Shown here in pieces: positions 1 to 64,000 of a DNA stretch of 64,000 nt. The notes beneath the pieces were generated by a model. The model had not been told where the DNA came from, did no database searches, and saw nothing but the letters and a program-made list of their open reading frames with translations. The translations under genes were made by a program, and so were the position numbers. This DNA comes from Agromyces fucosus (GTDB taxonomy: Bacteria; Actinomycetota; Actinomycetes; Actinomycetales; Microbacteriaceae): NCBI RefSeq assembly GCF_004134865.1, contig NZ_SDPO01000001.1:434001-498000 (forward strand), in the 5' to 3' direction. The stretch's first letter is position 1. Each line of letters begins with the position of its first letter.

Positions 1-1
1 C

Positions 2-661
2 GTGCTCGGCACGCTGCTCACGCTGAACGACGAAACGCACTACAGGGCGCTCTCCACGCGCCGGGCGCGCGGCACGGTGCTGACCCTGCTCAACTTCCAC
101 GCGGATGCCGCGGCGTTCTGCAGCGCCTACTTCGACAACGAGGCCGGCGGCCGATTGGCGACGCAGCACTTGCTCGACACGGGCCGCTCCCGGCTCGTGT
201 TCGTGGGCGGTCCCAGCGCGCTCCAGCCCGTGGCCGATCGCCGCGAGGGTTTCCGGAGAACGCTCGCGGCGAGCGGCATCCGCCCCGTCGACGAGCTCTC
301 GCCCGACGGCATCAATCGGGCTGACGGGTGGAAGGTCGGCCACGCCCTTGCGGCCCGCGTCGTCACCGGGGAGATCGACGGCGTGGTCGCGGCATCCGAC
401 CTGCTCGCCGCCGGCATCGTGCAGGCCTTCACCGAATCGAGCGGCATCGGCGTCCCAGACATCGTCGGGGTCATCGGGTACGACAACAACCAAGCAGCCT
501 GGGATTCGCCGATCCAGATCTCGACCATCAGCCAGCCGGGTGCCGAGCTGGGGTATGCGGGCGTGGGCCTGCTCCTCGACGACCTCGATTCGGGCGAACA
601 CGAGCATCGCGCCGTTCGACTGGAACCTTCGCTCGTGATACGACAGAGCACGGGGCGCTAG
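2..661 (+). CDS. LacI-family transcriptional regulator, 3' part (5' end outside window)
   Basis: This is the sugar-binding-like effector domain of a LacI/GalR repressor; the N-terminal helix-turn-helix lies to the left of the window. Family signatures are the segment PVADRREGFRRTL (the usual 'R..GF...L' helix), a DGVVAASDLLAAGI stretch where the family normally has 'DAVFAANDLMALG', and a late VGVIGYDNN segment matching the 'VIGFDD' strand. The reading frame is open to the left edge, so the GTG at base 2 is not the real start. The gene ends 26 bases before a LysR-type regulator on the same strand. The effector cannot be read from the sequence; LacI proteins usually respond to a sugar or sugar phosphate. 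Confidence 0.85.
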   Translation: MLGTLLTLNDETHYRALSTRRARGTVLTLLNFHADAAAFCSAYFDNEAGGRLATQHLLDTGRSRLVFVGGPSALQPVADRREGFRRTLAASGIRPVDELSPDGINRADGWKVGHALAARVVTGEIDGVVAASDLLAAGIVQAFTESSGIGVPDIVGVIGYDNNQAAWDSPIQISTISQPGAELGYAGVGLLLDDLDSGEHEHRAVRLEPSLVIRQSTGR

Positions 662-687
662 CCCGCCGAGGTGAAGGGACCGTGTCG

Positions 688-1671
688 ATGGCGACAGAGG
701 GAACGCAGCGATCAGGCGCAACGGAGCCAGGCGACCGGCACCGCGCCCCGATGCAGCTTGGATCCATCGACCTCAACCTGCTCGTGCCGCTGCAGGCACT
801 GCTCGAGGAGCGCAGCGTCAGCCGGGCTGCCGAGCGCATGTTCATGAGCCAGCCCGCGCTCTCCGCCGCGCTCTCGAGGCTCCGCCGGCATTTCAATGAC
901 GAGCTGCTCATCCGCTCGGGCAACGCATACGTGCTGAGCTCTCTCGGGGCCGAACTGCTCGACGAGGTGCACAGTGCGACTGGCGTTCTCAGCCGGCTGT
1001 TCGGAACACAGGCCGAGTTCCGCCCGTCCGAGAGCCACCGCGAGTTCCGCCTGGTCTGCTCCGACTACATCGCCGCGATCTTCGGTGCACCGCTCGCCCG
1101 CGCGGTCGCCCGCGCTGCGCCCCACACGCAATTGCGATTCGAGCACATGCAGGACCAGGTGGTCGACAACGCACCCGAGTCGCTCCGAGACATCGACGGG
1201 CTCGTCCTGCCGCACGGGTACTTCGAACACGCCGAGCACCTCGACCTCTTCATCGATGCGTGGACGTGCATCGTGGCAGCACCCCAAGACGGTGCGGATG
1301 CCCCGGCGCTGACGGTCGACGCACTCGGCGAGCGTCCATGGGCCGTGACCTACAGCGGGCGCACCGCCGTGACGAGCGCCACGCGCCAGTTGCTCACCCT
1401 CGGACTCTCGCCGCGCACGGAAGTCGTCACGCGAAACTTCCTGACCCTGCCCGACATGGTCGCGGGCACCGATCGCGTGGCGTTCGTTCCCGGATCGCTC
1501 GCGACCCGCTTCGCCACCAGGGCGGACGTGGTCGTCGTCGAGTCGCCGCTGCGACTGCCGGAGATCCGCCACGCGTTCTGGTGGAGCGCCTCGCACGATG
1601 AGGACGCGGGGCACCGATGGCTCCGGACACAGGTCGCCGCGGTGGCCGCTGAGATGCGCGCGGGCTCCTGA
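688..1671 (+). CDS. LysR-family transcriptional regulator
   Basis: A 327-residue LysR-type regulator. After a short variable leader, IDLNLLVPLQALLEERSVS opens the winged helix-turn-helix, followed by RAAERMFMSQPALSAALSRL (recognition helix) and the wing HFNDELLIRSG. The rest is a periplasmic-binding-protein-like effector domain. The sequence DLNLLVPLQALLEE and the NFLTLPDMVAGTDRVAFVP segment resemble the NodD/NahR branch, whose members often sense aromatic ligands; the ligand here is unknown. I chose ATG 688 because a GAAGGGA ribosome site lies about 8 bases upstream; GTG 682 and ATG 751 are in-frame alternatives, the last beginning right at the HTH. It may be cotranscribed with the LacI-type gene. 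Confidence 0.88.
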   Translation: MATEGTQRSGATEPGDRHRAPMQLGSIDLNLLVPLQALLEERSVSRAAERMFMSQPALSAALSRLRRHFNDELLIRSGNAYVLSSLGAELLDEVHSATGVLSRLFGTQAEFRPSESHREFRLVCSDYIAAIFGAPLARAVARAAPHTQLRFEHMQDQVVDNAPESLRDIDGLVLPHGYFEHAEHLDLFIDAWTCIVAAPQDGADAPALTVDALGERPWAVTYSGRTAVTSATRQLLTLGLSPRTEVVTRNFLTLPDMVAGTDRVAFVPGSLATRFATRADVVVVESPLRLPEIRHAFWWSASHDEDAGHRWLRTQVAAVAAEMRAGS

Positions 1672-1729
1672 CAGGACCCGCTCCGAATCCGGCGGGCCCG
1701 TCAGCAGATGCCGCTCTCAATACACGAAA

Positions 1730-1759
1730 ACCCCCGAAGAACCTGAGTTCTTCGGGGGT
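1730..1759 (-). terminator. Rho-independent terminator, probably the original tRNA-Ala terminator
   Basis: A perfect 12-bp stem (ACCCCCGAAGAA / TTCTTCGGGGGT) with a 6-base loop. On the minus strand it is followed by a TTTT run, so it ends minus-strand transcription. It lies 4 bases beyond the truncated 3' copy of tRNA-Ala. This suggests it ended the tRNA transcript before an element inserted between the tRNA and its terminator (inference). Confidence 0.75.
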
Positions 1760-1761
1760 AA

Positions 1762-1799
1762 TTGGTGGATCTGAGGGGACTCGAACCCCTGACCCCCTG
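1762..1799. repeat. attL-like direct repeat (3' end of tRNA-Ala)
   Basis: Thirty-eight bases identical to 6650-6687. It covers, on the minus strand, the variable region, T-arm, 3' acceptor strand and CCA of tRNA-Ala. After base 1799 the match stops, so this copy lacks the anticodon arm, D-arm and 5' acceptor strand and is not a functional tRNA. It marks the left junction of the island. Confidence 0.85.
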
Positions 1800-1966
1800 A
1801 CAGTGCTGCACATCACCTAAGCGCACGTGTGTGGTTGTGGATGCCAGTAATCATCAGCCCCAGGCGGCCGCGCGAGAGATGCCGTGGTGTCCGTTGGCTG
1901 CGGTCAATTGCCGTTGCCTGCGGATGAAAAGGGACCCAAAAGCGTCCCACGCAATCCGCGCCGACC

Positions 1967-2182
1967 TCATGCCGACTCGTGCGACCGGATCCACATCGAG
2001 CAGTCCCACGCCCGACCAGACAGTTCGTACCCGAGACATGGCAGACGCATCCCGGTGACGATGTCGATACCGTCGATCTGCAGCCCACGGATTCCGGCCC
2101 CGACCTGTGTGATCGTCGCGCTCAGCTCATGATTAGGCGTGCTGAATGAGAGCTCGTATTGTTCACCGGTGGGTAGACGCAT
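1967..2182 (-). pseudogene. Aldose 1-epimerase (mutarotase) 5' remnant
   Basis: The first ~45 residues read like the N-terminus of actinobacterial aldose-1-epimerases: PTGEQYELSF, then LSATITQVGAGIRGLQIDGI, where the family has 'G..Y.L.....AVVTEVGAGLR....DG'. After that the reading frame leaves the family and stops, so only about a sixth of a normal ~300-residue mutarotase is left. Its start codon lies 2 bases beyond the SIS-isomerase stop codon, consistent with a former sugar-catabolism operon. Identification rests on a short match and is moderate. Confidence 0.5.
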
Positions 2183-2184
2183 AC

Positions 2185-2588
2185 TCAGGTAGTCTTCGTT
2201 ACTTTGGCTAGTCCGGCGGGGCGATCCGGGTCGAGTCCACGGCGCAAGGCAAGCTCGAGAGCCAGCCGTTGCAGCGGGAAAATATCGACGAGCGGCGAGA
2301 GTTCAGATGCGACCATTGCCGTCGGCACCTGCACCTGCGCGACATCGATGACGCAGCCACCGACTTCGGCAATCACGCCGCCCAGTCGGCGCGCTGCATC
2401 GGCGAACGAGATGACCGAATCGCGACCTGCTTCGCCGCTGGTCAACGCAACCACACCTGTCCCTCGCACGACTTGCCCGAGCGGTCCATGCGTCGCATCG
2501 GCCGCGCTCCAGCCAGAGGCGGCGATCGCATTCGTCTCCATGAGTTTGAGGGCGCCTTCCTTTGCGGTAGCCATCGAGATGCGCCGCC
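2185..2588 (-). pseudogene. SIS-domain sugar-phosphate isomerase, 3' fragment
   Basis: About 130 residues match the second SIS domain of GlmS/AgaS/FrlB-like proteins: ISMATAKEGALKLMETNAIA (the family's 'ATAxEGALKLKE' helix), the ATHGPLGQV loop ('HGP' is diagnostic), and the terminal DIFPLQRLALELALRRGLDP followed by a 'GL.KVT.T' tail. The first SIS domain is missing. Upstream the frame runs directly into an unrelated hydrolase-like piece near 2589, so the 5' half was deleted. The intact gene would have isomerised or deaminated an amino-sugar or glycated-amino-acid phosphate; the fragment should be inactive. Confidence 0.75.
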
Positions 2589-2720
2589 ACCGATCGGCGC
2601 CGACATATCAGCAGATCCGTGGAGGATAAGGGTCGGGGTAGTGAGTTCGTTGGCATGCGTGATCCAATCGAAGCGGCGCAGCCCAACTGGCGCAGCGAGA
2701 CCTGTGATGCGTGATATCTG
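2589..2720 (-). pseudogene. Alpha/beta-hydrolase fragment
   Basis: A ~43-residue stretch, ISRITGLAAPVG followed by FDWITHANELTTPTLILHGS and ADMSAP, resembles the strand before the acid-residue loop of serine alpha/beta hydrolases ('..LTVPTLILHGTADTSVP'). No nucleophile elbow (GxSxG) or catalytic histidine is present. It is joined out of frame to the SIS fragment, so it is a third broken gene on the same strand. The match is short and may be overread. Confidence 0.4.
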
Positions 2721-2942
2721 CCGGTTGTCGAGCCACGGCACGGCGAGCGCGCCGGTCCATGGGGGCAATCCCGATCTAGCGCAATTCGCCTTGATTGTCG
2801 GCGAGTTGCAGCGGCTAGAATCCTTGCGGGTCAAGTCATGATACGCGTACCATGCGGCTACGGGCATTCCATTGGATATTTGCCCTCGTCGACGGTGACG
2901 GGTCTGCGGTCGACTTTCCATTCGAATGAAGGGCGCAGTTCA

Positions 2943-5276
2943 ATGACGTCTCTGTCACTTCAGAGGGACCGGGCGCGCAGGCGCTTGGCCCCGACCGTTG
3001 CGGTCGCGGTCACGGCCGCACTCGCTGTCGCGATGATCACTGGCTCGCCGGGTGCGGCGTATGCCAGCGATGGCGAACCTGATGCTCATGGTTCGCTAAG
3101 TAGTACTGCGGCGTCTCCAGCGATGCTGATGGCCGGTGCTGCGGCTCGCACCGACGGGGCAGTCGAGGTCCATCAAGCCGACGCCCACTACTGGGTTGAG
3201 GGCTTCAACGACTCGGGCGCCACGCTGACGTGGACGGTCACCTCGGATGCGGCTGTCTCGTACAACATCGTCGCTCTGTTGTCGTCTTCCTCATCCGTAG
3301 CCCTTCGGCTGACCAGCACCAAGAGCGGGCAGCCGACGAGGACTCTCGACGTTGCGACGCACTCCTTCGGATGGGATCGGCTCAGTATGGGATCGATCAC
3401 GATCCCCGAGGGAACCAGCACCCTGGAGTTGAAGCGGACCTCCGTGGGCAGCTCGGCCATGGACATCAAGTCTCTCGAGTTCTTGGCGACCTCGCAGCAG
3501 TCGACTTTCGATGCTGCCGTTGCCGATTCCAAGCGCCCTGCCAATCAGTGGTTCAGCGACGCCGGGTATGGCTTGTTCTTCCAGTACGGAGCGTGGGGGT
3601 ATCCGCAGTCCGGCGCAAAGAAGTCAATGCTCGACCAAGCTTGCGACTTCGATGTGCCAGCGTTCGTGAACAACGTGAAGTCCACGGGGGCGGCCTACGT
3701 CGTCTGGTCGTACACCTGGTGGACCTATCAAATCAGTGGAGGGAACTCTGCAATCGACACGATTCTCGGGGGGGCGCCGAACAGCAACACCCTCACGGGT
3801 CAGACGTGTTCGGACGGAAGCTCAGCCGATCTGAACCGCAAGATCGGGGCCGCACTCACTGCGCAGGGGATCCGGTTCATGCTCTATTACCACAACGGTC
3901 ATGATCAGGACGCGAACTGGTGGGACCGCCAGGACTTCCCCTCGTCGTTCCGGCTCACGGGTGTTGGTGATCGCGCGACGTTTTTCACCAACTGGAAGAA
4001 CGTGATCACGGCGATCGGAAATCAATTTGGAACCGATCTTGACGGCTGGTTCTTTGACGACGCCTCGTACTACTACCCGGCGAAGTTCGAGGAGCTGCAG
4101 GAGACGGCCCGGGTAGGAAACCCGGATCGGCTGGTTTCCTGGAACAATTGGGAGGCTGCGGCATACACCCCGTTCTCGGACTGGCTGAACGTCGACAGCT
4201 GCGGACCACTCGGTCCCCGCGCCGGCTCGCCGGTGGGTTCGACAGGGGTTTACACGAGTGGACCCTTTGCAACGCTGCGCGCGCACTGCAACTATCTTCT
4301 CAATGGCGGCTGGGGGGTCTACCAGCCAAACACACCCATTTCGCTGAGCAGCGGGCTCACCACCGACAGGGTACTGAACGACCTGCAGACCGCGCGATCG
4401 GATCACAAGACAATCAGTTTCGTGCCGATGATGTGGGAGGGGGGCGTCTGGGATCCGGAAACCCTCGCGCTGCTCCGTGAGGTTGGCCAGAGGTATCGAG
4501 CCGCGACATGTGGAACGCGCTGCTTCGAGCTCAACAACACCGCGTCGTCGATCACCTACACGGGCTCGTGGGCCCACTCCGCGAACCGCAACGCGGGCGA
4601 CTATCAGAACGATGTGCAGTACACGACCACGAATGGCGACGCGGCGACGGTGACGTTCACTGGAACGGGAGCGCGCGTCTTCATGCCGACCCACAGTTCC
4701 TACGGAGCATTCACAGTCACAGTCGACGGGGTCGCCAAACCGGGCACATTCACCGCATACGCCGCGAGCGGATACAACCCGAAGCAGAAGACGGTCGACA
4801 TCGACGGGTTGGCATACGGCCCGCACACGCTCACGATCACCAAGACCGGAGGCAGCTACTTCCAAGTCGACTCAATCCAGTACGACGATTGCGGCACGTC
4901 GGCGTGCACCCGTATGAACAACGACAACGCCTCCATCGCGTACAGCGGATCGTGGACCACGGCAAGCAACCGAAACGCTGGCGACTGGAACGACGATGTC
5001 CGGTACACGATGACCAACAACGACACCGCAACCATCACGTTCTCGGGCGCGGCGGCATACGTGTACATGCCGACCAACCCGTCGTATGGAACCTTCACGG
5101 TGAAGGTCGACGGCGTGAGCCAACCAGGCACCTTCACTGCCAGCAACTCAGGCGGGTACAGGGCGCGGGTGCTGACTTACTCGGCAACTGGATTGTCGGC
5201 CGGCCCCCACACACTGGAACTGAAAAAGACAGGAGGCAGCTACTTCCAGATCGATCACGTCGACATCCGCCAATAG
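2943..5276 (+). CDS. Secreted GH29-like (alpha-L-fucosidase-fold) glycoside hydrolase with duplicated C-terminal modules
   Basis: A 777-residue exported enzyme and the only intact gene of the island. Residues 1-38 form a signal peptide: basic RDRARRR, a hydrophobic core, then a likely cleavage at AYA-S. Residues ~50-195 look like a beta-sandwich module. The barrel (about 203-510) begins WFSDAGYGLFFQYGAWGYP, equivalent to the 'WF..AKFGIFIHWG' opening of GH29, and holds DLDGWFFDDA, where Asp372 or Asp373 is the candidate nucleophile. Residues ~527-650 and ~655-777 are two homologous modules, each starting with a cysteine pair (CGTRCFELNN; CGTSACTRMNN) and ending GGSYFQxDxI-like, probably carbohydrate-binding domains. 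I chose ATG 2943 because AAGGG sits 9 bases upstream and it places the signal peptide at the N-terminus. The substrate is unproven; it could belong to a relative of GH29. Confidence 0.72.
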   Translation: MTSLSLQRDRARRRLAPTVAVAVTAALAVAMITGSPGAAYASDGEPDAHGSLSSTAASPAMLMAGAAARTDGAVEVHQADAHYWVEGFNDSGATLTWTVTSDAAVSYNIVALLSSSSSVALRLTSTKSGQPTRTLDVATHSFGWDRLSMGSITIPEGTSTLELKRTSVGSSAMDIKSLEFLATSQQSTFDAAVADSKRPANQWFSDAGYGLFFQYGAWGYPQSGAKKSMLDQACDFDVPAFVNNVKSTGAAYVVWSYTWWTYQISGGNSAIDTILGGAPNSNTLTGQTCSDGSSADLNRKIGAALTAQGIRFMLYYHNGHDQDANWWDRQDFPSSFRLTGVGDRATFFTNWKNVITAIGNQFGTDLDGWFFDDASYYYPAKFEELQETARVGNPDRLVSWNNWEAAAYTPFSDWLNVDSCGPLGPRAGSPVGSTGVYTSGPFATLRAHCNYLLNGGWGVYQPNTPISLSSGLTTDRVLNDLQTARSDHKTISFVPMMWEGGVWDPETLALLREVGQRYRAATCGTRCFELNNTASSITYTGSWAHSANRNAGDYQNDVQYTTTNGDAATVTFTGTGARVFMPTHSSYGAFTVTVDGVAKPGTFTAYAASGYNPKQKTVDIDGLAYGPHTLTITKTGGSYFQVDSIQYDDCGTSACTRMNNDNASIAYSGSWTTASNRNAGDWNDDVRYTMTNNDTATITFSGAAAYVYMPTNPSYGTFTVKVDGVSQPGTFTASNSGGYRARVLTYSATGLSAGPHTLELKKTGGSYFQIDHVDIRQ

Positions 5277-5558
5277 CTAGCCCCTCCCCAGGGCCCGGCT
5301 GCGACATCGGTGTCGCGCCCTCGGCTCGTGTTCGATCGCGTTCGTTGAATGAGTCTCGGTCCTGCGATCGCGAAGCGAGTCCGAACCCGCGCGCGCGTGG
5401 TTGACGCACTACTCGAACTCGCCGGCATCGACTAGGGCGCACCTATCCGCGCGCGCCTCGATTGCGCCGCTCACCACGAGTGTCGTTGATGCTTGACGGC
5501 GCTCAGTGAATTCCTCAGTTTCGCTCATCGAAATTCCCAACTCCGGGTCGCTTCCGCT
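5277..5558. other. No recognisable gene; weak hairpin after the hydrolase
   Basis: No coding region with family resemblance was found. A possible hairpin lies at 5291-5320: outer GGGC/GCCC and inner GCGACA/TGTCGC around TCGG. It could end the hydrolase transcript, but it lacks a clear T-tract. The rest is probably debris of the decayed element. Confidence 0.4.
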
Positions 5559-5630
5559 CATGAGGGCGGGCCCTTCTCGATGCTGATGGTCTTCGACCAC
5601 ACACCAGCACGAGAAGGGCCCGCTCTCATG
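5559..5630. repeat. 21-bp inverted repeat spanning the IS21-fragment start codon
   Basis: Arms at 5559-5579 and 5610-5630 match at 20 of 21 positions (core GCGGGCCCTTCTCG against CGAGAAGGGCCCGC), separated by 30 bases. The right arm ends with the ATG of the transposase fragment, so a transcript would fold its own start codon into a stem. It could be a translation-limiting structure of the element or a remnant of insertion-sequence end structure. Confidence 0.65.
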
Positions 5631-5777
5631 CTCTCGGAAGAGGCCGACGTGGACATCCACGCGCTCAAACGACAGGCGATGACGATCAGCGAAATCGCCC
5701 GTCGCACCATCCATGACCGTAGAACGATCCGGGCCTACTTGTCCGGCCAACGCACGCCGGGCGTACGGGCGAAGTCG
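5628..5777 (+). pseudogene. IS21-family transposase (IstA-like), 5' fragment
   Basis: About 50 residues match the N-terminus of IS21-type IstA transposases: a short leader, then DIHALKRQAMTISEIARR and TIHDRRTIRAYLSGQRTPGV, a helix-turn-helix that binds the element's ends. The DDE catalytic domain and the partner ATPase IstB are absent. Just after the motif the sequence becomes, on the opposite strand, the broken integrase, so a deletion or recombination joined the two. Not functional. Confidence 0.65.
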
Positions 5778-5779
5778 GT

Positions 5780-6485
5780 GCACATCGCCAAGAAGATCCG
5801 ACGGCCGCGGCCCCATCCGGTCCTCGCGATTCTGGTAGTCGCGAATGATCGCCCGAAAGTGCTCCAAATCAATCGCATCGGGCGCGTGATCGGCTTCGGC
5901 CGTTTCTTGACGCTCCTCACCTCTCGAGCTGGATTGGCGATCATGAGATCGTTCATGACGCATACGAACGGATCTGACTGATCAGCGCCTTGTATGTATC
6001 CGCCTGTCTGTGCATCTCCCTGTGGATGGACTTGTAGACCCGCAGGATCGCGCTCGCCTTGATGTCCCGAAGTGAAAGGGCTCCCATCAGCGGCGCGATC
6101 TTCTTCTGGATCAGTCGCCGGTTCTCGTGCCGCGTTGTACGCGTTGATCGCCGGTGAACGCCGTTTGTTCCATGTACTCATGGGCGAGCTCGACGAAGAA
6201 CGAGTCCGGCGTCAGACCGTCACCCGTCGCGTGGGCGGCTTCGTACTCCTCACCAACAGCTTCGATGAGCGTCCGCCGTGCGCGCGCCTTGGAGGTCGCG
6301 CGGATGCGGAGCGTGCCGTAGCTCCCGTCGATGCGACGAAAGATGCTGGTTCCTTCGAGACGCCAGTGGTAGATCGTCTCTTTGGACAGCTGCAGGTACT
6401 GCGCCAGTTCGTCGACGCTCAGATAGTCCCCGAGCTTGTCGACGAAGCGGGATGCCGGAACGGTGGGTTGGGTTGATGTGCTCAT
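5780..6485 (-). pseudogene. Excisionase/tyrosine-integrase remnant of the island
   Basis: Read leftward from 6485: DYLSVDELAQYLQLSKETIY is an excisionase-type helix-turn-helix. It runs into integrase N-terminal sequence (FRRIDGSYGTLRI..SKARA, then GLTPDSFFVELAHEYMEQ). After a frameshift near 6120 comes the core-binding domain (RLIQKKIAPLMGALSLRDIK, ILRVYKSIHREMHRQADTYK). After a second shift near 5980 comes VMNDLMIANPAREVRSVKK, and after a third DLEHFRAIIRDYQ with GPRPSDLLGDV, the start of the catalytic domain. The R...HxxR...Y catalytic residues are gone, cut off at the IS21 fragment. Fusion of xis and int implies an internal deletion. Position and direction next to the right attachment site fit the integrase that installed the island. 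Confidence 0.7.
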
Positions 6486-6616
6486 ACTCCTCAGGAGTGC
6501 GCATCACGCCGAAATACTTGCCGTCTCAGGACTTCGCATGTGGATGCCTGTGGCGACCCGTCATCGCTTCGAAAAAGGCCCCAACGGCCCATTTTCCGCA
6601 ATTTTCAACGAAAGAA

Positions 6617-6646
6617 CCCCCGACGAATCTTGCGATTCATCAGGGG
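6617..6646 (-). terminator. Terminator of the surviving tRNA-Ala, brought by the island
   Basis: A 13-bp stem around a 4-base loop. On the minus strand all pairs form, two of them as G-U wobbles that would be mismatches in plus-strand RNA, so it works for minus-strand transcripts. It is followed by TTCTTT. It resembles but is not identical to the hairpin at 1730-1759, consistent with an island that replaced both the tRNA 3' end and its terminator. Confidence 0.7.
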
Positions 6647-6649
6647 TTT

Positions 6650-6687
6650 TTGGTGGATCTGAGGGGACTCGAACCCCTGACCCCCTG
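6650..6687. repeat. attR-like direct repeat inside tRNA-Ala
   Basis: Right-hand copy of the 38-bp repeat found at 1762-1799. It forms the 3' part of the intact tRNA-Ala gene, from the variable region through the T-arm to CCA. In the usual pattern of tRNA integration this half came from the incoming element's attP and restored the gene. Confidence 0.85.
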
Positions 6688-6726
6688 CATGCCATGCAGG
6701 TGCGCTACCAGCTGCGCCACAGACCC
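6651..6726 (-). tRNA. tRNA-Ala (anticodon GGC)
   Basis: A complete 76-base cloverleaf: acceptor GGGTCTG paired with CAGATCC (one G-U), D-stem GCGC/GCGC, anticodon stem CCTGC/GCAGG around loop ATGGCAT (anticodon GGC, reading GCC), T-stem AGGGG/CCCCT with loop TTCGAGT, and an encoded CCA. A TAAGCT box at 6755-6760 on the minus strand is a plausible -10, giving a short 5' leader that contains an inverted repeat (TGCCTCG/CGAGGCA). It is the integration target of the adjoining island. Confidence 0.95.
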
Positions 6727-6819
6727 GTTCTGCCTCGTTCGAGGCAACGAATTGAGCTTACACCAGCCTCCGCCCGCAGACGAAATCGAGGGACCCTCGA
6801 CCGGTGAAGCTCGATCCGA

Positions 6820-7194
6820 TCAGCTGCTCGCGGCGAGCAACGGCGCCACGGGAAGCGCCGGGCAGTCCGCCCAGAGCCGCTCGAGGCCGTAGTACAACCG
6901 TTCCTCCTGGTGGAAGACGTGCACGACGAGGTCGCCGAAGTCGAGCAGGATCCAGCGCCCGACCTGGTGCCCTTCACGGCGCTTCGTCGGCGTGCCGGCG
7001 CGGCCCAGCACGTCTTCGATCTCATCGGCGATCGCGATGACGTTGCGCTCGGAGTTGCCGGTGACGATGAGGAACACGTCGGCGAACGGGATCTGGCGCG
7101 ACACGTCGAGGGCGACGAGGTCGTCGCCGCCCTTCGAATCAGCCGCACGCGCTGCCAGCGCGAGCGTCTCGAGGGCCTGGTCGGATGCAGTCAT
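6820..7194 (-). CDS. rsfS: Ribosome silencing factor RsfS
   Basis: A 124-residue RsfS/Iojap protein. It binds ribosomal protein L14 on the 50S subunit and blocks subunit joining when nutrients are scarce. The family core is clear: DLVALDVSRQIPFADVFLIV ('D.....SF.DYFVI.TG'), TGNSERNVIAIADEIEDVL, then GRWILLDFGDLVVHVFHQEE with the closing 'RxFYxLE'-like RLYYGLERLW. ATG 7194 was chosen because the domain starts right after it and a GGAAGTGAG site precedes it. It is last in the nadD transcription unit, in the usual nadD-...-rsfS order. Confidence 0.95.
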   Translation of the reverse strand: MTASDQALETLALAARAADSKGGDDLVALDVSRQIPFADVFLIVTGNSERNVIAIADEIEDVLGRAGTPTKRREGHQVGRWILLDFGDLVVHVFHQEERLYYGLERLWADCPALPVAPLLAASS

Positions 7195-7228
7195 GCGCTC
7201 ACTTCCGGTGCGTTGTGGTTGTCTCGGA

Positions 7229-8350
7229 TCAGAACAGCCCTGCGACGGCACCGATGACGAGGGTGGCGACGACACCGAGTGCGAGCACTCCGGCGGTCAC
7301 GGCGAGCACGAGCGGAACGTTCATGCCCTCCTTCTTCGGCGGGGCGATCATGGCGCGGGCTGCGCCCTGGGTGCTGATGGCGCGCGTCGCCGCGACGGGC
7401 GCCGCACCGGTGCCGACCTCTTCGATCTGATCGAAGAGGCGGTCGACGTCTGAGGAATCGATGCGGTTGGGATGGACGCCCGTCGCGCCGTACGAGCGCG
7501 GCAGGTCGATCGAACCCGTGGCGATGATCTCGCCGCTCGATGCGAGCGGAGCGCCGCTGAGCGAACCGTGGTCGGGCAGCGTCGGCAGGATCAGGGCGTT
7601 GGTCGTCGTCGGCACTCCATGGCTGACACCACCGCGAGACAGCATCTGGTCGAACGGCTCGGCCGTCTCGATCGGGGCGTTCAGCTGCGAGGTCCAGTGG
7701 CCGACAGCCGGCGACGGCGACGAGATCTCCTCGTCAGGGCGAACCGGATGCACCGGGCTCGCGGCCGCCGGGAAGGGGGCGACTCCCCCGGGCAGCTGCT
7801 GATGCGGCGCCGGGTCGTCGATCTCGTCGTCTTCGAGATCGAACTCGTCGAGCTGGTTCGCGTCGAGCATCGCTCGGAGTTCACGACGGGTGAGCGTTCG
7901 CTCGGGCGTCGTCGACTCGCCGAGGCCGAACTGCGGCGGTTGCGGCTGCTCGACGGCCGGCCGCGCGTATGCCGCGGCGGCCGCGGGCGGCTGGATCGGT
8001 ACCGCAGGAGCGGGAGCAGGAGCTACCGGACGCGGCGCGAACGGACTCTGCTGAGGCACCGCTGCGGGCGGAGCCGATGGGAACGACACCGCGGACTCGC
8101 CGAAGGTGCCGGCCGGGCGGGGTGCCGCGTACGCGGGACTCGTCGCGGCAACGGGCAACGAGGGCGCGGGCACGGACTGCGCCGGCGCGGGCGGGAGGGG
8201 TTGCTGCGGCGGGGCCGGAGGAAGGGCGTCGGCAACGGGTCGCGTCTGGCCGGCGGCATCCGGGGTCGCCGAAGGCTCCTGCTGCTCCAGCAGTCGCTCG
8301 CGTTCGCGCATTTCGCGGCGCGTCAGCGGCGGATCCTGCGACGACGTCAT
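7229..8350 (-). CDS. Proline/alanine-rich protein with one C-terminal membrane segment
   Basis: Function not recognised. The 373-residue protein has three parts. The N-terminal tail is charged ([17 protein letters not shown]). A long low-complexity middle is rich in Pro, Ala, Gln and Ser, with a second copy of the charged motif near the middle ([20 protein letters not shown]). A single C-terminal hydrophobic helix ([20 protein letters not shown]...) ends the protein, suggesting a tail-anchored topology with a disordered cytoplasmic domain. Its start overlaps the nadD stop by four bases (ATGA), so it is cotranslated. In other actinobacteria this slot between nadD and rsfS often holds a LytR-CpsA-Psr protein; this one has no such domain. 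Confidence 0.8.
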
Positions 8351-8946
8351 TCGACACTCCGGTAGAGATGGTGCTTGGAGATGTACTGGACGACCCCATC
8401 GGGCACCAAGTACCACACCGGGAAACCCCGGCGCACCCTGCTCCGGCAATCGGTCGACGAAATCGCCAGAGCCGGAACTTCCAGCAAGCTTACGTCTTGC
8501 TCCGGCAATCCAGAAACAGAAAGCACATGTCCCGGACGACTCACAGCAACGAAGTGCGCGAGATCCCAGAGCTCCTGCACGTCTTTCCAGGAGAGGATCT
8601 GCGCGATCGCGTCGGCGCCGGTGATGAAGTAGAGATCGGCATCGGGGCGTTCGCGGCGGATGTCGCGGAGGGTGTCGATCGTGAACGTCGGCTTCTCGCG
8701 ATCGATGTCGACGCGGCTCACCGTGAACCTCGGGTTCGACGCCGTGGCGATGACGGTCATCAGATACCGATGCTCCGCCTGCGTGACGTTCGACTTGTAG
8801 CCCGGCTGGCCGGTCGGCACGAAGACGACCTCGTCGAGGTCGAGCGACTGCGCGACCTCACTCGCCGCGACCAGGTGACCGTGGTGGATGGGATCGAACG
8901 TTCCGCCCATGACTCCGATGCGAGGCCGGCGCTCCGCGACCGTCAT
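8347..8946 (-). CDS. nadD: Nicotinate-nucleotide adenylyltransferase NadD
   Basis: A 199-residue NadD, which transfers AMP from ATP to nicotinate mononucleotide to make deamido-NAD in NAD biosynthesis. The nucleotidyltransferase signature [18 protein letters not shown] carries the HxGH motif, and ISSTDCRSR near the C-terminus is the ISSTxxR motif. Length is normal. It follows a small membrane-protein gene by 16 bases and overlaps the next gene by ATGA, so the three genes form one transcript with rsfS. Confidence 0.96.
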
Positions 8947-8962
8947 CGCGCGCTCGCCAGCC

Positions 8963-9184
8963 TCAGTGGCCGCCGTGCTCGTCTCCGGCGTGGCGCGCGG
9001 CGTACGCCGCGGCCTTGGCGGCGTGGCGGTTGGCCACGTCGCGGTACGAGGCGACGACGAACCCGAGGGCGGCGAAGATGGCGAGGGCGATGAGACCGTA
9101 GACCCAGGACTCCATCGGCAGCTCCCTCGCGTGCACCGTCTCGGTCAACACCGTCGCGGTCTGCACTGCGGTGACAAGGCTCAT
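8963..9184 (-). CDS. Small membrane protein of unknown function
   Basis: Up to 73 residues with one transmembrane helix ([20 protein letters not shown]), then a basic and histidine-containing cytoplasmic tail ending HAGDEHGGH. Two starts are possible. ATG 9184 has AAAGGA seven bases upstream and lies just downstream of a good -10 box. ATG 9115 has GAGGGAG six bases upstream and gives a 50-residue protein beginning MESWVYG. Homologues I recall from Microbacteriaceae resemble the shorter form. It is the first gene of the nadD-rsfS unit. No function can be assigned. Confidence 0.7.
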
Positions 9185-9223
9185 TCGCCGTTCCTTTCGA
9201 ATCCTGCGGGTCGTGCTCCAGAC

Positions 9224-9229
9224 AGTCTA
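9224..9229 (-). promoter_or_regulatory. -10 box TAGACT for the nadD unit
   Basis: TAGACT on the minus strand just beyond the proA stop codon, about 40 bases before the small membrane gene's ATG. It fits the TANNNT consensus. No good TTGACA-like -35 is seen, common for actinobacterial housekeeping promoters. Confidence 0.5.
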
Positions 9230-9235
9230 GCGAGG

Positions 9236-10504
9236 TCAGCCGCGCACATGTCCGGCACCGCGCACGATCCACTTGGTGCTGGTCAGTTCGGGCAGTCCCA
9301 TCGGGCCGCGCGCGTGCAACTTCTGCGTGGAGATGCCGACCTCGGCACCGAATCCGAACTCGGCGCCGTCGGTGAACCTCGTCGACGCGTTCACCATGAC
9401 GGCGGCGGCATCGACCTCGTTGAGGAATCGCTCGGCGTTGCCGAGGTCGTTCGTCACGATCGACTCGGTGTGCTTCGTCGAATACCGGCGGATGTGCGCC
9501 ATCGCATCGTCGATCGAGTCCACGACGCCCACGGAGATGTCGAGCGACATGTGCTCTGTCGCCCAGTCCTCGTCGGTCACCGGCGCAACCTCCGGCCGGA
9601 TCGCCCGAACGCGCTCGTCGCCGTGCACGGTGACGCCGGATGCCTCGAGGCGCTCGATCACCGGCGGCAGCAGCCGTTCGGCCGAGCCGACGTGCACGAG
9701 CAGCGTCTCGAGCGCATTGCACACGCTCGGCCGCTGGGTCTTGGCGTTGTGCACGAGGTCGACCGCCCAGTCTTCACGAGCGCTCTCGTCGAGGAACATG
9801 TGCACCACGCCGGCGCCCGTCTCGATGACGGGCACCTTCGCCTCGTCGACGACGGCGCGGATGAGTCCGGCACTGCCGCGAGGGATCAGCACGTCGACGT
9901 AGTCGCGGGCCTGCATGAGGTGCCTGGCACCGGCTCGGCCGAAGTCGTCGACGGTCTGCACCGCGTCTGACGGCAGTCGGGCCGCATCGAGTGCGTCGCG
10001 GAGCACGCCGAGCAGCACCCGGTTTGTCTGCTCGGCGGCCGTGCCGCCGCGGAGGACCACGGCGTTGCCGCTCTTCAGTGCGAGCACGGCGATGTCGATC
10101 GTGACGTTGGGTCGTGCCTCGTAGATGGCGCCGATGACGCCGAGGGGCACCCGGATCTGGTCGATGCGCACGCCGTTGGGCAGGGAGCGACCGCTCACCG
10201 TGTCGCCCACCGGGTCGGTGAGTCCGATGACCTCGCGCACCGCGTCGGAGAGTGCGGCCACGCGCCGTTCGTCGAGTGCGAGTCGATCGAGCAGCCCGGA
10301 GCCGAGACCGCCCAAGCGACCGGCTTCGAGGTCGAGTGCGTTCGCCGCGATGATCTCGGCCGAGCGCGCGGCGAGGAGCACCGCCACCTGCTCGAGCGCG
10401 GCGTCCTTCTCGGCGGTCGAGGCGCGGGCGAGGCGCCGTGAGGCGTCCTTCGCCGCGGCGAGACGGGCGTCGATCACCGAGACGTCGAGGTCGGGCTGCT
10501 CCAT
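9236..10504 (-). CDS. proA: Gamma-glutamyl phosphate reductase ProA
   Basis: A 422-residue ProA, the NADPH-dependent second step of proline synthesis that turns glutamyl-5-phosphate into glutamate semialdehyde. The aldehyde-dehydrogenase-like fold shows IYEARPNVTIDIAVLALKSG and the catalytic cysteine in KTQRPSVCNALETLLVH. Near the C-terminus, FGFGAEVGISTQKLHARGP is the family signature. It follows proB by 10 bases on the same strand, placing both proline steps side by side. A TAGGCT box 7 bases before the ATG, overlapping the proB stop, could also give it a leaderless transcript. Confidence 0.97.
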   Translation of the reverse strand: MEQPDLDVSVIDARLAAAKDASRRLARASTAEKDAALEQVAVLLAARSAEIIAANALDLEAGRLGGLGSGLLDRLALDERRVAALSDAVREVIGLTDPVGDTVSGRSLPNGVRIDQIRVPLGVIGAIYEARPNVTIDIAVLALKSGNAVVLRGGTAAEQTNRVLLGVLRDALDAARLPSDAVQTVDDFGRAGARHLMQARDYVDVLIPRGSAGLIRAVVDEAKVPVIETGAGVVHMFLDESAREDWAVDLVHNAKTQRPSVCNALETLLVHVGSAERLLPPVIERLEASGVTVHGDERVRAIRPEVAPVTDEDWATEHMSLDISVGVVDSIDDAMAHIRRYSTKHTESIVTNDLGNAERFLNEVDAAAVMVNASTRFTDGAEFGFGAEVGISTQKLHARGPMGLPELTSTKWIVRGAGHVRG

Positions 10505-10511
10505 GCCCCCA

Positions 10512-10517
10512 AGCCTA
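10512..10517 (-). promoter_or_regulatory. Candidate -10 box TAGGCT for proA, embedding the proB stop codon
   Basis: The minus-strand hexamer TAGGCT begins with the proB TAG stop and lies 7 bases before the proA ATG, the spacing expected of a leaderless actinobacterial promoter. A GGGGG run between them could instead be a ribosome site. Confidence 0.45.
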
Positions 10518-11333
10518 GGCGAGCGGCGTGTCGCGCTCCGCCGTGTGACGCGGCGGCACGGGATCGAACCAGGTGCCGATGTCGTGCCCCGCGAGTGCCT
10601 CCGCCACGAGCGGCGTCGCCGTGATCAGCACGGCGGTGCCCGCTTCGGCCGCGATGCGAGCCGCCGAGACCTTCGTCTCCGCTCCCCCGGTGCCGACGCC
10701 GGCGCGACCCGCGGAACCGATTTCGACGCCGGCCAGTTCGTCGCCGTACGGCACGTGTTCGATACGACGCGCGCCCTCGAGGTGCGGCGGCTTCGTGTAG
10801 AGCGCGTCGACGTCGGAGAGGAGCACGAGGAGGTCGGCGCCGATGAGCTCGGCGACGAGGGCTGCGAGGCGGTCGTTGTCGCCGAAGCGGATCTCGTGCG
10901 TTGCGACGGTGTCGTTCTCGTTGACGATCGGGAGGATGCGGAGGGCGAGCAGCCGGTCCATCGCACGCTGGGCATTCGATCGGGGGGTGGAGTTCTCGAG
11001 GTCGCCCGCCGTGAGCAGCACCTGGCCGGCGAGCACGCCGTAGCGGTCGAGGCTCGTCTGGTAGCGCCACATGAGCACGTTCTGACCGACCGCCGCCGCG
11101 GCCTGCTGGGTCGCGAGGTCGGTCGGTCGCCCGTCGAGGCTCAGGAACGGGATGGCCGTCGCGATCGCTCCGGATGAGACGAGCACGATCTCTGCGCCCC
11201 TCGCGTGCGCAGCCGCGAGCGCATCGACGAGTGGCCCGATCTGATCGGAGTTCTCACCGCTGATCGACGAGGAGCCGACCTTGACGACGATGCGCGACGA
11301 TGCGGGGACCTCTGCTCGGCTGGCGGGGGTCAT
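10515..11333 (-). CDS. proB: Glutamate 5-kinase ProB (short form, no PUA domain)
   Basis: A 272-residue glutamate 5-kinase that makes gamma-glutamyl phosphate for proline synthesis. The amino-acid-kinase domain is complete: [28 protein letters not shown], then [29 protein letters not shown] (here split as two motifs) and [20 protein letters not shown]. The protein ends soon after, so the ~100-residue C-terminal PUA domain of the E. coli enzyme is missing. ATG 11333 overlaps the obg stop codon by ATGA. Proline feedback inhibition lies in the kinase domain and may persist. Confidence 0.95.
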
Positions 11334-12907
11334 TCCCGATCCTCGCCGTTCGAGTCCTTCCCGGCCTCGGCACCTGCAGCGGCCTCGGCGTCGGTCTGCT
11401 CGTCGAGCTCGGTCCACATGCCCGCGGTGCGCTCGCGCTCGAGTTCGGCCCGGGCCTCCGCCTTGGCGTCCATGCGCTCGTAGTACTCGCTGCGTCGCTG
11501 GGCACGCGTGGCGCGACGGTTCTCGTCGAGGCGGACGTCGGTGCCGCGCGGTGCCGTGATGAGCTCGGCCGTCGAGGTGAGCGTGGGCTCCCAGTCGAAG
11601 ACGACACCCGAGCCCTTGCCGATCACGACGGTCGAACCGGCGTCAGCGCCGGCGCGAACGAGGGCATCTTCGACACCGAGCTTCGCCAGGCGGTCGGCGA
11701 GGAACCCGACGGCCTCGTCGTTCGTGAAGTCGGTCTGCTGGACCCAGCGTTCGGGCTTGTGGCCGAGCACGCGGTACATGGTGCCGTAGCTGCCGCCCTC
11801 TGCGCGCACGGTGAAGCCGGGGTCGTTGGAGGCCTTCGGCCGCATGACGATGCGCTCGGGTGCCGGCGGTGTCGCGGCTTCGGCCTCTGCACGGGCGGTG
11901 CCGACGAGCTCGCCCAGGGCGAACCCGAGCTGGCGCAGGCCCTCGTGGCTGACGGTCGAGATCTCGAACACGCGGTAGCCGCGCGACTCGAGGTCGGGGC
12001 GCACGAACTCGGCCAGCTCCCGTGCCTCGGGTACGTCGATCTTGTTGAGCGCGATGATCTGCGGGCGCTCGAGGAGCGGCAGCTGCCCGTCGGGCACCGG
12101 GTAGGCGGCGAGCTCCGCGAGGATGACCTCGAGGTCGGAAATCGGGTCGCGGCCCGGTTCGAGCGTGGCGCAGTCCAGCACGTGCAGCAGGGCGGAGCAT
12201 CGCTCCACGTGCCGGAGGAACTCGAGGCCGAGGCCCTTGCCCTCGCTGGCGCCCTCGATGAGCCCGGGAACGTCGGCGACCGTGAACCGGTGGTCGCCGG
12301 CCTGGACGACGCCGAGGTTCGGGTGCAGCGTCGTGAAGGGGTAGTCGGCGATCTTCGGCCGCGCGGCGGACATGGCGGCGATCAGGCTCGACTTGCCGGC
12401 CGACGGGTAGCCGACGAGCGCGACGTCGGCGATGGACTTGAGCTCGAGCGTGATGTCGACCTCGTCGCCGAGGGTGCCGAGCAGCGCGAAGCCCGGGGCC
12501 TTGCGCTTCGTGGTCGCGAGGGCGGCGTTGCCGAGGCCTCCGAGGCCTCCGGCCGCCGCGACGAAGCGGGCGCCGGGCTCGGTGAGGTCGGCGAGTTCGA
12601 CGCCGTCGGTGCTCTTGACGACGGTGCCCACGGGCACGGGCAGTTCGAGGGTCTCGCCGACGGCGCCGGCGCGGTGGTCGCCCATGCCGGGCTGGCCGTT
12701 CGCGGAGGAGCGGTGCGGTCGCCCGTGGTAGCCGAGCAGCGTCGTCACCTGGGGGTCGGCGATGAGCACGATGTCGCCGCCGTTGCCGCCGTTGCCGCCG
12801 TCGGGACCGGCGAGCGGCTTGAACTTCTCACGGCGGACGGAGACGCATCCGTTCCCGCCGTGACCTGCACGCAGGAACAGCGTCACCTCGTCGACGAAGC
12901 TGACCAT
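11330..12907 (-). CDS. obg: GTPase Obg (CgtA)
   Basis: A 525-residue Obg GTPase, an essential factor for 50S ribosome assembly and stress control. The glycine-rich Obg fold comes first ([19 protein letters not shown], with GGNGGNGGD repeats). The G domain follows with P-loop [12 protein letters not shown], switch-[18 protein letters not shown] and NKID. Next comes an OCT domain ([15 protein letters not shown]), then an acidic and charged tail typical of actinobacterial Obg. GGAGAG precedes the ATG. A strong hairpin separates it from rpmA upstream, so it probably has its own promoter; proB is translationally coupled behind it. Confidence 0.97.
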
Positions 12908-12935
12908 GCTGCACTCTCCAAACCCAGTAAAACAC

Positions 12936-12963
12936 GTGAGGGCGGGCCGAAGCCCGCCCTCAC
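12936..12963 (-). terminator. Terminator of rplU-rpmA
   Basis: A perfect 12-bp stem GTGAGGGCGGGC / GCCCGCCCTCAC with a CGAA loop, 16 bases after the rpmA stop. On the minus strand a GTGTTTTAC sequence follows. It probably ends or attenuates the ribosomal-protein transcript before obg. Confidence 0.75.
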
Positions 12964-12979
12964 GATGAAGGTCGATCGA

Positions 12980-13237
12980 CTATTCGCCGACCGCCACGAT
13001 GTTGACGACCTTGCGGCCGCCCTTGTTGCCGAACTGCACTGCACCGGCCTCGAGCGCGAACAGGGTGTCGTCGCCACCGCGACCGACGCCTGCGCCCGGG
13101 TGGAAGTGCGTGCCGCGCTGGCGGACGATGATCTCGCCTGCGCCGACGACCTGGCCACCGAAGCGCTTCACGCCGAGGCGCTGCGCGTTGGAGTCACGAC
13201 CGTTGCGAGTGGAGCTAGCTCCCTTTTTGTGTGCCAT
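12980..13237 (-). CDS. rpmA: 50S ribosomal protein L27
   Basis: An 85-residue L27, whose N-terminal tail reaches the peptidyl-transferase centre. It shows the invariant start [20 protein letters not shown] and the [15 protein letters not shown] core. There is no cleavable N-terminal extension of the Firmicute type. It lies 19 bases behind rplU, the standard L21-L27 pair, with a terminator after it. Confidence 0.98.
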
Positions 13238-13256
13238 TAGCTGCTCTCCTCAGGCT

Positions 13257-13565
13257 CTACTTGATTCCGGTGACCTTGACGCGCGTGAGGTCCTGACGGT
13301 GCCCCTGGCGCTTCTTGTATCCGGTCTTGTTCTTGAACTTCTGGATCACGATCTTCGGACCGCGGAGGTCGTTGAGGACCTCGGCCGTGACCGTGACCTT
13401 CTCGAGCGCCTTGGCGTCGGAGGTGATCTTGTCGCCGTCGACGAGGAGCACCGCGGCGAGCTTGACGTTTCCGTCCTTGTCTGCCTTGATGCGGTCCATC
13501 GTCACGATGGTGCCGACTTCGACCTTCTCCTGCCGACCGCCGGCGCGCACTACTGCGTAAACCAC
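13257..13565 (-). CDS. rplU: 50S ribosomal protein L21
   Basis: A 102-residue L21 that binds 23S rRNA. Recognisable are [19 protein letters not shown] at the N-terminus and the basic [16 protein letters not shown] loop near the C-terminus. Translation starts at GTG. About 190 bases of untranslated sequence lie upstream with no certain promoter; it may be a regulatory leader, as is common for ribosomal-protein operons, but I could not fold it into a known motif. Confidence 0.98.
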
Positions 13566-13820
13566 TACTCGTACCTATCTCTGGGGAACCCGAGGGGCTC
13601 CGACTGTCTGATGGGGTGTCACTGCGCGGTCGCCCCAGCGGGAAGAAGGGTGGTGACTGGCAGAAAACTGATGTGCAGGCGATTCTGGAGCTCGGAGAAC
13701 CGAACACCGGAGACCTACGGGTGGGCGCACCGTGATAAGCGGCGGCACCAACGGTCGAGTTTACCGGATCTCGGGGGGCCGGTCAAACGCACTCCACCGG
13801 CGAGTCGCACTCGTCACGCG

Positions 13821-13826
13821 TAGGAT
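13821..13826 (+). promoter_or_regulatory. Leaderless-type -10 box TAGGAT
   Basis: TAGGAT ends 6 bases before the ATG of the DUF4031 gene, so transcription would begin at or next to the start codon. There is no ribosome-binding site, as expected for leaderless translation. Confidence 0.65.
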
Positions 13827-13832
13827 CGGCGC

Positions 13833-14126
13833 ATGACCGTGCTCATCGACACGCCGCTCTGGCCGAAGCACGGCACCGTCTGGGCGCACCTCGTCAGCGA
13901 CGAGTCGATCAGCGAACTCCGGGAGTTCGCTGAGAGGACGGGACTGCCGCCGAGATCGTTCGACCTCGACCACTACGACGTCCCAATCGAACGCTACGAC
14001 GACCTCGTCGCCGCAGGCGCCGAGCCGGTCTCGCCGAGGGAGCTCGTCGAGCGCCTTCGGCGAAGCGGACTGCGCGTCACGCCGCGTGAACGGCGTGAGC
14101 GCGCAGCCCGGACATCACTCGGCTGA
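13833..14126 (+). CDS. DUF4031 domain protein
   Basis: A 97-residue protein of the actinobacterial DUF4031 family, function unknown. It is diagnosed by the opening MTVLIDTPLWPKHGTVWAHL and DLDHYDVPIERYDDLVAAGA (the conserved 'R.FDLDHYDVP..RYDELV.AGA' block). It is small, soluble and mixed alpha/beta, ending in a basic helix. It is transcribed toward the RNase E/G gene, and the two coding regions overlap tail to tail by 12 bases. A TAGGAT box directly upstream suggests a leaderless mRNA. Confidence 0.85.
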   Translation: MTVLIDTPLWPKHGTVWAHLVSDESISELREFAERTGLPPRSFDLDHYDVPIERYDDLVAAGAEPVSPRELVERLRRSGLRVTPRERRERAARTSLG

Positions 14127-16862
14127 GTCGGATGCCGCGGAGTCGCCGGAGCCGTCGGCCCTGGTGATCACGGGCTGGCCGCCGGCCGTCGTGCTGAGCG
14201 CAGCGGTGGAGACGCGACGACTGCGCGTGCGCCCCTCTCCCGCCTTCTTCGGAGCGGGCAGCGCGTCGAGCACCGAGTCGAGGAGCACCTCGGTCTCGGC
14301 GACCCGTACCGGGCGCTTGCGCGAGACCGGGGGAACCGGCAGGTCGAGGATCGGCGGGATCTCTGCCGACGGCGGTGCCGCCGGCGCCTCGACCGGCGGA
14401 GCAACGTCAGCCGATGCGGCGGCGGCCGGCTCGGCGTCGGACTCGGGAGCTGCAGTCGCTGCCGCCTGATCCTGCGACACCCTGCGGTGACGACCGCGAC
14501 GGCGGCCACCTCCCGAGGTCTCGGCCGGCTTCTCGTCGGCGTCGGCCTTCGGTGCGCGACCGGCGTCGGCCGTGGCAGCGGGCTGCTCGCCCGCGACATC
14601 CGCTGCAGGCTCTTCGGCCTTGTGCTCGGTGTGCGGAATCGTCGACGCGGCGATCTGCGCGAGCGCGTTCTTCACGTCGTCGGTGATCGCATGGGTTCCG
14701 GTGTGGGCCTTCGGCTCGGCGGGAGCCTGCGCGGGCTGCTGCTGGTTGCCGCCACGACCGCGACCGCGGCGCTCGGGCTGCTGCGACTGCTGGGCGCTGC
14801 GGTGCTTCACGACGGGCTCGTGGTGCACGATGATGCCGCGACCGGCGCAGATGTCGCACGGCTCGCTGAACGACTCGAGGAGGCCGAGCCCCAGCTTCTT
14901 GCGGGTCATCTGCACGAGGCCGAGCGAGGTGACCTCGGCGACCTGGTGCTTCGTGCGGTCGCGAGAGAGGCACTCGACCAGACGACGCAGCACGAGGTCG
15001 CGGTTGGACTCGAGCACCATGTCGATGAAGTCGACGACGATGATGCCGCCGATGTCGCGCAGGCGGAGCTGGCGCACGATCTCTTCAGCCGCTTCGAGGT
15101 TGTTCTTCGTGACGGTCTCTTCGAGGTTGCCGCCGGAGCCGACGAACTTGCCCGTGTTGACGTCGACGACCGTCATCGCCTCGGTGCGGTCGATGACGAG
15201 CGAACCGCCGGAGGGCAGCCAGACCTTGCGGTCGAGCGCCTTCTCGATCTGCTCGCTGATGCGGAACTCGTCGAAGGAGTCGCGCTCACCGGCATACGCC
15301 TCGACGCGCTCGAGCAGGTCGGGGGCGACCGCGCGAAGGTACCGCTCGATCGTCTGGCGAGCCTCGTCGCCCTCGATGACCATCTTCTGGAAGTCCTCGT
15401 TGAAGACGTCGCGGACGATCTTGATGAGCAGGTCGGGCTCGGAGTGCAGGAGCGCCGGCGCCTGGACCTTCTCGAGCTGGGTCGAGATGTCGGCCCACTG
15501 CGCGATGAGGCGGTTCACGTCGAGGGTGAGCTGCTCTTCGGTCGCGCCCTCGGCCGCGGTGCGCACGATGACGCCCTGGTTGTCGGGCAGCACCTCTTTG
15601 AGGATCTTCTTGAGGCGCGCGCGCTCGGTGTCGGGCAGCTTGCGGCTGATGCCGTTCATCGAGCCGTTGGGCACGTACACGAGGTAGCGGCCGGGCAGCG
15701 AGACCTGGCTCGTCAGTCGGGCGCCCTTGTGGCCGACCGGGTCCTTCGTGACCTGCACGAGCACGCGGTCGCCGGGCTTGAGCGCGAGCTCGATGCGGCG
15801 GGGCTGGTTCTTCTCGCCGTTCTCGGCGGCGGCATCCCAGTCGACCTCGCCCGAGTACAGCACGGCGTTGCGGCCGCGGCCGATGTCGACGAATGCGGCC
15901 TCCATGCTCGGCAGCACGTTCTGCACGCGGCCGAGGTAGACGTTGCCGATGAGCGATGCTTCCTGGTTGCGCGCGACGTAGTGCTCGACGAGCACGCCGT
16001 CTTCGAGCACGCCGATTTGGATCCGGCCGCCCTTCTCGCGTACGACCATCGACCGGTCGACGGACTCGCGACGTGCCAGGAACTCGGCCTCGGTGATCAC
16101 CGCGCGGCGACGGCCGGCATCGCGACCGTCGCGACGACGCTGCTTCTTCGCCTCGAGTCGCGTCGAGCCCTTGACCTTCTGGGGCTCGGTGATGAGCTCG
16201 ACCTCGCGCGGCCGGCGCACCTTGACGACGGTGTTGGCGGGCTCGTCGGTGTTGGCGCGGCCCTCTTCGCCGCTGCGACGGCGCGTACGCCGACGAACGG
16301 TCGACGATTCGTCGTCGTCTCGCTCGCGGCTGCCCGCTCGCTCGTCACGGGCCGACTCGCGAGCGCCCCGGTCGCCGCCCCGCTCGTCACGGCCGCCGCG
16401 GTCGTCACGACCGGTGCGCTCGTCGCGGTCGTCGCGATCGAAGCCCACGAGCACCGGCGGTGCGTGGAAGATCAGCGACGTCGTCGTGAGCGTCGCGGGG
16501 ATCGGCGAGACCTCGACGGCCTCGACCACGGCTTCGACGTCGACCTCGACGGTCGCAGCCGATGCGTCGGGACCCTCCGCGGCGGCCGGCACGACGTCGG
16601 ACGTCGCGGTCGGGTTCGTCGCGGGCGGGGTCGCCGCAGCCGCGTCGACGCTCGTGGCGTCGGCCGGCTCGGGAGCGACCGGCGCCGCGGCATCCGCAGT
16701 CTGGGCCACCGGCACCGCCGGCACCTCGACCTCGGGCGTCACGCGGGGTTCGACCGTCTTCGCGCGACTCGCGCGCCGCGCGCCGAAGAGGCCTCCGCGT
16801 CGCCGTGCCCCGCCGCTGCCGGCCTCGGGTTCGTTCGTGTTCTTCTCGTTGCCTTCCACCAT
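14115..16862 (-). CDS. rne: Ribonuclease E/G family endoribonuclease
   Basis: A 915-residue RNase E/G that cuts single-stranded A/U-rich RNA in mRNA decay and rRNA/tRNA maturation. Residues ~1-290 are a low-complexity, highly charged arm, common in actinobacterial RNase E. The catalytic core includes the S1-like part (NVYLGRVQNVLPSMEAAFVD), the DNase-I-like metal site EAMTVVDVNTGKFVG with IVVDFIDM, and the zinc-link EPCDICAGRG. The C-terminal ~200 residues are again disordered (Ala/Pro/Glu, RGRGG). It thus has the actinobacterial layout with arms at both ends. Its 3' end overlaps the convergent DUF4031 gene, and it is divergent from the VKOR gene. Confidence 0.95.
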   Translation of the reverse strand: MVEGNEKNTNEPEAGSGGARRRGGLFGARRASRAKTVEPRVTPEVEVPAVPVAQTADAAAPVAPEPADATSVDAAAATPPATNPTATSDVVPAAAEGPDASAATVEVDVEAVVEAVEVSPIPATLTTTSLIFHAPPVLVGFDRDDRDERTGRDDRGGRDERGGDRGARESARDERAGSRERDDDESSTVRRRTRRRSGEEGRANTDEPANTVVKVRRPREVELITEPQKVKGSTRLEAKKQRRRDGRDAGRRRAVITEAEFLARRESVDRSMVVREKGGRIQIGVLEDGVLVEHYVARNQEASLIGNVYLGRVQNVLPSMEAAFVDIGRGRNAVLYSGEVDWDAAAENGEKNQPRRIELALKPGDRVLVQVTKDPVGHKGARLTSQVSLPGRYLVYVPNGSMNGISRKLPDTERARLKKILKEVLPDNQGVIVRTAAEGATEEQLTLDVNRLIAQWADISTQLEKVQAPALLHSEPDLLIKIVRDVFNEDFQKMVIEGDEARQTIERYLRAVAPDLLERVEAYAGERDSFDEFRISEQIEKALDRKVWLPSGGSLVIDRTEAMTVVDVNTGKFVGSGGNLEETVTKNNLEAAEEIVRQLRLRDIGGIIVVDFIDMVLESNRDLVLRRLVECLSRDRTKHQVAEVTSLGLVQMTRKKLGLGLLESFSEPCDICAGRGIIVHHEPVVKHRSAQQSQQPERRGRGRGGNQQQPAQAPAEPKAHTGTHAITDDVKNALAQIAASTIPHTEHKAEEPAADVAGEQPAATADAGRAPKADADEKPAETSGGGRRRGRHRRVSQDQAAATAAPESDAEPAAAASADVAPPVEAPAAPPSAEIPPILDLPVPPVSRKRPVRVAETEVLLDSVLDALPAPKKAGEGRTRSRRVSTAALSTTAGGQPVITRADGSGDSAASDSAE

Positions 16863-17123
16863 CTCTGGTGCACTCCTACGCCGGTTCCGACAGCCGCGCC
16901 GTCGTCCCGTACTCGTCTGGAGCAGCTCCGCGCGTGCGCCGAGCCGCCGAATCCTTCATTACTGCGACCGGCAGGTTGCCTGTGTCGCCACGTCTTGCGG
17001 TGCCTTCACCGCCTACTCGGATGCGCTGCATCCTCAAAGCCCTCATTGGCGTCGTGCCGGGCGCGGCCCGGACGACTCCTTCGATTATCGCATGCTCTCG
17101 CAGCTGAGGGCGGAATCGGCATG

Positions 17124-17129
17124 CCATAA
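17124..17129 (+). promoter_or_regulatory. Leaderless-type -10 box CATAAT
   Basis: CATAAT lies 7 bases before the VKOR-family ATG and no ribosome-binding site is present, so a leaderless mRNA is likely. Confidence 0.55.
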
Positions 17130-17136
17130 TCCGAGC

Positions 17137-17763
17137 ATGCCGGACTCCCCCAGTCGCTCCAGACCCGTCGGCCTCGCCGTCTTCCTGCTGATCGCCGGGG
17201 GCCTCGGCCTCCTCGCCGCGTTCGAGCTCTCGATCGAGAAGGTGCTCTCGCTCAGCGATCCGTCGCACATCCCCTCGTGCAATGTCGGAGTGCTCGTCGG
17301 CTGCAGCACCAACCTGGCGTCATGGCAGGGAGGGGTCTTCGGCTTCCCGAACCCGTTCCTCGGCCTGATGGCCTGGCCCGTGGTCATCACGATCGCCGTG
17401 GCGATCCTCGCAGGAGCGACGTTCGCGCGCTGGTTCTGGGCCGCGTTCGACGTCGGCGTCGCCGGCGCGCTCGTCTTCGTGGGCTGGCTCATCTACCAGA
17501 GCATCTACGTGCTCGACGTGCTGTGCCCCTGGTGCATGCTCACGTGGGCCGTCACGATCCCGACGTTCTGGGCGCTGACGCTCTACAACCTCCGCGAGGG
17601 GCATATTCCGGCATCGGCACGCATCCGCCGCCTCGCGGGCAGCTGGCTCTCATGGGTGCCGCTCATCACGGTGATCTGCTTCGCCGTGGTCGTGCTGCTC
17701 GCGCAGGCGCAGATGGACGCGATCCCGCGGGTGATCCTCGACCTGCAGAACGCGTTCAGCTGA
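17137..17763 (+). CDS. Vitamin K epoxide reductase (VKOR) family membrane protein
   Basis: A 208-residue integral membrane protein with five hydrophobic segments. The four VKOR cysteines are present: a loop pair in PSCNVGVLVGCSTNL and the active-site pair in DVLCPWCMLTW. VKOR homologues reoxidise quinone-linked thiols and drive disulfide formation by a DsbA-like partner outside the membrane, replacing DsbB in many actinobacteria. There is no fused thioredoxin-like domain and no DsbA gene next door, so the partner must be elsewhere. ATG 17137 gives a normal length with a basic N-terminus before helix 1 (SRSRPVGLAVFLLIAGG). Confidence 0.92.
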   Translation: MPDSPSRSRPVGLAVFLLIAGGLGLLAAFELSIEKVLSLSDPSHIPSCNVGVLVGCSTNLASWQGGVFGFPNPFLGLMAWPVVITIAVAILAGATFARWFWAAFDVGVAGALVFVGWLIYQSIYVLDVLCPWCMLTWAVTIPTFWALTLYNLREGHIPASARIRRLAGSWLSWVPLITVICFAVVVLLAQAQMDAIPRVILDLQNAFS

Positions 17764-17771
17764 TTCCGGAT

Positions 17772-17803
17772 GTCGCGGCGCCCGGTGACCCGGGCGCCGC
17801 GAC
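17772..17803. terminator. Bidirectional terminator hairpin between VKOR and ndk genes
   Basis: A perfect 14-bp stem GTCGCGGCGCCCGG / CCGGGCGCCGCGAC with a TGAC loop, between convergent genes. It has no long T-run on either side, as often in high-G+C actinobacteria. Confidence 0.7.
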
Positions 17804-17817
17804 GTCGTTCAGCAGTA

Positions 17818-17837
17818 CGAGGCGGGAAGCCGCCTCG
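17818..17837 (-). terminator. Second hairpin after ndk
   Basis: An 8-bp stem CGAGGCGG/CCGCCTCG with a GAAG loop, 12 bases past the ndk stop codon. It probably acts together with the larger hairpin at 17772. Confidence 0.5.
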
Positions 17838-17849
17838 AGGCGCGGAGCC

Positions 17850-18269
17850 TCAGAACCAGAGGGCGAGCTCTCGCTCGGCCGACTCGACCGAGTCGGAGCC
17901 GTGCACGAGGTTCTGCTGCACCTTGAGGCCCCAGTCGCGGCCGAAGTCGCCGCGGATCGTGCCGGGTGCCGCCGTCGTGGGGTCGGTGGTGCCCGCGAGC
18001 ACGCGGAAGCCCTCGATCACGCGGTTGCCGGCGACCCGCATGGCGACGATCGCGCCCGACTCCATGAACTCGATGAGCGGCTCGTAGAAGGGCTTGCCCT
18101 CGTGCTCGGCGTAGTGGCGGGCGAGCAGTTCGCGGTCGGGCTGCACGAGGCGGATGTCGACGAGCGAGTACCCCTTCGCCTCGATGCGGCGGAGGATCTC
18201 GCCGGTGAGGTTGCGTGCGACGCCGTCGGGCTTGACGAGCACGAGGGTCTCTTCGATGGGGCTGGTCAT
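17850..18269 (-). CDS. ndk: Nucleoside diphosphate kinase
   Basis: A 139-residue NDK that balances (d)NTP pools by moving the gamma-phosphate from ATP via a phosphohistidine. The catalytic histidine is in NLVHGSDSVESAERE, and the start EETLVLVKPDGVARNLTGEI is the family signature. Length is normal. The ATG overlaps the stop of the DUF4233 gene by ATGA, so ndk is the last cistron of the ileS-folC-DUF4233-ndk operon and is followed by two terminator hairpins. Confidence 0.97.
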   Translation of the reverse strand: MTSPIEETLVLVKPDGVARNLTGEILRRIEAKGYSLVDIRLVQPDRELLARHYAEHEGKPFYEPLIEFMESGAIVAMRVAGNRVIEGFRVLAGTTDPTTAAPGTIRGDFGRDWGLKVQQNLVHGSDSVESAERELALWF

Positions 18270-18703
18270 TGCTGTTCCTTCCATTGCGCGGCCGCGGCCG
18301 CTCGGTCTCGGTCGATACGTGCGCCGGTCACCATGCAGTACCACCACATGCCGCCGAAGAGCGCGCCCACGACGAACATCGCGGGGTTGAGGAAGCCCGA
18401 CGCGAGGATGAGCACCTGGATGACCCAGCCGAGCGGGTACGCCCAGCTGAACCGCAGGAGCCCGATCGTCACGATCAGGGCGAGGATGATGACGCCGCCG
18501 GCTGCGAGCGCGACCCATGACGGCAGCGAGCCCTCGACGCCGCCCTGGGAGAGGCCCCAGATGACGAGCGCTGCGAGGAACACCACGATGACCTCGAAGC
18601 CGAGCACGATGGCGGCGAGGCTCTGACGGATGGAGCGAAGCGGTCGGACGGGCGCGTCGGCTGCCGTCTCGTCGGGTTCGGGTACGGACGTCGAGTCGCT
18701 CAC
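18266..18703 (-). CDS. DUF4233 membrane protein
   Basis: A 145-residue membrane protein with four predicted helices (for example SLAAIVLGFEVIVVFLAALV and LAAGGVIILALIVTIGLL), matching the actinobacterial DUF4233 family that is regularly found between folC and ndk. Function unknown. The short acidic N-terminus ([11 protein letters not shown]) is cytosolic by the positive-inside rule. GTG 18703 overlaps the folC stop by GTGA; ATG 18715 is an alternative four codons longer. It is coupled to both neighbours by four-base overlaps. Confidence 0.85.
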   Translation of the reverse strand: MSDSTSVPEPDETAADAPVRPLRSIRQSLAAIVLGFEVIVVFLAALVIWGLSQGGVEGSLPSWVALAAGGVIILALIVTIGLLRFSWAYPLGWVIQVLILASGFLNPAMFVVGALFGGMWWYCMVTGARIDRDRAAAAAQWKEQQ

Positions 18704-20070
18704 GAGCGCCCCCATTCGCGGTCGGCGGCCACGGCGATGGCCTCGCCGACGAGCACGATGGACCCGGCGACCACGACCGCTCGCTTCGGAGCGGCCTCGG
18801 CCCAGGCGCGAGCCTCGTCGAGCGCGTCGTCGAGTCGCTCGACGGCCTCGACGTTCGCTGCAAGCTCCGGCCCGACGGCTCGGGCGACGGATGCCGCGAG
18901 CTCCTCGGCCCCGATCGCGCGGTCGGAGTCGGGCGCGGTGACGATGAACCGGGTCGCGTGCGGTGCGAGCGCAGCCGTGATGCCGGCGACGTCCTTGCCG
19001 GCGAGCACGCCGAGCACGAACGCCACCTCGTCGAAGTCGAAGTACTCCTCGAGCGCGGCCGCGAGCGATGCGGCCCCATGCGGGTTGTGGGCCGCGTCGA
19101 CGAGCACGGGCGGCTCGGTGCCGACCATCTGCAGCCGGCCGGGCGACGTCACGGCGCCGAGCCCCTGCTGCAGCACCTCGTCGGCCATGCGCATCGTGCC
19201 GGCGCCGAGGAACGACTCGACCGCGGCGATCGCGACGGCGGCGTTCTCGGCCTGGTGGCGGCCGAAGAGCGGCAGCGCGAGGTCGCGGTACTCCCCCGCG
19301 AGACCCTTGACCGAGATGAGCTGACCGCCGACGGCGACCCGGGAGTCGAGCACCGCGAAGGCTCCACCCTCGACGGCGAACGTGCCGCCCTGAGCGGCGG
19401 TCGCGTCGCGCAGCACGGTCAGCGCCTCGGGCGCCTGGAAGGCAGTGACGACCGCCGACTCGGGCTTGATGATGCCCGCCTTCGTGCGTGCGATCTGCGC
19501 GATCGTGGTGCCGAGCGCGGACTCGTGATCGAGCGCGATCGGCGTGAACACCGCGACCTGGCCGTCGGCCACGTTCGTCGAGTCCCACTCGCCGCCCATG
19601 CCGACCTCGAGCACGACGACATCGACGGGCGCGTCCGCGAAGCACGCGAACGCGAGCACCGTGAGCGCTTCGAAGAAGGTCACCCGGGGCGTGCCTGCGG
19701 CCTCGAGTTCGGCGTCGACGATGGCGACGAACGGCTCGATCTCCTCCCAGTTGCGGGCGACCGCCTCATCGGCGACCGGCGCGCCGTCGATCAGGATGCG
19801 CTCGGTGAACCGCTCGAGGTGCGGGCTCGTCATGAGGCCCGTGCGCAGGCCGCCGGCACGCAGGATCGACTCGATCATGCGGCTGGTGGAGGTCTTGCCG
19901 TTCGTGCCGGTGATGTGGATCACGGGTGCTGCGCGATGCGGGTCGCCGAGGATCTCCACCGCGCGTCGCGTGGCGTCGAGCCGTCGTTCGGGAGCGGCTT
20001 CGCCGACCCGTTCGAGGAGGCTGCGGTACACCGCGTCGGCGGCGTCGGTGAAGTCGAGTTCGTCGGTCAT
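18700..20070 (-). CDS. folC: Folylpolyglutamate synthase / dihydrofolate synthase FolC
   Basis: A 456-residue Mur-ligase-type enzyme that adds glutamate to dihydropteroate and to folates using ATP. The ATP loop is [47 protein letters not shown], and then [15 protein letters not shown] and [11 protein letters not shown] are the family motifs. Length is typical of actinobacterial FolC. It is translationally coupled to ileS (ATGA overlap), a conserved actinobacterial arrangement without an obvious biochemical link. Confidence 0.96.
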
Positions 20071-23000
20071 GCCTTCGCCACCTCCACGGTCAGCCGGGAG
20101 GACTCGCCGACGGACTTCGCGTCGTCGCCGGGGTCTCCGGCGATCACGGACAGTTCGGTCGCGAGCGTCTCGCCCGCGATGAGCTCGCGGTGACGCTCGG
20201 CCGCCGCGGCTCCGGTCTCGTCGAGCCGGAGCGTCAGGTTGATGCGGTCGCCCACTTCGAGGCCCGCCGCCTTGCGCGACTCCTGCACGGCGCGCACGAC
20301 GTCACGAGCGAGACCCTCTGCCTCGAGTTCGGCTGTCGTCGCCGTGTCGAGGATCACGAATCCCCCGTCGGCGAGCAGCGCGAGGGCACTCGATCCGTCG
20401 CCCGAGCCGCCGGCTTCGAGCACGAGGTCGTACTCCCCCGTCTCGAGCGCGATGCCGCCGGCGACGACCGCGTCGCCGTCGACGGTCCAGTCGCCCGAAC
20501 GGGCTGCTTGGATCGCCTGCTGCACGGTCTTGCCGAGACGCGGGCCCGCGGCGCGGGCGTTGACGGTGAGCCGCTTCGTGACCCCGAAGCGCTCAGCGCT
20601 CGAGGCGTCGAGCGTGACGAGGTCGACGGCCTTGACGTTCAGTTCGTCGCGCAGGATCGCCTCGAAGGGCGCGAGCGCCGCGGCATCCGTCGCGACGACC
20701 GTGAGGCGCGCGAGCGGGAGCCGGACCCGACGACCCGACTGCTTGCGCAGCGAGAGGGCGGCCGAACTGATCTCGCGCACGGAGTCCATCGCGGCGACGA
20801 GGTCGTGGTCGACCGGGAAGGCCGCCGCGTCGGGCCAGTCGGCCAGGTGCACGCTGCGCCCGCCGGTGAGACCGCGCCAGACCTGCTCGGAGACGAGCGG
20901 CAGCAGCGGCGCCGAGAGCCGTGTGAGCGTCTCGAGCACCGTGTAGAGCGTGTCGAACGCCTCGCTGCCGGAGCCGTCTTCGCCGACGCCCGCCCAGAAG
21001 CGGTCGCGCGAGCGGCGCACGTACCAGTTCGTCAGCACGTCGCCGAAGTCGCGCAGCTTCGCCGCCGCCAGCGGCGAGTCGAACGCCTCGAAGTCGGCGG
21101 TCACCTCGGTGACGAGCGCACCGAGCTTCGCGAGCAGGTAGCGGTCGAGCACGTCGGTCGAATCAGTGCGAGCGGATGCCTCGTAGCCGCCCTCGCGCGC
21201 CGAGTTGGCGTAGAGCGAGAAGAAGTACCACGTGCTCCAGAGGGGCAGCATGAACTGGCGCACGCCCTCGCGGATGCCCTCTTCTGTGACGATGAGGTTG
21301 CCGCCGCGGAGCACCGAGCTCGACATGAGGAACCAGCGCATCGCGTCGGAGCCGTCGCGCTCGAAGACCTCCGAGACGTCGGGGTAGTTGCGCAGCGACT
21401 TCGACATCTTCTGCCCGTCGCTGCCGAGCACGATGCCGTGGCTCACGACGTTCGAGAAGGCGCGCCGGTCGAACAGCGCGGTCGAGAGCACGTGCATGAC
21501 GTAGAACCAGCCGCGCGTCTGCCCGATGTACTCGACGATGAAGTCGGCGGGGTTGTGGCTGTCGAACCACTCCTGGTTCTCGAACGGGTAGTGCACCTGC
21601 GCGAACGGCATCGAACCCGAGTCGAACCACACGTCGAAGATGTCGGGGATGCGCCGCATCATCGAGCGACCGGTGGGGTCGTCGGGGTTCGGGCGCACGA
21701 GATCGTCGATGTAGGGGCGGTGCAGGTCGGGCTCGCCGTCGGGGTTCACCGGCAGGCGGCCGAAGTCGCGCTGGAGCTCCTCGAGCGAGCCGTAGACGTC
21801 GATGCGCGGGTACTCGGGGTCGTCGCTCTTCCACACCGGGATCGGCGAGCCCCAGTAGCGGTTGCGGCTGATCGACCAGTCGCGGGCGCCCGCGACCCAC
21901 TTGCCGAACTGGCCGTCCTTGACGTTGTCGGGCACCCAGTTGATGTCCTGGTTGAGCTCGCCCATGCGGCCCTTGAACTCGGGCACGCGGATGAACCAGC
22001 TCGAGACGGCCTTGTAGATGAGGGGGTTCCGGCAGCGCCAGCAGTGCGGATACGAGTGCTCGTAGCTCGCCTGGCGGAGCAGGCGCCCCTCGGCCTTCAG
22101 GAGCTGGGTGAGCGGCTTGTTCGCGTCGCTCCACAGAAGCCCCGCGACATCCGTCACCGCCGGCAGGAAGCGGCCGCCCTCGTCGAGCGAGATGATGACC
22201 GGGATGCCGGCGGCCTCGGAGATCTTCTGGTCCTCTTCACCGTAGGCCGGAGCCTGGTGCACGATGCCGGTGCCGTCCTCCGTCGTGACGTAGTCGGCGA
22301 CGAGGATGCGCCAGGCGTTCTGCAGGCCGTGCTCCTCGACGTCGGCGTAGTAGTCGAAGAGCCGGTCGTAGGCCACGCCCTCGAGCTCGCGACCGCGCAC
22401 GGTGCGCGACACCGCGGCGCGCGCGTCGTCGGCGGAGTCGTAGCCGAGCTCCTTCGCGTAGTTGCCGACGAGGTCGATCGCGAGCAGGTACTCGCCGCCG
22501 AGCACCTCGGTGTCGGATGCCGCGGCGCCCGTCTCGGCCGTGCCGGCCTCTTCACGCAGCACGGTCGCGTCGGGCGTGCCGTTCGGCCCGGCGGGCACGA
22601 CCGCGTACTCGATGTCGGGACCGACCGCGAGGGCGAAGTTGGTCGGCAGGGTCCAAGGGGTCGTCGTCCACGCGAGCGCGCGCACCGCCGTGAGCCCGAG
22701 GGTCTCGGCCTTCGCGCCGACGAGCGGGAACGTGACCGTCACCGTCTGGTCCTGGCGCATCTTGTACACGTCGTCGTCCATGCGCAGCTCGTGGTTCGAG
22801 AGCGGCGTCTGGTCGCGCCAGCAGTACGGCAGCACGCGGTAGCCCTCGTAGGCGAGGCCCTTCTCGTGCAGCGTCTTGAACGCCCAGATGACGCTCTCCA
22901 TGAACGTCACGTCGAGCGTCTTGTAGTCGTGCTCGAAGTCGACCCAGCGCGCCTGGCGGGTGACGTACTCCTGCCACTCCTTGGTGTAGCGGAGCACGGC

Positions 23001-23384
23001 GTCGCGGGCGGCCTGGTTGAAGGCCGCGATGCCCATCTCCTCGATCTCGCTCTTGTCGGTGATGCCGAGCTGGCGCTCGGCCTCGAGCTCGGCGGGCAGG
23101 CCGTGGGTGTCCCAGCCGAAGCGGCGGTGCACCTGCTTGCCGCGCATGGTCTGGAACCGCGGGAACAGGTCCTTCGCGTAGCCGGTCAGCAGGTGCCCGT
23201 AGTGGGGCAGGCCGTTGGCGAACGGCGGGCCGTCGTAGAAGACCCACTCGGGAGCGCCCTCGCGCTGGTCGATCGAGGCCTGAAACGTGCCGTCGGCCTT
23301 CCAGAAGGCCAGCACGTCGCGCTCGACGGCGGGGAACTCGGGTGAGGCGGCGACACCGTGGTCGTCTGGGGTACGGGGGTACAC
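20067..23384 (-). CDS. ileS: Isoleucyl-tRNA synthetase (eukaryote-like class, IleS2)
   Basis: A 1105-residue class I synthetase that charges tRNA-Ile. The HIGH motif appears as [19 protein letters not shown] and KMSKS as [13 protein letters not shown]. The editing domain and the [11 protein letters not shown]-type anticodon-binding region are present. The '[11 protein letters not shown]' form and the absence of a C-terminal zinc-binding Cys cluster are typical of the eukaryote-like IleS2 class, members of which are often mupirocin-tolerant (family knowledge, not shown here). The start is GTG 23384, preceded by AAGGAG at the right distance. A T-box leader lies immediately upstream. First gene of the ileS-folC-DUF4233-ndk operon. 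Confidence 0.97.
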
Positions 23385-23651
23385 GCTCGCTCCTTGCGGG
23401 GACGGATGCTCTCACGAGGACGCCGGTGCTCGATCGAGCGCCGCCGCGGTACCACCTCGCTTGCGAGTCGCGCCTTGCGACCGACTCGCCCCTCATTGCC
23501 GGCTGTGACGGGCCGCCCCGTTCGGTTCTACTGCCGAGCGGATGCCGCGTGGCGCCCGCCTGGGTTCTTCCGAAGGCTCCCCGGTGATGGCCGGATCGAC
23601 GCCGAACTGCTGACGACGGCTTCTCCGGCCAGCAGCCGGATCGACATCGTC
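23385..23651 (-). promoter_or_regulatory. T-box riboswitch of ileS (Ile specifier, likely translational)
   Basis: On the minus strand the signature AGGTGGTACCGCGG (23444-23457) is the T-box loop that binds the free CCA end of uncharged tRNA. About 130 bases earlier, CCATCACCGGGGAGCC contains ATC at 23586-23588, the expected isoleucine specifier. This compact arrangement resembles the ultrashort stem-I T-boxes of actinobacterial ileS genes. The segment between the T-box and the ileS ribosome site (AAGGAG, 23389-23394) has no terminator T-run. This argues for control of translation by sequestering that site, not for attenuation (inference). Confidence 0.85.
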
Positions 23652-23658
23652 GCCCTCA

Positions 23659-23664
23659 AGACTA
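23659..23664 (-). promoter_or_regulatory. -10 box TAGTCT for the ileS leader, embedding the gntR stop codon
   Basis: TAGTCT on the minus strand starts with the TAG stop of the gntR gene and would place the transcript start near 23651, just before the T-box leader. No clear -35 is visible. Confidence 0.45.
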
Positions 23665-24057
23665 CCGCGTCGGCAAGGGACGGAGCACGCCGGAGGCGCG
23701 CGGCGCCGAGCGATACGCCTCACTGACGAGGGCCAGGAGCGCGGCCTCGGGCAGCTCGTGGTTCTTCGCCTCGTCGACGAGGTCGTACACCGCGCCCGCG
23801 AGCGCGACGTGCCCGCCGACGCGGACGGCGACGACCGCACCCCTGCCGCGATGGAGCTCGATGAGGCGCTCGTCGCGCAGCCGGTGATAGGCGCGAAGCA
23901 CGGTATGCACGTTGACGCCGAGCGAATCGGCGAGCTCGCGGGCTGCGGGCAGGCGCTCGCCGCCCGAGAGCCGACCGTCGATGATCGATGCGCGCACGCC
24001 CGAGGCGAGCTGCTCGAAGAGCGGCGCATCGAGGGTGGGGTCGAGACGGATCAGCAT
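23662..24057 (-). CDS. GntR-family regulator, YtrA-like short type
   Basis: A 131-residue regulator with an N-terminal winged helix (LFEQLASGVRASIIDGRLSG, RLPAARELADSLGVNVHTVL, RAYHRLRDERLIELHRGRG) and only ~50 C-terminal residues. That length fits the YtrA subfamily, which lacks a large ligand domain and usually controls ABC-transporter operons. It is divergent from a peptide-type ABC importer. The shared intergenic region holds a 6-bp inverted repeat overlapping its own -10 box, suggesting autoregulation and control of the importer (inference). ATG 24057 is preferred since TAGACT sits 6 bases upstream. Confidence 0.85.
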   Translation of the reverse strand: MLIRLDPTLDAPLFEQLASGVRASIIDGRLSGGERLPAARELADSLGVNVHTVLRAYHRLRDERLIELHRGRGAVVAVRVGGHVALAGAVYDLVDEAKNHELPEAALLALVSEAYRSAPRASGVLRPLPTR

Positions 24058-24063
24058 CCTCAA

Positions 24064-24069
24064 AGTCTA
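24064..24069 (-). promoter_or_regulatory. Leaderless-type -10 box TAGACT of gntR
   Basis: TAGACT on the minus strand ends 6 bases before the gntR ATG; TTGAGG lies between, with no ribosome site. The adjoining inverted repeat begins at the next base. Confidence 0.6.
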
Positions 24070-24092
24070 TTGTTCTAGTGAAATGCGAACAA
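24070..24092. promoter_or_regulatory. Candidate GntR operator TTGTTC-N11-GAACAA
   Basis: A perfect 6-bp inverted repeat with an 11-base spacer, abutting the gntR -10 box and about 90 bases before the ABC-importer start. Position and dyad symmetry suit a dimeric repressor controlling both directions. The assignment to this GntR protein is inference. Confidence 0.5.
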
Positions 24093-24181
24093 GTTGCTTG
24101 TCGTGGCCGCACTGCGCTGTCAGGATGAGTGCGGGCCCACGCCGACGCGAGCCCGCCCAGATCCCCACCGCAAGGACCCCG

Positions 24182-25843
24182 ATGCGTGCTGCACCCGTGA
24201 CCACCTCCCCGACTCCGCGACGGATCGGCATCGCCGCCGTCGCCGTCGTCTCGACGATCGCCCTCACCGCATGCCAGGCACCCGCGCCCGAGGCATCCGG
24301 CGAACCGGTCTCCGGCGGCACGCTCGCCTACGCGAGCGGTGACGCGGAGCCCACCTGCCTCGACCCGCACGTGGGCGGCAACTACCCGCAGGCCCTCCTC
24401 GCCGGGCAGTTCCTCGAGTCCCTCGTCTCGCGCGACGACTCGGGCGAGATCATCCCCTGGCTCGCCGAGTCGTGGACGGCGGCCGACGACGGGCTCTCGT
24501 GGGAGTTCACGCTGCGCGACGACGTCGCCTTCACCGACGGCACGCCGCTCGACGCCGAGGCCGTGAAGGCCAACGTCGAGCACCTGAAGGACCCGGCCAC
24601 GCAGTCCTCCACCGGCTACCTCGCGCTCGGCAAGGTCGACCGCGTCGAGGTCGTCGACGAGCAGGTCGCGCGGTTCGTCATGAGCTCGCCCGACAGCGCG
24701 CTGCTCGAGTCCCTCACGCAGCCGTGGGTCGCCATCGAATCGCCCGCCGGGCTCGCCCGAGGCATGGACGAGAACTGCCAGGCGCCGATCGGCACCGGGC
24801 CGTTCATCGTCGACGAGTGGGTCAAGCAGGATCACGTGTCGCTCGTGCGCAACGACGACTACACGTCTCCGCCGGCCGATGCCGCGCACGACGGGCCCGC
24901 CTATCTCGAGGCCATCGACTGGCGCTTCGTGCCCGACTCCGCGTCGCGATACGCCGCGCTGCAGGCGGGCCAGGTCGACGTGATCGACAACCCGCAGCCC
25001 GACACCATCTCGGCGGCGAAGTCGAACGACTCGCTCGCCTGGCTCGATGCGCCCCGCCCCGGTGCGGCGAACCGCATCGAACTCAACTCGGGCCAGGCGC
25101 CGTTCGACGACGAGCGCGTGCGCGAGGCGTTCATCCGCGCGGTCGAGGTCGACGAGGGCATCGACGCGCTCTTCTTCGGCACGGCGGAGCGCTCCTTCTC
25201 GCCGCTCTCCTCGGTCGAGGCGCTCGCGTACTCCGACGAGGCGCTCTTCGAGCCCGACCTCGACCGGGCGAACGCGCTGCTCGACGAGGCCGGTTGGACC
25301 GAACGCGACGCCGACGGATACCGCGTGAAGGACGGCGCCCGGCTCACGCTGCGGTTCCCGGTCAGCACGAACCAGTCGATCCCGGCCGAGCAGTCCCTGT
25401 TCGAGCAGGTGCAGGCGACGGCGAAGGCCGCGGGCTTCGACGTGGTGATCGAGCTCCTCGACCTCTCGAGCTGGTACGGAGCACTCGCCGAGCACGAGTA
25501 CGAGATCGTGAGCGCGCCGTACACGAAGGTCGGTCCCGACGTGCTGCGCATCCTGTACCACTCCGACAGCATCACTCCGGCGCCCAGCGGCTACTTCGCG
25601 AACCTCGCACAGCTCGACGACCCCGAGGTCGACTCGCTCCTGACCGACGCCGCGTCGACGAGCGACGCCGACACCCGCGCCGACCTCTACGAACGCGCGC
25701 AGCAGCTCATCCTCGAGGGGTACTACCTGCTACCGCTCTACGACCAGCAGAACAGCTTCCTCCTCAGCACCTCGGTGCAGGGCGCGCGAGCGATGCCCAC
25801 GGTCTCGACGCCGACCTTCTATGACGCCTGGCTCGCCGACTGA
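24182..25843 (+). CDS. ABC importer solute-binding lipoprotein, family 5 (peptide/opine/nickel type)
   Basis: A 553-residue lipoprotein. The signal peptide (RRIGIAAVAVVSTIALTACQ) ends in the lipobox LTAC, so the mature protein is anchored by a lipidated cysteine on the outer face of the membrane. The family-5 solute-binding fold shows the typical SWTAADDGLSWEFTLRDDVA and IGTGPFIVDEWVKQDHVSL segments. Members bind oligopeptides, dipeptides, opines or nickel chelates; the ligand cannot be read here. ATG 24182 has AAGGA about six bases upstream. It overlaps the first permease gene by 23 bases and heads a four-gene importer operon divergent from gntR. Confidence 0.92.
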   Translation: MRAAPVTTSPTPRRIGIAAVAVVSTIALTACQAPAPEASGEPVSGGTLAYASGDAEPTCLDPHVGGNYPQALLAGQFLESLVSRDDSGEIIPWLAESWTAADDGLSWEFTLRDDVAFTDGTPLDAEAVKANVEHLKDPATQSSTGYLALGKVDRVEVVDEQVARFVMSSPDSALLESLTQPWVAIESPAGLARGMDENCQAPIGTGPFIVDEWVKQDHVSLVRNDDYTSPPADAAHDGPAYLEAIDWRFVPDSASRYAALQAGQVDVIDNPQPDTISAAKSNDSLAWLDAPRPGAANRIELNSGQAPFDDERVREAFIRAVEVDEGIDALFFGTAERSFSPLSSVEALAYSDEALFEPDLDRANALLDEAGWTERDADGYRVKDGARLTLRFPVSTNQSIPAEQSLFEQVQATAKAAGFDVVIELLDLSSWYGALAEHEYEIVSAPYTKVGPDVLRILYHSDSITPAPSGYFANLAQLDDPEVDSLLTDAASTSDADTRADLYERAQQLILEGYYLLPLYDQQNSFLLSTSVQGARAMPTVSTPTFYDAWLAD

Positions 25844-26804
25844 CGAGCGCCGCTCGATCCGCGGCGCGACCCTTCGCCGCGCCGGCCTGCTCGTGGCCGG
25901 CGCGGTGTTCGTGCTGTGGGCGGTCGCCACGCTCACCTTCTTCGCGATCCGCCTGATCCCCGGCGACCCGGCGCAGGCGATCCTCGGAGGCCCGGGCTCG
26001 CAGGCCTCCCAGGAGGCGCTCGACCAGGTCCGCCGCGACTACGGGCTCGACCAGCCGCTCATCGCGCAGTACTTCGCGATGCTCGGCCGGCTCCTCACGG
26101 GCGACCTCGGCGTGTCGTACGCCCTGAAGCTGCCCGTCGCCGACCTGCTCGGAGCCCAGCTCGGCGGCACGCTGCTCCTCGCGGCACTCGCCCTGATGCT
26201 GGCCTGGATCCTGGCGCTCGGCCTCGCGATCTGGTCGACCGGACGCGGGCGGGTCGCGAGTGCCCTCGGCGAGGGCGTCGAGATCACGGCCGCCGCGCTC
26301 CCCCATTTCTGGCTCGCTGCCGTGCTCATCGCGGTCTTCAGCGTCGGACTGGGCTGGCTGCCGCCGGTCGCCACCGGCACCCTCGCCGGATTCGTGCTGC
26401 CGGTCGTGACGCTCGCGGTCCCGCTCGCGGGCTTCCTCGCCCAGGTCATGCGCGAGAGCCTCCTCGACGCGATGCAGCAGCCGTTCGTCGTCTCCGCCCG
26501 CGCTCGCGGCGAGAGCGCGCTCGGCGTGCGCGCGCGCCACACGATCCGGCACGCGTCACTGCCGGCAATCAGCCTGTCGGGCTGGGCGCTCGGCTGGCTC
26601 CTCTCCGGGGCAGTGGTGGTCGAGACGATCTTCGCGATGCCGGGCCTCGGTCGCACGCTGCTGCAGGCGGTGACACTCCGCGACATCCCGGTCGTCACCG
26701 GCGTGGTGCTGCTGGTCGCGCTCGTCTACGTGCTCATGACCGTCCTCACCGACCTCGCCGCTCGCATCGCCGACCCCCGACTGCGTCAGGAGGCCGGCCG
26801 ATGA
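25821..26804 (+). CDS. ABC importer permease, DppB type
   Basis: A 327-residue inner-membrane permease of the DppB/OppB type, with about six helices. It starts with the usual helix and the IRLIPGDPAQAILGG periplasmic motif, includes a long extracytoplasmic loop (YGLDQPLIAQYF), and carries the coupling-helix EAA loop (ARARGESALGVRARHTIRHA) that docks with the ATPase. The end, VETIFAMPGLGRTLLQAV, is diagnostic. The start lies inside the lipoprotein gene, and its stop overlaps the second permease by ATGA. Confidence 0.95.
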   Translation: MTPGSPTDERRSIRGATLRRAGLLVAGAVFVLWAVATLTFFAIRLIPGDPAQAILGGPGSQASQEALDQVRRDYGLDQPLIAQYFAMLGRLLTGDLGVSYALKLPVADLLGAQLGGTLLLAALALMLAWILALGLAIWSTGRGRVASALGEGVEITAAALPHFWLAAVLIAVFSVGLGWLPPVATGTLAGFVLPVVTLAVPLAGFLAQVMRESLLDAMQQPFVVSARARGESALGVRARHTIRHASLPAISLSGWALGWLLSGAVVVETIFAMPGLGRTLLQAVTLRDIPVVTGVVLLVALVYVLMTVLTDLAARIADPRLRQEAGR

Positions 26805-27676
26805 GCGATCTCGAGCTGCAGCAGGCGACGGCCGTCTCGGCGGCGTCGCATGCGCCGGCACGGCGCCGAGGTCGGATGCCGCGGATCGGCACCGTCCTCG
26901 CAGCGGCGTTCGTCGTCTTCCTCCTCGCGGCCACCGTCGCCCCCGAACTCGTCGCCACGCAGGACCCGAACGAGATCGCCCCCGGCGATGCCTTCCAGTC
27001 GCCGTCCCTCGCGCACTGGTTCGGCACCGACGAGTCGGGTCGTGACGTCTACAGCCGCGTCGTCGCGGGCACGGCGACCTCCTTGCTGATCGGGGTCACG
27101 GCGACCGCGATCGGACTCGCGCTCGGGCTCGGGCTCGGCGTGCTGGCGAGCTTCGGCGGGCGCATCGCCGATTTCAGCGTCAACCGGCTCGTGGAGGTGC
27201 TGTTCGCCTTCCCCGGCCTGCTCCTCGCGCTGCTCGTCATCGTCGTGTACGGCCCCGGGCCCGTCACCGCGACGGTCGCGGTCGGACTCTCCACGGCGCC
27301 GGGCTACGCCCGGATCATCCGCGGCCAACTCGTCGCGATCCGCTCATCGCAGTACGTCGAGGCTGCGAGGGTGCTCGGCCGCTCGCCGGCCCGCATCATC
27401 TCGAGGCACGTCCTGCCGAACGCGCTCCTCCCGATCTTCGTGCTGGCGACGCTCGGCATCGGCCAGGCGATCGTCTGGGCGGCCGCCCTCAGCTATCTCG
27501 GGCTCGGCGCCCAGCCGCCCGCCGCCGAGTGGGGTGCCATGCTCGCCGCCGGGCGCACGTACCTCGCGACGGCCTGGTGGATGACGGTGTTCCCGGGTCT
27601 CATGATCGTCGGCACGACCATCGCCACGACCGTGCTCGGTCGCGCACTCACACGTCGCGGACGGGGTGAGCGATGA
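26801..27676 (+). CDS. ABC importer permease, DppC type
   Basis: A 291-residue partner permease of the DppC/OppC type. It has the N-terminal helix and the FGTDESGRDVYSRVVAGTAT motif that follows it in this family, then the EAA loop (EAARVLGRSPARIISRHVLP) and a closing WWMTVFPGLMIVGTTIA segment. With the previous gene it forms the heterodimeric channel. It is coupled by ATGA overlaps to the genes on both sides. Confidence 0.95.
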   Translation: MSDLELQQATAVSAASHAPARRRGRMPRIGTVLAAAFVVFLLAATVAPELVATQDPNEIAPGDAFQSPSLAHWFGTDESGRDVYSRVVAGTATSLLIGVTATAIGLALGLGLGVLASFGGRIADFSVNRLVEVLFAFPGLLLALLVIVVYGPGPVTATVAVGLSTAPGYARIIRGQLVAIRSSQYVEAARVLGRSPARIISRHVLPNALLPIFVLATLGIGQAIVWAAALSYLGLGAQPPAAEWGAMLAAGRTYLATAWWMTVFPGLMIVGTTIATTVLGRALTRRGRGER

Positions 27677-29331
27677 ACACGGAAGAGGCTCCGGTGCTCG
27701 ACGTCTCGCGACTGCGGGTCGCGTTCGACGGGATCGAGGTCGTGCACGGCGTCGATCTCACGATCTCCCCCGGCGAATGCGTCGCCATCGTCGGCGAGTC
27801 CGGCTCGGGCAAGTCGGTGACGGCTCGCGCACTGCTCGGCCTCGCCGGTGCCCATTCGCAGGCCACGGCGGAGCGACTGCACATCGACGGCCTCGATCTG
27901 CGAGCGGCGGGTGAACGCGAGTGGCGGGCGGTTCGCGGGCGTCGGGCGGGGCTCATCCTGCAGGACGCGCTCGGCTCCCTCGATCCGCTCAGGACCGTCG
28001 GCCGCGAAATCGACGACCCGCTCAGGATCCACCTACGACTGTCGGCGGCCGAGCGATCGGCCCGAGTGCTCGAACTCCTCGCCGACGTCGGCATGCCCGA
28101 CCCGGCGTTCGCCGTCGGGCGCCGTTCGGGCGAGCTGTCGGGCGGGCTGCGACAGCGCGCGCTCATCGCCGCCGCGATCGCGCTCGATCCCCCGCTCCTC
28201 ATCGCGGACGAGCCGACGACCGCACTCGACGTCACGGTGCAGGCCCGCATCCTGGCGCTGCTCGACGAGATCCGCGGGCGAGGCACCGGGGTGCTGCTCA
28301 TCAGCCACGACCTCGCCGTGGTGTCGCGCATGGCCGACCGCATCCTCGTCATGCGCGAGGGGCGGATCATCGAGCAGGGCCCCACGCGCACCGTGCTGGA
28401 GTCGCCGCAGGAGGACTACACGAAGGCCCTCATCGCGGCGGTCCCGGCGCAGAGCCCGCGCGGCGCACGGCTGTCGATGACACCGGAGCAACCGGCGATC
28501 ATCGCGACGACGGCCGTCCCGACGCCGCCGGCCGCGGCTTCCGCGGCCGAGGCGGCTCCGCTCCTCGAACTGGCGCACCTCACCAAGACGTTCGCCGTGC
28601 CCGGCGGCCGCTTCACCGCCGTCGACGACGTGTCGCTCTCGCTCCGGCGCGGCGAGACGCTCGGGCTCGTCGGCGAATCCGGCTCGGGCAAGACCACGGT
28701 GGCGCGGCTGGCCCTCGCCCTCACGGCGCCCGACCGCGGCACGGTGCGCTTCGACGGCGGGCAGTGGTCGGAGCTGGCCGAACGGGACCGGCGCCCCAAG
28801 CGCCACCGCATCGGAGCGATCTACCAGGACCCGCTCGCCTCGTTCGACCCGAGGTGGAAGGTCGGGCGCCTCATCGCGGATGCCGCGAACGGCGCCGCGA
28901 CGAACGGCGCCGCCCGCCCTGATGCTGCTCGGCCCGTCGTGGCGGAGCTGCTCGAGCAGGTGGGGCTCGCGGCATCCGTCGCCGACCGGCGGCCGCTGAC
29001 CCTGTCGGGCGGCCAACGCCAGCGCGTCGCGATCGCGAGAGCGCTGGCGGCCTCGCCCGAGCTGCTCATCTGCGACGAACCCGTGTCGGCGCTCGACGTG
29101 ACGATCCAGGCGCAGATCCTCGACCTGCTCGACGAGCTGCAGCGGCAGCGCGGCCTCGCCCTGCTGTTCATCTCGCACGACCTCGGAGTCGTGGCGCACA
29201 TGGCCGACCGGGTCGCCGTCATGCAGGCCGGCCGCGTGGTCGAGAGCGGCGCCGCCGACGAGGTGTTCGCACGCCCGGAGCATCCGTACACCGCCCGACT
29301 CGTCGCCGATTCGCCTCGCCTCCCCCGCTGA
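27673..29331 (+). CDS. ABC importer ATPase with two fused nucleotide-binding domains (DppD-DppF fusion)
   Basis: A 552-residue protein carrying both ATPases of the importer in one chain. Domain 1 (about 1-250) has Walker A GESGSGKSVTARAL, signature LSGGLRQRALIA and Walker B LLIADEPTTALDV. Domain 2 (about 295-552) has GESGSGKTTVARLAL, LSGGQRQRVAIARALA and LLICDEPVSALDV. An Ala/Pro-rich linker (TTAVPTPPAAASAAEA) joins them. Each half also has the Asp/His loop of OppD/OppF. Such fusions are common in actinobacterial peptide importers. Domain 1 has LSGGLRQ in place of LSGGQRQ, a mild deviation. Confidence 0.95.
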   Translation: MNTEEAPVLDVSRLRVAFDGIEVVHGVDLTISPGECVAIVGESGSGKSVTARALLGLAGAHSQATAERLHIDGLDLRAAGEREWRAVRGRRAGLILQDALGSLDPLRTVGREIDDPLRIHLRLSAAERSARVLELLADVGMPDPAFAVGRRSGELSGGLRQRALIAAAIALDPPLLIADEPTTALDVTVQARILALLDEIRGRGTGVLLISHDLAVVSRMADRILVMREGRIIEQGPTRTVLESPQEDYTKALIAAVPAQSPRGARLSMTPEQPAIIATTAVPTPPAAASAAEAAPLLELAHLTKTFAVPGGRFTAVDDVSLSLRRGETLGLVGESGSGKTTVARLALALTAPDRGTVRFDGGQWSELAERDRRPKRHRIGAIYQDPLASFDPRWKVGRLIADAANGAATNGAARPDAARPVVAELLEQVGLAASVADRRPLTLSGGQRQRVAIARALAASPELLICDEPVSALDVTIQAQILDLLDELQRQRGLALLFISHDLGVVAHMADRVAVMQAGRVVESGAADEVFARPEHPYTARLVADSPRLPR

Positions 29332-29387
29332 ACCGGTCGGGCGAGGCACACCGATGCCGTCCAGCCGTCTCGCGGCGCGCTCTCCGG

Positions 29388-29393
29388 TAGGCT
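29388..29393 (+). promoter_or_regulatory. -10 box TAGGCT upstream of valS
   Basis: TAGGCT fits the TANNNT consensus used elsewhere in the window and would start valS transcription near base 29400, giving a ~58-base leader. No T-box-like motif is seen in that leader, unlike ileS. Confidence 0.5.
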
Positions 29394-29457
29394 GGATCGT
29401 CGCACATTCAGGCACCTCACCACCGACACGGTGCCGCCGATATCGAACCGGAGCATC

Positions 29458-32040
29458 ATGACCGACACCGCGCGCATTCCCGACAAGCCCGCTCTCGAAG
29501 GCCTCGAATCGGTTTGGGGCGGCGCCTGGGAGCGCGAGGGCACGTACCGGTTCGACCGGACGTCGGCGACGCGCGAGTGCATCTACTCGATCGACACCCC
29601 GCCGCCGACGGCCTCGGGATCGCTCCACATCGGCCACGTCTTCTCCTACACGCACACCGACGTCGTCGCACGATTCCAGCGCATGCGCGGCAAGAGCGTC
29701 TTCTACCCGATGGGCTGGGACGACAACGGCCTGCCGACGGAACGCCGCGTGCAGAACTACTACGGCGTGCGCTGCGACCCAACACTCGCCTACATCGAGG
29801 GCTTCGTGCCGCCGTTCGAGGGCGGCGACGGCAAGTCGACGAAGGCCGCCGACCAGGTGCCGATCAGCCGGCGCAACTTCATCGAGCTCTGCGAGCGGCT
29901 GACGGTCGAAGACGAGCAGCAGTTCGAGGCGCTCTGGCGCCAGCTCGGCCTGTCGGTCGACTGGACCCAGACCTATCGCACGATCGGCGACGAGTCGCTC
30001 TTCGCGTCGCAGCTCGCCTTCGTGCGCAACGTCGAGCGCGGAGAGGCGTATCAGGCGCTCGCCCCGACCCTGTGGGACGTCACGTTCCGCACGGCCGTCG
30101 CGCAGGCCGAGCTCGAGGACCGCGAGCAGCCGGGCCACTACCACCGCGTCTCGTTCCACCGCCCCGACGGCGGCATCATCGAGATCGAGACGAGCCGTCC
30201 CGAGCTCATCCCCGCGTGCGTGGCCCTCGTGGCCCACCCCGACGACGAGCGCTACCAGCCGCTCTTCGGCACGACCGTCACCTCGCCCGTCTTCGGCGTC
30301 GAGGTGCCCGTCCTCGCCCACCACCTCGCCCAGAAGGACAAGGGCACCGGCATCGCCATGATCTGCACCTTCGGCGACATCACCGACGTCGTGTGGTGGC
30401 GCGAGCTCGACCTGCCGAACCGCGCGATCATCGGCTTCGACGGCCGCGTCATCGCCGACGCCCCCGACGTCATCACCTCAGACGCGGGCAAGGCGGCGTT
30501 CGCCGAGCTGGCCGGCAAGACCACCTTCTCGGCGAAGCAGGCCGTGGTGCAGCAGCTCCGCGACTCGGGCGACCTCCTCGCCGACCCGAAGTCGATCACC
30601 CACCCGGTGAAGTTCTTCGAGAAGGGCGACAAGCCGCTCGAGATCGTTTCGACGCGCCAGTGGTACATCCGCAACGGCGCTCGCGACGAGGCACTGCGTG
30701 AGCGACTCCTCTCGCACGGCCGCGAGATCGACTGGCACCCCGACTTCATGCGCGTGCGCTACGAGAACTGGGTCGGCGGCCTCTCAGGCGACTGGCTCGT
30801 CTCGCGGCAGCGGTTCTTCGGCGTGCCGATCCCCGTCTGGTACCCGCTCGACGCCGCCGGCGACCCCAAGTTCGACGAGCCGATCGTCGCGACCCGCGAG
30901 ATGCTGCCGGTCGACCCGTCGTCGGCCGCCGCACCCGGCTTCGACGAGTCGCAGCGCGGCGAGGCCGGCGGCTTCATCGGCGAGCACGACGTCATGGACA
31001 CCTGGGCGACGTCGTCGCTGACTCCGCAGCTCGCCGGCGGCTGGGAACGCGACCCCGAGCTCTTCGACCTGGTCTTCCCGTATTCGCTCCGGCCCCAGGG
31101 CCAGGACATCATCCGGACCTGGCTGTTCTCGACCACGCTCCGCGCCGAGCTCGAGCACGGCGTCGCGCCGTGGGCGAACGCGTCGATCTCGGGCTTCATC
31201 GTCGACCCCGACCGCAAGAAGATGTCGAAGTCGAAGGGCAACGTCGTCACGCCGGCCGGGCTCCTCGACCAGCACGGCTCCGACGCGGTGCGCTACTGGG
31301 CGGCATCCTCGCGTCTCGGCACCGACGCGGCCTTCGACCCGCAGAACCCGACGCAGGTCAAGATCGGCCGCCGCCTCGCCATCAAGGTGCTGAACGCGGC
31401 GAAGTTCATCCTCGGCTTCGACGGCCGAGCGGATGCCCCGGTCACCATGCCCGTCGATCGCAGCATGCTCGCCGAGCTCACCGGTGTCGTCGAGCGCGCC
31501 ACGCGATCGCTCGAGGCCTACGACCACGCACGTGCGCTCGAACTCGCCGAGACGTTCTTCTGGACGTTCTGCGACGACTACCTCGAGCTCGTGAAGGAGC
31601 GCGCCTACGGCGAGCCGAGCCCCGAGCAGGCGTCGGCCGTGGCGGCACTGAAGACCGCACTCGACGTGCTGCTCCGTCTGTTCGCTCCCGTCATCCCGTT
31701 CGCGACCGAAGAGGCGTGGCGCTGGTCGCACGAGGGCTCGGTGCACGTGGCGTCGTGGCCGAGCGTCGACGAACTGGCCGCGCGCGGTGAAGCCGGTGTC
31801 GAGCTCCTCGAGATCGCCGGCCTCGCGCTGACGGGCATCCGACGGGCCAAGACCGACGCGAAGGCGTCGCAGAAGACGCCCGTCGCGAGTGCCGTGATCG
31901 CAGCGCCGGCCGCGACGATCGCGTTGCTGGAGTCGGTCGCATCAGATCTGCGTGCGGTGGGGCGCATCGCCGAGCTCGGCTTCGTCGAAGCCGAGTCGTT
32001 CGAAGTCCGCGACGTCGTCTTCGAGGCGCCGTCGGAATAG
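29458..32040 (+). CDS. valS: Valyl-tRNA synthetase
   Basis: An 860-residue class I synthetase that charges tRNA-Val. HIGH is in PTASGSLHIGHVFSYTHTD, KMSKS in PDRKKMSKSKGNVVTPAGLL, and the valine-specific WDDNGLPTERRVQNYYGVRC follows HIGH. The family's 'WxTSSLTPQL' motif appears as DTWATSSLTPQLAGGW. The protein stops shortly after the anticodon-binding domain, with little sign of the C-terminal coiled-coil arm present in the ~950-residue E. coli enzyme. The ATG has GGAG close upstream. Two small genes follow within a few bases. Confidence 0.96.
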   Translation: MTDTARIPDKPALEGLESVWGGAWEREGTYRFDRTSATRECIYSIDTPPPTASGSLHIGHVFSYTHTDVVARFQRMRGKSVFYPMGWDDNGLPTERRVQNYYGVRCDPTLAYIEGFVPPFEGGDGKSTKAADQVPISRRNFIELCERLTVEDEQQFEALWRQLGLSVDWTQTYRTIGDESLFASQLAFVRNVERGEAYQALAPTLWDVTFRTAVAQAELEDREQPGHYHRVSFHRPDGGIIEIETSRPELIPACVALVAHPDDERYQPLFGTTVTSPVFGVEVPVLAHHLAQKDKGTGIAMICTFGDITDVVWWRELDLPNRAIIGFDGRVIADAPDVITSDAGKAAFAELAGKTTFSAKQAVVQQLRDSGDLLADPKSITHPVKFFEKGDKPLEIVSTRQWYIRNGARDEALRERLLSHGREIDWHPDFMRVRYENWVGGLSGDWLVSRQRFFGVPIPVWYPLDAAGDPKFDEPIVATREMLPVDPSSAAAPGFDESQRGEAGGFIGEHDVMDTWATSSLTPQLAGGWERDPELFDLVFPYSLRPQGQDIIRTWLFSTTLRAELEHGVAPWANASISGFIVDPDRKKMSKSKGNVVTPAGLLDQHGSDAVRYWAASSRLGTDAAFDPQNPTQVKIGRRLAIKVLNAAKFILGFDGRADAPVTMPVDRSMLAELTGVVERATRSLEAYDHARALELAETFFWTFCDDYLELVKERAYGEPSPEQASAVAALKTALDVLLRLFAPVIPFATEEAWRWSHEGSVHVASWPSVDELAARGEAGVELLEIAGLALTGIRRAKTDAKASQKTPVASAVIAAPAATIALLESVASDLRAVGRIAELGFVEAESFEVRDVVFEAPSE

Positions 32041-32048
32041 GGGGAACC

Positions 32049-32495
32049 ATGAACTACGAGATCCGATCGGCCGGTGACGACGACTTCTTCGGTTGGCTGC
32101 CGCTGTTCGAGGCGTATTGCCGCTTCTACGAGACCGAACTCGACGACGCCAAGGCGCTGATCGTCTGGAACTGGATCCGCGACGAGTCCGAGCCGGTGCA
32201 CGCCGCACTCGCCGTCGACGACGAGGGTCGCCCTGTGGGGCTCGCCCACTACCGGGCGGTGCCGAACTCGCTCACGGCGACGCGGGGCATGTATCTCGAC
32301 GACCTCTACGTCGACGAGGGCGCTCGCGGGTCCGGGATCGGTCGAGCGCTCATCGAGTACGTGCACGCCCGTGCGGCCGAGATCGGCCAGGGCGGCGTCA
32401 GCTGGATCACGGCTGAGGACAACGCGCCCGCGCAGCAGGTCTACGACCAGCTCGCCAAGCGTACGAGCTGGGTGACGTACGAGATGGACGCCTGA
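32049..32495 (+). CDS. GNAT-family N-acetyltransferase
   Basis: A 148-residue GNAT protein. The acetyl-CoA-binding motif A is MYLDDLYVDEGARGSGIGRA (the 'Q/RxxGxG/A' pattern as RGSGIG), followed by the motif-B end WITAEDNAPAQQVYDQLAK. The substrate is unknown; the N-terminal half with FEAYCRFYETELDD is typical of small-molecule or protein N-acetyltransferases of the RimI/YhhY kind. It starts 8 bases after valS and its stop overlaps the next start (TGATG), so valS, this gene and the next form one transcript. Confidence 0.9.
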   Translation: MNYEIRSAGDDDFFGWLPLFEAYCRFYETELDDAKALIVWNWIRDESEPVHAALAVDDEGRPVGLAHYRAVPNSLTATRGMYLDDLYVDEGARGSGIGRALIEYVHARAAEIGQGGVSWITAEDNAPAQQVYDQLAKRTSWVTYEMDA

Positions 32496-32719
32496 TGCGG
32501 CTCGGCACCCGCTGGGCGTTCGGCGCCGAGCCGCCGGCATCCGTGCCCGTGGAGCTGCGCGAGCGCATCGCCGCGGCCGAGACGGCGTTCACCGGCGACG
32601 GGGCGGACCGTCACTGGACTCTCACGTGGCTCGAGGGCCGACCGATCGCCGAGCTCGACGACGGCACGGTCGTGCGCGACACCATCGTCGACGCGCACGA
32701 CGCCGACGAGGACTGGTAG
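32495..32719 (+). CDS. Small conserved-looking protein, function unknown
   Basis: A 74-residue acidic soluble protein: MRLGTRWAFGAEPP, a helical middle, then WTLTWLEGRPIAELDDGTVV and an acidic end. No domain recognised. Its ATG shares a base with the stop of the acetyltransferase (TGATG), which implies translational coupling, and codon use matches its neighbours, so I regard it as a real gene. It is followed after 27 bases by the convergent methyltransferase gene, with no terminator visible. Confidence 0.7.
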   Translation: MRLGTRWAFGAEPPASVPVELRERIAAAETAFTGDGADRHWTLTWLEGRPIAELDDGTVVRDTIVDAHDADEDW

Positions 32720-32746
32720 CGGGCACCAGCGCACCCGCTCTGCGCT

Positions 32747-33574
32747 CTACACCCGCGCGATGATCTCGCCGTGCGGCATGAGCAGCCAGCCGTCGTCATC
32801 GGCGGCCCAGCTCCGCCACGCGTCGGCGATGCGCCGGAGCTCATCGGGGCTCGAGTGCCCGGATTCGATCGCGTGCGCCGCGAACTGCGACTCCGTCGCG
32901 CGCTCGGCCCAGGCGCCGCCCCACCATTCGCGTTCGAGAGCGGTGGAGAAGACCCACACGGCGCCGGTCGTGGCGACGTCGACGAAGCCGGCGTCGCGCG
33001 CCCAGCCCTTCAGGTGGCGGCCGGCATCGGGCTCGCCCCCGTTCCATTCGTGCACCGCGTGATAGAGCTCCAGCCAGCGAGCGAGACCGGGTGATGCGGG
33101 ATTCCAGATGACGCCGCCGTAGTCGACGTCGCGCACGGCGACGATGCCGCCGGGCTTCACGACGCGGCGGAGCTCGCGCAGCGCGTCGACGGGTCGTGCG
33201 AGGTGCTGCAGCACCTGGTGGGCATGTGCGACATCGAAGGTGTCGTCGTCGAAGTCGAGCGCATAGGCGTCGCCGACGGCGAAACCGACGTTCTCCACGC
33301 CCTCGCTCTCCGCGAGTCCGGTCGCTGCGGCGACCACTTCGGCCGAGGCGTCGATGCCGACGACCGTTCCCGGTCGCACACGACGGGCCAGGTCGATCGT
33401 GATGGTGCCCGGTCCGCTCCCCACGTCGAGCACGCGTGCTCCCTCGCGCAGATGCGGCACGAGGTAGGCGGCCGAGTTCTCCACCGTGCGCCACGAGTGC
33501 GTGCGCAGCACACTGGCGTGGTGGCCGTGCGTGTAGGCGTCTCGAAGACCGGATGCAGGGCGTTCGGTGCTCAT
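32747..33574 (-). CDS. SAM-dependent methyltransferase (class I)
   Basis: A 275-residue class I methyltransferase. Motif I is ARVLDVGSGPGTITIDLARR, the acidic strand-2 residue is in TVVGIDASAEVVAAA, and motifs II/III are in FDVAHAHQVLQHLARPVDAL and VVKPGGIVAVRDVDYGGVIW, as in UbiE/arsenite-type methyltransferases. The C-terminal half (WARDAGFVDVATTGAVWVFS) fits the same group. The substrate is unknown. It is divergent from the M3 peptidase gene across only 53 bases, and both have -10 boxes 6 bases from their start codons. Confidence 0.92.
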   Translation of the reverse strand: MSTERPASGLRDAYTHGHHASVLRTHSWRTVENSAAYLVPHLREGARVLDVGSGPGTITIDLARRVRPGTVVGIDASAEVVAAATGLAESEGVENVGFAVGDAYALDFDDDTFDVAHAHQVLQHLARPVDALRELRRVVKPGGIVAVRDVDYGGVIWNPASPGLARWLELYHAVHEWNGGEPDAGRHLKGWARDAGFVDVATTGAVWVFSTALEREWWGGAWAERATESQFAAHAIESGHSSPDELRRIADAWRSWAADDDGWLLMPHGEIIARV

Positions 33575-33580
33575 GTTCCG

Positions 33581-33586
33581 AGCCTA
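33581..33586 (-). promoter_or_regulatory. Leaderless-type -10 box TAGGCT of the methyltransferase
   Basis: TAGGCT on the minus strand, 6 bases before the ATG, with no ribosome site between. It shares a 53-base intergenic region with a mirror-image arrangement at 33616. Confidence 0.65.
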
Positions 33587-33615
33587 GGCTCATGTCCGCC
33601 GGCGTGACAGCGAAC

Positions 33616-33621
33616 TACGGT
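33616..33621 (+). promoter_or_regulatory. Leaderless-type -10 box TACGGT of the M3 peptidase
   Basis: TACGGT fits TANNNT and ends 6 bases before the ATG. GGACGG between them is too close to serve as a normal ribosome site. Confidence 0.55.
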
Positions 33622-33627
33622 GGACGG

Positions 33628-35676
33628 ATGACGACCGAGCACTCCAATCCCTTCCTCGAGCCCAGTCCGTTGCCGTATCGCCTCCCGCTCTTCGCCCTCA
33701 TCCGGCCCGAGCACTATCGCGAGGCGATCGATGCCGGCATGCGCGAGCAGCGCCGGGCCATCGAGTCGATCGCCACGGATGCCGCGGCGCCGACGTTCGA
33801 GAACACGGTCGTCGCCCTCGAACGCTCGGGAGAGGTGCTGCGCCGAGTGCTCCCGGTCTTCGAGAACGCGAGCTCAGCCGACAGCGATGCCGCGATCGAC
33901 GCCATCGAGGTGGAGCTCGCACCGCTCCTCTCGGCCCATCGCGACGCGATCAGGCTCGATCCTCGGCTCTACGCCCGACTCTCCGAGCTGCAGGCTGCAC
34001 GCGACGGTCTCGAGCTCGATGCCGAGTCGGTCGAGCTGCTCGACAAGTATCACCGCACCGCGACGCTCGCGGGCGCCGCGCTCGGTGAAGCGGAGCGCGG
34101 CGAGCTCACGGCACTCAACACCCGGATCTCCGAGCTCACGACGGCATTCCAGCAGCATCTCCTCGCCGACGCGAACGATCTCGCGCTGCACTTCACCGAC
34201 CCCGACGACCTCGCAGGACTCGACGAGGGGCGGCGCTCAGCCGCGCGCGAGGCCGCGATCTCCCGAGGCCTCGACGGCTGGCTCATCACGCTCGTGCTGC
34301 CGACGGGCCAGCCGACGCTCGCGGCCCTCGAGCGCGACGCCGTGCGCGATCGCCTGCTCGCCGCATCACGGGCACGCGGATGCCGCGGCGGCGCCCACGA
34401 CACCCGCGAGACGCTGCTCGAGATCGTGCGGCTCCGCGCCGAGCGTGCTGCGCTCCTCGGCTTCACCAGCCACGCCGCTGCCGTCACCGTCGACGAGACC
34501 GCGGGCACGCCCGACGCCGTGGCCGAACTGCTCGACCGACTCACGCCCGCGGCGACGGCGAACGCCCGACGCGAAGCGCTCGCCCTCGCCGAGCGGGCCG
34601 CAGCCACCGGCCGGCGCCCGATCGAGGCATCCGACTGGGCGCTGCTGAGCGAATCGGTGCGCCGCGAACGCTACGCCGTCGACCTCGACGAGATGCGTCC
34701 ATACCTGGAGTTCGATCGGGTGCTGACGCGGGGCGTGTTCCACGCTGCGCACCTGCTCTACGGGCTCACGTTCGCCGAACGCACCGACCTCGTCGGCTAC
34801 CACCCCGAGACCCGCGTGTTCGAGGTGTTCGAGGAGGACGGAACGCCCGTCGGCCTCTACCTGCTGGACCTGTACACGCGGGACTCGAAGCGGGGCGGCG
34901 CATGGATGAGCTCCCTCGTCGAGCAGTCGAAGCTCGAGGGCACCCTGCCGGTCGTGGTGAACAACATGAACGTCGCCCGGCCTGCCGCGGGCGAGCCGAC
35001 CCTGCTCACGCTCGACGAGACCGAGACGCTCTTCCACGAGTTCGGCCATGCGCTGCACGGGCTGCTCTCCGACGTCGTGCATCCCTCGATGTCGGGCACG
35101 AACGTGTACCGCGACTTCGTCGAGCTGCCGAGCCAGGTCAACGAGCTGTGGGTGCTGCGGCCCGAGGTGCTCGGCGAGTACGCGGTGCATCACGAGACGG
35201 GCGAGCGGATGCCGCAACAGCTCGTCGACCGACTGCTGGCGTCGCGCACGTTCAACGAGGGGTTCTCGACGACCGAGTACCTCGCCGCGGCGGTGCTCGA
35301 CCAGGCGTGGCACCGACTCTCCCCCGCCGAAGCCGACGCGGTTGCCGACGTCGCACAATTCGAGCGGGACGCGCTCGCCGCGGCCGGACTCGACGATCCC
35401 CTCGTGCCGCCGCGCTACTCGAGCACTTACTTCGCGCATGTCTTCGCGGGCGGCTACGACGCCGGGTACTACTCGTACATCTGGAGCGAGGTGCCGGGCG
35501 CCGACATCATGGCGTGGTTCGAGTCGAACGGCGGCGCGACCAGGGAGAACGGCGAACGCTATCGGGCCGAGATCCTGGCCCCGGGCGGATCACGCGATCC
35601 GCGGGAGTCGATCCGGCGCCTCCTCGGGCGCGAACCCGAGATCGGCGCGCTCCTCGAGCGCCGCGGCCTCGCCTGA
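33628..35676 (+). CDS. M3-family metallopeptidase (oligopeptidase A / dipeptidyl carboxypeptidase type)
   Basis: A 682-residue cytoplasmic zinc peptidase that trims short peptides. The zinc site is ETLFHEFGHALHGLLS (HExxH, with the family's 'HEFGHALH'), and the third ligand Glu lies in the downstream FVELPSQVNELW region, as in thimet oligopeptidases. The N-terminal helical lid includes FENTVVALERSGEVL, usual in Dcp/OpdA. No signal peptide. The end (GGSRDPRESIRRLLGREPEI) matches the 'F.GR.P...ALL...GL' closure of the family. Nothing links it functionally to the neighbours. Confidence 0.95.
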   Translation: MTTEHSNPFLEPSPLPYRLPLFALIRPEHYREAIDAGMREQRRAIESIATDAAAPTFENTVVALERSGEVLRRVLPVFENASSADSDAAIDAIEVELAPLLSAHRDAIRLDPRLYARLSELQAARDGLELDAESVELLDKYHRTATLAGAALGEAERGELTALNTRISELTTAFQQHLLADANDLALHFTDPDDLAGLDEGRRSAAREAAISRGLDGWLITLVLPTGQPTLAALERDAVRDRLLAASRARGCRGGAHDTRETLLEIVRLRAERAALLGFTSHAAAVTVDETAGTPDAVAELLDRLTPAATANARREALALAERAAATGRRPIEASDWALLSESVRRERYAVDLDEMRPYLEFDRVLTRGVFHAAHLLYGLTFAERTDLVGYHPETRVFEVFEEDGTPVGLYLLDLYTRDSKRGGAWMSSLVEQSKLEGTLPVVVNNMNVARPAAGEPTLLTLDETETLFHEFGHALHGLLSDVVHPSMSGTNVYRDFVELPSQVNELWVLRPEVLGEYAVHHETGERMPQQLVDRLLASRTFNEGFSTTEYLAAAVLDQAWHRLSPAEADAVADVAQFERDALAAAGLDDPLVPPRYSSTYFAHVFAGGYDAGYYSYIWSEVPGADIMAWFESNGGATRENGERYRAEILAPGGSRDPRESIRRLLGREPEIGALLERRGLA

Positions 35677-35681
35677 GACGG

Positions 35682-35717
35682 CGGATGCCCCGTGCAGCGT
35701 GCTGCACGGGGCATCCG
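35682..35717. terminator. Bidirectional terminator between M3 peptidase and SUF operon
   Basis: A perfect 17-bp inverted repeat (arms CGGATGCCCCGTGCAGC and its complement) separated by two bases, between convergent genes, 5 bases past the peptidase stop. Each arm carries a GGATGCC word. Confidence 0.75.
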
Positions 35718-35750
35718 AAGGTATCGAGCGGGTGGCTCGCGTCGCGGGAC

Positions 35751-36080
35751 TCAGATCGCGAAGCCGAGAGCCCGCATCATGTCGCGGCCGTCGTCGGTGA
35801 TGCGCTCGGGGCCCCACGGCGGCATCCACACCCAGTTGATGCGGAACGCATCCACGGTGCCGTCGAGTGCTTCGGCGGTCTGCTCCTCGATGACGTCGGT
35901 GAGCGGGCATCCGGCGCTCGTGAGCGTCATGTGGATGACCAGCGCGTCGTTCTCCTCATCCCAACCGAGGTCGTAGATGAGGCCGAGGTCGACGATGTTG
36001 ACCCCGAGCTCGGGGTCCATGACGTCTTTCAGCGCTTCTTCGACCTGGTCGTAGCGCTCTGGTGCGAGGGAGGTGACCAT
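35751..36080 (-). CDS. sufT: SufT-like metal-sulfur cluster assembly factor (DUF59/MIP18)
   Basis: A 109-residue DUF59 protein. Signatures are LKDVMDPELGVNIVDLGLIY ('D PE...NIVDLGL') and LTSAGCPLTDVIEEQ with the conserved cysteine. Homologues help deliver or mature Fe-S clusters; in actinobacteria and Firmicutes the gene often ends the suf operon, as here. It is the last cistron, 20 bases behind sufC, and is followed by a bidirectional terminator. The closing WVWMPPWGPERITDDGR matches the family's 'W.PPW....I....R..L'. Confidence 0.92.
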   Translation of the reverse strand: MVTSLAPERYDQVEEALKDVMDPELGVNIVDLGLIYDLGWDEENDALVIHMTLTSAGCPLTDVIEEQTAEALDGTVDAFRINWVWMPPWGPERITDDGRDMMRALGFAI

Positions 36081-36100
36081 GCTGGGATTCTACTCTCGGC

Positions 36101-36883
<783 letters not shown>

Positions 36884-36935
36884 GTTCGTAATGATCTCTT
36901 TCGGTTGCCGGCCGTTCCGGGCCGGAGAAGGTGTG

Positions 36936-37262
36936 TCAGACGGCCAGGGTGACCGCGGGATCGATGTGGACGTCGCCGTCCTTGAGCTCGACCTGGTAGA
37001 CCGGGACGGGCTCGTACGCGGGCAGCGTCAGCGGCTTGCCCGTCTTGAGGGAGAACATGGAGCCGTGGGCCCAGCACTCGAGGGTGTCGTCTTCGACGAA
37101 GCCCTCGGCGAGCGAGATGTCGCCGTGCGTGCAGGTGTCTCCGATCGCGAAGACATCACCCGCAGCGTCTTTCACGACCGCGATGGGAACGCCCTCGAGC
37201 ACGAAGCGCGAAGCTTCGTTGACAGCGAGGTCGTCGATGGCGCACACACGCACGGATGTCAC
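36936..37262 (-). CDS. Rieske-type [2Fe-2S] ferredoxin in the suf operon
   Basis: A 108-residue Rieske protein of the non-heme-oxygenase ferredoxin type. The two cluster motifs are CTHGDISLAEG (CxH) and ECWAHGSMFSLKTGKPL (CxxH), which bind a [2Fe-2S] cluster through two Cys and two His. No membrane anchor. The GTG start overlaps the region just after the sufD stop, one base away. No oxygenase is encoded nearby. Its place between sufD and sufC, common in actinobacteria, suggests electron supply for cluster assembly or use as an assembly client (inference). Confidence 0.93.
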   Translation of the reverse strand: MTSVRVCAIDDLAVNEASRFVLEGVPIAVVKDAAGDVFAIGDTCTHGDISLAEGFVEDDTLECWAHGSMFSLKTGKPLTLPAYEPVPVYQVELKDGDVHIDPAVTLAV

Positions 37263-37263
37263 G

Positions 37264-38445
37264 TCAGCGACCTTCCAGTTCAGCCTCGATCGCCGCCGTG
37301 AGGCGGGCTTCGAGGTCGGCCGAGCCGATCTTCTGCACGATGTCGGTGAGGAAGCCGCGCACGACGAGACGACGCGCCTCGTCTTCGCGGATGCCGCGTG
37401 CCATGAGGTAGAACAGCTGCTCGTCGTCGAAACGACCCGTGGCACTCGCGTGTCCGGCGCCTTCGATGTCGCCGGTCTCGATCTCGAGGTTCGGCACGGA
37501 GTCGGCCCGCGTGCCCTCGGTGAGCACGAGGTTGCGGTTCTGCTCGTAGCTGTCGGTGCCGACCGCGGCGTTGCCGATGAGCACGTCGCCGATCCACACG
37601 GTGCGCGCACCGGCGCCCTGCAGGGCGCCCTTGTAGGTCACGCGGCTCTTGGTGTGCGGGGCGTCGTGGTGCACGAAGACCTGCTGCTCGAGGTGCTGGC
37701 CGGCATCGGCGAAGTACAGGCCGAGGGCCTCGATGTCGGCGCCCTGCTCGGCGAGGTGGGTCGAGGGGTTCACCCGGACGACGTTGCCGCCGAGGGAGAC
37801 CACGATGTGCTTCAGGAACGCGTCGCGGCCGAGGCGGGCGAACTGGCTCGAGAGGTGCACGGCCTCGTCGTCCCACTCCTGCAGGGAGACCACCGTGAGG
37901 GATGCCCCGGCGCCGACGAGGATCTCGACGTTCTCGCTGAGGCGGGCAGTGCCCGTGCCGGCGAGCACGACGAAGCCGCGGCTGTTCGGTGCGGCCTCGA
38001 TGACGGTGTGCGCGGCACGCGGCGCGTCGCCGAGGCCCGTGCGGGTCACGAATGCGATCTTCTCGTCTTCACCGGTGACGGAGACGAGCAGGGCCTCGCC
38101 GAACGTCGACCACGCGTTGGCGCTCGCCCGCTCTTCGGGCGTGCCCGCCGTGCCGATGCGCGAGTCGCCCCGCGGGATGTACGAGAAGGCGATGCCCGAG
38201 GCATCCGTCGTCTCGATCGGCAGGCGCGACCCGTCGAGCTCGCCGCCGATCAGGTCGGCGAAGGTCGCGATCGGGGAGAACTTCCACTCGTGCTCGCGAC
38301 CGGTGACGGGTGCGAACTCGTCGACGTTCACCGAGCGGAAGCGCTCGGAGCGGGTCTGCACGGGCACGAAGGCGCCGTCGGAGTGCGCGACGAGGCCGTG
38401 CTGCTCCGCGGTGGGCATGGCTGTGCTGGTCATCTGGGCGGTCAC
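37264..38445 (-). CDS. sufD: Fe-S cluster scaffold protein SufD
   Basis: A 393-residue SufD, partner of SufB in the scaffold. The beta-helix core shows the characteristic GKGRHxxxxVxLGGNxxR-like segment (DAFLKHIVVSLGGNVVRVNP) and VTYKGALQGAGARTVWIGDV, and the C-terminal helix region ends GHASATGRFDDEQLFYLMAR, shared with SufB. GTG 38445 is chosen because GGTGGG lies about 8 bases before it; ATG 38433 is a shorter alternative. It starts two bases after the sufB stop codon. Confidence 0.95.
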   Translation of the reverse strand: MTAQMTSTAMPTAEQHGLVAHSDGAFVPVQTRSERFRSVNVDEFAPVTGREHEWKFSPIATFADLIGGELDGSRLPIETTDASGIAFSYIPRGDSRIGTAGTPEERASANAWSTFGEALLVSVTGEDEKIAFVTRTGLGDAPRAAHTVIEAAPNSRGFVVLAGTGTARLSENVEILVGAGASLTVVSLQEWDDEAVHLSSQFARLGRDAFLKHIVVSLGGNVVRVNPSTHLAEQGADIEALGLYFADAGQHLEQQVFVHHDAPHTKSRVTYKGALQGAGARTVWIGDVLIGNAAVGTDSYEQNRNLVLTEGTRADSVPNLEIETGDIEGAGHASATGRFDDEQLFYLMARGIREDEARRLVVRGFLTDIVQKIGSADLEARLTAAIEAELEGR

Positions 38446-38447
38446 TA

Positions 38448-39866
38448 CTAGCCCACCGATCCTTCCATGCCCATTTCGATGAGCTTGTTGAGTTCCATCG
38501 CGTATTCCATGGGGAGCTCGCGCGCGATCGGCTCGATGAAGCCGCGCACGATCATCGACATGGCCTCGGTCTCGTCGATGCCACGGCTCATCAGGTAGAA
38601 GAGCTGCTCCTCGCTGACCTTGGAGACGGTCGCCTCGTGTCCGAGCTTCACGTCGTCGACGCGGATGTCGATCGCCGGGTAGGTGTCGGAACGGGAGATC
38701 GTGTCGACGAGCAGGGCGTCGCAGACGACGCTGTTCGCCGAGTGGTGCGCGTTCGCGTCGATGCGCACCTCGCCGCGGTAGCCGGCCCGGCCACCGCCGC
38801 GCGCGATCGACTTCGAGACGATCGACGACTGCGTGTACGGCGCCATGTGGATCATCTTCGCGCCCGCGTCCTGGTGCTGGCCCGGGCCCGCGAAGGCGAC
38901 CGAGAGGGTCTCGCCCTTGGCGTGCTCGCCCATGAGGAAGATCGACGGGTACTTCATCGTGACCTTCGAGCCGATGTTGCCGTCGACCCACTCCATGGTG
39001 GCGCCTTCGGCAGCGGTCGCGCGCTTGGTCACGAGGTTGTAGACGTTGTTCGACCAGTTCTGGATCGTCGTGTAGCGCACGCGTGCGTCTTTCTTCACGA
39101 TGATCTCGACGACGGCCGAGTGCAGCGAGTCGCTCTTGTAGATCGGCGCCGTGCAGCCCTCGATGTAGTGCACGTAGCTGCCCTCGTCGGCGATGATCAA
39201 CGTGCGCTCGAACTGGCCCATGTTCTCGGTGTTGATGCGGAAGTAGGCCTGCAGCGGGATCTCGACGTGCACGCCCTTCGGCACGTAGACGAACGAACCG
39301 CCCGACCACACGGCCGTGTTGAGCGCCGCGAACTTGTTGTCGCCGGCGGGGATGACGGTGCCGAAGTACTCCTCGAAGAACTCGGGGTGCTCCTTCAGGG
39401 CGGTGTCGGTGTCCATGAAGATGACACCCTGGCGCTCGAGCTCTTCGTTGATCTGGTGGTAGACCACCTCGGACTCGTACTGCGCGGCGACGCCGGCGAC
39501 GAGGCGTTGGCGCTCGGCCTCGGGGATGCCGAGCTTCTCGTACGTGTTCTTGATGTCGTCGGGCAGGTCTTCCCAGGTCTGGGCCTGCTTCTCGGTCGAG
39601 CGCACGAAGTACTTGATGTTGTCGAAGTCGATCTCCGACAGGTCGGCGCCCCACGTGGGCATCGGCTTGCGCTCGAAGAGCTGCAGGGCGCGCTGGCGAC
39701 GCTGGAGCATCCATTCGGGCTCCGATTTCAGCGCGGAGATGTCGGCGACGACCTCCGGCGAGATGCCGCGTCGGGCTGATGCCCCCGCGGCGTCGGAGTC
39801 GGCCCAGCCGAACTCGTAGGTGCCGAGTCCTTCGAGTTCCGGTCGGTCGATCAGTACGTCCGTCAT
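38448..39866 (-). CDS. sufB: Fe-S cluster scaffold protein SufB
   Basis: A 472-residue SufB, the main scaffold on which Fe-S clusters are assembled. Characteristic segments are [59 protein letters not shown] and the end [20 protein letters not shown]. The ATG has GAGGGAG upstream. It is the first gene of sufB-sufD-Rieske-sufC-sufT. The cysteine desulfurase SufS and SufU are not in this window, and no SufR-type repressor gene precedes it. Confidence 0.97.
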
Positions 39867-39961
39867 GCTCTCCCTCTTCTCCTCCCGTGCAACCGGCTAT
39901 CAGGCCGGCTCATTCCCCTCGTGAGTCGAGGTGCTCGTTGAGTGGGTGATGATGTGCCCGG

Positions 39962-39975
39962 TGGCGCTAGTGCCA
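39962..39975. promoter_or_regulatory. Imperfect palindrome TGGCGCTAGTGCCA in the sufB/ctaA intergenic region
   Basis: A 14-bp dyad with 12 symmetrical positions, about 95 bases before sufB and 142 before ctaA. It could be an operator for an iron- or redox-responsive regulator of the SUF operon. No regulator gene is adjacent and no match to a named site is claimed. Confidence 0.3.
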
Positions 39976-40117
39976 ACCTAAGATGGTATGCGGCCCGTGG
40001 CGCGCGATCTCGCGCGGTCGGCGGGCCTACCAACCCCTCAAGTCTATAGGGTCGCGGCAGGCGCCGGGCAGGACTCCCAGTGCCGTCACAGCGCGATCCG
40101 GATCAGGAACGACCCGC

Positions 40118-41023
40118 GTGACCCGCTCTCTCCGCTTCTTCGCCTGGGCCTCGTTCGTCGCGCAGGTCACGATCATCGCGACGGGCGGCGCGGTGCGGCT
40201 GACCGGGTCCGGCCTCGGCTGCCCGACCTGGCCCACCTGCACGGCCGAGTCCCTGGTGCCGACCGACGAGCTGACGTACCACTCGCTCATCGAGTTCGGC
40301 AATCGCATGATGACGGGCGTGGTCGGCATCATCGCGCTCGTCGTGTTCGTGCTCGTCTGGCGCATCCGTCGCGAGCGGCGCGACCTCTTCACCCTGTCGT
40401 TCATCGTCGGCGTCGGCATCGTCGCGCAGGCGATCGTGGGCGGCATCACTGTGTGGACCGGGCTGAACCCGTTCATCGTCGGGTTCCACTACGTCTCGTC
40501 CCTCGCGCTCGTCTGCGTCACCGCGGCGTTCCTCGCCCGCATGGACTCCCCCGCCGGTCCGCGCGAACCCGCGGTTCCCGGGTGGTACGCCGGCCTCACC
40601 CACCTCACGAGCGCGGTGCTGCTCGTCTCGATCGTCTTCGGCGTGCTGACCACCGGCTCTGGGCCGCACTCGGGCGATGCCGAAGCCGGTCGCACGGGCT
40701 TCGACTCCGAGATCCTCGAGCACGTGCACGCGTGGCCCGGCTACGCGCTGCTCGTGCTCACCCTCGTGCTCGTCGTCGCGGCGTGGCGGCTGAAGCTGCC
40801 GACGCTCCGCTGGTCGATCGCACTGCTCGCGGTCGAGCTCGTGCAGGTCGGCGTCGGCCTCTACCAGGCGCGGAACGGCCTACCGGCGTTCGCGGTCGGC
40901 GTGCACATGGTGCTCGCAGCGCTCACGGCGGCCGCGATGACGATCGTGATCATGCGACTCAAACGCCCCGTGGCGGCCGATGCCGCGGCCGAAGCGTCGC
41001 CCGTCGAGGCATCCGCTCACTGA
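40118..41023 (+). CDS. ctaA: Heme A synthase CtaA (COX15)
   Basis: A 301-residue multi-helix membrane protein that oxidises heme O to heme A for cytochrome c oxidase. The first helix leads into ATGGAVRLTGSGLGCPTWPT, the family signature with the loop cysteine. Conserved histidines sit in YHSLIEFGNRMMTGVVG and in later helices (EHVHAWPGYALL, GVHMVLAAL). I chose GTG 40118, where AGGA lies nine bases upstream and the protein starts just before helix 1; the open frame extends about 45 codons further with unlikely, basic sequence. CtaB, which supplies its substrate, is encoded 1.2 kb away. Confidence 0.94.
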   Translation: MTRSLRFFAWASFVAQVTIIATGGAVRLTGSGLGCPTWPTCTAESLVPTDELTYHSLIEFGNRMMTGVVGIIALVVFVLVWRIRRERRDLFTLSFIVGVGIVAQAIVGGITVWTGLNPFIVGFHYVSSLALVCVTAAFLARMDSPAGPREPAVPGWYAGLTHLTSAVLLVSIVFGVLTTGSGPHSGDAEAGRTGFDSEILEHVHAWPGYALLVLTLVLVVAAWRLKLPTLRWSIALLAVELVQVGVGLYQARNGLPAFAVGVHMVLAALTAAAMTIVIMRLKRPVAADAAAEASPVEASAH

Positions 41024-41102
41024 CGCCGCCGCAGCTTCGGAGATCTGCATCCGCCCGGGCTCCGTTCGCTGATCTCATCCGATCTCGTGCAGGCCACCTG
41101 CC

Positions 41103-41930
41103 TCATGCCGCGCGAAGGTGCAGACCCTGGCCGACTGCACGGACGATGACGTGCTGCACACCCGGCCAGTCGTCGACCACCTGTCGGTACCCGACACGGA
41201 TGACACGGTAACCGCTCAGCAGCAACGCCGCGTCATGGGCGTTGTCCGCGACACGCTGTTCGCCGATGTGATGCCCGCCGTCGATCTGCAGCACCAGGCG
41301 ATCGCCCAGCAGGAAGTCGACCCTGTGACCCTCGATCCACGCCTGCGGAACGATTCGGATGCCGAGCCATCGAAGTCGCGGCAGCACGATCGATTCGAGC
41401 CCGGAATCGGCGAACGGGTTCGCGGCGACGAGCAGATCGCGCGCCCGACCGCGCAGTGCGAGCCGCGAGAGCCCCTCGAGATCGACGAGACCCTTCCGGA
41501 GGGCCGACTCCCACACGGTGAGCGCCGCCTCGAACGGCTGGCACGCAGCGACCAGCGCGAGCACGTTCTCGATCGGATCCACGAGCGAGTCCGGATGCCG
41601 CGGCAGCACCGGTCGCGCCCAGTGCACAGTGCCGTGGTGCTCGGGCACGGCAGCGTGCGGAGCGGCGGCGACGTGCAGCCTCGGATGCGCGAGCACCCAG
41701 AGCCCGAGGCGACGCGCCTGGGTGATGCACGAGAGCACCACTCCCGCCGTCGCTGCCGCGCGGAGGTCGCGATCGGCGTCGGGCAGTGCCAGCCAGTTGC
41801 GGCGCACTCGAATGACGATGCCCTGGTCGACCGCGGTCCGGAGGTGATGGCGTGAGTACCCGACCGCCTGGAGGCTCGTCGCCCTGGCGACTCCACCTGC
41901 ACGTCGCATCGCGTGTTCGAGGTCTCTCAT
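41103..41930 (-). CDS. DUF559 protein with AbiEi-like N-terminal wing domain
   Basis: A 275-residue protein of a large actinobacterial family of unknown role. Residues ~1-60 (MRRAGGVARATSLQAVGYSR, HHLRTAVDQGIVIRVRRNWLAL) resemble the winged-helix domain of type IV toxin-antitoxin AbiEi antitoxins. The C-terminal domain is Vsr/restriction-endonuclease-like: VDFLLGDRLVLQIDGGHHIG with Asp205 and Asp217. The residue usually acidic in PD-(D/E)xK nucleases ('VVEIDG') is Gln215 here, so nuclease activity is doubtful. It lies alone between ctaA and ctaB, convergent to ctaA, with no toxin partner or methylase nearby. Confidence 0.85.
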   Translation of the reverse strand: MRDLEHAMRRAGGVARATSLQAVGYSRHHLRTAVDQGIVIRVRRNWLALPDADRDLRAAATAGVVLSCITQARRLGLWVLAHPRLHVAAAPHAAVPEHHGTVHWARPVLPRHPDSLVDPIENVLALVAACQPFEAALTVWESALRKGLVDLEGLSRLALRGRARDLLVAANPFADSGLESIVLPRLRWLGIRIVPQAWIEGHRVDFLLGDRLVLQIDGGHHIGEQRVADNAHDAALLLSGYRVIRVGYRQVVDDWPGVQHVIVRAVGQGLHLRAA

Positions 41931-42228
41931 GTCGACGACGATGCCGCGGCGGCGACCGACGAGACGCGGCGCGAGGCGATCGGTGGCGGATCGGCCAAGG
42001 AACGGGGCAGAGGAGGAGGAGTCGCCTGCACCGCAAAAACGGTGATCCGCGCCGGATCGGACCCGGATGCCGGATGGCTCCGATTCTGCGCAGATCTCCG
42101 AGGCAGTGGCGGCCGCCGAATTGACGGCAGGACGACGGGCCGGTCGGCGGGCGCGGGCCGAACCGGCGGCCGGCCGCCGGCTGCCTGCTGCCGACTGCCG
42201 GTAGGCAGAGGCTACGCGGGCGGTGCGG
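41931..42228. other. Gap between DUF559 gene and ctaB: palindromes, no gene
   Basis: No convincing gene. An 18-bp perfect palindrome, CCGGCGGCCGGCCGCCGG, lies at 42163-42180, followed by CTGCCT...AGGCAG arms at 42181-42208. Both lie downstream of ctaB on the minus strand and may fold as its terminator, though no T-run follows. The left part would hold the DUF559 promoter, which I could not pinpoint. Confidence 0.4.
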
Positions 42229-43149
42229 CTAGAACGGCAGCAGCGGGTCGATGCCGACCGCGAGGAACAGCAGCGACAGGTAGGCGATCGAGCCGTGGAA
42301 GACCCGCATCGGGGAGACCTGCTGGTGGCGGATCGCGAGGTTGTACAGGCGGTGGGTCTCGTAGATGAACCAGACCCCGGTGACGACGGCGACCGTCGAG
42401 TAGACGAGCCCCATGCCGGCGATCGGGATGAGCAGCAGGGAGCACGCCACGGTCGCCCACGCATAGAGGATGACCTGCAGCCCCACCTGCGCGCGACCGC
42501 GGACGACGGCGAGCATGGGCACGCCTGCAGCCGCGTAGTCGTCTTTGTACTTCATCGAGAGCGGCCAGTAGTGCGGCGGCGTCCAGAGGAAGATGATGAG
42601 GAAGAGGATGAACGGCGGCCAGCTGAGGTCGCCGGTGACCGCGGCCCAGCCGATGAGCACTGGCATGCATCCAGCGACGCCGCCCCACACGATGTTCTGC
42701 GCCGTGCGGCGCTTCAGGATCAGGCTGTAGAAGACGACGTAGAGCAGGATCGCCCCGAGCGAGAGCGCCGCGGCGAGCCAGTTCGTGAAGAGGCCGAGCC
42801 AGACGATCGACGCGATGCCGAGTCCGTAGGCGAACACGAGGGCCTCTCGGTCGCTCAGTTCGCCGGTGACGAGCGGGCGCCCCTGCGTGCGCTTCATGAC
42901 GCGGTCGATGTCGCGGTCGATGTAGCAGTTGAACGCTCCGGCCGAACCGGCGCTCATGGCCCCGCCGATGAGGGTCGCGATGAGCAGCCAGAGGCTCGGC
43001 AGCCCTTGCTGGGCGAGGATCATCGTCGGTGCGGTCACGACGAGCAGCAGCTCGATCACGCGCGGCTTGGTGAGCGCGAGGTAGGCGGCGAGCTTTCGCC
43101 GTACGGTCATCGCCGGTCGGTCGTGTCGGGTCTCTACGGCTGCCTGCAT
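42229..43149 (-). CDS. ctaB: Protoheme IX farnesyltransferase CtaB (heme O synthase)
   Basis: A 306-residue UbiA-type prenyltransferase that attaches a farnesyl group to heme B. The allylic-diphosphate motif is [20 protein letters not shown], and the second Asp-rich loop is in [15 protein letters not shown]. About nine transmembrane helices. Earlier, [20 protein letters not shown] is the family start signature. The ATG at 43149 has AGAGGA upstream. It is divergent from the transketolase gene, a common actinobacterial order (ctaB-tkt). Confidence 0.96.
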
Positions 43150-43477
43150 CGTTCCTCTTCCGGCGCGCGGGCGCGCATGTGCCGCCACGCCCGCGTTCGA
43201 TTCTATGACATCATGTGTCGATGGTGCAGGTAAGCGTTTTCCCGCCATGCCCCGCGCCTCACTCCCCCCGACGGGTCTCGTGAACTTCCCGTCACGGTCA
43301 CGAAACGTGAGGAGTCCATATACTTGGCATTGCGCGCCCGACGGCGCGAATTCGAACTGCCGTCCGGTGCCGACGACCAACGGGTCATCCGCCGGGCACA
43401 TCGCGCCGTAGCGACTCCGGCGGTGACGGGGAACATCGGTTCCCGGCGCCGTCCATGACCGGAAGGAACAGCACATC
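43150..43477. other. ctaB-tkt divergent regulatory region
   Basis: A 328-base non-coding stretch between divergent genes. Plausible -10 boxes are TAGAAT on the minus strand near the ctaB start and TATACT on the plus strand (43319-43324), which would leave a ~150-base tkt leader. No riboswitch motif recognised. Confidence 0.45.
43319..43324 (+). promoter_or_regulatory. -10 box TATACT for the pentose-phosphate operon
   Basis: TATACT differs from consensus TATAAT by one base. The expected -35 position holds GGTCAC, a poor match, so the promoter is tentative. Confidence 0.4.
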
Positions 43478-45571
43478 GTGGCAACTCTGCAGTGGGAATC
43501 TCTCGACGACCAGGCGGTCGACACGGCCCGCGTCCTCGCGGCCGACGCCGTCGAGAAGGTCGGTAACGGGCATCCCGGCACCGCGATGAGCCTCGCGCCC
43601 GCCGCCTATCTCCTCTTCCAGAAGGTCATGCGCCGCGATCCGTCCGATCACGCGTGGCTCGGCCGCGACCGCTTCATCCTCTCCGCGGGTCACTCCTCGC
43701 TGACGCAGTACGTGCAGCTCTTCCTCGCCGGCGACGGCCTCGAGCTCTCCGACCTCGAGTCGCTGCGCACCTGGGGTTCGAAGACCCCCGGTCACCCCGA
43801 GTACGGCCACACCGCGGGCGTCGAGATCACGACCGGCCCGCTCGGCCAGGGCCTCGCCTCGGCCGTGGGCTTCGCGTACGCCGCTCGCTTCGAGCGCGGC
43901 CTCTTCGATCCGGATGCCGCAGCGGGCACGAGCCCGTTCGACCACTTCGTCTACGTCGTCGCGGGCGACGGCGACCTGCAGGAAGGCATCACAAGCGAGG
44001 CGTCCTCGCTCGCCGGCCACCAGCAACTCGGCAACCTCGTCGTGATCTACGACTCCAACCAGATCTCGATCGAAGACGACACCAACATCGCCTTCACCGA
44101 AGACGTCGCGAAGCGCTACGAGTCCTACGGATGGCACGTGCAGACCGTCGACTGGAAGAAGACGGGCGAGTACGTCGAAGACGTCGCCGAGCTGCACGCC
44201 GCGATCGAGGCCGCCAAGGGCGAGTCCGACAAGCCGTCGATCATCATCCTGAAGACGATCATCGGCTGGCCCTCGCCCGGCAAGCAGAACTCCGGCAAGA
44301 TCCACGGCTCGGCCCTCGGCGCCGCCGAGCTCGCCGCGACGAAGGAGGTGCTCGGCTTCGACCCCGAGCAGAGCTTCGTCGTCGCCGAAGAGGTGCTCTC
44401 CCACACGCGTGGCGCCGTCGAGCGCGGAGCAGCCGAGCACGCCGAGTGGCAGCTCGCCTTCGACGCATGGGCGGCGGCGAACCCCGACCGCAAGGCGCTC
44501 CTCGACCGCCTCGAGGCCGGCGAGCTCCCCGCCGACGTCGAATCCGTCCTCCCCGTCTTCGAGGGCGGCACCGAGGTCTCCACGCGCGCCGCGTCGGGCA
44601 AGGTCATCAACGCCCTCGCCGGCGTGCTGCCCGAGCTCTGGGGCGGTTCGGCCGATCTCGCCGAGTCGAACCTGACCACGATCAACGGGGCGGCGTCGTT
44701 CATCCCGGCCGAGTGGTCCACGCACGAGTTCTCGGGCAACCCCTACGGCCGCGTGCTGCACTTCGGCATCCGCGAGCACGCCATGGGCGCCATCGTCAAC
44801 GGCATCGTGCTGCACGGGAAGACGCGCGCCTTCGGCGGCACCTTCCTCATCTTCAGCGACTACATGCGGCCCGCCGTGCGCCTCGCGGCGCTCATGCAGG
44901 TGCCGTCGATCTTCGTCTGGACCCACGACTCCGTCGCCCTCGGCGAAGACGGCCCGACCCACCAGCCGATCGAGCAGCTCGCGACGCTCCGGGCGATCCC
45001 GGGCCTCACGGTCGTGCGGCCCGCCGACGCCAACGAGGTCGCGCACGCCTGGCTCGAGGTCCTGAAGCGCACGGATGCCCCGGCGGGCATCGCCCTCACC
45101 CGCCAGAACATCCCCGTGTTCGTGCGGGGCGCGGCCGAGGCATCCGGCGACACTCTCGCTGCCGCATCGAACGTCTCGAAGGGCGCCTACGTGCTCGCCG
45201 AGGCCGCATCGGGCACGCCCGACGTGATCATCATCGCGACCGGCTCCGAGGTGCAGCTCGCGCTCGCGGCCCGCGAGACGCTCGCGGCGGAGGGCATCGG
45301 CGCTCGCGTCGTCTCGGCTCCGTCGCTCGAGTGGTTCGAGGAGCAGCCGGCCGAGTACCGCGGGCAGGTGCTGCCCGCCGGCGTCACGGCCCGCGTCTCG
45401 GTCGAGGCCGGCCTCGCGCTGTCGTGGCACCGCTACCTCGGTTCGCGCGGCCGTGCGGTGTCGATCGAGCACTTCGGCGCCTCCGCCGACTACAAGACCC
45501 TGTTCCGCGAGTTCGGCATCACGGCTGAAGCCGTCGTCGCCGCCGCCAAGGAATCGCTCGCGTCGGCCTGA
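43478..45571 (+). CDS. tkt: Transketolase
   Basis: A 697-residue TPP enzyme that moves two-carbon units between pentose and triose/tetrose phosphates. The thiamine site is [20 protein letters not shown] with [16 protein letters not shown], and the substrate end shows [20 protein letters not shown] and [20 protein letters not shown]. The start is GTG with AAGGAA upstream. First gene of tkt-tal-pgi-zwf-opcA-pgl, covering the oxidative and non-oxidative pentose pathway plus glucose-phosphate isomerase. Confidence 0.98.
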
Positions 45572-45597
45572 CGCGCGCCAGAAGAGGAGATACTCCC

Positions 45598-46707
45598 ATG
45601 ACCAGCTCCCCCACTGCAGCACTGTCGGAGGCGGGCGTCAGCATCTGGCTCGACGACCTCTCACGTGAGCGCATCGCTTCCGGCGACCTCGCCCGACTCA
45701 TCGCCGAACGCGACGTCGTCGGCGTGACCACCAACCCGACGATCTTCGCCGGCGCCCTCGCCAAGGGCGAGCGCTACGCCGCGCAGGTGCACGAGCTCGC
45801 CGCCGCCGGCGCCGACGTCGACACCGCGGTCTTCGAGATCACGACCGACGACGTGCGCGACGCGGCCGACGTCTTCCGTCCCGTGTACGACCGGTCGAAC
45901 GGCTTCGACGGGCGCGTCTCGATCGAGGTCTCCCCCGCGCTCGCTCGCGACACCGCCGGCACGATCGCCGAGGCCAAGACGCTCTGGGCCAAGGTCGACC
46001 GCCCGAACGCCATGATCAAGATCCCCGCGACCGCCGAGGGCCTCGACGCGATCACCGAGGCCATCGGCTCGGGCATCAGCGTCAACGTCACGCTGATCTT
46101 CAGCCTCGACCGCTACCGACAGGTCATCGCCGCCTACCTCGCCGGGCTCGAGCAGGCGAAGGCCGCCGGCATCGACCTGTCGACCATTCACTCGGTCGCC
46201 TCGTTCTTCGTCTCGCGCGTCGACACCGAGATTGACAAGCGACTCGAGTCCATCGGCACCGACGAAGCGCTCGCGCTGAAGAGCAAGGCCGGCATCGCGA
46301 ACGCTCGCCTCGCCTACGAGCTCTTCGAGCAGGAGTTCGGCGGCGAGCGTGCCGCGGCGCTCCTGGCATCGGGTGCGAACCGCCAGCGCCCGCTCTGGGC
46401 GTCGACCGGTGTCAAGGACCCCTCGCTGCCCGACACGTTGTACGTGACCGAGCTCGTCGCACCTGGCGTCGTGAACACGATGCCCGAGAAGACGCTCGAG
46501 GCCACCTTCGACCACGGCGTCATCGTCGGCGACACCGTCACCGGCGCGTACGCGCAGGCCGGCACGGTGCTCGACGCGCTCGCGGGCGTCGGTGTCGACT
46601 ACGACGACGTGACCCTGCTGCTCGAGAAGGAGGGCGTCGACAAGTTCATCGTCTCGTGGAACGAACTGCTCGACACCGTTCGCGGCGCGCTGGAGGCCGC
46701 ACGATGA
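45598..46707 (+). CDS. tal: Transaldolase
   Basis: A 369-residue transaldolase of the longer actinobacterial type. The Schiff-base lysine is in [20 protein letters not shown], following [19 protein letters not shown]. It exchanges dihydroxyacetone units between sugar phosphates. AGGAG lies upstream of the ATG. It is coupled to pgi by an ATGA overlap. Confidence 0.97.
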
Positions 46708-48308
46708 GCTTCCGCATCTCGGTGAGCGGAGCCGCGGCCGAGGCGGTGCGCAGCACGGTTCCCGCGCTCGTCGCCGACCTCGTCGCGAGCGGCATCACTG
46801 CCCAGGACGCATCACTCTGGGGTCCCGAGGCCGAGGCGGAGGCCGCCAAGCGCCTCGGCTGGACCGAGGCCGTCGCGATCTCCCGACCGCTCGTCCCGCA
46901 GATCGAAGCCCTGCGCGAAGAGCTCGAGGCGGCGGGCGTCGACCACATCGTGCTCGCGGGCATGGGCGGTTCCTCGCTCGCTCCCGAGGTCATCACGCGC
47001 ACGACGGGCGTCGACCTCACCGTGCTCGACTCGACCGAGCCGGGGCAGGTTCGCGCCGCTCTCGCCGACCGGCTCGAGACCTCGGCACTCGTCGTCTCGT
47101 CGAAGTCGGGCTCGACCGTCGAGACCGACAGCCAGCGCCGCGCGTACGAGCAGGCCTTCCGCGACGCCGGCATCGATCCCGCGACCCGCATCATCGTCGT
47201 GACCGACCCCGGTTCGCCGCTCGACGAGTCGGCCCGTGCCGCGGGCTACCGCGTCTTCAACGCCGACCCCGAGGTCGGCGGCCGCTACTCGGCGCTCACC
47301 GCCTTCGGCCTCGTGCCGTCCGGCCTCGCCGGCGTCGACATCTCCGAGGTGCTCGACGAGGCCGAGACCATCGAGCTCTCGCTCGCCATCGACAGCCCCG
47401 AGAATCCGGGCCTCGTCCTCGGCGCGGCGATCGCGGCGACGGTCCCCCTCCGCGACAAGCTCGGCATCATCGCCGACGGCACGCACATCGTGGGGCTCCC
47501 CGACTGGGCCGAGCAGCTGATCGCGGAGTCCACGGGCAAGAACGGCACCGGCCTCCTCCCCGTGGTGCTCGACGTCGATGCACCCGAGCTCGGCGAGGAC
47601 CTCGCCGACCTGCAGATCGTGCGCATCGTCGACGACGCGGGCGACGAGATCTTCGGCCGCGACCACTCCGGGGAGATCCGCGTGTCGGGCACGCTCGGCG
47701 CGCAGCTCCTCGTCTGGGAGTACGCGACGGTCGTGGCCGGACGCCTCCTGGGCATCAACCCGTTCGACCAGCCCGATGTCGAGTCGGCGAAGATCGCTGC
47801 GCGCGGCCTCCTCGATGCACGCCCCGAGCCCACGCCCGCCGCCTTCGTCGAGCAGGGTATCGAGGTGCGCGGCACTCCCGAGGTCATCGGCGCCTCGAGC
47901 GATCTCGCCTCGGCGATCGACGTGCTGCTCGAAGAGCTGCCGGCCGACGGCTACCTCTCGATCCAGGCCTACGTCGACCGGGTCGCCCACCCCGAGCTCG
48001 AGCGGCTCCGCGGCCTGCTCGCGGCGCGTGCCGGTCGCCCGGTCACGTTCGGCTGGGGCCCGCGCTTCCTCCACTCGACCGGCCAGTTCCACAAGGGCGG
48101 TCCAGCCGTCGGCGCGTTCCTCCAGATCACGCAGAAGCCGGCCGAAGACCTCGCGATCCCCGATCGCCCGTTCACCTTCGGCCAGCTGATCGCCGCTCAG
48201 GCCTCCGGTGACGCGAGCGTTCTCGCCGAACACGGTCGACCGGTGCTCACCCTCACCCTCGCCGACCCCTCGGCCGGCGCGGCGACGCTGTTCGACGTCG
48301 TCGCCTGA
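46704..48308 (+). CDS. pgi: Glucose-6-phosphate isomerase
   Basis: A 534-residue isomerase with two SIS subdomains: [20 protein letters not shown] and [20 protein letters not shown], then [20 protein letters not shown] and [19 protein letters not shown]. It interconverts glucose-6-phosphate and fructose-6-phosphate, linking glycolysis to the pentose pathway. It belongs to a divergent actinobacterial PGI type, with less similarity to the E. coli enzyme than most genes here. The C-terminal [20 protein letters not shown] is the conserved 'HSTGQLHKGG' region. Confidence 0.94.
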
Positions 48309-48322
48309 GAACCGGAGGAACG

Positions 48323-49864
48323 ATGCAACCGGCCGAGATCACCGCGAAGCACAATCCGCTCCGCTCCCCCAAGGACTACCGGCTCAACCGCATCGCGGGG
48401 CCGTCGAGTCTGATCATCTTCGGAGTCACCGGCGACCTGTCGCGCAAGAAGCTGATGCCCGCGGTCTACGACCTCGCGAACCGCGGGCTCCTGCCTCCCG
48501 GCTTCGCGCTCGTCGGCTTCGCTCGGCGCGAATGGGCCGACCAGGACTTCGAGAAGGTCGTGCACGACTCGGTGAAGCAGTACGCACGCACCGAGTTCCG
48601 TGAAGACGTCTGGAAGCAGCTGGCCAGAGGCATCCGCTTCGTGCCCGGCGACTTCGACGACGACGCGGCGTTCGACCGGCTTCGACAGGTGGTCGCCGAC
48701 CTCGATCGCGAGCGCGGGACGATGGGCAACCACGCGTTCTACCTCTCGATCCCGCCGAAGTCGTTCCCGCTCGTCACCGAGCAGCTGAAGCGTTCCGGGC
48801 TCACCGAGCAGCGTGACGACCAGTGGCGCCGCGTCGTCATCGAGAAGCCGTTCGGCAGCGATTTGAAGACGGCGCGCGAGCTGAACGACGTCGTGGCCTC
48901 GGTCTTCCCGCCCGACTCGGTGTTCCGCATCGACCACTACCTCGGCAAGGAGACGGTCCAGAACATCCTGGCGCTCCGGTTCGCGAACCAGCTCTACGAG
49001 CCCATCTGGAACGCGAACCACGTCGATCACGTGCAGATCACGATGGCCGAGGACATCGGCGTGGGCGGCCGTGCCGGGTACTACGACGGCATCGGCGCAG
49101 CGCGCGACGTGATCCAGAACCACCTGTTGCAGCTCCTCGCCCTCACCGCGATGGAGGAGCCGATCTCGTTCGAGGCCGGCGACCTGCGGGCCGAGAAGGA
49201 GAAGATCCTCGCGGCCGTGCGTCTGCCCGAGGACCTCGCGACGGGCACCGCCCGCGGGCAGTACGCCGGCGGCTGGCAGGGCGGCGAGAAGGTCATCGGA
49301 TTCCTCGACGAAGACGGCATGAACCCCGAGTCGACGACCGAGACCTACGCCGCCATGAAGCTGACCATCGGCACGCGCCGATGGGCGGGCGTGCCGTTCT
49401 ACCTGCGCGCGGGCAAGCGCCTCGGCCGACGCGTCACCGAGATCGCGGTCGTGTTCAAGCGCGCACCCCAGCAGGTGTTCGCCGACAGCCAGACCTCGCA
49501 GCTCGGGCAGAACGCGCTCGTGATACGCGTGCAGCCCGACGAGGGCGTCACGATCCGCTTCGGCTCGAAGGTGCCGGGCGCCGGCATGCAGGTCCGCGAC
49601 GTGACGATGGACTTCGGCTACGGCCACGCCTTCACCGAGGCGAGCCCCGAGGCCTACGAGCGCCTGATCCTCGACGTGCTGCTCGGCGACCCGCCCCTCT
49701 TCCCCCGCCAGGAGGAGGTCGAGCTCTCCTGGAAGATCCTCGATCCGATCGAGGAGTTCTGGGCGACGCAGGGACAGCCCGAGCAGTACCGCCCCGGCAC
49801 CTGGGGGCCTGCCTCCGCCGATGAACTCCTCGAACGCGACGGACGAAGCTGGAGACGCCCATGA
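48323..49864 (+). CDS. zwf: Glucose-6-phosphate 1-dehydrogenase
   Basis: A 513-residue G6PD, the NADP-linked entry step of the oxidative pentose pathway. The nucleotide-binding start is LIIFGVTGDLSRKKLMPAVY, the substrate/catalytic motif RIDHYLGKETVQNILALRFA, and EKPFG precedes it. Length is normal for bacteria. It ends with an ATGA overlap into opcA, whose product is needed for full activity in actinobacteria. Confidence 0.98.
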   Translation: MQPAEITAKHNPLRSPKDYRLNRIAGPSSLIIFGVTGDLSRKKLMPAVYDLANRGLLPPGFALVGFARREWADQDFEKVVHDSVKQYARTEFREDVWKQLARGIRFVPGDFDDDAAFDRLRQVVADLDRERGTMGNHAFYLSIPPKSFPLVTEQLKRSGLTEQRDDQWRRVVIEKPFGSDLKTARELNDVVASVFPPDSVFRIDHYLGKETVQNILALRFANQLYEPIWNANHVDHVQITMAEDIGVGGRAGYYDGIGAARDVIQNHLLQLLALTAMEEPISFEAGDLRAEKEKILAAVRLPEDLATGTARGQYAGGWQGGEKVIGFLDEDGMNPESTTETYAAMKLTIGTRRWAGVPFYLRAGKRLGRRVTEIAVVFKRAPQQVFADSQTSQLGQNALVIRVQPDEGVTIRFGSKVPGAGMQVRDVTMDFGYGHAFTEASPEAYERLILDVLLGDPPLFPRQEEVELSWKILDPIEEFWATQGQPEQYRPGTWGPASADELLERDGRSWRRP

Positions 49865-50820
49865 TCGTCGATCTGCCCGACACGACGACCAGTCAGGTCT
49901 CGAAGACCCTCGTGAAGATCCGCGAAGAGGGCGGCGTCGTCGCCCTCGGCCGCGTCCTCACGCTCGTCATCGCCACCTCGCCCGGGGTCGAGGAAGAAGC
50001 GATCGAAGCGGCCAACGACGCCTCTCGCGAGCACCCGATGCGCGTCATCGTCGTCTCGACCGAGCCCGGCACCGAGACCTCGGCGGTCGCGCCGCGGCTC
50101 GACGCCGAGATCCGCGTCGGCGGCGACGCCGGTGCGAGCGAGGTCATCGTGCTCCGCGCGTGCGGCGATGCCGCGCGCGACGAGGAGAGCCTCATCATGG
50201 CGCTCCTCCTCCCCGATGCCCCGGTCGTCACGTGGTGGCCCGGCGCAGCACCCGAGGTTCCCGGACGCTCACCGCTCGGTCGCATCGCGCATCGCAGGAT
50301 CACGGATGCCTCGGCGCAGCCCGACCCGCAGGCCGCGCTGCGCGCACTCGCCGGCAATTACACGCCCGGCGACGCCGACTTCGCGTGGACCCGGCTCACC
50401 CTCTGGCGTGCGCAGCTCGCCGCGGTGCTCGACCAGCCCCCGTTCGAACCCGTGACCAGGGTGCAGGTCAGCGGGGCGGTCGACTCGCCCTCGACCACGC
50501 TCCTCGCGGCATGGCTCCGACTGCAGCTCAACGCACCGACCGAGTACGAGCTCGCCGGGCCAGAGGCCGGGTACCACGGCATCCACGGCGTGCGCCTCGA
50601 GCGCGACGGCGGGGCGATCGAGCTCATCCGCGACGTCCCGGGCATCGCGACTCTCCGTCAACCGGGCCAGCCGCGGCACGACCTCGCGCTCGCGCGTCGC
50701 AATCTCCGCGACTGTCTCGCCGACGAGCTCCGCCGCCTCGACCCCGATGAGTTGTACGGTGAGGTCATCACCCGCGGGCTCGAGCTCCTCGACGCCGGCG
50801 GCGAAGGAGGAACTGCATGA
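49861..50820 (+). CDS. opcA: Glucose-6-phosphate dehydrogenase assembly protein OpcA
   Basis: A 319-residue OpcA, an actinobacterial and cyanobacterial allosteric partner that helps G6PD assemble and respond to redox state. Family features are GGVVALGRVLTLVI near the N-terminus, PDAPVVTWWPGAAPEVPGRS, IAHRRITDASAQPDPQAALR and YTPGDADFAWTRLTLWRAQL. It is coupled at both ends by four-base overlaps to zwf and pgl. Confidence 0.96.
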   Translation: MIVDLPDTTTSQVSKTLVKIREEGGVVALGRVLTLVIATSPGVEEEAIEAANDASREHPMRVIVVSTEPGTETSAVAPRLDAEIRVGGDAGASEVIVLRACGDAARDEESLIMALLLPDAPVVTWWPGAAPEVPGRSPLGRIAHRRITDASAQPDPQAALRALAGNYTPGDADFAWTRLTLWRAQLAAVLDQPPFEPVTRVQVSGAVDSPSTTLLAAWLRLQLNAPTEYELAGPEAGYHGIHGVRLERDGGAIELIRDVPGIATLRQPGQPRHDLALARRNLRDCLADELRRLDPDELYGEVITRGLELLDAGGEGGTA

Positions 50821-51587
50821 CCAACGAACGACGCGTGCTCGTGCACCCCGACAAGGCCTCGCTCGCGGGGTCGGTCGCGGCGCGCTTCATCACGAAGCTC
50901 CTCGACATCCTCGACACCCAGGCCGTGGCGCACGTCGTGCTCACCGGGGGTTCGATGGGCGCCACGGTGCTGCAGTCGGTGGGAGCCTCGCCCGCGCACA
51001 CCTCGATCGACTGGTCGCGCGTGCACTTCTGGTGGGGCGACGAGCGATGGCTGCCCGCCGGTGACGCCGAGCGCAACGACGAGCAGGCACGTGTCGCGTT
51101 GCTCGACGCGCTCGACCTGCCGGCCGGGAACCTGCACCCGTTCCCCGCCGCCGACGGCGAGCTCGACCTCGACACGGCTGCAGAGGTCTACGCGGCCGAA
51201 CTCGCGGCACATGGCGTCGACGGGCTGCCGCACCCGATCTTCGACATCACCTTCCTCGGCGTCGGGCCCGACGGGCACATCGCCTCACTCTTCCCGCACC
51301 GCTCCGGCATCCAGGTGACCGATCGCACTGTCATCGCGGTGCGCAACTCGCCGAAGCCCCCGCCCGAGCGACTCAGCCTCACCCGACCCGTCATCAACGC
51401 GTCCCAGCGTGTCTGGATGGTGCTCGCCGGCGCCGACAAGGCATCGGCACTCGGTCTGGCCCTCGCCGGCGCGAGCCGTGACGAGGTCCCCGTCGCGGGC
51501 ATCAAGGGCCGGCGACGCACCGTGTTCTTCGTCGATGCCGACGCGGCATCCGAGGTGCCCGAATCGCTCATCGCGCGCGACTACTGA
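50817..51587 (+). CDS. pgl: 6-phosphogluconolactonase
   Basis: A 256-residue lactonase of the DevB/SOL type, a glucosamine-6-phosphate-deaminase fold that hydrolyses 6-phosphogluconolactone. Motifs: VVLTGGSMGATVLQSV, DWSRVHFWWGDERWLPAGDA, ERNDEQARVALLDALDLPAG and FLGVGPDGHIASLFPH. It ends the pentose-phosphate operon and is followed by a very long terminator hairpin. Confidence 0.97.
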   Translation: MTNERRVLVHPDKASLAGSVAARFITKLLDILDTQAVAHVVLTGGSMGATVLQSVGASPAHTSIDWSRVHFWWGDERWLPAGDAERNDEQARVALLDALDLPAGNLHPFPAADGELDLDTAAEVYAAELAAHGVDGLPHPIFDITFLGVGPDGHIASLFPHRSGIQVTDRTVIAVRNSPKPPPERLSLTRPVINASQRVWMVLAGADKASALGLALAGASRDEVPVAGIKGRRRTVFFVDADAASEVPESLIARDY

Positions 51588-51601
51588 CGCGCTCGACATC
51601 G

Positions 51602-51654
51602 CGACGTACGCAGAAAGGGGGCGGCCACAGGCCGCCCCCTTTCTGCGTACGTCG
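51602..51654. terminator. Bidirectional terminator with 25-bp perfect stem
   Basis: Perfectly complementary 25-base arms around an ACA loop, between the convergent pgl and rbpA genes. The AAAGGGGG/CCCCCTTT part gives short T-tracts in both directions. It is the longest perfect hairpin seen in the window. Confidence 0.9.
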
Positions 51655-51661
51655 TCGCTGA

Positions 51662-52027
51662 TCAGGCCTTGGGAGCCTGACCGCGGCGCGTGCGCAGCTG
51701 CGTGAGTGCGTCGTCGAGCAGGGCCGCGGCCTCTTCATCGGTGCGGCGCTCCTTCACGTACGCGAGGTGCGTCTTGTACGGCTCGAGCTTCGACACCGAC
51801 GGCGGGTTCTCGCGGTCGCGGCCGGCCGGCAGGCCGGTCGACGGACTGTCGATCGTCTCGGGGATCTCCTCTTCAGGGAGCGTCGCCGAGAAGTAGCGCA
51901 CGGTCTCGTTGCCGTGCGCGTCCCAGTAGCTGATGGCGACACGATCGGCGTGGAATCCGCGATCCTGTTCGCCCATGGGGCCCGCGCCGACGCGCGACCC
52001 GCGAATGGCGCTGTTTCCTGATGCCAT
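51662..52027 (-). CDS. rbpA: RNA polymerase-binding protein RbpA
   Basis: A 121-residue RbpA, the actinobacterial activator that binds the housekeeping sigma factor and RNA polymerase and stabilises the open promoter complex. Signatures are AIRGSRVGAGPMGEQDRGFH, RVAISYWDAHGNETVRYFSA and the sigma-binding helix YKTHLAYVKERRTDEEAAAL. GGGAAG precedes the ATG. It lies 11 bases behind secG. Confidence 0.97.
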   Translation of the reverse strand: MASGNSAIRGSRVGAGPMGEQDRGFHADRVAISYWDAHGNETVRYFSATLPEEEIPETIDSPSTGLPAGRDRENPPSVSKLEPYKTHLAYVKERRTDEEAAALLDDALTQLRTRRGQAPKA

Positions 52028-52038
52028 GATGCTTCCCG

Positions 52039-52290
52039 TCAGATTCCGGAGTCGAACTTGGTGATGAGGCCGAGCACGACGATGCAGGTGATCCACACGA
52101 GCGCGAGGATGATCGTGATCCGGTTCAGGTTGCGCTCGGCGACACCGGATGCTCCGAGGCTGGAGGTGACACCGCCGCCGAACATGTCGGACAGACCGCC
52201 GCCACGACCCTTGTGCAGCAGGATGAGCAACGTCAGCAGCAGGCTCGTGAGACCGAGCAGCACCTGCAGGACGACCTGGAGAATCTCCAC
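52039..52290 (-). CDS. secG: Protein translocase subunit SecG
   Basis: An 83-residue two-helix membrane protein of the SecYEG channel. Helix 1 (QVVLQVLLGLTSLLLTLLIL) is followed by the conserved LHKGRGGGLSDMFGGGVTSS loop ('GKGGGLSxxFGG'), then helix 2 (RITIILALVWITCIVVLGLI). The start is GTG 52290 with AAAGG upstream. A TATACT box and a terminator after tpiA indicate its own promoter, although gap-pgk-tpiA-secG is a conserved order. Confidence 0.95.
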   Translation of the reverse strand: MEILQVVLQVLLGLTSLLLTLLILLHKGRGGGLSDMFGGGVTSSLGASGVAERNLNRITIILALVWITCIVVLGLITKFDSGI

Positions 52291-52337
52291 GGGGTGAACC
52301 TTTCCGGGCACGACAGATGGGTCGATGCCGACACTCG

Positions 52338-52343
52338 AGTATA
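52338..52343 (-). promoter_or_regulatory. -10 box TATACT for secG-rbpA
   Basis: TATACT on the minus strand about 48 bases before the secG GTG and just downstream of the tpiA terminator. No clear -35 is present. Confidence 0.5.
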
Positions 52344-52356
52344 GCCGGAAGCATGA

Positions 52357-52390
52357 CCGTACCCGGGAGCGCTCGCGCTCCCGGGTACGG
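52357..52390 (-). terminator. Terminator after tpiA
   Basis: A perfect 15-bp stem CCGTACCCGGGAGCG / CGCTCCCGGGTACGG with a CTCG loop, directly after the tpiA stop. No T-run follows; it may be a partial terminator that separates the glycolytic genes from secG-rbpA. Confidence 0.7.
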
Positions 52391-52394
52391 GAAA

Positions 52395-53183
52395 TCAGGC
52401 TCCGACGTGCTTCTTGAACCGCACGATGCTCGCGAATTCGGGGATGTCGAGGCTCGCGCCGCCGACGAGAGCCCCGTCGACGTTCGGTTCCCGCAGGAAC
52501 GAGGCGATGTTCGCCGCCTTCACCGAACCGCCGTACAGGACGCGAGTCGACTGCGCGACCTCTTCGCCGACGAGGTCGACCAGGAGTGCACGCAGCGCCG
52601 CCGCGACCTGTTCGGCCTGTGCAGGCGTCGCCGCCTGACCCGAGCCGATCGCCCAGACGGGCTCGTACGCGACGACGAGGCCCTTCGAGCCGTCGACGCC
52701 GTCGAGGGCGGCACGCAGCTGCGCGACCGGAACGGCGCTCGGACCGTGCGCCTCCAGGTCTTCCGCCGTCTCGCCGACGCAGACGACCGGCACGAGACCG
52801 TGCCGGTGCGCGGCCTTGACCTTCGCGTTGACCTCGGCGTCGGACTCCGCGTGCAGCGTGCGTCGCTCGGAGTGGCCGATGATCACGTAGCGGCAGTCGA
52901 GCTGCTTGAGGAACGCGCCGGAGATCTCGCCCGTGTAGGCGCCCGAGTCGTGGGCCGAGACATCCTGCGCGCCGTAGCCGATCGGCAGCGAGTCGGCCGC
53001 GACGAGCGTCTGCACCGAACGCAGGTCGGTGAACGGCGGGAAGACCGCGACCTCCGCGTCGGCGAAGTCGTGCTTCGCGTCGGCGAGAGCCCATGCGAGC
53101 TTCTGCACGAACGCGATCGACTGCAGGTGATCGAGGTTCATCTTCCAGTTGCCTGCGATGAACGGGGTGCGCTTCACTGCCAT
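52395..53183 (-). CDS. tpiA: Triosephosphate isomerase
   Basis: A 262-residue TIM barrel that interconverts dihydroxyacetone phosphate and glyceraldehyde-3-phosphate. The N-terminal RTPFIAGNWKMNLDHLQ, catalytic His in CRYVIIGHSERRTLHAESD, catalytic Glu in VVAYEPVWAIGSGQAATPAQ and the phosphate loop VLYGGSVKAANIASF are all intact. Its start lies inside the end of pgk (10-base overlap). Confidence 0.98.
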   Translation of the reverse strand: MAVKRTPFIAGNWKMNLDHLQSIAFVQKLAWALADAKHDFADAEVAVFPPFTDLRSVQTLVAADSLPIGYGAQDVSAHDSGAYTGEISGAFLKQLDCRYVIIGHSERRTLHAESDAEVNAKVKAAHRHGLVPVVCVGETAEDLEAHGPSAVPVAQLRAALDGVDGSKGLVVAYEPVWAIGSGQAATPAQAEQVAAALRALLVDLVGEEVAQSTRVLYGGSVKAANIASFLREPNVDGALVGGASLDIPEFASIVRFKKHVGA

Positions 53184-54388
53184 CCGAGGACCTCCAGTCC
53201 GGGAAGTTTCTTACCTTCGAGGAACTCGAGGCTCGCGCCTCCGCCGGTCGAGATGTGACCGAACTGAGCGTCTTCGAAGCCGAGTTGACGTACGGCGGCC
53301 GCCGAATCGCCGCCGCCGACGACGCTGAGGCCGTCGACCTGGGTCAGGGCTGCCGCGACCACCCGCGTGCCGGCCGCGAACGGAGCGAGCTCGAACACGC
53401 CCATCGGGCCGTTCCAGAACACCGTCTTCGAGCCGCGGATGCGGTTGGCGAATTCGGCGGCGGTGTCGGGGCCGATGTCGAGGCCCAGGCCGGATGCCCC
53501 GAACGGGGTCTGCTCGATCGCGTCGGCCGGAGCGACCACGTGCTCGGCTTCACCCGAGAACGACGCGGCCACGACCACATCCGTCGGCAGCACGATGTCG
53601 ACGCCGCGCTCGGCGGCCTCGGCGAGGTAGCCCTTGACGGTGTCGATCTGGTCTGCCTCCAGGAGGCTCGAGCCGACCTTGTGGCCCTGCGCGGCGAGGA
53701 ACGTGAACAGCATGCCGCCGCCGATGAGGAGCGCGTCGACGCGCGGCAGCAGGTGCGCGATGACTCCCAGCTTGTCGGAGACCTTCGAGCCGCCGAGCAC
53801 GACCGTGTACGGGCGCTCGGGCTTCTCGGTGAGCCGGTCGAGCACGTCGAGCTCGGCCGCGATGAGGAGGCCCGCGGCACTCGGACGGAGCTGCTCGAGC
53901 TCGTACACGCTCGCCTGCTTGCGGTGCACGACGCCGAAGCCGTCGGAGACGACGGCGTCGGCGAACTCGGCGAGCTCGCCGGCGAACGCCGTGCGCTCAG
54001 CCTCGTTCTTCGAGGTCTCCCCCGCGTTGAAGCGCAGGTTCTCGAGCACGAGCACCTCGCCGTCGGCGAGAGCAGCGACCTTCGCCGTGGCATCCTCGCC
54101 GACCGTGTCGGTCGCGAAGGCGACCGGTGCGTCGAGGAGTTCGCCGAGGCGTCTCGCGACGGGGCCGAGGCTGTACTGGGGGTCGGGTGCGCCGTCGGGT
54201 CGACCGAGGTGGGAGACCACGATCACGCGGGCGCCCTGGGCGACGAGCGCCGCCAGGGTGGGGACCGATGCCCGCACGCGGCCGTCGTCCGTGATGACCC
54301 CGTCCCGGAGGGGGACGTTCAGGTCACAACGGACGACGACGCGCTTGCCGGCGAGCGGACCGAGGGAATCGATCGTTCGCAGGGTCAC
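53174..54388 (-). CDS. pgk: Phosphoglycerate kinase
   Basis: A 404-residue kinase for the first ATP-forming step of glycolysis. It shows KRVVVRCDLNVPLRDGVITD, HLGRPDGAPDPQYSLGPVAR, PYTVVLGGSKVSDKLGVIAH and the C-terminal VVGGGDSAAAVRQLG nucleotide site. The start is GTG 54388, 11 bases after the gap stop. Its 3' end overlaps tpiA. Confidence 0.98.
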   Translation of the reverse strand: MTLRTIDSLGPLAGKRVVVRCDLNVPLRDGVITDDGRVRASVPTLAALVAQGARVIVVSHLGRPDGAPDPQYSLGPVARRLGELLDAPVAFATDTVGEDATAKVAALADGEVLVLENLRFNAGETSKNEAERTAFAGELAEFADAVVSDGFGVVHRKQASVYELEQLRPSAAGLLIAAELDVLDRLTEKPERPYTVVLGGSKVSDKLGVIAHLLPRVDALLIGGGMLFTFLAAQGHKVGSSLLEADQIDTVKGYLAEAAERGVDIVLPTDVVVAASFSGEAEHVVAPADAIEQTPFGASGLGLDIGPDTAAEFANRIRGSKTVFWNGPMGVFELAPFAAGTRVVAAALTQVDGLSVVGGGDSAAAVRQLGFEDAQFGHISTGGGASLEFLEGKKLPGLEVLGWQ

Positions 54389-54399
54389 AGGGGCTCGAT

Positions 54400-55500
<1,101 letters not shown>

Positions 55501-56127
55501 TTACGACAGTAGCAGCAGCCCTGAGGTCTTCTCACCAGCGGTCGTGAAGCGCTTCTGGACGTTCTCCCAGTTCGCGATGTTCCAGAACGCCTTGACGTAA
55601 TCGGCGCGCACGTTCTTGTAGTCGAGGTAGTACGCGTGCTCCCAGACATCCAGCATGAGCAGGGGCACGATCCCCGCGGGGAGGTTGCCCTGCTGATCGA
55701 AGAACTGCACGATGATCAGGCGTTCTCCGAGCGAATCCCACGCGAGCACGGCCCAGCCGGAGCCCTGCACGCCGAGCGCCGTCGCCGTGAAGTGCGCCTG
55801 GAACTTGTCGAACGAGCCGAACTGGTCGTCGATCGCCGCGGCGAGGTCGCCGGTCGGCTTGTCGCCGCCTTCGGGCGAGAGGTTGGTCCAGAAGATCGAG
55901 TGGTTGACGTGGCCGCCGAGGTTGAAGGCGAGGTCCTTCTCGAGCTTGTTGACGTTCGCGAGATTGCCCGAGTCGCGGGCCTCTGCGAGCTGTGCGAGCG
56001 CGGTGTTGGCACCCGTCACGTACGCCTGGTGGTGCTTCGAGTGGTGCAGCTCCATGATCGTGCCGCTGATCGCCGGCTCGAGCGCCGAGTAGTCGTAGGG
56101 CAGATCGGGGAGGGTGTAGTCGGCCAT
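55501..56127 (-). CDS. sodA: Superoxide dismutase, Mn/Fe type
   Basis: A 208-residue cytoplasmic superoxide dismutase. Metal ligands are visible: the first His in [13 protein letters not shown], the second in [16 protein letters not shown], and the Asp/His pair in [19 protein letters not shown]. Sequences [10 protein letters not shown] and [10 protein letters not shown] favour the manganese-preferring or cambialistic type. AAGGAG precedes the ATG. Monocistronic by its own -10 box (56194) and terminator. Confidence 0.96.
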
Positions 56128-56193
56128 TGCTTCTCCTTGTCAGATGCGCCGGGTCCTCCGGGCGTATCCCCGGGATTCCGCGGCTGCCCTTCG

Positions 56194-56199
56194 AGTCTA
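56194..56199 (-). promoter_or_regulatory. -10 box TAGACT for sodA
   Basis: TAGACT on the minus strand, giving a ~60-base leader to the sodA ATG. Between this box and the repeats at 56289 nothing else was recognised apart from a TTGACA on the plus strand that has no matching -10. Confidence 0.5.
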
Positions 56200-56288
56200 T
56201 GCCCGTCGCCGCTTCGGCACCCGTGGTGCCATGCAGGCTTGACACACTGTGACGGATGCCGCGGTGACCTGCCCGACCGGTCGTGCAT

Positions 56289-56457
56289 GCTCCGAGCGGC
56301 ACGGCCGCCGGAGCATCCGCTCAGACCTCGTCGAGATCGAAAGGCGCGCTCCGAGCGTCAGTGCCGCCGGAGCATCCGCTCAGACCTCGTCGAGATCGAA
56401 GTGCGCGCTCCGAGCGTCAGTGCCGCCGGAGCATCCGCTCAGACCTCGTCGAGATCG
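56289..56457. repeat. 59-bp tandem repeat (2.9 copies) over the end of whiA and its terminator
   Basis: Units begin at 56289, 56348 and 56407 with a constant 59-base period. The second and third are identical over all 51 shared bases; the first differs at a few positions. Each unit contains the last six codons' worth of whiA including its stop (TCAGACCTCGTCGAGATC on the plus strand) and GCTCCG...CGGAGC hairpin arms. The third unit holds the real whiA end; the other two are non-coding copies. The first unit forms the strongest hairpin (ATGCTCC...GGAGCAT with inner GCGGC/GCCGC) and is probably the final terminator. Confidence 0.9.
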
Positions 56458-57419
56458 GCGGGAAGGCTCGCCTCGGTGCCCGGCACGCCGAGGTCGGCGG
56501 CCTTCTTGTCGGCCATCGCGAGGAGTCGACGGATGCGTCCGGCGACCGCGTCCTTCGTCATGGGCGGGTCGGCGTAGTGGCCGAGCTCGTCGAGGCTCGC
56601 CTCGCGATGGGCCAGACGCAGCTCGCCCGCGTACTTCAGGTGATCGGGGATGCCCTCACCGAGGAGTTCCATCGCGCGCTCCACGCGGGCGCACGCCGCG
56701 ACCGCGGCCTGTGCGGATCGCCGGAGGTTCGCGTCGTCGAAGTTCACGAGGCGATTCGCCGTCGCACGCACCTCGCGGCGCTGACGCAGCTCCTCCCAGT
56801 TGCGCACCGTGTCGGTGGCACCCATCACGGCGAGCATCGCGCTGATGGCCTCGCCGTCGCGGATGACGACGCGATGAACCCCGCGCACCTCTCGCGCCTT
56901 CGCCGAGACGCCGAGACGGCCCGCCGCGCCGACGAGGGCCATCGCGGTCTCGTTGCCCGGGCAGGTGACCTCGAGCGCGGCCGAACGACCGGGGTCGGTC
57001 AGGCTGCCCTTCGCCAGGAATGCGCCGCGCCAGATCGCCGCGACCTCGTCGCGCGATCCAGTGGTGAGCTTGTTCGGCAGGCCGCGCACCGGGCGGCGAC
57101 GCGCATCGAGGAGGCCCGTCTGACGGGCGAGCGTCTCGCCGCCCTCGAGCACGCGCACGAGGTACTGGTTCGAGCGTCGCATGCCCGTCGGCGAGATCAC
57201 GGAGACGTCGGGGCGCACGCCGTAGATCTCCCCCAGGTCTCGCGTCACGCGGCGCACGAGCGTCGGGGAGTCGAGTTCGGCTTCGATCGCGATGCGGTTG
57301 GAGATGATGTGCAGGCCCCCGGCGAACCGGAGGATCGACGCCAGCTCGGCGACCCTGACCCCGGTCTTCGACACCTCGACGCGCGCCAGTTCTTCTTTCA
57401 CGTCAGCGGTCAGTGCCAC
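56439..57419 (-). CDS. whiA: Sporulation/cell-division regulator WhiA homologue
   Basis: A 326-residue WhiA: an N-terminal LAGLIDADG-homing-endonuclease-like domain without nuclease residues ([39 protein letters not shown]) and a C-terminal helix-turn-helix ([40 protein letters not shown]). In Streptomyces WhiA works with WhiB as a DNA-binding activator of cell-division genes; non-sporulating actinobacteria keep it. GTG 57419 is chosen since it gives the usual [11 protein letters not shown] start with GGGA upstream; ATG 57431 is four codons longer. It follows rapZ, the standard uvrC-rapZ-whiA order. Its 3' end is tandemly duplicated. Confidence 0.95.
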
Positions 57420-57456
57420 TTGTCGTCCCATCTCTCATGTGTTGCAGGGCCGGCGA

Positions 57457-58332
57457 TCACTCGCGGCCGAGGTCCCGGTCTTTCACGCTCACTGCGACGC
57501 CGGGCAGCGCGGCGATGCGCTTCGCGAGCTCGCGTACGAGGGCGACCGAGCGGTGCTTGCCGCCGGTGCATCCGATCGCGATCGTCGCGTGCCGCTTGTT
57601 CTCGCGCTGGTAGCCGGCGAGCACGGGTTCGAGCGCCTTCACGTAGGCGTCGACGAATTCCATCGCCCCGGGCTGGCTCAGCACGTACTCCGAGACGACG
57701 GCGTCGTCGCCCGTGAGGTGGCGGAGCTCGGGGATCCAGAACGGATTCGGGAGGAATCTCGCGTCGGCCACGAGATCGGCGTCGGAGGGCACGCCGTACT
57801 TGAACCCGAAGCTCTGCATGGTGACGCGGAGACCCGCGTGGCCGGCCTCGGCGAAGGTCTCGGTGATGAGGGTCGCGAGCTGGTGGATGTTCAGGTCGGA
57901 CGTGTCGACGACGATGTCGCTCGCCTCGCGCAGCTCGGCCAGGCGGGCGCGTTCTGCACCGATGCCGTCGAGCAGCGTGCCGTTGCCCTGCAGCGGGTGC
58001 GGACGGCGGACCGACTCGAACCGGCGCACGAGCACGGCGTCGGTGGCGTCGAGGAAGACGACGCGCACGCTCACACCAGTGCGGAGGGCCTGGATGATCT
58101 CGCGGAGCTCGGAGAAGAAGTCGCGGCCGCGGATGTCGACGATCGCCGCGATCCGCGGAAGCGAGGTGCCGGCGCGCTCGACGAGCTCGACGAGCGGACG
58201 CAGCATCTGCGGCGGAAGGTTGTCGACGACGTACCAGCCGAGGTCTTCGAGCGCGTTGCCGACCGTCGAGCGCCCTGCACCGGACATGCCGGTGACGATC
58301 AGCATCTCCTGCTGCTCGGAATCTGCGGTCAT
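57457..58332 (-). CDS. rapZ: RNase adapter protein RapZ
   Basis: A 291-residue P-loop protein. Walker A is [20 protein letters not shown], followed by [14 protein letters not shown], and the C-terminal domain has [19 protein letters not shown], the conserved GCTGGxHRS motif. In E. coli RapZ guides RNase E to GlmZ small RNA and senses glucosamine-6-phosphate; in actinobacteria the role is not settled, with nucleotide and RNA binding assumed. An RNase E/G gene occurs 41 kb away in this window. Confidence 0.95.
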
Positions 58333-58366
58333 CGTGTCGAGGCCCCCTTCCGCGTGTCGACACCCA

Positions 58367-58372
58367 AGCCTA
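58367..58372 (-). promoter_or_regulatory. Candidate -10 box TAGGCT for rapZ-whiA, embedding the uvrC stop codon
   Basis: The minus-strand TAGGCT begins with the TAG stop codon of uvrC and lies 34 bases before the rapZ ATG, giving a short leader. Same TAGGCTTGGG context as at proB/proA. Confidence 0.4.
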
Positions 58373-60325
58373 TCTGGGTGCGGGGGCCCCATCGGCGTGC
58401 AGGGAGCGGTGCACGGTGGAGGCGAGGGCCGGACCGATGCCCTTCACCTCGGCGATATCGGTCTCGGATGCCGCGCGCAGCTGTTTGACGGAGCCGAAGT
58501 GCCGAAGCAGCTCCTTCACACGCGACGGCCCGAGACCGGGGATCTCGGAGAGCACACTGCCCATGTCGCGCTTGCGGCGCTGCCGCTGGTGGGTGATCGC
58601 GAAGCGGTGCGCCTCGTCGCGCACCCGCTGGAAGAGGAAGAGCGCATCGCTGTTGCGCGGCAGGATCACCGGATAGTCGCCGTCGGGCGTCCAGATCTCC
58701 TCGAGACGCTTCGCGATGCCGCAGAGGTAGATGCCCTCGACGCCGGACTCCTCGAGTGCTTGCGCCGCCGCCGCCACCTGCGGCTGTCCGCCGTCGACGA
58801 TGAGCAGGTTCGGCCGGTAGGCGAACTTCTTGCGGCGCTCGGATGCCGCGGCATCCGTCTCGCCCTCGGGGACGTCGGCGCCGTCGGTGACGCTCGGTTC
58901 GATGGGCGAGCCGATCGAGTCGGGTGTCTTCAGGTAGGCGAGCCGACGCGTGAGCACCTGGTGGAGCGAATCGGTGTCGTCGGTCGAGTTCGGGATCGTG
59001 AACCGGCGGTACTCGTCTTTGCGGGGCAGCCCGTCTTCGAACACGACCATCGAGGCGACGATGTTCGTGCCACTCAGGTGCGAGACGTCGTAGCACTCGA
59101 TGCGGAGCGGGGCGTCGGCCATGCCGAGCGCCTCCTGGATGTCTTCGAGGGCGCGCGAGCGCGTCGTGAAGTCGGCGCTGCGTCGTGTCTTGTAGAGCAT
59201 CAGGGTCTGCTTGGCGTTCTGCGTCGCTGTTGCGAGCAGCGCCGCCTTGTCGCCGCGCTGCGCAGCCCGAAGCCGCACCTTGCGGCCTGCGATCGTGCCG
59301 AGCCAGGTCTCGAGCGCCTCGGCGTCGTCGGGCAGCTCGGGGATCACGACCTCGGCCGCCGGGACTCCCCCGTCGCCGTAGGCGTTCTGCACGACGGAGT
59401 CGACGAGTTCGCCGAGCGGAACGTCGAGCTCCTTGTCGACGGTCCACGAGCGCACGCCTCGGATGCGGCCACCGCGCACGATGAAGAGCTGCACCGCGGC
59501 CGCGAGTTCGTCGTGGTCGATGCCGAACACGTCGATGTCGACCTTCTCGCCGAGCACCACGGCGCTCTTCTCGAAGAACGACGTCGCCGCCTGGAGCCGG
59601 TCGCGCAGCCGTGCGGCGGACTCGTAGTCCTGCACGGCGGCGGCCGAGCGCATGCGCTGGGTGAGCTCGCCGAGGATGCGACGGTCTTGGTTCTGCATGA
59701 ACGAGACGAAGCGGTCGACGCTCTCGCGATGCTCCTCGATCGTCACGAGTCCGGAGCACGGGCCGAAGCAACGGCCGATCTGCCCGGCGAAGCACGGCTT
59801 GCCACTCGCCATCGCCCGCCGGTAGTCGGAGTCCTTGCAGGTGCGGATCGGGAAGAGCTTGAGCAGGATCTCGAGCGTCTCGTTGACCGCCCACACCTTG
59901 GGGTAGGGCCCGAAGTACTTCGCGCCGCGGATGTTGCGGTTGCGCGTCACGACGGCTCGGGGCGCCTCGTCGGCGAGTGTGACCGCGAGGTACGGGTACG
60001 ACTTGTCGTCCTTGAACTGCACGTTGAACGGCGGATCGAACTCGTTGATCCAGGTGAACTCGAGCTGGAGCGCCTCGACCTCGTTCGCGACGACAGTCCA
60101 CTCCACCGAGGCCGCCGTCGTGACCATGCGCCGTGTGCGCTCGTGCAGTGTGCGCAGCGGCGCGAAGTAGTTCGAGAGCCTGGCCCGGAGGTTCTTCGCC
60201 TTGCCGACGTAGAGCACGCGTCGATCGGCATCGCGGAACCGGTACACCCCGGGTTGAGTGGGGATCTCGCCCTTCTTCGGGCGGTACGGGACGGTGTCGT
60301 CCCGTCGCGACACGGAGGTGTTCAT
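58370..60325 (-). CDS. uvrC: UvrABC system protein C
   Basis: A 651-residue UvrC, which makes both incisions in nucleotide excision repair. Its parts are the N-terminal GIY-YIG nuclease ([20 protein letters not shown]), the UVR motif that binds UvrB ([20 protein letters not shown]), the RNase-H-like nuclease ([38 protein letters not shown]) and two helix-hairpin-helix motifs ([40 protein letters not shown]). It starts four bases after the uvrA stop codon, so uvrA and uvrC are probably cotranscribed under the LexA box. Confidence 0.97.
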
Positions 60326-60329
60326 CGCC

Positions 60330-63221
60330 TCAGCTGGCGACCGCGGCTCGCACCGACGCCGCGTCGAGGATCTCGCGCAGGAAGTACCCGGTGTGGCTGT
60401 CGGGTACTGCGGCGACCTGTTCGGGCGTGCCGGTCGCGACGATCTGACCGCCGCCCGAACCGCCCTCGGGGCCGAGGTCGATGATCCAGTCGGCCGACTT
60501 GATCACGTCGAGGCTGTGCTCGATGACGATGACGGTGTTGCCCTTGTCGACGAGCTTGCCGAGCACCTTGAGGAGCTTCTGCACGTCTTCGAAGTGGAGT
60601 CCGGTGGTCGGTTCGTCGAGCACGTAGACGCTGCGGCCGTTCGACCGGCGCTGCAGCTCGGTCGCGAGCTTCACACGCTGCGCCTCGCCGCCCGAGAGCG
60701 TCGTGGCGCTCTGGCCCAGCTGCACGTAGCCGAGGCCGACGTCGACGAGGGTCTTCAGGTAGCGGTGGATCGCCGAGATCGGCTCGAAGAACTCGGCCGC
60801 CTCGCTGATCGGCATCTCGAGCACCTCGGCGATGTTCTTGCCCTTGTAGTGCACCTGCAGCGTCTCGCGGTTGTAGCGCTGGCCGCCGCACACCTCGCAC
60901 GCGACGTAGACGTCGGGCAGGAAGTTCATCTCGATCTTGATCGTGCCGTCACCCGAGCACGCCTCGCAGCGGCCGCCCTTGACGTTGAAGCTGAACCGGC
61001 CCGGCAGGTAGCCGCGCGCCTTCGCCTCGGTCGTCTCGGAGAACAGGGTGCGGATGCGGTCGAAGACGCCCGTATACGTCGCGGGGTTCGACCGCGGCGT
61101 GCGCCCGATCGGCGCCTGGTCCACGTGCACGACCTTGTCGAGCTGGTCGAGGCCGGTGACCCGGCGGTGCTTGCCGGGAACCTTGCGGGCCCCGTTCAGA
61201 CGGTTGGCGAGCACCCGATAGAGGATGTCGTTGACGAGCGACGACTTGCCCGAGCCGCTCACACCGGTGACCGCGGTCAGCACGCCGAGCGGGAACTCGA
61301 CGTCGACGCCGCGCAGGTTGTTGGCCTCGGCCCCCTGCACGGTGATGATGCGCTCGGAGTCGATCGTGCGACGCTGCTCGGGAATCGGGATCTCGCGGCG
61401 CCCCGAGAGGTAGTCGCCGGTGAGCGAGCGCGTGTTCTTCACGAGGTCGGCGTAGCTGCCCGAGTGCACGACGGTGCCGCCGTTGACTCCGGCGCCGGGT
61501 CCGATGTCGACGATCCAGTCGGCGGTGCGGATCGTGTCTTCGTCGTGCTCGACGACGATCAGCGTGTTGCCGAGGTCGCGGAGCGCGATCAGCGTGTCGA
61601 TGAGGCGACGGTTGTCGCGCTGGTGCAACCCGATGCTCGGCTCGTCGAGCACGTAGAGCACGCCGGTGAGCCCGGAACCGATCTGCGTCGCGAGACGGAT
61701 GCGCTGCGCCTCACCACCGGAGAGGGTCGCCGCGGCCCGCGAGAGGTCGAGGTAACTGAGCCCGACGCGGATGAGGAAGTCGAGTCGCAGCTTGATCTCG
61801 CGCAGCACCTGTGCGGCGATCGCCTGCTCGCGGTCGGTGAGTGCGAGACGGTCCATGAAGGAACGCGCGTCGGTGAGGCTGAGCAGCCCGACGTCGGCGA
61901 TGCTGTGGTCGTGGATGAGCACCGAGAGGACTTCGGGCTTCAGCCGCTTGCCGTCGCAGACCGGGCACGGCACCTCGCGGAGGTACTCGGACCACCGGGC
62001 GCGCTGCACGTCGGTCTCGGCCTGCAGGTACTGGCGCTCGATGTAGGGCACGACGCCCTCGAAGCCCGAGGTGTAGCTCATCTCACGGCCGTAGCGGTTG
62101 CGCCATTTGACCTTGACCTCGAAGTTGTCTCCGCGGAGCACCGCCTGGCGGGCGACCTCGTCGAGCTCCTCCCACGGGGTGTCGAGCGAGAAGTCGAGGT
62201 CTCGTGCCAGGCCGCCGAGGAGCTTCTCGTAGTAGTTGTAGAGGCTCTTGCCCTGCGAGGTCCACGGGATGATGACGCCGTCGGCGATGCTGAGGCTCTG
62301 GTCGCCGAGCAGCAGCGCGTCGTCGACCGACATGCGCGTGCCGAGGCCCGAGCACTCGGGGCAGGCGCCGAACGGGGCGTTGAACGAGAAGGTGCGCGGC
62401 TCGATCTCGGTGAGCTGGATGGGGTGCTGGTTCGGGCACGAGAGCTTCTCGGAGAACGTGACCCACGCGGCAGGGCCGGTCTCGTCGACGTAGTTCACTT
62501 GCACGAGCCCGTCGGTCAGGCGCAATGCGGTCTCGAGCGAGTCGGTGAGCCGGCCGAGCAACTCGGGGGCGGCGACGAGGCGGTCGATGACCACCGAGAT
62601 GTCGTGCTTGATCTGCTTCTTGAGCTTCGGCGGGTCGTCGAGGCGGATGACGTCGCCGTCGACGACGGCGCGGGAGTAGCCCTGCGCCGCGAGGTCGCGG
62701 AAGAGGTCGACGAACTCGCCCTTCTTCTTCGACACGACGGGGCTGACGACCTGGTAGCGCGTGCCCTCGGGCAGCTCCATGAGCTGGTCGGCGATCTGCT
62801 GCACCGTCTGGCGCTGGATGCGCTCACCGCACACCGGACAGTGCGGCACGCCGATGCGCGCCCAGAGCAGTCGCATGTAGTCGTAGATCTCGGTGATCGT
62901 GCCGACGGTCGAGCGCGGGTTGCGGTTGGTCGACTTCTGGTCGATCGACACCGCGGGGCTGAGCCCCTCGATGAAGTCCACGTCGGGCCGGTCGACCTGC
63001 CCGAGGAACTGCCGCGCATAGGCCGAGAGCGACTCGACGTACCGACGCTGTCCCTCGGCGAAGATCGTGTCGAACGCGAGGGACGACTTGCCGGAGCCCG
63101 AGAGCCCCGTGAAGACCACCATCGCGTCGCGAGGGATCTCGACGTCGACGTTCTGCAGGTTGTGCACGCGAGCACCGCGGACACTCAGGTGCGAATGGGC
63201 ATCGAGACGTGAAACTGGCAC
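60330..63221 (-). CDS. uvrA: UvrABC system protein A
   Basis: A 963-residue UvrA, the damage sensor of nucleotide excision repair, with two ABC ATPase units. Walker A motifs are [20 protein letters not shown] and [20 protein letters not shown]; signatures are [20 protein letters not shown] and [20 protein letters not shown]. Zinc-finger cysteines occur in [16 protein letters not shown] and the C-terminal CEACSGDG...CEVCGG pair. The GTG start is preceded by a TAGACT box at leaderless distance, and a perfect LexA box lies about 57 bases upstream. Confidence 0.97.
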
Positions 63222-63227
63222 CCTACG

Positions 63228-63233
63228 AGTCTA
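63228..63233 (-). promoter_or_regulatory. Leaderless-type -10 box TAGACT of uvrA
   Basis: TAGACT on the minus strand ends 6 bases before the uvrA GTG start, the same layout as gntR and the methyltransferase. Confidence 0.6.
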
Positions 63234-63259
63234 AGGAGACCCACCGACACGGATGCCTC

Positions 63260-63273
63260 GAGCACGCGTGCTC
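63260..63273. repeat. Perfect 14-bp palindrome GAGCACGCGTGCTC
   Basis: It lies between the LexA box and the uvrA -10 box, roughly where a -35 would end. It may be the uvrB terminator stem or a second operator; the sequence alone does not decide. Confidence 0.5.
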
Positions 63274-63277
63274 TGAG

Positions 63278-63291
63278 CGAACATACGTTCG
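63278..63291. promoter_or_regulatory. LexA (SOS) box CGAACATACGTTCG
   Basis: A match to the actinobacterial/Gram-positive LexA operator CGAAC-N4-GTTCG with perfect 5-base arms, in the 84-base gap between uvrB and uvrA. It implies DNA-damage induction of uvrA (and of uvrC behind it). It lies 45 bases upstream of the proposed -10, somewhat far, so another promoter nearer the box may exist. Confidence 0.8.
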
Positions 63292-63305
63292 AATCGGGCG
63301 GGCGG

Positions 63306-64000
63306 TCAGCCGAGGTGGCCGGCCTTCTCCATCTGGCGGAGCTCGCGCTTGAGGTCGGAGACCTCGTCGCGCAGGCGCGCCGCGAGCTCGAACTTCAGCT
63401 CCCCGGCCGCGACCAGCATCTGGTCGTTGAGGTCGCGGATGATGTCTTCGAGGTCGTTCGCGCCTGCGGCCGCGATGCCTTCTCGACGGAGATTCGGCAC
63501 CGAGGTCTTCTTCTTCGCATCGCGACCCGCGAGGAGGGCAGCAGTGTCGGCCTCTTCTCGGGCGAGCACGTCGGTGATGTCGGCGATGCGCTTGCGCAGC
63601 GGCTGCGGATCGATGCCGTTGACCCGGTTGTACTCGAGCTGCATGTCGCGGCGACGTGTCGTCTCGTCGATCGCCGACTTCATCGAGTCGGTGAGCACGT
63701 CGGCGTACATGTGCACCTCGCCCGAGACGTTTCGAGCGGCTCGACCGATGGTCTGGATGAGCGAGGTCGACGAGCGGAGGAACCCCTCTTTGTCGGCGTC
63801 GAGGATCGCGACGAGCGAGACCTCGGGCAGGTCGAGGCCCTCACGGAGGAGGTTGATGCCGACGAGCACGTCGTAGACGCCGGCGCGCAGCTCGGTGAGG
63901 AGCTCGACGCGGCGGAGCGTGTCGACGTCGGAGTGGAGGTATCGCACCCGCACGCCCGCCTCAGTGAGGAAGTCGGTCAGCTCTTCGGCCATCTTCTTCG
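63306..64000 (-). CDS. uvrB: UvrABC system protein B, 3' part (5' end outside window)
   Basis: The C-terminal ~230 residues of UvrB, the helicase-like protein that verifies damage and recruits UvrC. Visible are helicase motif V/VI region ([40 protein letters not shown]), YAD conserved after it, and the C-terminal UVR helix pair ([20 protein letters not shown]) that binds UvrC. The frame remains open to the window edge. It is upstream of uvrA, giving the actinobacterial order uvrB-uvrA-uvrC. Confidence 0.96.

Follow-up and report, generated by a model that had tools for sequence, protein, structure and literature searches.

A decayed, CIME-like island at tRNA-Ala(GGC) of Agromyces fucosus and a replacement tRNA terminator probably carried by its element family

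Islands inserted in tRNA genes are defined in the Islander work by an intact tRNA gene, a displaced fragment of the tRNA 3' end in the same orientation and integrase sequence between the two, over a length of more than 2 kb (PMC4383910). Elements which have lost their integration and transfer genes and kept attL and attR are described as CIMEs, and the same 2017 review of IMEs states that MobF relaxases are absent from the canonical IMEs known (PMC5704250). In ICEKp1 of Klebsiella pneumoniae and similar ICEs, the native tRNA terminator is reported to be displaced to the far end of the element, and for ICEKp1 the tRNA promoter is described as driving int, with attenuation by stem-loops in the int leader (PMC13023037). 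The defective prophage KplE1 at argW is a further described case of a defective element with a duplicated tRNA core, in this instance of phage origin (PMC2951348).

We have compared with these systems the stretch 1762-6687 of Agromyces fucosus, positions being those of the window, i.e. the whole stretch of 64,000 nucleotides analysed. A perfect direct 38-bp repeat (1762-1799 and 6650-6687) brackets 4.9 kb, exactly as the initial annotation had stated when it equated the repeat with the 3' end of tRNA-Ala(GGC). ARAGORN found a single tRNA in the whole window, tRNA-Ala(GGC) at 6651-6726 on the minus strand, in agreement with Rfam; 37 of the 38 repeat bases are therefore tRNA sequence. The proximal att copy (6650-6687, minus strand) lies inside the intact, regenerated tRNA gene, and the distal copy (1762-1799, minus strand) is its displaced 3' end in the same orientation. 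The repeat sits within a 52-nt family which is 92% identical. A search of 304 kb of the contig, with up to 11 mismatches in 37 positions allowed, gave only one other place, an 11-mismatch match on the opposite strand, and the two exact 38-mers 4.9 kb apart are therefore not due to chance. The GC content in 500-base segments wholly within the element is 0.59-0.64, and that of the flanks is mostly 0.64-0.75. Between the tRNA and the displaced fragment lies a tyrosine integrase gene, present as a remnant only, so that the locus fits the definition given for Islander islands (PMC4383910) but with a broken integrase.

This remnant adjoins the tRNA end, as had been noticed from the sequence alone, and consists of an excisionase-type start followed by integrase homology that extends to 5781. 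The start of xis (6345-6485, minus strand; HTH_17, E 2.4e-6) is joined by a deletion to the remnant of int (5781-6353, minus strand), which comprises only the middle part of the gene and contains three single-base gaps. The resulting fusion ORF (6111-6485, minus strand) has an excisionase-type start that TIGR01764 (excise) matches with E 7e-6, slightly below the cut-off of that profile. In DNA, the xis region is 93% and 91% identical to those of G049 and A. terreus (G059), respectively, over 156 nt, and the int remnant is 79% identical to the int genes of both, with three gaps in each of the two alignments. A natural HTH-integrase chimera was considered and dropped, since relatives carry two separate genes, a 75-aa excisionase in G044 and a 405-aa integrase in A. 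terreus. In comparison with G049 and A. terreus, 216 bases are absent at the xis-int junction (as given by the ends of both alignments), and the sizes obtained against G025 and G044 are similar. The sequence GGCACCG flanks the missing part on both sides in G049 and A. terreus, which suggests that the fused ORF results from a deletion between short repeats. Integrase homology ends at 5781, which corresponds to about residue 217-219 of the 405, and the Phage_integrase domain occupies residues 218-371 of the intact relative protein; the catalytic part has therefore been lost. There is no second match to the element's integrase elsewhere in the A. fucosus genome at E 1e-10. The element at 1762-6687 is unable to move by itself.

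The genus sample comprised 60 Agromyces genomes, A. fucosus and 59 others, and an integrase at least 67% identical adjoins tRNA-Ala in 10 of the latter. It is open and approximately full length beside the tRNA in six of the 60: A. terreus, G049, A. bauzanensis (G010), A. italicus (G023), A. humi (G020) and A. bracchium (G012), the tRNA end of the last being cut by a contig edge. In G025, A. lapidis (G026), G044 and G016 it is broken into frames. A tblastn search for xis and int (E 1e-3) was made at the 55 readable sites, a set which leaves out G011, A. bracchium, G050, G051 and G056, and covered some 3 kb on the downstream side of the tRNA, or a shorter stretch in A. lapidis and G039. It added two genomes in which xis is followed by the beginning of int (G013 and G055) and three with xis only (G009, G027 and G043). 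Including A. fucosus, the sample thus holds six open integrases and 10 that are broken or reduced to traces. In the family sample, 3 of 349 genomes matched the integrase at E 1e-60, and Mycetocola miduiensis carries at the same tRNA an 11.6-kb element with a full-length integrase and both att copies. The full-length versions of the same integrase at tRNA-Ala that the initial annotation proposed to search for therefore exist, in six Agromyces genomes and in M. miduiensis.

Similarity between these elements extends to their ends. The distal arm (1800-1948) was matched by BLAST to the distal ends in A. terreus, G031 and G043 over 121-232 nt with 72-75% identity, most of the matches including the core, and the first 60 bp of the distal end are conserved more widely. 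A motif, TGTGGATGCC, is found at 1836-1845 in the distal arm and at 6539-6548 in the proximal arm. It was scored as TGTGGATRCC with at most one mismatch. Of the 15 distal copies, 13 have its start at 35-37 nt from the core (the exceptions being G044 and G045), and it is present in 11 of 16 proximal arms; the means for simple shuffles were 0.19 and 0.24, respectively. These counts are descriptive, since the motif was chosen post hoc from the alignment and the sequences are related. TGTGGATGCC is a putative arm-type binding site.

Each end of the element also bears a hairpin that is read with the tRNA. The one behind the tRNA (6615-6648, minus strand; 15-bp stem, RNAfold -25.4 kcal/mol) is of the CCCCTGA..TCAGGGG type, which also occurs at the other sites with this xis/int, and the one on the far side (1730-1759, minus strand) has a 13-bp stem and a T tract; the region contains five terminator-like hairpins in all, which is near the shuffled mean of 3.1. 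The 74 nt at 1726-1799, of which 37 nt are tRNA end, are 97% identical to the stretch at the tRNA in G014 and 92% identical to that in G034. With the tRNA part removed, the distal terminator matches G014 at 38 of 43 positions and G034 at 36 of 44, and the proximal terminator matches them at 32 of 44 and 33 of 45, respectively. The better match of the distal terminator to the tRNA sites of G014 and G034 indicates that it is of the native type and now stands, displaced, beyond the distal end of the element. Displacement of the terminator is shared with ICEKp1, as is the position of int, which follows the tRNA downstream and reads in the same direction, but in the A. fucosus element a strong hairpin terminator stands between the tRNA and xis-int, unlike the arrangement described for ICEKp1 (PMC13023037). 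The int gene should therefore be shielded from read-through from the tRNA, the opposite of what is described for ICEKp1.

By a mechanical rule for the element type (CCC[CT]TG[AG] in the first 14 nt), 27 of the 55 readable sites have it and 28 do not. Traces of xis/int were detected by tblastn at 15 of the 27 element-type sites and at none of the 28 others (Fisher p 1.5e-6, a value which ignores relatedness). If a second copy of the tRNA end is also counted, the numbers are 18/27 and 1/28, and nine of the 27 have neither xis/int nor a known second copy. The single site among the 28 is that of G047, where the hairpin starts with TCCCTGA; G029 appears to have been picked up falsely by the rule. 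Twelve pairs of tRNA and displaced copy were readable on both sides. In seven of them (A. fucosus, A. bauzanensis, G043, G044, G045, G049 and A. terreus) the terminator at the tRNA is of the element type and the displaced copy has a different one, in five (A. humi, A. italicus, G028, G031 and G047) both sides carry the element type or the G047 variant of it, and the reverse arrangement occurs in none. Some of these pairings are inferred, since G028, G031, G045 and G047 have no xis/int match, the pairs of A. bauzanensis and A. humi span two contigs, and the copies in G044 and G045 have no arm motif.

These data may also be read in another way, with the element-type terminator as the ancestral Agromyces terminator and not one carried by the element. 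This would agree with its presence on both sides in five of the 12 pairs and at 27 of the 55 sites, 12 of the 27 having given no xis/int match. We nevertheless regard it as unlikely, because the displaced side differs in the other seven pairs, the displaced terminator of A. fucosus is of the type found at the tRNA of G014 and G034, that of G043 resembles the one at the tRNA of G039 (a site with no xis/int in the 1.5 kb read), and the element type also occurs in a different genus, Mycetocola. G014 is a case that a simple terminator swap does not predict, since its native-type terminator is followed by a worn xis-like stretch with 78% DNA identity to 6409-6501, below the tblastn threshold. On balance, it seems reasonably probable that elements of this family bring with them a conserved terminator that replaces the one of their target tRNA, so that each integration would swap the terminator of the tRNA, shield xis-int and leave a lasting scar. 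A limited literature search by titles and abstract starts found no description of an element-carried replacement tRNA terminator and none of Agromyces elements.

The interior of the element contains one long ORF (2838-5276, plus strand) and gene fragments, much as the initial annotation had seen it. The ORF is the sole intact-looking gene of the element and encodes an 812-aa GH29-like protein with weak matches to Pfam PF01120 (GH29; E 1.8e-4, below the family cut-off) and to the α-L-fucosidase 9pnj in PDB (E 1.2e-8). The protein carries two C-terminal repeats and is probably secreted, to judge by eye from its signal peptide. The GC content by codon position is 0.53/0.54/0.77 for this gene and 0.70/0.49/0.84 for rsfS. 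A 37% paralogue is located on another A. fucosus contig; two BLAST matches to contig C2 were at one point considered a mutarotase/SIS paralogue, but the query offset shows that they represent the GH29-like gene and this paralogue. The protein had no match in the 59 other genomes of the genus at E 1e-20 and was found in A. fucosus only in the family sample of 349 genomes at the strict E 1e-100. Since it was found in no other sampled genome, it may be either original cargo or a later arrival, and the earlier suggestion that the island decayed until one secreted hydrolase remained is unproven.

The fragments are a piece of a SIS-domain (GlmS/NagB-II-like) gene and a probable IS21-family remnant. 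The former (2185-2574, minus strand) matches Pfam SIS with E 0.0011, below the cut-off, and only the C-terminal fifth of NCBIfam NF001484 with E 2.2e-17. The latter (5559-5780, plus strand) consists of 21-nt inverted repeats (5559-5579/5610-5630) and an IstA-like start at about 5628-5780, directly beyond the end of integrase homology; the match of this start to NCBIfam transpos_IS21 spans 40 residues and is weak, with an E value of 1.8e-4 that falls well short of the cut-off. Both att sites are kept, the integrase is lost and no relaxase was found among the eight ORFs of the element scanned with Pfam, so the relic fits the description of CIMEs (PMC5704250). Like KplE1, it is a defective element with a duplicated tRNA core, but KplE1 is of phage origin (PMC2951348), and Pfam scans detected no phage structural or packaging gene in A. 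fucosus (eight ORFs), A. terreus (12) or Mycetocola (six). PHROGs assigned 10 proteins to integrase, regulators and unknowns only, among them a phage-type regulator (phrog_2439) in the Mycetocola element. Among plasmids, two records matched at E 1e-20, neither exceeding 27.2% identity; the phage matches comprised 55 records, all below 60%, and the best 10 of the 55, phage integrases, reach at most 29.5%.

The elements of relatives carry other genes. That of A. terreus encodes AbiEii, LeoA/LeoBC-like, HsdR-like and ankyrin proteins as well as a TrwC relaxase, which we take to be of the MobF type, and no secretion gene was found among its 12 proteins scanned with Pfam. The TrwC-type relaxase that it has beside its integrase sets this candidate IME apart from the known canonical IMEs as reviewed in 2017 (PMC5704250). 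The Mycetocola element encodes Abi_2 and an HTH-M78 protein, and the 5.2-kb element of G043 a PtuA/PtuB-like (Septu-like) pair; phage-defence-type genes are thus present in all three of the other elements scanned for contents. The G043 element, which has a xis trace and no int match within 3.2 kb, raises the possibility that the A. fucosus element, too, was from the start a small cassette of cargo, mobilised in trans, and not a larger element that shrank. This appears improbable, since a true integrase remnant with a deletion, gaps and a truncation is present in A. fucosus, and the element therefore once encoded its own integrase.

Related genomes without an insert had been expected to show lysR, a terminator, intact tRNA-Ala and rsfS in this order. 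This held on the tRNA side: the flanks joined at the repeat are identical to G014 at 276 of 293 positions and to G034 at 276 of 294 (94%), a match made up mostly of the tRNA and the rsfS side. The order that includes lysR was not supported. A strong lysR match was found in seven relatives, 171-199 kb from the tRNA in five and on another contig in two, and lysR with about 57 kb beyond it (contig 379.2-435.65 kb) was looked for without success in G014 (200 kb read) and G034 (220 kb read). Since this ~57-kb block, not found beside the tRNA in either, adjoins the element, the lysR flank is not ancestral at this tRNA. In none of the relatives compared does an orthologue of the outer flank beyond 1726 stand next to the tRNA; the shared backbone of G034 resumes about 0.9 kb after the tRNA, and in G043 DNA of the block lies some 150-210 kb away from the tRNA, split into two pieces whose order is swapped. 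G014 was not retained as the empty site because of its xis-like trace, G034 being cleaner. The whole ~62 kb from contig 378.66 kb to the tRNA was also considered as one island and rejected; a search of its far edge with up to 11 mismatches gave no third copy of the tRNA end, and the 57-kb block was therefore kept as a separate variable region. A duplication or recombination in the tRNA region as the source of the 38-bp copy and the 4.9 kb, with the integrase fragment a coincidence, would suit the large rearrangement adjoining the element but is extremely improbable, because the same integrase lies at tRNA-Ala in many genomes and the arm at the distal copy is element DNA common to other elements.

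We therefore consider it very probable that 1762-6687 is the relic of a tRNA-Ala(GGC) integrative element of a family found in Agromyces and Mycetocola, with the terminator swap, the deletion and the CIME-like remnant taken jointly. As its ends and intact relatives suggest, the ancestor would have entered by tyrosine-integrase recombination between a 38-bp tRNA 3' end in attP and the tRNA gene. From a comparison of the ends, integration would have rebuilt the tRNA 3' end from element DNA, set the element's terminator behind the tRNA, so that xis and int begin just past a terminator, and moved the native terminator to the far end. Later, as the alignments show, the 216-bp deletion at the short shared sequence fused xis to int, and single bases were lost; the catalytic half of int is missing and may have disappeared through the probable IS21 remnant beside it. 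Both ends look whole, and the remnant therefore resembles a cis-mobilizable element (CIME), which a related integrase could in principle mobilise. The initial annotation, which saw an island that landed, became immobile and decayed, was right about a tyrosine-integrase element at the 3' end of tRNA-Ala that cannot move alone, and its hydrolase-remnant step is the part left unproven. The locus is a decayed, CIME-like island of an ordinary kind, and this assignment is well supported.

The island itself is ordinary, and it is the putative carried terminator that goes beyond the initial annotation and is worth specialist attention. Within a single genus, the sampled genomes show the same type of element at the same site in graded states: an open integrase in A. 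terreus and five others, the loss of the integrase with Septu-like genes kept in G043, 4.9 kb in A. fucosus and 1.3 kb in G009. Stages of island decay thereby become comparable, the order of the states not being a time scale. If the element origin of the terminator is true, about half of the sampled Agromyces genomes, 27 of the 55 as classified by the rule, would run tRNA-Ala with a terminator derived from a mobile element. Confirmation of a carried terminator would mean that the transcription unit of a host tRNA can have its end rewritten by mobile elements, and the terminator sequence would then betray past insertions even where the element itself has decayed beyond recognition.

Small elements were also seen in the same tRNA-Ala gene as the decayed island at positions 1762-6687 of the window in other genomes of the sample of 60 Agromyces genomes. 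The one in genome G043 spans 5.2 kb (locus L082, 2900-8200) and retains a Septu-like PtuA/PtuB pair; no integrase was found there by tblastn within ~3 kb downstream of the tRNA. An even smaller relic in G009 (L083, near 13500) has kept a trace of xis. Its second copy of the core, at a distance of 1.3 kb from the tRNA, is worn and is without a clear terminator. In Microbacterium sp. SS28 (L166, near 9667), an integrase with 40% identity was located close to a sequence that matches the tRNA-Ala end except at one position, the similarity to the tRNA ending ~25 bases further on, and this locus is perhaps a distant relative of the element with a different end.

The arrangement in G014 (L069, 6189-6282), a native-type terminator followed by an xis-like trace, is not accounted for by simple insertion. 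Local gene conversion is one possibility.

A block of ~57 kb containing lacI-like and lysR genes (A. fucosus contig C1, 379215-435652) ends at window position ~1652. No counterpart was found beside tRNA-Ala in the stretches read in G014 and G034. In G043, the block is split into two parts whose order is exchanged, as circular permutation would give, and its distance to the tRNA is ~150-210 kb.

The 22-kb element of A. terreus encodes a TrwC-type relaxase (L078, 7412-10894), a type which we take to be MobF. According to a 2017 review of IMEs, none of the canonical IMEs then known had a MobF relaxase (PMC5704250).

In G040 (contig C89, 890-1722), the tRNA-Ala end of the query has a second match, with 96% identity across 89 nt, at 150 bp downstream of the first, which is possibly a duplicated tRNA-Ala. 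G031 (L080, L081) carries three extra copies of the tRNA-Ala 3' end up to ~20 kb from the tRNA, as well as a Mutator-type transposase and a pretoxin-HINT protein. Every copy is accompanied by the distal arm, and judged by this layout the extra copies represent a putative tandem array, either of elements or of relics.
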